38,474 nt of DNA, taken from the NCBI GenBank assembly GCA_003235555.1, contig QJVY01000120.1, forward strand, positions 1 through 38,474. Reading direction: 5' to 3'. Origin of the DNA: Ignavibacteria bacterium (GTDB taxonomy: Bacteria > Bacteroidota > Ignavibacteria > UBA10030 > SZUA-254). The translations under genes were made by a program, and so were the position numbers. Shown here piece after piece: positions 1 through 38,474 of this stretch; position 1 is the first letter of the stretch, and each line of letters starts with the position of its first letter. The notes beneath the pieces were generated by a model that saw only the letters and a list, made by a program, of their open reading frames with translations, was not told the DNA's origin and searched no databases.

Positions 1-1
1 C

Positions 2-958
2 GGCGGGGGGAGCCCGCTCCTCTGGCAGCACCTTTTCTGGTTTCTCGCTCACCCCGAGGTCTACGTCCTGATCCTTCCCGCGATGGGGATCATCGCGGAG
101 GTCATCGCAAACAACACCCGCAAACCGCTCTGGGGCTATAAATCCCTGGTGTACGCGGCGGGCTTCCTCGGTTTCACGTCGTTTATCGTCTGGGCGCACC
201 ACATGTTTCTCACCGGGATGGGAACAGCGATCAGTTCGTTTTTCCAGACGACGACGATGATCATCTCCATTCCCTCCGTCGTCATCCTCTCCGTGCTCCT
301 GATGAGCCTGTGGGGAGGATCGATACGGTTCAACACCCCCATGCTCTTCGCGCTCGCCTTTCTTCCCATGTTCGGGATCGGCGGCCTGACCGGCCTGCCC
401 CTGGGCCTCTCGTCTTCGGACATCCCGCTGCACGACACCTATTACGTGATCGGACATTTTCATTACGTCGTCGCCCCCGGGACGATTTTCGCGCTCTTCG
501 CGGGAATCTACTACTGGTTCCCGAAAATCACCGGCAGGGCGCTGAACGAGAGGGCGGGCAAGATCCACTTCTGGGGTTCGTTCGTGTGCATGAACCTGAT
601 TTTCTTCCCCATGCTGATTCAGGGACTGGCCGGCGTGTCGCGCAGGCTCTACGACGGCGGGTCGCAGTACGCCCATGCGCAGAACGTGCTCTACCTGAAC
701 GAGTGGATGTCGGTGGGGGCGTGGGCCATGGCGATCTTCCAGGTCGTCTTCATCGTCAACCTGTTCGTGAGCCTCCGGAAGGGACGCACGGTGTCGGAAA
801 ACCACTGGCAGGCCACCACGCTCGAATGGTCGGCGGCGCCCACACCTCCCGTGGCCCACGGAAATTTCGCGACCGTACCGGTCGTCCATCGCGGGCCCTA
901 CGAGTACAGCGTCCCGGGTGACCCGACCGATTTCACACCGCAAAACACACAATCCTGA
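2..958 (+). CDS. ctaD: cytochrome c oxidase subunit I (heme-copper oxidase), C-terminal part, 5' truncated by window
   Basis: Open frame from nt 2 (GGGSPLLWQHLFWFLAHPEVYVLILPAMGII...) with HPEVYVLILP, AHHMF and HDTYYVIGHFHYV motifs. Confidence 0.97.
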   Translation, partial: GGGSPLLWQHLFWFLAHPEVYVLILPAMGIIAEVIANNTRKPLWGYKSLVYAAGFLGFTSFIVWAHHMFLTGMGTAISSFFQTTTMIISIPSVVILSVLLMSLWGGSIRFNTPMLFALAFLPMFGIGGLTGLPLGLSSSDIPLHDTYYVIGHFHYVVAPGTIFALFAGIYYWFPKITGRALNERAGKIHFWGSFVCMNLIFFPMLIQGLAGVSRRLYDGGSQYAHAQNVLYLNEWMSVGAWAMAIFQVVFIVNLFVSLRKGRTVSENHWQATTLEWSAAPTPPVAHGNFATVPVVHRGPYEYSVPGDPTDFTPQNTQS

Positions 959-967
959 CGGACCGAC

Positions 968-1558
968 ATGGAGATACCCTATACCATCGAGAACAGGCCG
1001 GACACCGGGCTCTTCAACGCCAAGCTCGGCATCTGGCTCTTCCTCGCTTCCGAGGTCATGCTGTTCGGGGCGCTTTTCACCTCGTACATCCTCCTGCGGG
1101 TCAGCGCACCCGAATGGCCCCACGGCAGCGCCATCCTGAACGTCCCCCTTGCGACTCTCAATACCGTGGTGCTCATCACGTCGAGCATCACGATGGTGAT
1201 GGCCTGGGCCTCCCTGAAGATGAACAATTTTTCACGGTACAGGATGTTCATGGGCCTGACGTTCCTCATGGGAGTGGGATTCCTGATCATCAAGAGCATT
1301 GAATACGGATCGAAGTTCGAACACCACCTCTTCCCCTCCAACTCCACCTTCTTTGCGATCTATTACACCCTGACCGGTCTGCACGGGCTCCACGTCATCG
1401 GCGGGATGATCGTCAACGGGTATCTCTGGGGCCCCGGGAGCCGCATGTGGAAGAGTGCACCGGAACGCTTCACGAACCGGGTCGAGGTCGCCGGCCTCTA
1501 CTGGCATTTCGTCGATCTCGTCTGGATTTTCCTTTTCCCCGTCCTCTATCTACTCTAG
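968..1558 (+). CDS. coxC: cytochrome c oxidase subunit III
   Basis: COX3-like sequence, GLHGLHVIGG and HFVDLVWIFLFPVLYLL C-terminus; adjacent to subunit I. Confidence 0.95.
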   Translation: MEIPYTIENRPDTGLFNAKLGIWLFLASEVMLFGALFTSYILLRVSAPEWPHGSAILNVPLATLNTVVLITSSITMVMAWASLKMNNFSRYRMFMGLTFLMGVGFLIIKSIEYGSKFEHHLFPSNSTFFAIYYTLTGLHGLHVIGGMIVNGYLWGPGSRMWKSAPERFTNRVEVAGLYWHFVDLVWIFLFPVLYLL

Positions 1559-1567
1559 GAATGACCG

Positions 1568-1876
1568 ATGGACCAATCGCACGACATTAAAAAACACGTC
1601 CGCACCTACATCGCCGTCTTCATCGCCCTCCTGGCGCTGACGATGGTCACGGTGGCGGTTTCGTACCTCCATCTCGAGGTCCACGAGGCGATCGTCATCG
1701 CACTCATCGTTGCGACGGTGAAAGGCGGGCTCGTGGCCTCGTTCTTCATGCACCTGATCTCCGAAAAAAAGGCTGTCTACATGGCTCTCGTCCTGACGGC
1801 GGTTTTTTTCGCCGCCCTGATGTGGCTGCCGTTGTTCGCCCATTCCGACCCCATTATGATGAATCATGTCCCTTAG
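1568..1876 (+). CDS. coxD: cytochrome c oxidase subunit IV family protein
   Basis: ~100 aa, three hydrophobic segments, ATVKGGLVASFFMHL typical of prokaryotic COX4; operon position. Confidence 0.88.
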   Translation: MDQSHDIKKHVRTYIAVFIALLALTMVTVAVSYLHLEVHEAIVIALIVATVKGGLVASFFMHLISEKKAVYMALVLTAVFFAALMWLPLFAHSDPIMMNHVP

Positions 1877-2081
1877 AATCTTCCACCTGCTCTTCATAGC
1901 GGTTTCAACGCTGTTTGCCCTCGGTTTCTCCGTCTGGCTCGCCGGTCTCGCCGTCGACGACGGCAATCCCCTCTGGTACATCGCCGCCGCGTGCTGCGTC
2001 CTCGCCGCCGCGGCAATGGTGTTCTACGCCGTGAGGTTCTACAGGAAAACCCGGAACATGGTCCCGGAGGGCTCGTTATGA
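1866..2081 (+). CDS. small two-TM protein of unknown function in cox operon
   Basis: 71 aa ORF overlapping coxD end and the next ORF; two hydrophobic segments. Confidence 0.65.
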   Translation: MSLRIFHLLFIAVSTLFALGFSVWLAGLAVDDGNPLWYIAAACCVLAAAAMVFYAVRFYRKTRNMVPEGSL

Positions 2082-2344
2082 AGAGGCGAACCGCCGTTAC
2101 TGCCCTGCTGATGCTCTGCACGCTTGTTCTCACGGTGCCGGCATCGGCCTGCCCCAGTTGTTACGGACAGGCGGAAGGCCCGGTCATCGACGGGATGAAT
2201 TCCGCGATCGGCGCCATGATCGGGATCGTCGGATTCGTCCTCTCCGGTTTCGTCGTCATGTTTATCGCCATCGGCAAACGGACACGTCAGATGAATCAAC
2301 CGCCCGCCATCGGGCCGGCAATCAACGATAAAGGAGTGTCGTAA
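2078..2344 (+). CDS. small secreted/membrane protein with CPSC motif (signal peptide + one TM)
   Basis: In-frame ATG at 2078 overlapping the previous stop (ATGA); [31 protein letters not shown]... then TM; stop overlaps coxB start. Confidence 0.7.
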
Positions 2345-3702
2345 TGGAAAAGTTTCTGGGTCTGCCGCCCGACGCGGCCGCACACGGCGGTGAGATCGAT
2401 TTTCTCATCGGCCTCGTGCACTGGTTGATGTTCGCCCTGTTCGCCGGCTGGGGGATCTACTTCGTGTTCGCCCTCATCCGCTTCAGGTCCTCGAAAAACA
2501 CCACCGCGAGCTATCACGGCGTAAAGGGCCACTACTCCACCTACGTGGAAGTCGCCGTCATCGTGGTGGAGGCCGTTCTTCTGGTTGCCTTCTCGATTCC
2601 CATCTGGGCAAAACGCGTTGACGCGTTTCCCGCGGAGGAGAAATCGACCGTCGTGCGCATCGTCGCCGAACAGTTCGCCTGGAACGTCCACTATCCGGGC
2701 CCGGACGGGATCTTCGGCAGGACCGCCCTTGAACTCGTGGGGACCGATAATCCCCTCGGCCTCGACCGTTCCGACCCGGCGGCCAAGGATGATATCGCCA
2801 CCATCAATCAGTTCAACGTCCCCGTGGGAAAACCGGTGGTCATCCACCTTTCCTCCAAGGATGTCATTCACAGCCTGAACCTCCCGGCATTCCGCGTGAA
2901 GCAGGACGCGGTCCCCGGTCTGAACATCCCCGTCTGGTTCACCCCCACGAAAACCACCCAGGCCATACGCGAGGAGATGACGACCACGTTCGACGTCTCG
3001 GGCGCTGTGGCCGGCGAGACCACGCTGCGGCTGCCCGCCGTCGAGACCGTCAGGCTGGAGAAAGGCGTCGCACACGACGGGATGATCCTGACGTCGGACG
3101 TCGAAGACCGCGAGGAGTCCACCGTCATGTACGCCGGCGATGAACTTTCCGCGGACAACGTGGAGCTGATGATCGAATCCGGCATCGGCGAGGTTCATGC
3201 GAGGCTGAAAACCAACTTCGACCGGTACATCTCGCTGGCCGACTATTCCGACGGTGAGGGCAACTCCATCATCGCGAAACATGAATCGTTCGGTCCGGAC
3301 GCGGTGACGGAATTGCTGCGGGCCGGGATCACCGAGGTCGCGGCGCGCAGGCGCTCGACCCTCGATCCGTGGATGGTCATGGAAACGCTGAACGGCTCCG
3401 ACGGGTCCCCCATCGTCACGAAGGGAGACTACCTCTCGGAGGAACAGATCACCGCCGTCGCCGCGATGGGTGGGAAGACCATCCTCGTCGCCCCGTTCAC
3501 GCCGACCGAGATCGCCTGCGCCCAGCTCTGCGGGCTGGGTCATTACCGCATGCGCGGATACATGGATGTCCTGACCGCCGATGAATTCAGGACCTGGATG
3601 GATGAACAGGTTTCGATGGTCCGCGCGATGTACGGCGGCCCCGCCGGAAGCGAACCCGGTCAGCTCAGCACCGGCGACGGCCCGGAGGAGCAGGAGAATT
3701 GA
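2344..3702 (+). CDS. coxB: cytochrome c oxidase subunit II with a large repeat-containing insertion in the CuA domain
   Basis: N-terminal TM hairpin, [20 protein letters not shown], and CuA motif [12 protein letters not shown]; ~175 aa insertion between them. Confidence 0.94.
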
Positions 3703-4742
3703 CGTTTCACCGGGGCCTCCATCGTTTCGCCGTCCTGACGGCGTTCTCCACGTTTCTGCTGATTATCGCGGGTGGTCTGGTCACCTCCACCGGTTCCGGG
3801 CTTTCCGTCCCCGACTGGCCGAACACCTACGGCCGGTTCATGTTCGCGTATCCCATCGATGACATGGTCGGCGGGATTTTTTACGAACACTCACACCGCA
3901 TGATCGCCAGCGTGGTGGGGTTCCTGACCGTGATCCTGACAATCTGGGTCTGGAGGAGGGAACAACGACGGTGGGTAAAAAACCTCACACTCCTCGCGCT
4001 CCTCTCCGTCATACTCCAGGGAGTCCTCGGAGGGATCACGGTACTCTACCTCCTCCCGACGGCGGTATCCGTCGCCCACGCGACACTCGCCCAGACTTTT
4101 TTCGTTCTCGTCTCCTCGATCGCCCTCGTGACGTCGCGCTGGTGGATCGAACGGCCGTCACCCGCCCCCGGCACGGCATCCCCCGGTCAGGCCTCCCTGA
4201 CCACTCTCGCCGCGGGCGCATCCCTCATGGTCTGGGTGCAACTCGTACTCGGCGCGGTCATGCGACATACGGCCTCGGGGCTCGCCGTTCCTGATTTTCC
4301 TCTGGCGTACGGTTCGCTGTTCCCCTCCCTCTCCCCGCAGGCCCTGCAGCACTACACTGAAACGCTCATCCGCGACGATATCCGGATCGCCGCGGACGGA
4401 CCCGTGGCGGCGGGCCAGATCTTCATTCACCTCCTCCACCGGTACTGGGGAATCTTTACGGGTGCGGTTCTCTGCTGGACGGCCGTCAGGTCCATGCGCT
4501 CCCCGGGGCGGGTTCCCCGCCTCGGCGGCCTCGGGAGCATCATGGCAGTCCTGACCCTCCTCCAGGTCTCGCTCGGCGCCGCGACGGTCCTCCTGAGAAA
4601 ACCGGTTGAAGTGGCCACGGCCCACGTCGCCCTCGGGGCCTTCCTGCTCGTCGTCAGCGTCCTCACCGCACTCCACGCGTACCGGTTGTCCGGTCACCGG
4701 GGGTTTGTCCCGGCCACGCTCGCACGCGAGGGGGTGTCATGA
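3699..4742 (+). CDS. ctaA: heme A synthase (COX15/CtaA)
   Basis: [20 protein letters not shown] and HVALGA histidine motifs; TTG start overlapping coxB stop. Confidence 0.92.
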
Positions 4743-5671
4743 ATACCGGCGTCAAGATCATCGAACGTCCCCTCGCGCGAATCGGTGTCCGCGCTGTCGA
4801 TTACGTTACGCTGCTGAAACCGGAGTTGACAGGCCTGTCCGTTCTGACGGCACTCTTCGGAACGTTTCTGGCCCAGTCTGCCGGGTTCGAACTCCGGCCC
4901 TTCCTCGTGGTTCTCGCAGGTACGATGATGGTCGGCGGGGGTGCCGGGGCGCTGAACCAGTTTATTGAACGGCGCGAAGACGCGCTCATGAAAAGGACCG
5001 AACGGCGGCCACTCCCTTCCGCGCGGGTCCGTCCGGTCGAGGCCCTGCTGTTCGGCTCGCTCCTGTCGGTCGCGGGCGTCGTCCTCCTCACGGTTGCGGG
5101 ATCTTTTCTCGCGGGAACGGTCGCGTTCCTGACCTCCGCTTCGTACCTGTTCCTCTACACGCCGCTCAAGAAATACACCCCCGCGGCCACATTCGTCGGG
5201 GGAATTCCCGGCGCCCTTCCACCCGTCATCGGGTGGACGGTGGTGCGGGCCGACATTACGATCGAACCGGTCCTGTTGTTCCTGATCCTGTTCGCGTGGC
5301 AGATGCCGCATTTTTACTCACTTGCGTGGCTGTACCGGAAGGATTACGAGCGTGCCGGGTTTTCGATCCTCACCGTCGGTGATTCCACCGGACGGCGGAC
5401 CGCGCGAAGGATGTTTTTCTATTCGGCGCTGCTCCTCGCCCTCATGCCGGCGTCCCTCGCAGCGGGGATGACCACCCCTCTCTCGTTCGCCGTCACCCTC
5501 CTGCTCGGTGCCGGGATGCTTGCCCTTTCGTGGATGTTCCTGCGGAACTGCGGCCGCGCGGAATCCGAGGCTGGTGTCAAATCCATGAACGTCATCGCAC
5601 GACGCCTTTTTTTCGCCTCCCTGGTCTACATTCCGGTCCTCATCCTGGTCATCTCGGCGGGCAGATTGTGA
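4739..5671 (+). CDS. ctaB: protoheme IX farnesyltransferase
   Basis: LNQFIERREDALMKRTERRPLPSAR, YTPLKKYTPAATFVGGIPGALPPVIGW; ATGA overlap with ctaA. Confidence 0.95.
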   Translation: MNTGVKIIERPLARIGVRAVDYVTLLKPELTGLSVLTALFGTFLAQSAGFELRPFLVVLAGTMMVGGGAGALNQFIERREDALMKRTERRPLPSARVRPVEALLFGSLLSVAGVVLLTVAGSFLAGTVAFLTSASYLFLYTPLKKYTPAATFVGGIPGALPPVIGWTVVRADITIEPVLLFLILFAWQMPHFYSLAWLYRKDYERAGFSILTVGDSTGRRTARRMFFYSALLLALMPASLAAGMTTPLSFAVTLLLGAGMLALSWMFLRNCGRAESEAGVKSMNVIARRLFFASLVYIPVLILVISAGRL

Positions 5672-5719
5672 TCCACCCCGCGCCGAATCCACGATACTCC
5701 CGTCCCTTCCCCCGATCCG

Positions 5720-6721
5720 ATGCCCGATCCTGAACAAGCCCGGAATCCGGAAGGGGAGGACGGGCCCCTCGCATTACGTGTACGGAACCTCACCTTTACC
5801 TACCCCCCGCCCTCACGGAACGCCCGACCACGGACCGCCCTCAAAGACGTCTCCTTCGGGATCCCGGAAGGGGATTTTTTTTGCATCCTCGGACCGAACG
5901 GGAGCGGTAAGAGTACCCTCTTCAGGGTCCTGACCACAGCCACGCTTCCACCATCCGGAGCCGTAAGTTTTTTCGGCAACGAACCCGATGGCCGGCTGCG
6001 TGAAATCAGGAGGTCTCTCGGCGTTGTTTTCCAGAACCCGGCCCTCGACAAGAAGCTGACTGTCGATGAAAACCTCTCCTGCCACGGAAAATTGTACGCC
6101 ATGTCCGCGGAATCGATTGCATCACGTTCCGATGAAATCCTCTCACTGCTCGGGATCGCCGGGCGACGCGGGGAACCGGTGGAAACCCTCTCCGGGGGCC
6201 TCGCCCGTCGGGTGGAACTCGCGAAAGCGCTCCTGCACTCACCCCGCCTTCTGCTCCTCGACGAACCGACCACCGGTCTGGACCCCACCGCACGGTTCGA
6301 ATTCCTCCGGCTGTTGCGGGAGATCCGGACCGGAGCGGGAACCACGATCGTCTACACGACGCACATCCTCGAGGAGTCCGAAGAGTGTGACGGAATCCTG
6401 ATCCTCGACGACGGCGCCATCGTCGCGTCGGGTTCCCCGACCGAACTCCGCTCGGAAATCGGCAAAGAACTCATCATCATGCAATCATCCGAACCGTCGA
6501 AACTGCTCGAATCGGTGAAACAACAATATGGGCTTCCAGTTTACAGGGTCGACGATACGGTCCGCGTGGAGTGCGACAACGCGTCGGCCCTCATCGGCGA
6601 ACTCCTCAGGGCGTACGAGGGAACGGTGGACATGGTCTCCTTCTCACGACCTTCCATCGGCGACGTCTACATCAAGAAGACCGGGCGCCGGTTCGTGACG
6701 AATAACGGCGGGCCGGCGTGA
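5720..6721 (+). CDS. ABC transporter ATP-binding protein (ABC-2/CcmA-type)
   Basis: Walker A GPNGSGKST, signature LSGGLARRVELAKAL, Walker B LLLLDEPTTGLDP. Confidence 0.95.
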   Translation: MPDPEQARNPEGEDGPLALRVRNLTFTYPPPSRNARPRTALKDVSFGIPEGDFFCILGPNGSGKSTLFRVLTTATLPPSGAVSFFGNEPDGRLREIRRSLGVVFQNPALDKKLTVDENLSCHGKLYAMSAESIASRSDEILSLLGIAGRRGEPVETLSGGLARRVELAKALLHSPRLLLLDEPTTGLDPTARFEFLRLLREIRTGAGTTIVYTTHILEESEECDGILILDDGAIVASGSPTELRSEIGKELIIMQSSEPSKLLESVKQQYGLPVYRVDDTVRVECDNASALIGELLRAYEGTVDMVSFSRPSIGDVYIKKTGRRFVTNNGGPA

Positions 6722-7551
6722 ACGCGGGCGCGAGACCGCCGGCACCCGAAGGCGGGAGACCCACTGTCCGGTCCGGCTTCATCCCGGGCGCGGCCGTCCT
6801 GTGGAAACGTGAACTTCTGCATTTCCTGCGCCAACGGTCAAGGCTCGTCGGGTTCATCGGTTCCCCGGTCATCTTCTGGCTCGTTATCGGGTCGGGTTTC
6901 AACCGCTCCTTTTCCTACATCGGAGCCAGGCCCGACATTTCATACCTCGAATTCTATTTCCCCGGGACCATCGTCCTGACGATGCTTTTCACCGCGATCT
7001 TCGCCTCCATTTCGATCATCGAAGATCGTCACTCCGGATTTCTCCAGGGCGTCCTCGTGGCTCCCGTACCCAGGATCAGCATCGCCTCCGGGAAGATCAT
7101 GGGAGGAGCAACCCTTGCCCTCATCCAGGCGGTGTTGCTGCTTTTTCTCGTGCCCGTCCTGGGGATCGACATGACCGCGGAAAGTATAGTGGCCACGCTT
7201 CTCTCCCTGACGGTTCTCGCGGTCGGCCTGGCGGGGCTGGGGTTCGTGATCGCCTGGAGGATGGATTCGACTCAGGGGTTCCACGCGGTGATGAATCTCG
7301 TCCTGATCCCCCTCTGGCTCCTCTCCGGTGCGCTCTTCCCCGTGCACGGGGCCGCCGGCTGGATGGAGAAAATCATGCTCTGCAACCCGCTCTACTACGG
7401 GATGTCTGCGTTCCGGCAATCCCTCTATCTCGGCACGGTCCCGGAACCGCAGGAATTCCTCTCCCTCCCATGGAATTTTCTGATTTTTTCCATATTTTCA
7501 GTCATCATGCTTTCTCTCTCCGCATGGTCAGCAAAAACACGACGCATATGA
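6718..7551 (+). CDS. ABC-2 type transporter permease
   Basis: Multiple TM segments, SGFLQGVLVAPVPR and LIPLWLLSGALFPV motifs; overlaps ATPase by 4 nt. Confidence 0.92.
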   Translation: MNAGARPPAPEGGRPTVRSGFIPGAAVLWKRELLHFLRQRSRLVGFIGSPVIFWLVIGSGFNRSFSYIGARPDISYLEFYFPGTIVLTMLFTAIFASISIIEDRHSGFLQGVLVAPVPRISIASGKIMGGATLALIQAVLLLFLVPVLGIDMTAESIVATLLSLTVLAVGLAGLGFVIAWRMDSTQGFHAVMNLVLIPLWLLSGALFPVHGAAGWMEKIMLCNPLYYGMSAFRQSLYLGTVPEPQEFLSLPWNFLIFSIFSVIMLSLSAWSAKTRRI

Positions 7552-8156
7552 CAGACCGAAAACAACCCACCTTTCGATGGTACCTCGGGGCAATCCTTGC
7601 CGGAGGACTCGTGGTGACCGTCGCCCTTATTCTCGCGGACATCGGTCGTAACCGCCCTTCTCTTCCTGAACTCGGCAGTGTCCCTCCCTTCACCCTCATC
7701 GCAGAAACGAGCGACACCGTGGATCAGTCCCTCTTTGACGGCAAAATCTCGGTGGTGGATTTCGTCTTCACCTCATGCGCCGGAATCTGCCCCATGATGA
7801 GTGGCAGGATGGCCTGGATGCAGGAAGAATTTGACGACCAACCGTCGATCCAGCTCGTGTCCATCTCCGTCGATCCGGAAACCGATACACCGGAGGTGTT
7901 GAGGGAGTACGGGAAACGCTACGGTGCACGCCCGGGAAGGTGGACGTTTCTCACCGGACCCAAACCCCTCATCTACGACATCACCAGGCAGGGCTTTCAC
8001 CTCGGGCTCGACACCGAGGGTGAAAACGCCATCATTCACAGCCAGAAATTCGTCCTGGTGGACGCCCGTGGCGCCATAAGGGGCTATTATGACAGTGACA
8101 GTACCGACGCGATGGACAACCTGCGTGACGACGCGATCATGCTCGCCCGTAAATGA
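7548..8156 (+). CDS. SCO1/SenC/PrrC-type copper chaperone
   Basis: VVDFVFTSCAGICPMMSGRM (CxxxCP), SVDPETDTPEVL, IIHSQKFVLVD; start chosen at ATG 7548 overlapping the permease stop. Confidence 0.93.
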   Translation: MTDRKQPTFRWYLGAILAGGLVVTVALILADIGRNRPSLPELGSVPPFTLIAETSDTVDQSLFDGKISVVDFVFTSCAGICPMMSGRMAWMQEEFDDQPSIQLVSISVDPETDTPEVLREYGKRYGARPGRWTFLTGPKPLIYDITRQGFHLGLDTEGENAIIHSQKFVLVDARGAIRGYYDSDSTDAMDNLRDDAIMLARK

Positions 8157-8572
8157 CCGAATGGCTCCCCGCCCTTAACGCGTGTCTGAACCTCACTTCC
8201 GCGGTCCTGCTCCTGAAGGGAAGGTCGAGGATCCGCGCCGGGGACCGCACGGGGCACCGGAAGTTCATGCTCGCGGCCGTCTGGGTTTCCGTGGGTTTCC
8301 TCACCTCCTACCTCGTGTACCATTACCTCCACGGCTCCACCAAATTTCCGGGTGAGGGGATCATCCGACCCCTCTATTTCGCCATGCTGACCTCCCATAC
8401 GATCCTCGCCGCGGCGAACGTCCCCCTGGTGGCTATTGCACTCTACCACGCCCTCGGAGAGCGGTTTCCCACCCACAAGCGGATCGCCCGCTGGGCCTAC
8501 CCCGTATGGGTCTACGTCTCGGTAACCGGTGTGTTGATCTACCTGCTCCTCTATCAGGTCTACCGTCCCTGA
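8153..8572 (+). CDS. DUF420 (CtaM-like) membrane protein
   Basis: LNLTSAVLLLKGR...GHRKFMLAA...LVYHYLHGSTKFPGEG...RIARWAYPVWVYVSVTGVLIYLLLY, typical DUF420. Confidence 0.88.
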   Translation: MTEWLPALNACLNLTSAVLLLKGRSRIRAGDRTGHRKFMLAAVWVSVGFLTSYLVYHYLHGSTKFPGEGIIRPLYFAMLTSHTILAAANVPLVAIALYHALGERFPTHKRIARWAYPVWVYVSVTGVLIYLLLYQVYRP

Positions 8573-8598
8573 AATCCTCCCCGGCCCCTTTTTCGCTC

Positions 8599-8628
8599 TT
8601 GACATTGTCATGGATTTTCCCATAATTA
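8599..8628 (+). promoter_or_regulatory. sigma70-like promoter of the trp/aro supra-operon
   Basis: TTGACA (8599-8604), 16-bp spacer, CATAAT (8621-8626); alternatively TAATTA at 8623-8628. Confidence 0.6.
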
Positions 8629-8636
8629 CCCCATAC

Positions 8637-8765
8637 ATGATTTCAGCATCCTGCATATCGTCGATCCAGGGCCGGGCATGCCCGGACACACCGTACTCGT
8701 ACCCGGGTGCATGGTGGCGCGCGTCCTCCTACGCACGTTCCGGATGCATGGTGCTTTCCTGCTGA
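8637..8765 (+). CDS. candidate trp leader peptide, 42 aa, MISASCISSIQGRACPDTPYSYPGAWWRASSYARSGCMVLSC
   Basis: ATG-initiated ORF with tandem TGG TGG at 8712-8717, upstream of an intrinsic terminator and trpE. Confidence 0.6.
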   Translation: MISASCISSIQGRACPDTPYSYPGAWWRASSYARSGCMVLSC

Positions 8766-8789
8766 ACTTCTGACAACCAGTTTTTCCAG

Positions 8790-8825
8790 GCCCTTTCCGG
8801 AACAGATGGAAAGGGCTTTTTTTTT
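8790..8825 (+). terminator. intrinsic terminator / trp attenuator
   Basis: GCCCTTTCC (8790-8798), 9-nt loop, GGAAAGGGC (8808-8816), then 9 T (8817-8825) directly before the trpE ORF. Confidence 0.85.
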
Positions 8826-10310
8826 ATGATATCGAGAGACGACATATCATCCCTGCAACATCGTCCACCATCGGGGGGACCGGCCGACGGCGTCGGATCA
8901 TCTGTCACCATGCCGGCGGACGTCCTGACCCCGGTCTCGGCATATCTTTCTCTGAGACGTCATACCCCGGCTTCTTTTCTCTTTGAAAGTGTCGAAGGGA
9001 ACGAGCAGATCGCACGTTTTTCCCTTATCGGGATCGATCCCGAACTGACGGTGGAATCCGAACGCGGAGTCGTCTCCCTGATCGACGGTGGCCGGAGTGT
9101 CCCCGCGGCCGGGGACATTTTCTCGACGGTTCGCGACGTCCTCTCCCGTACCCGCCCGTACGACGGTCCCGCCCCGACCCCTTTTTCGGGCGGTCTGGTC
9201 GGATACGTCGGATATGACGAGGTCCGCGCGATCGAACGGATCCCCTGCACTGTCCACGATCCGACGGGCGCACCCGACAGCATGCTTGGGATGTTCAGGA
9301 CGACGGTGGTCTTCGATCACCGCGACCACACGGTCACGATCGTCACCAATCCCCCGACCCCCGGAATTTCCGGAACTGTACCAGACGCGGGAAGGAGCGG
9401 CCTCGGCCCGGCGGACGTCAGGGAAATCCTGCGACGTCCGGTAACCGCCGGGTCGCCCTTTATTCCCGATCCCGGTGCGGGGAAAGTGCCCTCTGTCCCG
9501 GAAGGTTTCTCCGGCGCGGTCGCCGCCGCCCTCGAACATGTTCGCGCGGGAGACATCTTCCAGGTGGTCCTCTCCGCTCGTAATGCGATTCCCTTCGAAG
9601 GCGACCCCTTTTCGGTCTACCGGAGCCTCCGGATGATCAACCCCTCCCCCTACCATTATTATCTCGATTTCGGCAAGGTCCGGTTGATCGGCTCTTCCCC
9701 TGAAATGCTCGTCCGGAAAAAAGGGTCCCGGGTCGAGCACGTCCCGATCGCCGGCACCCGGCCGAGGGGACGGACACCCGGTGAAGACGCCGCGGCCGCG
9801 GCCGGCCTGGCGGCCGATGAAAAGGAGCGTGGCGAACATACGATGCTGGTAGACCTCGGGAGGAATGACCTTTCAAAAATCTGCAAGGCCGGGTCGGTGC
9901 ACACCGAGAGGTTCATGGACATCGAACGGTTCTCCCACGTGATGCACCTGGTTTCCCGCGTGTCGGGAACATGCCGTCCGGGAACCGACGGAGTTGACGC
10001 CCTCCGCGCCGTATTCCCCGCCGGCACGGTCTCCGGCGCGCCGAAAATCCGCGCGATGGAAATCATTGACAGTCTCGAGGAGGTCCGGCGCGGGTTCTAC
10101 GCCGGGGCTGTGGGGTATTTCGACAGGTCGGGGAACGTGGACTTCTGCATCGCCATCCGGACAATCCTGGCATTCGCGGGAAAACTCCACCTGCAGGCCG
10201 GGGCGGGGATCGTCTCCGGGTCGGTGCCGGAATCGGAACGGGAGGAGGTCGCCGGCAAGATGCGCGTCCTCTACGATGCCGTCCATGCAGCGGGAGAGAT
10301 CGACCGGTGA
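8826..10310 (+). CDS. trpE: anthranilate synthase component I (alternative start ATG 8910)
   Basis: ADVLTPVSAYLSLR, SSPEMLVRKKG, IAGTRPRGRTPGED, FPAGTVSGAPKIRAMEIID. Confidence 0.95.
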   Translation: MISRDDISSLQHRPPSGGPADGVGSSVTMPADVLTPVSAYLSLRRHTPASFLFESVEGNEQIARFSLIGIDPELTVESERGVVSLIDGGRSVPAAGDIFSTVRDVLSRTRPYDGPAPTPFSGGLVGYVGYDEVRAIERIPCTVHDPTGAPDSMLGMFRTTVVFDHRDHTVTIVTNPPTPGISGTVPDAGRSGLGPADVREILRRPVTAGSPFIPDPGAGKVPSVPEGFSGAVAAALEHVRAGDIFQVVLSARNAIPFEGDPFSVYRSLRMINPSPYHYYLDFGKVRLIGSSPEMLVRKKGSRVEHVPIAGTRPRGRTPGEDAAAAAGLAADEKERGEHTMLVDLGRNDLSKICKAGSVHTERFMDIERFSHVMHLVSRVSGTCRPGTDGVDALRAVFPAGTVSGAPKIRAMEIIDSLEEVRRGFYAGAVGYFDRSGNVDFCIAIRTILAFAGKLHLQAGAGIVSGSVPESEREEVAGKMRVLYDAVHAAGEIDR

Positions 10311-10873
10311 TTCTCCTGATCGACAACTACGACTCCTTCACGTACAATCTCGTCCACCTCGTGGAGGGTTGCGGGGTCTCCGTGCGGGTCATCAGAAATG
10401 ACTCCGCAGGCGTGAGCGAGATCGCAGAAATGCGGCCGGACGGGATCGTCCTCTCCCCCGGTCCCGGGGAACCTGACTCCGCCGGGGTCACGCTCGACGT
10501 TGTCCGGGAACTCGGATCCCGTATTCCCATACTCGGTGTATGTCTCGGCCACCAGGCCATCGGCGTGGCGTACGGGGCCGCTGTGGCGAGGCATCGGGAA
10601 TGCGTACATGGTAAATCGAGCATTGTGCAACATGACGGAACGGATCTTTTCAAGGGAATTGATAACCCCTTCCCGGCGGGAAGGTACCACTCTCTTGAAA
10701 TCGTCAGGGGGACCCTTCCCCCCGCCGTCCGTATCACCGCCGAAACCGACGACGGGACGGTCATGGCCATCCGTCACTCGGTGCACCCGGTACGCGGTGT
10801 CCAGTTTCATCCCGAATCCATTCTCACACCATCGGGCGGACGGCTCATGGCCAACTGGATAGGCACTTTATGA
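10307..10873 (+). CDS. trpG: anthranilate synthase component II (glutamine amidotransferase)
   Basis: DNYDSFTYNLVHL, LSPGPGEPD, GVCLGHQAIG, VQFHPESILT; GTG start. Confidence 0.96.
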   Translation: MILLIDNYDSFTYNLVHLVEGCGVSVRVIRNDSAGVSEIAEMRPDGIVLSPGPGEPDSAGVTLDVVRELGSRIPILGVCLGHQAIGVAYGAAVARHRECVHGKSSIVQHDGTDLFKGIDNPFPAGRYHSLEIVRGTLPPAVRITAETDDGTVMAIRHSVHPVRGVQFHPESILTPSGGRLMANWIGTL

Positions 10874-11895
10874 GTTCCCCGTTTACCTCAATACTGGGAG
10901 AAATCCTCTCCGGGGGAAAACTGGAAAGAAGCGGGGCAGCTGCGGCGATGGGCCTGATCATGGAGGGCGCCGCCACCGACGCACAGATCGCGGCCTTCCT
11001 GGCTGCGTTGCGGCTCAGGGGTGAGACCTCCGTCGAACTTCTCGGGTTTCTGGACGCAATGCGTGAACGCTCCGTCGCCCTTCAGATCACCGACCCCGAC
11101 GCGGTCGACCTCTGCGGGACCGGCGGAGACGGTGTGGGGACCATCAACGTCTCCACATTTTCGGCGTTTGTCGTCGCGGGGACCGGGGTCACGGTTGCGA
11201 AACATGGCAACCGATCGGTTTCCGGTAATTCGGGGAGCGCCGACGTCCTGAGGGAACTCGGGGTAAACATCGAACTCCCCGCCGGGAGGATGCAGGCCTG
11301 TATCAATGAAACCGGTATAGGCTTTCTGTTCGCTCCGGCATACCACCCCGCGATGAAATTTGCCGCAAGGGCGAGGAAAGACCTGGGCCTCAGAACCTGT
11401 TTTAACCTGCTCGGACCACTCTGTAACCCGGCCGGTGTACGGCGCCAGGTGGTCGGGACCTTCGACGCCAGGTCCGCGGCGCTCATCACCGAGACTTTAC
11501 TGGACCTGAAACCCCTGGCGGCCGTCGTCGTCCATTCCGAAGACGGTCTGGACGAAGTCTCTCCCGGCAGCCCGACGAACGCCGCCGAAATTCGCGGCGA
11601 CAAGGGAGTCCGGACGGTATCCCTCTCTCCGGAGTCATTCGGCCTGAGGAACACCCATTCACTCGATTCCGTGCGCGGCGGCAGCCCGGCGGAGAACGCG
11701 TCCATCGGCCTCTCGGTGCTCGGGGGGGAAAAGGGCCCCTACCGTGACTTCATCCTGCTGAATTCCGCGCTGGGTCTTCAGGTCTCCACCGAGGGCCTCG
11801 GGTGCGTGGAAGCCTACGCCCTCTGCGCGGAATCGGTGGACTCCGGACGGGCATTGCACAAACTCCGGTCCCTTGTGGAGTACACGAACGCATGA
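10870..11895 (+). CDS. trpD: anthranilate phosphoribosyltransferase
   Basis: DLCGTGGDGVGTINVST, VAKHGNRSVSGNSGSADVLRELG, FNLLGPLCNP. Confidence 0.97.
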   Translation: MSSPFTSILGEILSGGKLERSGAAAAMGLIMEGAATDAQIAAFLAALRLRGETSVELLGFLDAMRERSVALQITDPDAVDLCGTGGDGVGTINVSTFSAFVVAGTGVTVAKHGNRSVSGNSGSADVLRELGVNIELPAGRMQACINETGIGFLFAPAYHPAMKFAARARKDLGLRTCFNLLGPLCNPAGVRRQVVGTFDARSAALITETLLDLKPLAAVVVHSEDGLDEVSPGSPTNAAEIRGDKGVRTVSLSPESFGLRNTHSLDSVRGGSPAENASIGLSVLGGEKGPYRDFILLNSALGLQVSTEGLGCVEAYALCAESVDSGRALHKLRSLVEYTNA

Positions 11896-12692
11896 GTATC
11901 CTTGACGATATCGTCGGTGCGAAGAAGGATGAGGTGGCCGGGTTGCGGCGGAAGTACAGCAGGTCTTCATTCGGGGATTATGGCATGTTCCACGCTCCCA
12001 CCAGGAAATTCAGGGAGACGCTGGAGAAAGTCCGGCAACAGTCGCCGCCCGCGATCATCGCGGAAATCAAGCGGTCATCTCCTTCCGCGGGAACGCTCAG
12101 GACCATCACGGATCCGGGTGAATTCGCCCGCGCTTACGAGTCGAACGGCGCCGCCGCCCTCTCCGTCCTGACGGACTCACGGTTTTTCGGGGGAAGCGGG
12201 GCCGATCTCGCGGCGGTCAGGGGAAGAGTCGGCCTCCCTTTGCTCAGGAAGGATTTCGTCATCGATGAGTTCCAGGTCCTGGAATCCCGGTCTGTCGGCG
12301 CGGACGCGGTCCTGCTCATCGCCTCGATCCTGGAGAGGGGCGCCCTGGACGACCTGCAGGCACAGGCACTCGACCTGGGGATGGACGTCCTTGTGGAAGT
12401 GCACCATGAATCGGAACTGGAAAAGGTCGACCTTCGAAGGGCATCCCTCATCGGGATCAACAACAGGAATCTCTCGACAATGACCGTCGATACGGGAACG
12501 ACAGCGAGGATCTCGAAACTCCTTCCGACGGGGATACCTTTCGTCAGTGAAAGCGGTCTCCACAGCGCCGCGGACGTGCGGACCGCGCTTGCGACGGGCG
12601 CCGTCTCGGTCCTGATGGGGGAATATTTCATGAGAAACGCCGATCCCGCATCTGCATTAAAGGGTATCCTCATTGAGCTCCGTCAGGATTAA
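11892..12692 (+). CDS. trpC: indole-3-glycerol phosphate synthase
   Basis: AIIAEIKRSSPSAG, LPLLRKDFVIDEFQV, IGINNRNLSTMTVD; start at ATG 11892 overlapping trpD stop. Confidence 0.96.
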   Translation: MSILDDIVGAKKDEVAGLRRKYSRSSFGDYGMFHAPTRKFRETLEKVRQQSPPAIIAEIKRSSPSAGTLRTITDPGEFARAYESNGAAALSVLTDSRFFGGSGADLAAVRGRVGLPLLRKDFVIDEFQVLESRSVGADAVLLIASILERGALDDLQAQALDLGMDVLVEVHHESELEKVDLRRASLIGINNRNLSTMTVDTGTTARISKLLPTGIPFVSESGLHSAADVRTALATGAVSVLMGEYFMRNADPASALKGILIELRQD

Positions 12693-13311
12693 AATCTGCG
12701 GGATCACCACGGCTGACGACGCCCTTCTCTGCCACCGTGCGGGGGCTTCGTATCTGGGGTTTATTTTTTACATAAAAAGTCCCAGGGCGATCCCCCCGGA
12801 ATCGGCCGGGGAGATCATCAGGTCACTCCCGGAGGATGTCACGCCGGTCGGCGTCTTCGTAAACCCGACACGGGCGGAGGTCGAACGTTCCGCCCTTCAA
12901 TCGGGAATCAGGGTCGTCCAGCTTTCCGGTGACGAGACGCCGGAATTTTGCGCTGAGGTCCCCCTTCCGGTCATCAAGGTCGTGCGGAAGGGAACCCCCC
13001 TGAAGGATCAACCAGGCCCGGGGGATTTCGACGTTTTCGCCACTATGGTGGATGGCAGTTCGGCGGGCAGATACGGCGGCACGGGCGTTCTCGCGGACCC
13101 CGATTTCGCGGCCGCCACGGCGGCGTCATCCAGGTGCTTCCTGGCGGGGGGACTGACCGGGGATAACGTTCTCGGTGTCCTGTCACGGGTCTCACCCTTC
13201 GCCGTGGACGTCAGCTCGGGTGTCGAAATCAGACCCGGCGTCAAAGACCCCGTCCGGGTCAGGCATTTCTGCAGGAAAGTCAGTCAACATAACAAAGAGA
13301 GGATGGATTAA
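12673..13311 (+). CDS. trpF: phosphoribosylanthranilate isomerase
   Basis: VRIKICGITTADDA, YLGFIFYIKSPRAI, FLAGGLTGDNV, VDVSSGVE; TTG start. Confidence 0.93.
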   Translation: MSSVRIKICGITTADDALLCHRAGASYLGFIFYIKSPRAIPPESAGEIIRSLPEDVTPVGVFVNPTRAEVERSALQSGIRVVQLSGDETPEFCAEVPLPVIKVVRKGTPLKDQPGPGDFDVFATMVDGSSAGRYGGTGVLADPDFAAATAASSRCFLAGGLTGDNVLGVLSRVSPFAVDVSSGVEIRPGVKDPVRVRHFCRKVSQHNKERMD

Positions 13312-13315
13312 ACAG

Positions 13316-14362
13316 ATGCTGATCATCATGAAGATCGACGCCACCAGGGCCGAGGTGGACCGCGTCTCCGGGAAGGTGCGTTCCCTCGGCTACGTTCCCC
13401 ACGAAATACCGGGCGAACGCCGGGTCGCCATCGGAATCACCGGAAATCGCTCCAAGCTCGACCCGGGTGTCTTCCTCAATCTGGCAGGTGTGGCCGAGGC
13501 GATCGCGGTTTCGAAACCGTACAAACTCGTCAGCCGGGAAATGAAAAAGGAGAACACCGTCGTGCGTGTCGGGGACGAGGAGATCGGCGGCCACGAAATA
13601 GCCTTCATCGCCGGGCCCTGCTCTGTGGAGAGCCGCGGTCAGATCATCGAAATGGCGTGGATGCTCAAGGAACTCGGTGTGAAATTTCTCCGGGGAGGCG
13701 CCTACAAACCGAGGACGTCCCCGTATTCCTTCCAGGGAATGAAACTCGAGGGGTTGGAGTACCTCGCCGAGGCGGGAAACCTCACGGGTCTGAAGATCGT
13801 GACGGAGGTGAAGGATACGGCGACCCTCCCGGCCGTCGCCGCGGTATCGGACATCCTGCAGGTGGGGGCGAGGAACATGCAGAATTATTCGCTCCTCGAG
13901 GCCCTTGGAACGACAGCGCGCCCGGTGCTCCTCAAGCGGGGGATCTCCGCCACGATCGAGGAATTTCTCATGGCGGCCGAATATATACTCTCCGGCGGAA
14001 ATTACGATGTCATTCTCTGTGAGCGGGGCATCCGGACGTTCGAACCGTCGACACGCTTCACACTCGACCTCAACGCGGTACCGATCGTGAAAAAACAGTC
14101 CCACCTGCCGCTGATCGTCGATCCCAGTCACGGTGTCGGGGTATGGGACGCCGTTCCCAGCATGGCGTTGGCCGCGGTGGCGGCCGGCGCCGACGGATTG
14201 ATCATCGAAACCCACGCGCATCCGGGATCGGCGCTCTCCGACGGGTACCAGTCCCTCAAACCCTCCACGCTGAAACCCCTGATGGAACGTCTCCGGCGAA
14301 TTTCAGAGGTGATGGATCGTGGATTCTGCGCGCCGGTTTCCCCCGGGGCCGAGGTCATATGA
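13316..14362 (+). CDS. aroF: 3-deoxy-7-phosphoheptulonate synthase (type I beta, with N-terminal ferredoxin-like regulatory domain)
   Basis: [17 protein letters not shown]...; [40 protein letters not shown] 13316. Confidence 0.94.
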
Positions 14363-15555
14363 GTACGCCCCCGACGATACTCCCCGACAGGTCGGGCCAT
14401 TACGGCATCTTCGGCGGCCGTTTTGTCCCCGAAACGCTGATGACGCCCCTGACCGAGCTCGAGAGGATGTACAGGGAGGTTTCCGCGGAAAGGACGTTTC
14501 GCGAGGAATTCGGGATCCTGCTCGCCGATTTCGCAGGCAGGCCCACTCCCCTCTTCCGGGCGGATCGGCTGACAGCACGCTTCAAACGCGGGACCATCTA
14601 CCTCAAACGCGAAGACCTCTGTCACACGGGGGCGCATAAAATCAACAACACGATTGGACAGGGGCTCCTGGCGAAACATTCGGGGAAGAAGAGGGTGGTC
14701 GCCGAAACCGGGGCCGGTCAGCATGGTGTGGCCACTGCCACCGTTGCCGCCCTGATGGACCTCGATTGCGTGGTCTACATGGGATCGGAGGATATGCGCC
14801 GGCAGGAGTCGAATGTCCACAGGATGCGCCTCCTTGGTGCCGATGTCCGGGAGGTCTCCGCGGGTTCCGGTACGCTCAAAGACGCCACAAGCGAGGCGAT
14901 CCGTGACTGGGTGACGAACGTCGACGGGACGTTTTATATCCTCGGTTCCGCGGTCGGCCCCCACCCCTACCCGATGATCGTCCGGGATTTTCAATCAGTG
15001 ATCGGCAGGGAGGTCCGCCGGCAGGTGCATGCGCTCGCCGGCAGGCGCCCCGACATGCTCGTGGCGTGCGTCGGGGGGGGCAGCAATGCGATCGGGCTCT
15101 TCCATGACTTTCTCGGCGAGGAAACCCGCCTCGTGGCGGTCGAAGCCGCCGGGCTCGGAATCGGGTCATCGAAACACGCCGCATCGCTTTCCGCCGGGAA
15201 ACCGGGGGTCCTCCATGGATCGATGAGCTACCTCCTGCAGGATGATCGGGGGCAGGTGCTCCCGGCACACAGCATCTCGGCCGGTCTCGATTATCCCGGT
15301 GTGGGACCGGAACTGAGTTACCTGAAGGAAACAGGCAGGATCTCGGTCGCAACGGCGACGGATGACGAAGCGCTCGACGCCGCCCGCCGCCTGACCCGCC
15401 TCGAGGGGATACTCCCGGCGCTGGAATCGGCCCATGCCGTCGCCGGACTCGAAAAACTGATGCCCGGGACCCGGCCCGGGGAGATCGTCGTCCTGGGTCT
15501 TTCCGGCAGGGGGGACAAGGACATCGGGACGATCCGCCAGGAGCCCCTCCGGTGA
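14359..15555 (+). CDS. trpB: tryptophan synthase beta chain
   Basis: [54 protein letters not shown] 14359 overlapping the upstream stop. Confidence 0.97.
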
Positions 15556-16349
15556 AGGGGCTCGACGCGACATTCCGGTCGATCCGCACCGCCGGGAAGA
15601 AGGCTCTCTCCGTCTACCTCACGGCCGGGTACCCCACCCGATCGATGACCGTGCAACTCGCGGTCGGCCTGGCTTCCGCCGGGGCAGACCTCATCGAAAT
15701 CGGGATCCCCTTTTCCGACCCGATCGCCGACGGACCGGTCATCCAGGAGTGTTCAACCCTGGCGCTGTCGGCGGGGACCACCCCGGAGGACGTGCTGTCC
15801 ATGGTGAAGGAAATTAGGAATTCCACCCCCATCCCGATTATATTGATGGGATACGTCAATCCTATACTCGCCTACGGAATGGGGACCTTTATACAGGACG
15901 CGAAACTCTCCGGGGCCGACGGCACCATCATTCCCGATCTTTCCCTGGAGGAGAGCGGCGCATACCTGCGGAACACCGCCGAATCCGGCATGGCCCCGGT
16001 CTTCATGGTGACACCGACGACTCCGGAATCACGCCTCGGTGAAATCGACCGGATCAGCCGGGGGTTCGTCTACGCTGTGACCGTGAACGGGGTTACCGGC
16101 GAACGGACCGGAACCGGTGACGTTGCGGGGGAATCCATCGCACGGATGAAACAACACGTGACGCGAAACCCCCTGCTTGCCGGCTTCGGTATTTCGGATC
16201 CGGAGACCGCCTCCGGTATCTCCAGGCTCTGCGACGGTGTCATCATCGGGAGCGCCGTGATGAATCGGCTTCGCCACGAGGATCCGGAGACCGGGTACCG
16301 GTCGGCACTGGGTTTCATTTCCTCGGTCAGGACGGCCCTGGACGGATGA
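15552..16349 (+). CDS. trpA: tryptophan synthase alpha chain
   Basis: [30 protein letters not shown] start overlapping trpB stop. Confidence 0.96.
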
Positions 16350-16353
16350 ATCG

Positions 16354-17436
16354 ATGACAACCATCAGGATACAGATACCCTCCCCTCCCCCGCAATCGCA
16401 CGCGGTTCGGATCGTCTCCGGTTCCGGGGAAATCGCGCGCGGGATCTCCGCCCGGTATCCGGGGGAGCCATTGTTCCTGGTAAGTGACAGGAATGTCTTT
16501 ACGTTGTACGGCCGGGAGCTTTCGGCCCTGCTGCGAGCCCGGGGAGCCGACCTCCGGTCGATCGTCCTGCCCGCCGGGGAACGGAGCAAGTCTCCCCGGA
16601 CGAAGGCACACCTCGACGGCCGCCTCCTCGCCGCAGGGATCAGGCGTGATTCGGTGGTCATCGCCGTCGGCGGCGGCGTGATTGGAGATCTCGCAGGTTT
16701 CTCCGCAGCCACCGTTCTCCGCGGTGTGAGGCTCGTCCAAATCCCCACGACGCTCCTCGCTCAGGTGGACAGCAGCGTCGGCGGGAAGGTGGGCATCAAC
16801 CATCCCCTCGGAAAAAATCTCGTCGGGGCGTTTTACCAGCCCGACGCGGTCTATCTCTCACCCTCCATGCTCCGGACCCTGTCGGACCGGGATTTCCGGT
16901 CCGGCATCGGCGAAGTGATCAAGTACGGGATGATACTCGACGCGCGGCTCTTCAGACGGCTCGAAACCGCCCACCGCTCCGTGGTCTCGAGGCGTCCCGG
17001 GACGATGGCGGACATCGTCGAACGGTGTATCCGCCTCAAGGCCTCCGTGGTCGCTGCCGACGAACGCGAGGCCGACTACAGGCGCATCCTGAATTTCGGC
17101 CATACGGTAGGCCACGCCGTGGAACAACTGACCCGCTACAGACTCCCCCACGGATATGCCGTGGCAATCGGGATGGCAGTCGAGGGAGAGATGGCGTGCG
17201 CGACCGGCCTGTTGCGCCCCCCGGACCTCGAACGACTCAGGCGTCTGCTCGTCCTTTACGGTCTCCCCGCGTCTCTTCCCGCGGACATCTCCCCCCGCCG
17301 GATCCTCACCCTCGTGTCGCGCGACAAGAAAAACACCGGCGGATCCGTACGGTTTACACTGGTACGGGGGATCGGGAAGGGGAAACCGGGGGTGATCGTA
17401 CCGGAAAAAATTCTCCTGGGAATTCTCCGCAGATGA
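16354..17436 (+). CDS. aroB: 3-dehydroquinate synthase
   Basis: GGGVIGDLAGFSAA, IPTTLLAQVDSSVGGKVGINHPLGKN, FGHTVGHAVE. Confidence 0.96.
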   Translation: MTTIRIQIPSPPPQSHAVRIVSGSGEIARGISARYPGEPLFLVSDRNVFTLYGRELSALLRARGADLRSIVLPAGERSKSPRTKAHLDGRLLAAGIRRDSVVIAVGGGVIGDLAGFSAATVLRGVRLVQIPTTLLAQVDSSVGGKVGINHPLGKNLVGAFYQPDAVYLSPSMLRTLSDRDFRSGIGEVIKYGMILDARLFRRLETAHRSVVSRRPGTMADIVERCIRLKASVVAADEREADYRRILNFGHTVGHAVEQLTRYRLPHGYAVAIGMAVEGEMACATGLLRPPDLERLRRLLVLYGLPASLPADISPRRILTLVSRDKKNTGGSVRFTLVRGIGKGKPGVIVPEKILLGILRR

Positions 17437-18884
17437 TCATCGTCCCGTCCCTCACCCCCTCAACGGTCTCCGGAGGCAGGCGGCTCCTGCGTCAACTCTC
17501 GGGCAGGGTGGCCCTTGTGGAACTTCGCCTCGACGGATCACCAATCCGGAGGGTCCGGGACGTCCGCCGTCTCCTCGGCGGAAAGCGTCCCCCGGTGATG
17601 GTGACGTACAGGAGCCGCGCGGAGGGTGGAAAGTTCCATGGATCGCCGACTTCCGCGCTTTCCCGTCTGGAAGAGGCCCTGGCCGCCGGAGCGGAATTCA
17701 TCGACGTGGAGGAAAGGCTGGGGGGGAAGCGCATCGCCCGACTCATTGCGATCGGCGGAGGGAGCCGGATCGTCCTCTCACGTCATGATCCCCTCCGGAC
17801 GCCACGGAATGCCCCGGCGGTTTTCAGACGAATGATGAAACACCGGCCGGCGATCGTAAAATACGCGTGCAGGGCGAACTCGTTCGGGGACACCCTCCAG
17901 GCCGCCAGGCTGCTCAAACAGGCCGCCCGGGCCGGGCAACCCGCCGCCGTCCTCTCCATGGGCGAATACGGAACCTACACGCGCGTCCTGCAGGGTTTCC
18001 TGGGTGGCGCGCTCTCTTTCGCTCCTTTGGACCCGGAACGGCCCACGGCCCCGGGCCAGGTCGGTTTCGGGGAGATGGGAGAACTCTATCGGGCAAACGC
18101 CATCAACGCCCGGACCAAAATTTTCGGTCTTGTCGGCGATCCAGTGGCGTTCAGTCCCGGCGCGCTCTTCCACAACGGGGTTTTCTCCCGCCTGAACCAC
18201 AACGCGGTATACCTGAAATTCCTCGTGGATGACCTGGGCGCCTTCATGTCCTCGGTCGGCCGGATTTGCACCGGCCTCAGCGTCACCATGCCCTTTAAAT
18301 CGGCCGTCATACCCTTCCTCGACCGGTTGCATTCCTCGGCCACCATCTGCGGATCGGTCAACACCATCATCCGCCGCGGGGGAAGGACACTTGGGATCAA
18401 TACCGATTTCCTGGCTTTCACCTCCCTGCTGAAAAAGGCCATTTCTCCCCGTGGAAAAAAACTCCTCGTCATCGGATCGGGGGGAACGGCCAGGAGCGCC
18501 GCCGCCGCCGGAGCCCGGGCGGGATCCCGCCTTACCGTGACAGGACGGACCCCGTCGAAGGGAAGAAGGCTGGCAGCAGAGTTCGGCGGTTCCTGGGTCC
18601 CTCTTCCCGGGATCGCGGACGTGGGGGCGGACATCATCGTCAACGCGACCCCGGTCGGGATGGAAACGCCTTCGGGTCGGGCAACCTCCGGCAGGATCGT
18701 CCCCCTCTCTGTCCTGAGAAGATCGACCGTCGTCTGCGACTTCGCCAATCCCCCCCACGGAGCGACCCTCCTGGTCCGGGAAGCGCGTGCCGTGCGATGT
18801 ACGGTGATCTCCGGGGCGGGGATCTTCAGGGCGCAGGCGTCACTTCAGTCCCGCCGGTTTCTCGCGTCTGAGCGTCCGGCATGA
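17433..18884 (+). CDS. aroDE: bifunctional type I 3-dehydroquinate dehydratase / shikimate dehydrogenase
   Basis: DHQase SRHDPLRTP (His) and IVKYA (Lys); SDH KIFGLVGDP, SVTMPFK, GSVNTI...GINTD; start at ATG 17433 overlapping aroB stop. Confidence 0.9.
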   Translation: MIIVPSLTPSTVSGGRRLLRQLSGRVALVELRLDGSPIRRVRDVRRLLGGKRPPVMVTYRSRAEGGKFHGSPTSALSRLEEALAAGAEFIDVEERLGGKRIARLIAIGGGSRIVLSRHDPLRTPRNAPAVFRRMMKHRPAIVKYACRANSFGDTLQAARLLKQAARAGQPAAVLSMGEYGTYTRVLQGFLGGALSFAPLDPERPTAPGQVGFGEMGELYRANAINARTKIFGLVGDPVAFSPGALFHNGVFSRLNHNAVYLKFLVDDLGAFMSSVGRICTGLSVTMPFKSAVIPFLDRLHSSATICGSVNTIIRRGGRTLGINTDFLAFTSLLKKAISPRGKKLLVIGSGGTARSAAAAGARAGSRLTVTGRTPSKGRRLAAEFGGSWVPLPGIADVGADIIVNATPVGMETPSGRATSGRIVPLSVLRRSTVVCDFANPPHGATLLVREARAVRCTVISGAGIFRAQASLQSRRFLASERPA

Positions 18885-20134
18885 GCACACGCACGGTCTC
18901 CCCGGCCCGGAAACGCAGGGTGGTCGTCTCCGTCCCCCCATCGAAAAGCTATACACACCGCGCTCTCATCGCGGCCGCCCTTGCCGACGGGAGGAGCACT
19001 ATCCGCAATCCCTCGCCTTCCATCGACACGAAACTCCTCGTCGACGCGCTCAGGCAGTTCGGTGTGGAAATCACCACCGCTGGGGGGGACCTCATCGTCC
19101 GGGGATGCGGCGGCCGGTTCGCGCGGACCGACCGGAGAGTGTACCTGGGGAACGCCGGGACGGCGGTCCGGTTCATGGCCTCACTTGCGGCCATCGCGCC
19201 GGGGACCACGACGTTGACGGGCGACGCGGACATGGACAACCGGCCGATGCTTGACCTTCTCACCGCCCTGGAACAGGCGGGGGTCACTGCGGCCTCGGAG
19301 GGGGGACATACGCCGCTCACGATCACGGGCGGAACCCTGCGCGGGGGAAGGATCACCCTCGACGGGGGAAAGAGCAGCCAGTTCCTCTCCTCCCTTCTTC
19401 TCGCCGCGCCGTACGCCGACACAGAAATGAATATCGTCGTCAACGGTCGGGTGAGTTCGGCGCCCTACATCGGCATGACCGTCAGCGTCATGGAGGCCTT
19501 CGGCGCAGTCGTGGTCTCTGACGGCGGGACATACGCGGTGCGGACATCCCGGTACTCTCCCTCCACGTATACGGTCGAAACCGACCTATCCGGTGCGACT
19601 TTTTTTGGGTCGGCGGCGGCCATCACCGGCGCGACGGTCACGATACCCGGGGTGTCCGGCCGCAGTCTTCAGGGAGACCGCGTGTTCTTCCGATATATGG
19701 AGCGGATGGGGTGCCGCGTCCTCCTCCACGATGACGGCATCGAAATTTCCGGACCGCCGGAGCTCCGTGGAATCGAGGCCGATCTGAACGGGGCGCCGGA
19801 CAGCGTCCCTCCCCTCGCCGTCACGGCGGCCTTTGCGCGCGGGGAAAGCGCCCTGACGAACATTGCGCACCTGAAATACAAGGAGACCGACCGGCTGGCG
19901 GCACTGATGAACGAACTCCCGAAACTGGGGGCCGTCGCCGAACGAAGAGGTGACGGGCTGTTCATCAGGCCGGGAACGCCCGGCGCCGCCCTCATCGAAA
20001 CCTACAACGACCACCGGATCGCCATGAGTTTCGCCGTGGCGGGGCTCAAAACCGGAGGGATGCGCATCAGCAATCCGGGTTGCGTCGGTAAATCGTACCC
20101 GGATTTCTGGAATCAAATCGAAAAGTTCTATTGA
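18881..20134 (+). CDS. aroA: 3-phosphoshikimate 1-carboxyvinyltransferase (EPSP synthase)
   Basis: PPSKSYTHRALIAAALADG, LGNAGTAVRFM, KYKETDRL, NDHRIAMSFAVAGL. Confidence 0.95.
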   Translation: MSTRTVSPARKRRVVVSVPPSKSYTHRALIAAALADGRSTIRNPSPSIDTKLLVDALRQFGVEITTAGGDLIVRGCGGRFARTDRRVYLGNAGTAVRFMASLAAIAPGTTTLTGDADMDNRPMLDLLTALEQAGVTAASEGGHTPLTITGGTLRGGRITLDGGKSSQFLSSLLLAAPYADTEMNIVVNGRVSSAPYIGMTVSVMEAFGAVVVSDGGTYAVRTSRYSPSTYTVETDLSGATFFGSAAAITGATVTIPGVSGRSLQGDRVFFRYMERMGCRVLLHDDGIEISGPPELRGIEADLNGAPDSVPPLAVTAAFARGESALTNIAHLKYKETDRLAALMNELPKLGAVAERRGDGLFIRPGTPGAALIETYNDHRIAMSFAVAGLKTGGMRISNPGCVGKSYPDFWNQIEKFY

Positions 20135-20140
20135 GCGGAG

Positions 20141-21484
20141 ATGAATCATATGGCAGGGAACACGTTCGGATCATTGTTTCGGATCACCACGTTCGGTGAA
20201 AGTCACGGAAGCGCTGTCGGGGTCATCATCGACGGTGTCCGCCCCAACATGAAAATCTCCGCCTCCGACATCCAGGCCGAACTGGACAGGAGGCGGCCGG
20301 GTCAGAGTCGCCTGACTTCTCCCCGCAGGGAGGCGGACCGCGTGGAAATTCTCAGCGGGATATTCAAGGGGCGCACACTCGGAACCCCGATATGCCTGCT
20401 CGTCAGGAACACCGACCAGAAGCCCTCCGCATACAGGGCCCTCAGGAATTTGTTCAGACCGGGGCATGCGGGGTATACCTACCTCGCGCGGTACGGCATT
20501 CACGATTACCGAGGCGGCGGCCGCTCCTCCGGACGTGAGACCGCCGGGCGTGTCGGTGCGGGAGCGATCGCGAAAAAGCTCATCGGCAAACGCGGGATCG
20601 TCGTGCGCGCCTACACCCTCGAGGCGGCGGGCGTGCGGGCCCGGAAAATCCGGCCCGCGTCCGTGGAACGGAATCCAATGCGCTGCCCCGACCCCGAGGC
20701 CGCAAGGTTGATGGAAAAACGGATAGAAACGCTCCGACGGAAGGGGGATTCCGCGGGCGGTATCGTCGAAGTCGTGATCTCCGGCTGTCCGGCGGGTCTC
20801 GGAGACCCCGTATTCGATAAACTGGAAGCGGAACTCTCACGGGCGCTGATGTCCATTCCCGCGGTGAAGGGCGTTGAAATCGGTTCCGGGTTCGCCGCGG
20901 CCCGGATGAAAGGCAGCGAACACAACGACGAGTTCATGATTTCCCGGACATCGAAAAAAATCAGGACCCGCACGAATCATTCCGGGGGAGTGCTGGGAGG
21001 GATTTCCAACGGGGAAGAGATCGTCATGCGGGTGGCGGTAAAACCCCCATCGTCAATCAGGATCCGGCAGCGCACGGTCGATACGCACGGTCGGGGCGTC
21101 GGTATCTCCGTCGGCGGCAGGCACGATCCCTGCATCTGTCCCCGCGTCGTTCCGGTCGTTGAATCGATGGCGGCGGTCGTCATCGCCGACCACCTCCTCA
21201 GATTCTCACTCACCCGGGGTGTCGCAGGCCTGAAGGGCATTCGCGACCAGATCGACCTGCTCGACGATGACCTGATACGGCTTCTCGACCAGCGGCAGTC
21301 TCTGGTTTCTCAACTGGGAAGGATGAAAAAAAGGACGGGGTCCGCAATCACCGACCCGCGTCGCGAAAAGAAGATCCTCCGGGGGAGGCTTTCCCTCCTC
21401 CCGGAGACCGTCCTCGACGAGAAACTTGTACGGACCTTGTACGGGGAGATTTTTCGCCACTCCAGGGAAATACAGAAACGATGA
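20141..21484 (+). CDS. aroC: chorismate synthase with C-terminal type II (AroQ) chorismate mutase domain
   Basis: GNTFGSLFRITTFGESHGSAVGVIIDG, RPGHAGYTY, GGRSSGRETAGRVGAGAIAK; CM domain from ~21230 LKGIRDQIDLLDDDLIRLLDQRQSLVSQLGRMKK...ITDPRREKKIL...SREIQ. Confidence 0.93.
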   Translation: MNHMAGNTFGSLFRITTFGESHGSAVGVIIDGVRPNMKISASDIQAELDRRRPGQSRLTSPRREADRVEILSGIFKGRTLGTPICLLVRNTDQKPSAYRALRNLFRPGHAGYTYLARYGIHDYRGGGRSSGRETAGRVGAGAIAKKLIGKRGIVVRAYTLEAAGVRARKIRPASVERNPMRCPDPEAARLMEKRIETLRRKGDSAGGIVEVVISGCPAGLGDPVFDKLEAELSRALMSIPAVKGVEIGSGFAAARMKGSEHNDEFMISRTSKKIRTRTNHSGGVLGGISNGEEIVMRVAVKPPSSIRIRQRTVDTHGRGVGISVGGRHDPCICPRVVPVVESMAAVVIADHLLRFSLTRGVAGLKGIRDQIDLLDDDLIRLLDQRQSLVSQLGRMKKRTGSAITDPRREKKILRGRLSLLPETVLDEKLVRTLYGEIFRHSREIQKR

Positions 21485-22221
21485 AACGCGAAGATCTGCT
21501 CATCGTCGGATACGGGAGATTCGGACGACTTCTCGGGTCCGTGCTGCGATCGGAGTTTCGCGTAAGCGTGCTGGATCGCACGCCGGGGAAGGTTCCCCGC
21601 CCCCTCAGGCGCGTGACTCCGGCGGAGATCGGAAAATTTCAGGTGGTCATCCTGGCACTCCCCGTACACCGGCTCGAACCATTCCTGCGGAGAGAGGGAA
21701 ATCGCTTCAAACCGGGAGCATTCGTGGCGGACGTGTCTGCGCTGAAGGATGCACCGTTGCGGTGGATGGCACGCCATCTGCCCTCCTCTGTAAGTTTTGC
21801 CGGTCTTCATCCCCTCTTCGGACCTGACAGCGCGGGAGACGGTTTGCCGGGACATTCGGTCGTTGTCTGCCGCGGACGTTCATCCCCGGGGTGTCACCGC
21901 AGGCTGATCCGTTTCCTGCGTAAAATCGGGTTGAATACAGTTGAAACGAATCCCGCAACTCATGATAAAATTATCGCTTCCACCCTTTTCCTCACCCAGT
22001 GGGTCGGAGAAGTTCTCCCCCGGGGTCTCACGGCCGGGCCACTTCCGTTCGAAACACCATCGGTTGAATTTCTCCGATTGGTCGCCGATCGCGCTCAAAA
22101 AGATCGACATCATATTCTGAGGGATTTGTGCCGTTTCAGCCCCCATTGCGCAAAGATGCTCAGGCGTTTGACCACCAGAACCCTCATCACGGCCTCCCGT
22201 CTGGGGCGGAACGACCCATAG
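21481..22221 (+). CDS. tyrA: prephenate (or arogenate) dehydrogenase
   Basis: LLIVGYGRFGRLLGSVL nucleotide-binding loop, GLHPLFGPD; ATGA overlap with aroC-CM. Confidence 0.85.
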   Translation: MKREDLLIVGYGRFGRLLGSVLRSEFRVSVLDRTPGKVPRPLRRVTPAEIGKFQVVILALPVHRLEPFLRREGNRFKPGAFVADVSALKDAPLRWMARHLPSSVSFAGLHPLFGPDSAGDGLPGHSVVVCRGRSSPGCHRRLIRFLRKIGLNTVETNPATHDKIIASTLFLTQWVGEVLPRGLTAGPLPFETPSVEFLRLVADRAQKDRHHILRDLCRFSPHCAKMLRRLTTRTLITASRLGRNDP

Positions 22222-22302
22222 AGGGGGATTGATTATTTATGCGGAATACACGATAATGAGGTGTCATCGACCTTACCGTATCCACCACTTACGAGGTAGT
22301 CT

Positions 22303-25300
22303 ATGAAAAAGTTGATCCTCCTTCTTGTCGTCTGCACGACCGCTCTCATGGCACAGCCCGACGGCCGAAAGAAGATTCTCGTTTCCCCCGGCGGGGATGC
22401 GATCCCCATCACGAAAAACATGAATATCCGGGAGGTCATCAAGAAGTACAACGCGAAAAAGGTCACTACCGCGGTGTGTACGGACCAGGCCACTTTCGGA
22501 TATTCGCTCAATCAAAACCCGAGTTTTGACGTCAACCACATCGCCTTCCATCAGGACATCGTCGCGATGTGGTATGTGGCGCCGGCAAGCGGCACGATCG
22601 ACACCGTCTTCTGGTACGCCTCCGATGTGGGGAGCCTGGACTCGACAATCACCGTCCGCCTCTTCGAGTCGAACATCTACCCTGGCAGCGGGCCGGGCTA
22701 CGGAGGCTATCCGAAACCCGGCAAACTCTGCTGGGGCTATTTCGTCAACACGAACGACCTCGACAACGGCGTTGCCGCGTTCCCCGAGGACGCGACCGAC
22801 ACCACATGGTTTTCCACTGTTTCCGGCGGTACCCCCTCATTCACGCCGATGGGAGACGAAATCTGGGGATTTGGAGGAGCTCCGAAAGTCGAGGAGGCAT
22901 TCGCGGTGAACTACTACGCCCTCGGCAACCTCGGTGCACCCAATGTCTCCGTCGGTCAACCCTTCTTCATTACGGTCAGGATCTACGGTCCGCACGTCGA
23001 TCAGGCCACCGAAGACCAGACCGGATTCTACGCCATCACAGAGACGGACTCCCTCCAGACCCACAACTGGAAATTCTACGAACATATCGTCGAGATACAA
23101 CCGGGATTTACCTGCCCGGGATGGGTCTCCAGGGGTGACTTCAACATCCTCTACTGGTACACGATGTCGGTGACCACGAATATCCCTCCGACCTTCAGCG
23201 GCCTGACGAACGTGCACAACACGTTTTCGACCGATCCGCAGGTCGTGCAGGTCGTCATCGAGGATTGCAATCCCGAAGACCCGTTCTCCGCCGGCGTCGA
23301 GTCGGCCTCCATCCGCTATGCCCTCAACGGAACCGCGCAGACCGACATCCCTCTCCTCTACCTCGGTGGGGACACCTGGGAAGCCTCCATCCCCGGCGGG
23401 AGCGTGGACGACCTGATCTCGTACAAGGTGGTGGCAGCGGACTCGAATGGGTTCACCGACTCCACGGGGTCCAACCAGTACAGGATCGTCTCGCTCCGGA
23501 ACGAATGGTACACCGCGGACACGGGGGCCTCCTGCACGGTGCAGGACATCTCCTCCACCGGCACCCCCGTCGACACCAGCGAATTGTTCGTTCCCCCTTA
23601 CCCCGGGTCGGGAACGGCGCCCTGGGATGACGGAAGCGCGGGACCGTACGACATGGGGGCCACCTTCACCTTTTTCGGCGACACCTTCCGGTACGCCTGG
23701 ATAGGCGTCAACGGGGCCCTGGCCCTCTCGAAAGATGCCCTCGACACTCTCGACGTGAACGCCAACGGGTTCGCCACAACGTTCTGGGATTTTCCGAACG
23801 CACAGACCACCGGACGGGAGGATACGGCGGGCGCGAGCAACATGCCCGGAATGTTCATCGCCCCGTTCTGGGCCGACCTCATCGTCGCCGACAGCGCGGG
23901 TTCGTACGGAACCATCCGGTACGGTGACAACGCCGATACCTGCCTCTTCGTCGTGGAATGGGATTCCGTGGGGGCATTCGACCTCGCGGGCGCCGTCGAC
24001 GATATCACCACGTTCCGGGCGGTCCTCAACCGATGTGAGGGCACGGTGGAGTTCCAGTATAAGAGCGTGGGTACCTACGGCCTGGACTCTACCGCACTGG
24101 TGGGCATGCAGGCTGACTCGAATGAGATTTCGGGACCCACCCCCGGCTGGATCTACATCAACCGCAATACCTACCCGGTCGAATCCAAACCGCGGGACAA
24201 TTGGTGCGTCCGCCTGAGTCCGAACGTGTCGACGGTGGCAATCGACGGATGGAACATGGTGGCTGTCTCGCTTACGCCGAACGACGCCATGTACACGACC
24301 ACCGCGCTCTTTCCGCAGCTGGTCTCCTCCGCGTACAAATATGACGTCGGATACGTACCGGTCACGACCCTCGGCACCGGCCTCGGGTACTGGATGAAGT
24401 TCAACGGCGCAGGGCCGGTCGGCGCATCGTCGGCCACGTTCCTTCATGAAGTGACCGCGCCCGTCGGAAACGGGTGGAACATCATCGGCGGCCCCTCTGA
24501 ATTCGTCGCGACCGCCGATATCGTCCCGAGCGGCGTGACGGTTTCGTCACCCTACTTCGGTTTCGGGGTTTCGGGTTACCTGACCGCCAGCGCGATCCAG
24601 CCGGGCCATGGATACTGGGTCAAGGTCGCGGGGAGCGGGTCGCTGACGCTCGAATCATCGGCGGCCGTCCCCAAACAGTCGCCTTCGGCCGACCTCGGGC
24701 TGCCCGCGGCCGTCAACCGGATCATCATTTCCGACGCCACCGGCCGGTCACGAACACTCTACCTCGGTGAAACAGGCGCGGCCGAACACGAACTCGGGTA
24801 CTACGAAATGCCCCCGCTTCCCCCCTCTGGCGGGTTCGACGCCCGGTACGGTTCGGGAAGGTTCTACGAAGAATATTCTCTTGGATCGCCGGATGCCGGT
24901 TCCGGCGAATATCCCCTGATCATCCAGGGAGCAGCCTTCCCGGTGACCCTCCGCTGGGACGTCAATTCGCCGGTACCGGACGGCCGGAAAATGGTCCTCG
25001 CCTCGATGGACGGGAATACCCTCTACGGGGTCATGGAACATTCCGGGACTCTCCAGCTCCGGGAGAAACCGTCGACACCACCCGTCATCAGGTTCCTCGA
25101 CGGGATCAGCGTTCCGAAGGAATTCGCCATCTCGCGCAACTTCCCGAACCCGTTCAACCCCGTCACACGGTTCACCGTCGATCTGCCACACGAGGCCGCA
25201 GTCGAGGTGGTGGTGTTCGACCTCCTTGGAAGAAAGGTCACCACGCTGGTCAACGAGACCAGGCCTGGAGGTTCGTATACCGTCGAGTGGAACGGACAGG

Positions 25301-25395
25301 ACGGGGGCGGATTGCAGATGCCGACGGGGACTTACATCGTCCGGATGATCAGCGGCAATTTTTCAGAAGTCCGCAAGGTCATGTTGATGAAGTAA
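22303..25395 (+). CDS. large secreted protein with signal peptide, internal repeats and type IX secretion C-terminal sorting domain
   Basis: MKKLILLLVVCTTALMAQ signal; C-terminus NFPNPFNPVTRFTVDLP...GRKVTTLVNETRPGGSYTVEWNGQDGGGLQMPTGTYIVRMISGNFSEVRKVMLMK. Confidence 0.88.
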   Translation: MKKLILLLVVCTTALMAQPDGRKKILVSPGGDAIPITKNMNIREVIKKYNAKKVTTAVCTDQATFGYSLNQNPSFDVNHIAFHQDIVAMWYVAPASGTIDTVFWYASDVGSLDSTITVRLFESNIYPGSGPGYGGYPKPGKLCWGYFVNTNDLDNGVAAFPEDATDTTWFSTVSGGTPSFTPMGDEIWGFGGAPKVEEAFAVNYYALGNLGAPNVSVGQPFFITVRIYGPHVDQATEDQTGFYAITETDSLQTHNWKFYEHIVEIQPGFTCPGWVSRGDFNILYWYTMSVTTNIPPTFSGLTNVHNTFSTDPQVVQVVIEDCNPEDPFSAGVESASIRYALNGTAQTDIPLLYLGGDTWEASIPGGSVDDLISYKVVAADSNGFTDSTGSNQYRIVSLRNEWYTADTGASCTVQDISSTGTPVDTSELFVPPYPGSGTAPWDDGSAGPYDMGATFTFFGDTFRYAWIGVNGALALSKDALDTLDVNANGFATTFWDFPNAQTTGREDTAGASNMPGMFIAPFWADLIVADSAGSYGTIRYGDNADTCLFVVEWDSVGAFDLAGAVDDITTFRAVLNRCEGTVEFQYKSVGTYGLDSTALVGMQADSNEISGPTPGWIYINRNTYPVESKPRDNWCVRLSPNVSTVAIDGWNMVAVSLTPNDAMYTTTALFPQLVSSAYKYDVGYVPVTTLGTGLGYWMKFNGAGPVGASSATFLHEVTAPVGNGWNIIGGPSEFVATADIVPSGVTVSSPYFGFGVSGYLTASAIQPGHGYWVKVAGSGSLTLESSAAVPKQSPSADLGLPAAVNRIIISDATGRSRTLYLGETGAAEHELGYYEMPPLPPSGGFDARYGSGRFYEEYSLGSPDAGSGEYPLIIQGAAFPVTLRWDVNSPVPDGRKMVLASMDGNTLYGVMEHSGTLQLREKPSTPPVIRFLDGISVPKEFAISRNFPNPFNPVTRFTVDLPHEAAVEVVVFDLLGRKVTTLVNETRPGGSYTVEWNGQDGGGLQMPTGTYIVRMISGNFSEVRKVMLMK

Positions 25396-25420
25396 CCTCA
25401 ATTCCGATATCGCGGTACAG

Positions 25421-25452
25421 GAAGAGCCCGGATGCGTCCGGGCTCTTCTGTT
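25421..25452 (+). terminator. intrinsic terminator
   Basis: Perfect 12-bp stem GAAGAGCCCGGA-TGCG-TCCGGGCTCTTC followed by tgttt. Confidence 0.8.
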
Positions 25453-25492
25453 TGGAATCCGGCCGGATTTTGAATAATTTGTTCAATAATCA

Positions 25493-26506
25493 ATGCGAAT
25501 AGGACACATTTCCATACCGAAAGCGGTCATCCTGGCACCGATGGAGGATGTCACCGATATCCCCTTCCGCCTCATTTGCAAGGGTCTCGGCGCCGACCTC
25601 ATGTATACTGAATTCGTGAACTCCGAGGGACTGGTCCGAAAATCAGGAAAAACGCGATCGAAAATGCATTTCCTCGAGGAGGAGCGTCCCTTCGGCATAC
25701 AACTCTACGGGGGCGACGACCTCTCGATGGAGGGAGCGACGGTCATCGCCGACGCGCTCCGTCCCGACCTCATCGACATCAATTGCGGTTGCTGGGTGAA
25801 AAAAATCGCGGGGCGCGGTGCCGGGGCAGGGTTGCTCAGGGACCTCACGATGATGCGCCGCGTCATCGAATCGGTCGTGCGTGCCACGGCGCTGCCCGTG
25901 ACCGTCAAGACCCGCCTGGGGTGGGACGAATCCAGCATCCGGATTGTCGATGTTGCCAGGATGGTGGAGGACTCCGGCGCCCGCGCCCTGACGATCCATT
26001 GCAGGACGAGAGCGCAGGGACACCAGGGAGATCCGGACTACACCCATATCCCTGCCGTCAAGAAGGCCGTATCCATACCGATCATCGTGAACGGCGGAAT
26101 CGATTCCCCCCTTCGCGCCGAGGAGGTGTTTTCGTCCACCGGTTGCGACGGGGTCATGGTCGCCCGCGGCGCGGTCACCAATCCCTGGGTCTTCAGGGAA
26201 ATCAAGGCCTACCTCGCAACCGGCACCGTCATCCCTCCCCCCGGTATCGAGGAACGGATCGACACCCTCCTCGAACACCTCCGCCTCTCGGTCCTCCACA
26301 AGGGCGCGCCGAAGGGGATCATCGAGTTCCGGAAGCATTACGCCGGGTACCTCCGCAACATCCCGGGGATTGCAAAAATCAGGCACCAGTTGATGCAATA
26401 CTCCGAACACGGACAGCTCGTCGAGTATCTCCTGGCCCTGCGGGAACGACTCGCCCGCTCCGGCGTTACTGAACCGGGCGGCCCGGGCATCCTCGCCGGG
26501 GCATAA
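25493..26506 (+). CDS. dusB: tRNA-dihydrouridine synthase family protein
   Basis: VILAPMEDVTDIPFR, INCGCWVKKIAGRGAGAGLL, VKTRLGWDE, IHCRTRAQGHQGDPD. Confidence 0.92.
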   Translation: MRIGHISIPKAVILAPMEDVTDIPFRLICKGLGADLMYTEFVNSEGLVRKSGKTRSKMHFLEEERPFGIQLYGGDDLSMEGATVIADALRPDLIDINCGCWVKKIAGRGAGAGLLRDLTMMRRVIESVVRATALPVTVKTRLGWDESSIRIVDVARMVEDSGARALTIHCRTRAQGHQGDPDYTHIPAVKKAVSIPIIVNGGIDSPLRAEEVFSSTGCDGVMVARGAVTNPWVFREIKAYLATGTVIPPPGIEERIDTLLEHLRLSVLHKGAPKGIIEFRKHYAGYLRNIPGIAKIRHQLMQYSEHGQLVEYLLALRERLARSGVTEPGGPGILAGA

Positions 26507-26532
26507 CCGCCCCCACGGTCCATCCCACGTTC

Positions 26533-28275
26533 ATGCAGAACAGGCAGATCGCGGACATCATTGAGGAAATGGCCACCCTCATGGAGCTCGCCGGCGATAA
26601 TCCGTTCAAATGCAGGGCTTTTCACAACGCAGCCAGACTGATCTCCATCTCCACCGGGGAGATGAGCGTCCATGCGGAGGCGGGGACCCTGACGACATTG
26701 AAAGGCATCGGGAAAGGCCTGGCTCCGATCATCGCGGATCTCGCTCTGAAGGGTACGTCGGATGAGCTGAGCGCGCTGAGACGGTCCGTTCACCCCGGCC
26801 TGTTGGACATGCTGAAGGTCGAGGGGCTCGGTCCGAAGAAAGTCCGCCTTCTGTATGAGAAACTGGGAATCAACTCTCTCGACACGCTCCGCCGGGCGGC
26901 AGAGGAGGGAAAACTCACCGGTCTCTCCGGGTTCGGCGGGAAAAGCCGTGATAATATCCTCAGGAACCTCGCACTCCTGGACCGGTACCGGGATAAACGC
27001 CTCCTGAGGGAGGCAGAAACCGCCGGAGAATCGGTCCTGGCTGCCGTCTCTTCACTGCCGGGTGTCACTGTATGCAGCCTCGCCGGGAGCATCCGCCGGA
27101 GGATGTCCGTGATCGGTGATATCGACGTCCTTGCCGCGGCACCTGAAAAGACTCACGCGGGAATCATCGCAGGGTTCGGAAAGTTCCAGGACACCGGACG
27201 CGTCATCTCCTCCGGTCCCACGAAATCTTCCGTCATGCTGGACGCCGGGATCCGGTGCGACCTGAGGGTTGTAACCCCGGCCGCCTACCCTTTCGCCCTG
27301 CAGTATTTTACGGGAAGCAAGGCGCACAACACCCGACTGCGTACCCTGGCGAAGTCCCTGGGCTGGTCACTCAACGAATACGGCTTCACGGCCATCGGGA
27401 ACGGGGGAACCAGGAGATGCCGCACCGAAGAAGACCTCTACGATGCCCTCGGACTGGAGTATATCCCCCCGGAACTGCGTGAGGACACCGGTGAAATCGA
27501 GGCGGCATCGGAGGGCACCCTCCCGAGGCGGATCGGGGACGGGGAACTGCGGGGCACCTTCCACTGTCATACGACATGGAGTGACGGGCGGAACAGCGTG
27601 GCTGAAATGGCCTCGGCCGCCCGCGAGCTCGGCTGGGAATACATCGGCATCGCCGACCACAGCAAGGCGGCGTCATATGCCGGGGGGCTGTCGGTGAAGG
27701 ACGTCACCAGGCAGATCGCGGAAATAGAGGAACTCAACGCCCGGATGCGGGGTTTCAGGATATTCGCGGGAAGCGAGGTCGATATCCTTCCGGGCGGGTC
27801 CCTCGACTGGGATGACCGGACGCTCGGGTGTTTCGACTACGTCGTGGCCTCCGTCCACTCCGGCTTCCGGATGAGCGAAGCCGAGGCGACCCAGCGCATC
27901 ATCCGTGCCCTCAAACACAAACACGTCACGATGCTCGGGCACCCGACGGGGAGACTGCTCCTCGAACGGGAGGGATACCCGGTCAACGTCAAATCGGTCA
28001 TCGACGCCGCAGCGGATTACGGAAAGATCATCGAAATCAACGCGAACCCCCGGCGCCTTGACCTCGACTGGAGCCATTGTCGGTATGCGCGGGACAGGGG
28101 TGTCCTGATTTCCATTAATCCCGACGCCCACGCCGTCGCGGGCCTCCGGGACGTGCGGTATGGCGTGGGGGTCGCCCGTAAGGGCTGGCTCGAACCGAAG
28201 GATGTGCTCAACACGCTGGGGCTTACGGATGTCACGGCGAGATTATCCGCTTCCAGGGCCCGTGCGGGACGATGA
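26533..28275 (+). CDS. polX: DNA polymerase X family protein with C-terminal PHP domain
   Basis: HhH motifs ([30 protein letters not shown]), PolX palm [32 protein letters not shown]. Confidence 0.95.
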
Positions 28276-28928
28276 GAAAAGCCCCGCAATCACCGCCCGA
28301 AACAGGGAAGCGGACACGCACCGTCATCCGGAGGCTCCGCTCCGAATACCCCGGTGCGGATACCGCCCTTACGCACAAAAATCCCCTCCAACTCCTCGTG
28401 GCGACCATCCTCTCCGCCCAGTGCACCGATGAGCGCGTGAACAAAGTCACCCCGGTGCTCTTCTCGAGGTTTCGTACGGCCACCGATTTCGCATCCTCCC
28501 CCCCCGGAGACCTCGAGGCGATCATCAGGTCAACCGGTTTTTTCCGCGCGAAGGCGAGAAACATCCGGCGGTGCTGCGCCGAAATCGTCGAACGTCACGG
28601 CGGAAGGGTACCCGCGACGATGGAAGAACTCGTCATCCTGCCGGGGGTCGGGCGGAAGACCGCGAACGTGGTGCTGGGAAGTGCTTTCGGGAGGGCGGAG
28701 GGTATCGTGGTCGACACCCATGTCAAACGGATCTCGCGGTTGCTCGGTCTTACCGCTCAATCAGACCCGGAGAAAATCGAAGATGACCTGATGCGGATCG
28801 TCCCGAAAAAGGACTGGATCGGGTTTTCGCACCTGTTGATTCTGCACGGCAGGGCGGTCTGCCGGGCCCGAAGGCCGGAGTGCACGCGCTGCCGGCTCAG
28901 CGACGTCTGCCCTTCATCTCTTTCCTGA
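28272..28928 (+). CDS. nth: endonuclease III
   Basis: LVATILSAQCTDERVNKVTP, LPGVGRKTANVVL, VDTHVKRISRLLGL, 4Fe-4S C-x6-C-x2-C-x5-C. Confidence 0.97.
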   Translation: MRKAPQSPPETGKRTRTVIRRLRSEYPGADTALTHKNPLQLLVATILSAQCTDERVNKVTPVLFSRFRTATDFASSPPGDLEAIIRSTGFFRAKARNIRRCCAEIVERHGGRVPATMEELVILPGVGRKTANVVLGSAFGRAEGIVVDTHVKRISRLLGLTAQSDPEKIEDDLMRIVPKKDWIGFSHLLILHGRAVCRARRPECTRCRLSDVCPSSLS

Positions 28929-29397
28929 GCTTCTCCCACGTCGTTTTCATCTCCTCGGAGATCACCTTGGTGTCCGCCAGGACGGGCATGAAATTGGTGT
29001 CCCCGTTCCACCTCGGGACCACATGAAAATGGACGTGGGTATCGATCCCCGCACCGGCCGTTCGACCGAGGTTGGATCCGATGTTGAACCCGTCAGGGGA
29101 TGAGGTCCGCTCGAGGGCCGCGACGGTTTTCCGGATGAACCCGAACATCTCGGCGTATTCCGTGCCCTCCAGGGACTCGAGTCTGGCGGTATGCCGGGCC
29201 GGCACGATCATGCAGTGGCCGCTGTTGTAGGGATACAGGTTCAGGATGACGAAGGAGTGTTTTCCCCGTGCGACGACGTACCGTTCATCGTCGCGGGCGG
29301 ACTTCCACGCGGAGCACAGTACGCACCCCGGTTTCCCGGCGGGCGCCTTGAACGACCGGATGTACTCCGACCTCCAGGGAGAGTGCAGACGTTTCAT
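28897..29397 (-). CDS. HIT family protein
   Basis: NLYPYNSGHCMIVPARH and HVHFHVVPRW histidine triad; convergent overlap with nth. Confidence 0.93.
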   Translation of the reverse strand: MKRLHSPWRSEYIRSFKAPAGKPGCVLCSAWKSARDDERYVVARGKHSFVILNLYPYNSGHCMIVPARHTARLESLEGTEYAEMFGFIRKTVAALERTSSPDGFNIGSNLGRTAGAGIDTHVHFHVVPRWNGDTNFMPVLADTKVISEEMKTTWEKLRKEMKGRRR

Positions 29398-29423
29398 TCC
29401 GGTGGGGGCACGGCGGGAATGGC

Positions 29424-31526
29424 TCAGGCTTCCTCTTCGACCTTCTGTTTCGAGTGCTCGGCCACGATCTTCTCCGCGACGTCGCGGGGGGTTTCCTCGT
29501 AATGGTTGAATTTCTGTTTGTGAATGCCGCGGCCCTGCGTCATCGAACGAAGATTGGTGGAATAGCGGAAGAGTTCCTTGAGTGGTACCTGGGCCCGGAT
29601 GACCTGGGTGACACCGTCCGAATCCATGCCGAGGATTTTTCCACGGCGGCTCGAAATGTCCCCCATGACGTCTCCCATGTACTCCTCCGGAACGCTCACC
29701 TCGATTTCGTAGATGGGTTCGAGGATCACGGGTCTCGCGTCCTTGAAGCCTTTTTTAAAGGCCATCCGTCCTGCGATCTTGAAGGAGTGTTCGTCCGAAT
29801 CCACGTCGTGGTACGAACCATCGAAGAGCGTGACTTTGACGTCCACGACCTTGTATCCTGCCACCACCCCCCCCTCCAGGGCCTCCATGATCCCTTTCTG
29901 TACGGCGGGGATGAAACGTGTGGGTACCACACCGCCGACGACGGCGTCTTCAAACTCGAATCCTCCCCCCTGCGGGAGAGGCTCGATTTTGATCCAGACG
30001 TGGCCGAACTGGCCCCTGCCGCCTGTCTGCTTTTTATGCTTGTATTCCACCTCGTTGACCCGGCCCTTGATGGTCTCCCTGTAGGGAATTTTCGGTTCGA
30101 CCATGTCGACTTCCACCCCGTATTTCGCCTTGAGCCTCCGTACGATGATTTCCAGGTGCAATTCCCCCTGGCCGGAGATGACGGTCTGGTGAAGTTCCGA
30201 ATCCACTTTGACCAGGAAGGTCGGGTCCTCCTCGTGGAGGGAGTGCAGTCCCGTGGCGATCTTGTCCTCCTCCCCCTTCGTCCTGGGGACGAGGGCCATG
30301 CTGATGACGGGCTCCGGGAATTCGATGGGCGGAAGAACGACGGGAAATCCCTTGCTGCTGAGCGTGTTGTTGGTATGGGTGTCCTTGAGTTTGACGACGG
30401 CCCCGAAATCACCCGCATGGAGTTTACCCACTTCCTTGCGGTCCTTTCCGCGCATGGAAAATATCTGTGCCAGCCTTTCGTTCTTGCCGTTGGTGTCGTT
30501 GATCATGTCCAGGCCCGGCGCGATGGTGCCCGAGTACACCCTGAAAAACGACAATTCTCCCACGTGCGGTTCGGCCACGGTCTTGAAAACGAACATCGTC
30601 GGCTGCCCGGCGGGATCGCACTTGACGGGAATTTCCTTCTGCATGTCCGAGCCGGGGGCGTAACCCATCGCCGTCTCGACCTCGGCCGGGGAGGGCAGGA
30701 AGTCCGTGAAAAAATCGAGGGCCATCGAAACCCCCGTGTTCGAGGTTCCGCTCGCGCAAAGTACCGGGAAGATCTTCCGGTTCCGAATCCCGGCTCTCAT
30801 GCCGGAGGTGATTTCCTCAGCGGAAAGGGTCCCGTTTGCGAAAAAGGAGTCCAGGAGTTTCTCATCCGTTTCGGCGATGTGTTCTATGAGCTGTTCCCGC
30901 ATCTCGGTCGCTTTTGGCAGGAGCTCCGCGCTCAACTCCGCTTCCACCGGTTTCCCCTTCCCGTCGGAGGGATAGGTGAACACCTTCATCTTGAGAATGT
31001 CGACGATGGCGTTGAACCCACCTCCCTCTCCTGCGGGGAACTGGACCGGAACGACGTCATGGGAGAACCGCTCCCGGACGGTGGTCACGACCCCCTCGAA
31101 ATCCGAATTTTCATTGTCCGCTTTCGCCACGAGGAAGACGGAGGGGACCCTCATGTCCTTCGTGTAGTTCCAGACGATTTCGGTGCCGACTTCGGCCCCT
31201 TCGACCGCCTTGAGGAATATCACCGCGGTATCGGTCACCCGCAGACTCGCCTTGACCTCGCCGGTGAAATCCGTGTACCCGGGAGTATCGATCAGGTTGA
31301 TCTTGTATCCGCGCCATTCATTCGAGAGGAGTGAGGAATTGATCGAAATCTGCCGTTCGATCTCATCCGGATGGTAGTCGGAGATCGTGTTCCCTTCCTC
31401 GACCCGCCCGAGCCTGGTGGTCGATCCGGAGCAGAAACACACAGCTTCTGAAAAGGAGGTTTTACCCGCGCCCCCATGTCCGATGAGGGCGATGTTGCGG
31501 ATTTGATCGGGGGGATATTCTTTCAT
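29424..31526 (-). CDS. elongation factor G-like GTPase (EF-G2 type)
   Basis: G1 GHGGAGKTS, G3 DTPGYTDF, EF-G domain II-V sequence; G4 is AKAD rather than NKxD. Confidence 0.9.
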   Translation of the reverse strand: MKEYPPDQIRNIALIGHGGAGKTSFSEAVCFCSGSTTRLGRVEEGNTISDYHPDEIERQISINSSLLSNEWRGYKINLIDTPGYTDFTGEVKASLRVTDTAVIFLKAVEGAEVGTEIVWNYTKDMRVPSVFLVAKADNENSDFEGVVTTVRERFSHDVVPVQFPAGEGGGFNAIVDILKMKVFTYPSDGKGKPVEAELSAELLPKATEMREQLIEHIAETDEKLLDSFFANGTLSAEEITSGMRAGIRNRKIFPVLCASGTSNTGVSMALDFFTDFLPSPAEVETAMGYAPGSDMQKEIPVKCDPAGQPTMFVFKTVAEPHVGELSFFRVYSGTIAPGLDMINDTNGKNERLAQIFSMRGKDRKEVGKLHAGDFGAVVKLKDTHTNNTLSSKGFPVVLPPIEFPEPVISMALVPRTKGEEDKIATGLHSLHEEDPTFLVKVDSELHQTVISGQGELHLEIIVRRLKAKYGVEVDMVEPKIPYRETIKGRVNEVEYKHKKQTGGRGQFGHVWIKIEPLPQGGGFEFEDAVVGGVVPTRFIPAVQKGIMEALEGGVVAGYKVVDVKVTLFDGSYHDVDSDEHSFKIAGRMAFKKGFKDARPVILEPIYEIEVSVPEEYMGDVMGDISSRRGKILGMDSDGVTQVIRAQVPLKELFRYSTNLRSMTQGRGIHKQKFNHYEETPRDVAEKIVAEHSKQKVEEEA

Positions 31527-31632
31527 GGCGGCTTCCTGAACTGTAATAAGGATGTTCCGCGGCGCGTGGGGCCGCGTGGAAGAAGAATAAATGTATTGAG
31601 GATCGTGTGAACCGGACCGGGGCCGGTCCCGC

Positions 31633-32019
31633 CTACGCTCTCAGGCGGACGAAAAAAGTCCGGACCCCCTTGAGGACCGCGGCGATCGTGCCTATGGTCT
31701 CGAGAACCGGCTCCTCGATCCTCGTCTGCACCCGGCGTTCGAAGTCGACGACGTTGTCGGCGATTTCCCGTATTGAACTGATCGAATCCTTCACGAGTTC
31801 GACCTGGTCGTCAATGTTTTCTGATACGTTGCGGACCTTGTCCGTGATGACTTCGAGGTTGTCGAGGATGGGAAAGGCCCTGTTGTTCAGTTCCTTCACG
31901 TCGGTCTCGATCGTCCTGAGAATGTTTCTCAGGCGCACGACGAACGCGATCAGAAATATGCAGAGCGCGATAATCGCGACGTCGGACAGTATCTGGATGC
32001 TCGCTGCGAGAACTTCCAT
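31633..32019 (-). CDS. DUF948-like membrane-anchored coiled-coil protein
   Basis: N-terminal TM followed by amphipathic helices, typical DUF948 layout. Confidence 0.7.
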   Translation of the reverse strand: MEVLAASIQILSDVAIIALCIFLIAFVVRLRNILRTIETDVKELNNRAFPILDNLEVITDKVRNVSENIDDQVELVKDSISSIREIADNVVDFERRVQTRIEEPVLETIGTIAAVLKGVRTFFVRLRA

Positions 32020-32062
32020 GTTGCTCCTCGGTCAGGTGGTGTATGGATCCGCCGGCTTGACT

Positions 32063-32455
32063 TCAGGCGCCGCGTTCTTTTTCCGATTTATAGGCGTCTA
32101 CGCCGGCGCGAACCGCGTTCTTGAGCTTCCCCTGCTCGGAGGAAGCCCGCGTACGGATGTCGGTCAGGACCTTGTCCGCGTCACCGATCAAACCTTCCGC
32201 TTTCTCCTTCGCGCTGGCGATGAGCTCTTCAGAGCGGTGTTTCCCCTTGTTGATCATTTCGGTGGTCTTCGTCCCGGCCGACCTCAGATAATCCCCCATT
32301 TCGTCGGAGAGTTCATCCGTCCGTTTCCTGATGTCCAGTCTCAGGTCTTTGCCGCTTTTCGGTGCGTACAGGAGGGCTGCGACGGCGCCCGCAATTCCCC
32401 CTACGAGAAAACCAATAAAAAGGCCCCTCGCGAGTCCGTCATTATCTCTTGACAT
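32063..32455 (-). CDS. YtxH domain protein
   Basis: GLFIGFLVGGIAGAVAALLYAPKSGKDLR. Confidence 0.88.
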   Translation of the reverse strand: MSRDNDGLARGLFIGFLVGGIAGAVAALLYAPKSGKDLRLDIRKRTDELSDEMGDYLRSAGTKTTEMINKGKHRSEELIASAKEKAEGLIGDADKVLTDIRTRASSEQGKLKNAVRAGVDAYKSEKERGA

Positions 32456-32714
32456 GTCGATACCTCATCAGTTGGACTGTGAAAACAAAAAAGGTGTGTG
32501 CCTCCTTTCAAAGTAAAGATAAAGGGGCAAATAATCAAGTAATCGGGTGGAAAAACGACCCGGATCCGCATATATCGTGTTCCGAAACACGGGCCTCGGG
32601 TCAGAATGCGGGAGTACCTTGTTACCGTTCGCCGGGGATCCCTCCCGGAACCGGCAGAACACATCCCTCCGGTCGGTTCCCGGCCGCACAGTCTGCGACC
32701 GGGAGAGGGCTGAT

Positions 32715-32810
32715 TTAACGGTTTTTCTTCTTGTGCCGCATCTTCCGGAGACGCTTCTTTCGCTTGTGTGTCGCCATTTTTTTGCGCAGGCGCTTTTTAC
32801 CGCTCGGCAT
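32715..32810 (-). CDS. 31-aa AURKAIP1/COX24-type basic protein (bS22-like ribosomal protein)
   Basis: Manual translation MPSGKKRLRKKMATHKRKKRLRKMRHKKKNR*, preceded by AGGAG Shine-Dalgarno 6 nt upstream; absent from the supplied ORF list. Confidence 0.88.
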   Translation of the reverse strand: MPSGKKRLRKKMATHKRKKRLRKMRHKKKNR

Positions 32811-32825
32811 ACAGTACTCCTGGTT

Positions 32826-33647
32826 TTATGATGGATTGTCCTGAATGTGCTGGTTGAGTAGATCCCGGGCCCTCTTCGCCGCTTCACTTCCCGGGTCGAT
32901 CGAAACACATCTCTCGAACCATTCCCTCGCCCCCGCCATATCCCCCTTGTGGAGATGGACGATCCCCAGATTGAAATTGGCAAGTTGGTGCCGGGGGTTG
33001 ACCTCGACCGCCTCGAGAAAGGTCGTCTCGGCGAGTCTCTGGAGTGATTCGTGCCTGGCGGTATCGGTAAAGGACATCTGGAAATAAGAGGTCCCAAGAT
33101 CCACCCTGGCATCGAGGTTACCGGGTTCCAGTTTAAGGTATTTTTCGTACACGACCGCCGCTCTGTCGAAAAACTGCACGTCGTACAGACGGTTCGCAAG
33201 CTGCAGCATCGCTTCCCGGTCCTCAGGGTCCGCCTCGATCCGGGACTGGAGCCGCCTGATGTCGTTGATCATTTCCGAATCGTGCGGATCGGCCGGGACG
33301 GACACTTTTTCAGGGCCGCCCTGGGCGTTGACAAAGATCATCAACCCCACGAGAAGAAGGGCGCCTGCACCCAGGGTAAACTTCCAACTCTGAAAGAACG
33401 ATGGTCCTGCGCTCCTCGCCGCCTCTTGACGGCCGGGCCGGGGAATATTCGCCCGCGTCCCCCCCAGTCTCGCTCCGCACGCGCTGCATGATGCCGCGGC
33501 GGCATCATTTTCCTGTCCGCACAGCGGGCAGGATTTGGGGTTCTTGTGTGTATCCGTGACGGCGGCCTCCCTGCCACAGGAAGGGCAAAAACGGTCGGCG
33601 GTATCGAGTTCAGTTCCGCAGGATGTACATCGGGGGGAGGTGTTCAT
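32826..33647 (-). CDS. double zinc-ribbon, single TM, TPR-repeat protein
   Basis: Four CxxC knuckles (CTSC, CPSC, CPLC, CSAC), TM GALLLVGLMIFVNA, TPR-like C-terminal half. Confidence 0.83.
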   Translation of the reverse strand: MNTSPRCTSCGTELDTADRFCPSCGREAAVTDTHKNPKSCPLCGQENDAAAASCSACGARLGGTRANIPRPGRQEAARSAGPSFFQSWKFTLGAGALLLVGLMIFVNAQGGPEKVSVPADPHDSEMINDIRRLQSRIEADPEDREAMLQLANRLYDVQFFDRAAVVYEKYLKLEPGNLDARVDLGTSYFQMSFTDTARHESLQRLAETTFLEAVEVNPRHQLANFNLGIVHLHKGDMAGAREWFERCVSIDPGSEAAKRARDLLNQHIQDNPS

Positions 33648-33658
33648 TCGCTGAAATC

Positions 33659-33964
33659 TTAAATGCCGGCGGGCTGTTTCCTCTTGAGATTTTCGTTCAC
33701 GGTCGATTTCAGGTCCTTCGACACCTTGAAAAAGGGCACGAAATGTTCATCAACCTGGACCTGCTCACCCGTGCGCGGGTTCCGGGCCATACGTCCCTTG
33801 CGTTTTTTGGTTTTGAAACTTCCGAACCCCCGGATTTCAATGTTTCTCCCCTCCTTCAGGGCTTCGATGACCGTCTGGATAAACCCGTCAACCACCGCTT
33901 CAGTTTCGACCTTCGTGAGACCGGTTCCGGACGCTATGTGATCGACGATATCAGCTTTTGTCAA
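33659..33964 (-). CDS. HU/IHF family DNA-binding protein
   Basis: MTKADIVDHIASGTGLTK...IEIRGFGSFKTKKRKGRMARNPRTGE. Confidence 0.95.
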   Translation of the reverse strand: MTKADIVDHIASGTGLTKVETEAVVDGFIQTVIEALKEGRNIEIRGFGSFKTKKRKGRMARNPRTGEQVQVDEHFVPFFKVSKDLKSTVNENLKRKQPAGI

Positions 33965-34194
33965 AGTAGTGTCTCCTTAGGAAATGGGACATATCCATAA
34001 AATCCCGCACGACTGGAGTACAGGGAACCGGGATTCTCGAGAGGGAAGAAAGATCTGAGCTGGGATGATACCACACGCTCCGGTTATCGTAGAAATTTTC
34101 CGTAAGGATATAATCGATGAAATTGACAAGATAACCGGGTTTTATCGCAATGTTTTTATGAAACGATGTCCATAACTTGTTTAAAATCCGGTTC

Positions 34195-34223
34195 ATAATA
34201 CGAAACTGCCCGTCAAAAGTCAA
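34195..34223 (-). promoter_or_regulatory. sigma70-like promoter for HU gene
   Basis: Minus strand TTGACT (34223-34218), 17-bp spacer, TATTAT (34200-34195). Confidence 0.6.
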
Positions 34224-34266
34224 TAGTGGATACAGTCCCCTTCACCACCATCCAGATGTCAAACAT

Positions 34267-34304
34267 AAAAAAAAACACGCAGGCCCGTCTGGGGGCCTGC
34301 GTGT
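34267..34304 (-). terminator. intrinsic terminator downstream of hsp20
   Basis: Minus strand ACACGCAGGCCC-6 nt-GGGCCTGCGTGT followed by T-run; perfect 12-bp stem. Confidence 0.9.
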
Positions 34305-34326
34305 CTGGATTGGCCGAAAATCCGGC

Positions 34327-34806
34327 TTATTTCACGTTGACCTCAATCTCCTTGGCCTTTGCCTGTTCAGCCTTCGGGATGGAGATCGTCAGGATTCCGT
34401 TCGTGTAGGACGCTTCGATTCCCTCGCTTTTGACCGTAGTCGGAAGGGTGAATGATCGCTCGAAGGATCCGAAGGACCTTTCCACCCGCTGGAACCTGTC
34501 GGTTTTGTCCTCGTAGGAGTGTTTCTTTTCCCCCTTGAGCGTGAGGATGCCGTCTGCGACGGTGATTTTCACGTCCTTTTTCTCCACGCCGGGGAGCTCC
34601 ACGTGTACGGTGAAATCATCATCGTTTTCGATGATGTCCACCGACGGGGTGAGACCATAGTTCCCGTTGTCGTCAGGAACGTTCATCCTGAACCGATCGA
34701 ACATCCGGTCGATATCCTTCTGCATGTTCAGGAACTCACCCGTCAGATCGTGTACGGGTGACCAGCGTGATACGTCCCTGAGGGGTTTCCATCGAATGAG
34801 TGTCAT
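34327..34806 (-). CDS. Hsp20/alpha-crystallin small heat shock protein
   Basis: VDIIENDDDFTVHVELPGVEKKDVKITVADGILTLKGEKK...ASYTNGILTISIPK; SD AAAGGAG upstream. Confidence 0.97.
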   Translation of the reverse strand: MTLIRWKPLRDVSRWSPVHDLTGEFLNMQKDIDRMFDRFRMNVPDDNGNYGLTPSVDIIENDDDFTVHVELPGVEKKDVKITVADGILTLKGEKKHSYEDKTDRFQRVERSFGSFERSFTLPTTVKSEGIEASYTNGILTISIPKAEQAKAKEIEVNVK

Positions 34807-34861
34807 AATCCTTTCTCCTTTCTTCTGTCGTGATTTTCAGTTTCTGGATTTATACCCTGGT

Positions 34862-34894
34862 TCTGGCATACAGTATTACAAGTCCCGTGCCAGA
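34862..34894 (-). promoter_or_regulatory. hsp20 promoter -10 region flanked by a perfect inverted repeat
   Basis: Minus strand TCTGGCA-N19-TGCCAGA with TAATAC inside the spacer and TTGTAC 16 bp upstream of it. Confidence 0.5.
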
Positions 34895-35038
34895 GTACAA
34901 TGTATCACGCTGACGACAGATGAAGAGGTACCGGCGGAGTGGTATTGTCAGTCTGACAGATTAGTGAACAAATTTTTCATAGCGGAATGACGGATTGTCA
35001 ACCATCCTGACACGGTTCGCAACGTATTTGCCGATCTG

Positions 35039-35986
35039 TCAGGCCACCGATTCGAGGTACCGTTCGGCATCGATCGCGGCCATGCATCCCGTTCCGGCTG
35101 CGGTGACCGCCTGACGGTAGTGGGCATCTGCCACGTCCCCGGCGGCGAATATTCCCCCGATGCTGGTTTGCGTCGTCCCCGGGGTCACCGTGATATACCC
35201 GGTCGGGTCGAGTTCGATCTGTCCCTCGAACAGTTGCGTATTCGGGCGATGCCCGATTCCCATGAAGACACCCCCGGCCTTCACCTCCGAGAGCTCGTCG
35301 GTCTTCACGTTCCGTACCCTGACCCCGGTGACGGATTTTTTTCCGTTCTCCTCCGTCCCGAGTATTTCCTCTATCACCGAATCGAACAGAAAGGAGATTT
35401 TTGGATTTTTCTCCATCCGGTCCTGCATGATTTTCGAGGCTCTGAAACTGTCTCTCCGGTGCACAATCGTTACTTTCGAGGCGAACTTGGTGAGAAACCC
35501 GGCCTCCTCCATGGCCGTATCCCCTCCCCCGACGACGATGACTTCGACACCCTTGAAGAAGAATCCGTCGCAGGTGGCACAGGCCGATACTCCATGACCC
35601 ATGAACTCCTGCTCGGAGGGGAGTCCGAGCCATTTCGCCGATGCACCCGTGGCGATGATCACCGCTTCGGCCCGGTAGACGTCGTCATTCGACCGGACAG
35701 TGAATGGCCGGACGGAAAAGTCCACCCCGGAGACATCCTGGAAAAGGGTCTTCGCGTCGAACCTGACTGCCTGTTTTCTGAACAGATCCATCAGTTCCGG
35801 TCCCATGATCCCTTCCGGGAAACCTGGATAATTTTCCACGTCGGTCGTGATTGTCAGCTGGCCGCCGGGTTGAATCCCTTCGAAGACCAGGGGATTCAGT
35901 CCGGCCCTCGCGCTGTAGAGGGCGGCCGTCAGGCCGGCGGGGCCTGAACCGATAATGATCAGTTTGTGTTTTTTTTTCATAGTCAT
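35039..35986 (-). CDS. trxB: thioredoxin reductase
   Basis: GSGPAGLTAALYSARAGL, redox motif CATCDG, VVGGGDTAMEEAGFL, GIFAAGDVAD. Confidence 0.97.
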   Translation of the reverse strand: MTMKKKHKLIIIGSGPAGLTAALYSARAGLNPLVFEGIQPGGQLTITTDVENYPGFPEGIMGPELMDLFRKQAVRFDAKTLFQDVSGVDFSVRPFTVRSNDDVYRAEAVIIATGASAKWLGLPSEQEFMGHGVSACATCDGFFFKGVEVIVVGGGDTAMEEAGFLTKFASKVTIVHRRDSFRASKIMQDRMEKNPKISFLFDSVIEEILGTEENGKKSVTGVRVRNVKTDELSEVKAGGVFMGIGHRPNTQLFEGQIELDPTGYITVTPGTTQTSIGGIFAAGDVADAHYRQAVTAAGTGCMAAIDAERYLESVA

Positions 35987-36951
35987 CCTTTTTCGGTCGT
36001 GCGGGCTGCCCCGCGCGCATTGGGGTTTCGTGTGAGGGCTTCCGCGTTCCGCCGCAGGCCCGTAATTTTGGTGCGTTTGACCGGACTCTCCCTGAACTCC
36101 GCGGAAAACTCCGCCTCCCCCATCCGGAGAACATCTTCGAGTTCCCGTTCGACCATACCCGCTCTCGGGGTGAACGCCTGTTCAACGGTTTGGCGGGCGT
36201 CCGAGTTCCACGGACACACGTCCTGACAGACGTCGCAACCGTAGAGCCATCCGTCGAGTTTTCCCTCCACCTCCGGGGGAAAGGGGCCCCGGTGTTCGAT
36301 CGTCAGATAGGACAGGCACAGATTTGCGTCCAGAAGGTAGGGTTCGGTGATCGCCCCCGTCGGACACGCTTCGATGCAGAGCACGCAATTGCCGCAATGG
36401 TCGGTCTCTGCCGGATCGGGTTCGATCGCCGCGGTCAGCAGGAGCTCCCCGAGGAAGATCCACGAACCGAATTCCATGGAGATGAGGTTGGTGTGCTTTC
36501 CCTGCCATCCGATGCCCGCCCGTTGCGCCCAGGCCTTTTCCATCACGGGCCCCGTGTCCGCGTAGACCTTTCCTCGGACACCGGGATCGAGGTGCCTGAC
36601 GTGGGCCAGGAGCGCCTCCAGCTTTCCGGTGACGATCCCATGATAATCATCCCCCCAGGCGTAACGGGAAACCTTCCCGGTCCCCGTCCGCTCCTCGTGC
36701 CGGAACGGGGTGTAGTAGTTGATCCCGACGGAGACGATGGTTTTGACACCCGGCAGGACGAGCGATGGATCCCCGCGCTTCTCCGAGCTCCGGTGCATCC
36801 ACCCCATCGTACCGTGATACCCCCGCTCGAGCCATCCGCGGAGCCGTTCGCCCTCCGGCCGCAGCCTGCCGGCAGCTGCGAACCCGATGAGGTCGCAACC
36901 GAGTTCACGCGCTTTCGACGTGATCCTCTCTTTCAGTTCACGGCCGTCCAT
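35983..36951 (-). CDS. queG: epoxyqueuosine reductase
   Basis: MDGRELKERITSKARELGCDLIGFA; CGNCVLCIEACPTGAI and CDVCQDVCPWN clusters; start ATG 36951 preferred over the longer ORF. Confidence 0.94.
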   Translation of the reverse strand: MDGRELKERITSKARELGCDLIGFAAAGRLRPEGERLRGWLERGYHGTMGWMHRSSEKRGDPSLVLPGVKTIVSVGINYYTPFRHEERTGTGKVSRYAWGDDYHGIVTGKLEALLAHVRHLDPGVRGKVYADTGPVMEKAWAQRAGIGWQGKHTNLISMEFGSWIFLGELLLTAAIEPDPAETDHCGNCVLCIEACPTGAITEPYLLDANLCLSYLTIEHRGPFPPEVEGKLDGWLYGCDVCQDVCPWNSDARQTVEQAFTPRAGMVERELEDVLRMGEAEFSAEFRESPVKRTKITGLRRNAEALTRNPNARGAARTTEKG

Positions 36952-36952
36952 G

Positions 36953-37360
36953 TCAGTGCTCGGTGGAGATCCACACGTCGTCCCCCTGGATGGTGACGAC
37001 GTGCATTCTGAGGCGTCCATCCCCCGAGAGTGATGCACCCGTACGGACGTCAAAATTCCATCCGTGCATCGGACAAGTGAGCGTGTGTTCCTCGAGCAGG
37101 CCCCGGTGCAGGTCCGCGAAATGCTGGTGGGGACAGCTGTTGTCGAATGCATGAAACTTCCCGCCGGCCTTCACGACGACGATATCGGCTTCCCCGTCCC
37201 GGATTCTTCTGCAGGCACCCTCGCCGAACGTGGCAACCGTACCGGCGTGTATCCGTCGTCCGCCTCCCCTCACCGTCGGTCCGACACGGGATTTCTCACC
37301 GGAAATCGACTGGGGCGTCCATGATGATCCCGCGGTCTCCGGTCCGGACCGTGCAGGCAA
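36953..37360 (-). CDS. Rieske 2Fe-2S protein (start uncertain, may lie downstream of 37360)
   Basis: SCPHQHFADL...LTCPMHGWNFDVRTG Rieske ligands. Confidence 0.85.
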   Translation of the reverse strand: MPARSGPETAGSSWTPQSISGEKSRVGPTVRGGGRRIHAGTVATFGEGACRRIRDGEADIVVVKAGGKFHAFDNSCPHQHFADLHRGLLEEHTLTCPMHGWNFDVRTGASLSGDGRLRMHVVTIQGDDVWISTEH

Positions 37361-38141
37361 CGGTCTGCGGGTCGTGCTCGAAGAACAGGATCCACCCCTC
37401 CTCGTCTGCTTTCCGGAGGATTTTTTCCTTGTCCGCCAGCGTCGTCAACGGACGCAGGTCGTACGACATGATGTAGGGCAGCGGGATGTGGGAGGTCGTG
37501 GGGAACAGGTCACAGCAAAAAAGGACTGTGGTCTTCCCGTCCCTGATCAACGGGAGCTGCTGGGCGGTCGTATGACCGTTTGTGAGCAACAGGCTGACGC
37601 CGGGGAACAATTCCCCCTCCCCGTCCGTGAAGTCGAGGACCCCCTCGGCCTTCAGGGGAAGGTAATCGTCCGGCATGAAGCTCCCCCGGTCCTTCGGCGT
37701 CGGGTTCATCGCCTGGTCCCAGTGGGCCTTCTGTACGTGATAGCGGGCGTTCGGAAACGCGGGGATGATTTTTCCATCCGAAACCACGGTAGATCCTCCG
37801 GCGTGATCGAAATGAAGATGTGTCAGGAGGACGTCAGTGACGTCCGCATGCCGCACTCCAATCGCTGCGAGCGAGGCGTCGAGGCTGGACCGGGAGGTGT
37901 CCAGCGCGTAGATATCCTTCTGCTTGTCCGAAAACTTCGAACCATTCCCGTTGTCCACGAGGATGGTCCTTGTACCGTCGCGCAGAAGGAGACCCCTCGC
38001 CGCGAGGGGGATCCTGTTCCTGTCGTCGGCCGGGTTCGTCCTGCTCCAGAGGGGTTTGGGGACGACGCCGAACATCGCCCCTCCGTCGAGTGCGAACCGT
38101 CCGGTCTCGACAACGTCAACGGTATATTGTCCGATTTTCAT
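37296..38141 (-). CDS. metallo-beta-lactamase fold hydrolase
   Basis: LLTHLHFDHAGGSTV metal-binding motif, LLTNGHTTAQQ, CCDLFPTTSHIPLP. Confidence 0.93.
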   Translation of the reverse strand: MKIGQYTVDVVETGRFALDGGAMFGVVPKPLWSRTNPADDRNRIPLAARGLLLRDGTRTILVDNGNGSKFSDKQKDIYALDTSRSSLDASLAAIGVRHADVTDVLLTHLHFDHAGGSTVVSDGKIIPAFPNARYHVQKAHWDQAMNPTPKDRGSFMPDDYLPLKAEGVLDFTDGEGELFPGVSLLLTNGHTTAQQLPLIRDGKTTVLFCCDLFPTTSHIPLPYIMSYDLRPLTTLADKEKILRKADEEGWILFFEHDPQTVACTVRTGDRGIIMDAPVDFR

Positions 38142-38209
38142 ATGAAGAAAGGGCCGGTCGAAGGTGATTCAACCGGCCCGTGTGACCCTTCAGAACCGAT
38201 GGTTCCGCG

Positions 38210-38474
38210 TCATTTCTGGAAATGGGAGGTCGCGGCAGAGAGGTCCGCGAATTCCTTTCCCGGGTGCAGCTCCTTGGCCCTGTTGAAAAGCTCCTCTTCG
38301 GATTCGACGTGGTTCGGATCGGGAACGCAACAGTCCACCGGGCAGACGGCGGCGCACTGCTCCTGGTCGAAATGCCCGACGCATTCAGTGCACTTTTCAG
38401 GAACGATGTAATAAAATTCTGCCGACAGCGCAGGATTTGACGCGCCGTTCAATTCCCAGTTGACCCCTCCGGCG
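38210..38474 (-). CDS. 4Fe-4S ferredoxin (YfhL-like), N-terminus cut by window edge
   Basis: Frame remains open to window end ([11 protein letters not shown]...); [33 protein letters not shown]. Confidence 0.88.

Follow-up and report, generated by a model that had tools for sequence, protein, structure and literature searches.

BBM2/BEAN-like tandem modules inserted between the CuA ligands of a bacterial cytochrome c oxidase subunit II

The module described under the names BBM2 and BEAN is known as an old insertion in RNA polymerase (RNAP) and in a few other proteins (PMC11515920). The betai4 insertion of RNAP beta was predicted to contain one to six tandem BBM2 repeats (PMC2939025), and we equate BBM2 with BEAN because both names denote this betai4-type insertion. 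Besides RNAP beta and beta', the hosts named in PMC11515920 are MoeA, archaeal uL10, OKR decarboxylases and a putative ferredoxin. According to the same paper, the module is terminal in MoeA, the ferredoxin and the decarboxylases and inserted in uL10, and its insertion into the polymerase and uL10 is presumed to have slowed down once an early evolutionary phase was over. Subunit II of cytochrome c oxidase (COX2) is not mentioned as a host in the accessible portions of PMC2939025 or PMC11515920, and the open-access literature yielded no prior report of a BEAN/BBM2 module, or of an insert of the kind described below, in COX2. Large COX2 insertions as such have been described (PMC5374615): ciliates have an enlarged COX2, and in Campsomeris wasps and in protists the protein is split. 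Unlike the insert reported here, these interruptions fall after the haem patch (Trp105) and before the CuA half, not among the CuA ligands, and PMC5374615 does not present them as BEAN modules.

The window analysed here, a stretch of 38,474 nucleotides from an Ignavibacteria bacterium, carries a forward-strand cox cluster in which ctaD is followed by the genes for subunits III and IV, a CPxCYG protein and CoxB, and then by haem A synthesis genes, an ABC pair and the SCO and DUF420 genes. The contig starts within ctaD (subunit I), the 3' part of which (2–958) was recognised as an ORF by sequence inspection, followed by the genes for subunit III (968–1558; Pfam COX3, 1.9e-20) and subunit IV (1568–1876; Pfam COX4_pro, 5.4e-12). 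The ctaA-like and ctaB-like genes (3699–5671) and the ABC pair were likewise named by inspection of their ORFs, and the cluster closes with genes for a SCO1/SenC copper chaperone and a DUF420 protein (7470–8572; Pfam SCO1-SenC, 3.5e-26; DUF420, 1.7e-42). Between subunit IV and coxB, positions 2078–2344 encode a small, apparently exported CPSCYG protein with a hydrophobic segment, which matches no Pfam family and recurs in the relatives L160 and L161.

The coxB gene (2344–3702, forward strand) is an intact ORF encoding the 452-aa subunit II of an aa3-type cytochrome c oxidase. It matches Pfam COX2 at 1.4e-8 and NCBIfam CoxB (TIGR02866) at 5.9e-29, the latter match being split over two stretches and under the model's own cut-off. 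With canonical COX2 (Paracoccus, 1ar1; Thermus caa3, 2yev) the protein shares two transmembrane helices, the CuA domain and the full ligand set, comprising H176 (2869), C392 (3517), C396 (3529), H400 (3541) and M403 (3550). The resulting pattern, H176 followed by C392-x3-C396-x3-H400-x2-M403, is invariant in 45 aligned CoxB homologues. Compared with the canonical proteins, this CoxB has 181 extra residues between the CuA histidine and the first CuA cysteine, a phenylalanine in place of the electron-entry tryptophan and no fused cytochrome c domain. The initial annotation had reported that all ligands (H, C-x3-C, H, M) are retained and that His176 and Cys392 are 216 aa apart, as opposed to about 35 in canonical COX2; comparison with the homologues bears out both observations, the distance being 35 in most relatives.

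Alignment to insert-free homologues places the inserted segment at residues ~208–389 (2965–3510, ~181 aa), between the CuA-domain strand ending in VWFTPTKTT and the strand EIACAQLCG, that is, in the loop preceding the first CuA cysteine. The insertion had originally been assigned to 2980–3516; it is real, and its refined extent begins with a non-repeat leader of ~38 aa (2965–3081), which is conserved, with an LP motif, among the three-unit forms (alignment of ten three-unit proteins). Three units follow at 3082–3213, 3226–3354 and 3370–3501, matching the unit profile with E-values of 6.0e-13, 7.5e-16 and 4.1e-14, respectively. Gapless 36-aa units begin at residues 249, 297 and 345, and the exact 144-nt (48-aa) period noted in the initial annotation was recovered by offset scoring. 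The gapless BLOSUM62 score at offset 48 was +44 for residues 213–391, compared with -106 ± 23 for shuffles, and none of 5,000 shuffles of the insert attained +44 at any offset (shuffle maximum 28). Identity between unit pairs is low (9/36, 6/36 and 5/36); profiles of units 1, 2 and 3 built from ten species are mutually homologous (hhalign 98.7–99.3%), and each of them is also matched, at 98.4–99.3%, by the one unit that shorter relatives carry.

An AF2 model of CoxB computed from the alignment of 45 homologues (mean pLDDT 90.2) predicts all three units with high confidence, at pLDDT 93–97 across the insert, and gives each a beta-beta-alpha-beta arrangement. In unit 1, the predicted strands span residues 247–249, 260–262 and 283–288, with the helix at 270–278; the corresponding elements are 295–297, 308–310, 331–336 and 318–326 in unit 2, and 343–345, 356–358, 379–384 and 366–374 in unit 3. 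The order of elements is the same when the insert is modelled alone. Its net charge is negative, from -3 to -18, in all 21 proteins tested, which parallels the highly acidic solvent-exposed surface described for betai4 (PMC2939025, PMC11515920). The CoxB inserts compared contain no conserved Cys or His, and a metal-binding role was therefore rejected.

As a single sequence, the insert matched nothing significantly in Pfam, NCBIfam or the PDB, where RpoC appeared only at E 0.96; a link to RNAP emerges only from a profile of units drawn from many species. Searched against 177,635 PDB sequences, this profile (41 units) ranked RpoC (RNAP beta') at the top with E=5.9e-6, and the reversed profile gave no PDB match below 0.16. 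By hhalign, the unit profile reached 96.4% with RpoC and 94.5% with RpoB, compared with less than 1% for reversed decoys and 96.6% for RpoC with RpoB. The polymerase segments compared had been picked through unit-profile matches, and the unselected PDB search is the cleaner test. A Foldseek search with the insert-only model gave RNAP beta in 50 of the 50 matches listed, among them 3lti, the crystal structure of Escherichia coli beta2-betai4. Their TM-scores are low (0.22–0.30), so that the agreement holds for single units and may not extend to the packing of the entire array. The resemblance to RNAP beta/beta' put forward in the initial annotation is thus supported by profile and structure searches, with matches to both RpoB and RpoC and clean reversed controls. 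The accompanying link to RNAP in particular proved too narrow, the BBM2/BEAN module being found also in MoeA and other proteins (PMC2939025, PMC11515920).

We estimate the probability that the CoxB units are BBM2/BEAN modules at roughly 0.9. In PMC11515920, an HHalign probability above 70% with known members serves as the mark of BEAN homology, a value that the unit profile exceeds with both polymerase subunits, and the best structural matches listed are likewise all known members. The BEAN core is described there as two brackets with the order alpha-beta-beta-beta-beta-alpha. The DSSP string of the AF2 model gives the same order, as far as order alone is concerned, with four short strands predicted between helices 270–278 and 318–326 and again between helices 318–326 and 366–374. 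The published clustering used full-domain BLAST p below 1e-12 (PMC11515920), which the CoxB insert would probably not reach directly because its single-sequence search found RpoC so weakly. Just one of the 41 CoxB units has the TGD/E motif characteristic of RNAP-beta BEANs, which gives no indication of an origin from RNAP beta, and the CoxB profile scores RpoC above RpoB. The likeness to the RNAP modules accordingly concerns the profile and the predicted fold; descent from RNAP would be a separate claim, going beyond these comparisons.

Convergence on a short beta-beta-alpha-beta motif, as opposed to homology, appears quite improbable to us. The units measure only about 44 aa and share 18% identity with RpoC in the profile alignment, and the BEAN authors could not build a supported phylogeny either (PMC11515920); yet whole-PDB sequence and structure searches both rank RNAP first, the reversed control is empty, and the unit–RpoC probability is the same as that between RpoC and RpoB. 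In their layout, too, the RNAP and CoxB arrays are alike, both consisting of tandem units in a loop of a large enzyme (PMC2939025, PMC11515920), the difference being that the CoxB host is an exported respiratory subunit. The same difference separates CoxB from MoeA, uL10, the decarboxylases and the ferredoxin, which are cytoplasmic and with which it shares the presence of one small module on unrelated hosts (PMC11515920). CoxB would add both a host and a compartment to those known for this module, here in an exported membrane enzyme of one order of Ignavibacteria-like bacteria. The insertion separates the ligands of CuA, which is among the most conserved metal sites in respiration, by a foreign domain.

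A census of 98 genomes of the order yielded 42 classifiable CoxB genes of the window's type, 37 of which bear the insert: three units are present in 12, one in 25 and none in 5, with no two-unit or four-unit form among the 42. The three-unit proteins comprise every CoxB of this type in the window's family, ten in total, as well as those of G035 and G255 from another family, where two units pass the profile threshold, the third is degenerate and the protein length corresponds to the three-unit layout. The insert-free members of the order are G021, G026, G027, G252 and G253, and no insert was found in outgroups (Acidobacteriota, Calditrichota, Omnitrophota and others). In a tree of the CoxB core, insert-bearing rows cluster, with 4–5 changes needed and weak deep support; rows L060 and L064 were mis-scored as one-unit (wrong His), and the tree is used solely for this clustering. 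Close relatives with an empty site, one unit and three units can be compared, which makes the insertion and the growth of the array traceable on a tree. Presence of the insert in 37 genomes led us to reject an assembly chimera. In G012, coxB (L192, G012:C16:11091-12366) is split into two frames inside the insert leader, reflecting either an assembly error or a real break.

In 29 of 30 cases, a unit has its closest counterpart at the matching position in other species, which marks the triplication as old and led us to reject recent or ongoing tandem duplication. The array triplicated once, long ago. The distance between the CuA histidine and the first cysteine stays at 211–216 in three-unit forms across deep divergences. 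For the insert, dN/dS is about 0.1–0.2 in the majority of close pairs (0.4 for L004/L091), compared with 0.01–0.05 for the CoxB core (0.14 for L004/L091), pairs L173–L183 sharing genomes with L006–L010 and not being independent of them. By these ratios, the insert is under purifying selection.

In the cupredoxin topology, the loop before the first CuA cysteine lies opposite the copper and faces away from the membrane. The array would then project from the periplasmic end of the CuA domain, on the side distal to the membrane and about 20 Å or more from CuA, and because of this distance it should not itself take part in electron transfer. It could act as a rigid acidic arm for docking or tethering, which would hold the oxidase beside its electron donor, with the three-unit form providing a longer arm. 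We propose this periplasmic role tentatively, at somewhat short of even odds; on this reading, the insert is a specific candidate for the way in which these oxidases contact their donor. The electron-entry tryptophan of COX2 proteins that take electrons from soluble cytochrome c (W104 in the bovine and W121 in the Paracoccus protein) is lacking in the window's CoxB: its position (2674–2682, residues 111–113) holds phenylalanine in 44 of 45 members of the CoxB subfamily, with or without insert. This replacement suggests that the donor is not the usual soluble cytochrome c.

The best candidate donor would be a cytochrome bc complex whose c subunit has eight haems, encoded in most insert-bearing genomes. 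In L161 (one unit) and L162 (three units), the ctaD cluster is immediately preceded by genes for a Rieske protein, cytochrome b, a petD-like protein and an octahaem c-type cytochrome with eight CxxCH motifs; the bc regions beside the cox cluster (L161:6448-11812 and L162:6414-11716) also encode a ferredoxin-like protein. Among 40 relatives, a full-length match to the octahaem protein was found in 16 of the 19 insert-bearing genomes, the other three having a match over residues 2–698 (G004), two pieces (G019) or a distant partial match (G032). The window's genome has the gene on a different contig, C106, whose end follows about 100 bases later, and relatives of the protein in insert-free outgroups are longer and at best 33–41% identical. 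This co-occurrence may only mirror shared ancestry, given that the insert-free G026 has the octahaem protein and G032 lacks a close copy; moreover, the octahaem bc genes of L158 and L160 do not adjoin ctaD. That the three BEAN units hold this complex to the oxidase, forming a III–IV supercomplex via the insertion in the CuA domain of subunit II, is the more doubtful part of the proposal. Known III–IV contacts run via subunit III or cytochrome b and offer no precedent for subunit II (PMC8361435).

The main rival to a docking arm is a tolerated surface insertion without a specific partner, located in a permissive loop and kept because it must fold without disturbing CuA. Such an origin would fit the faster divergence of the insert, whose dN is about 1.4 to 10 times that of the CuA core, as expected of a tolerated surface domain, as well as the five insert-free members of the order and the presence of a similar unit in a TonB receptor of the same order. 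The same loop is also 12–14 aa longer in many Acidobacteria, and thus tolerates length change. Neutral arrays would, however, be expected to vary in number, whereas the CoxB arrays contain exactly one or three units, the three-unit spacing stays within 211–216 residues, every unit position keeps its own identity and dN/dS remains low in most close pairs. We regard a tolerated insertion of this kind as somewhat unlikely.

Two further roles would retain a partner and change its identity. The insert could serve as an assembly platform that binds SCO or another periplasmic factor of the cluster, or an oxidase subunit, to load or protect CuA; it directly precedes the CuA cysteine loop, and SCO and DUF420 genes close the cluster. 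The insert-free relative L021, however, has by inspection a comparable gene cluster that includes SCO-like and DUF420-like genes, so that SCO can act without the insert; together with the absence of conserved Cys or His, this makes an assembly platform distinctly unlikely. Docking of alternative complex III (ACIII) has a precedent in the ACIII–oxidase supercomplex of Flavobacterium johnsoniae (PMC8361435), and ActD is found in many genomes of the order, the window's own included. Yet no ActD was detected in seven three-unit genomes (G002, G004, G006, G008, G010, G012 and G035), which led us to reject ACIII as a general partner of the insert, and the ActD-bearing G005, G007 and G013 lack CoxB of the window's type; docking to ACIII is accordingly highly improbable.

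Outside CoxB, the unit profile matches mainly RpoC and RpoB in the relatives' genomes, with further matches to a MoeA (L136, iE 1.4e-5), two short ORFs and the tail of a response regulator. The short ORFs (L119 and L156), of about 116–123 aa and with a GM-x-L opening, presumably resemble the N-terminal region of HD-GYP proteins and are possibly free-standing BEAN-like proteins. The TonB-dependent receptor of G256 (L191:1193-4015, reverse strand) carries its BEAN-like unit at residues 456–487, in the barrel region (iE 2e-8), and a 948-aa ORF of G257, from the same order, also matches the unit profile.
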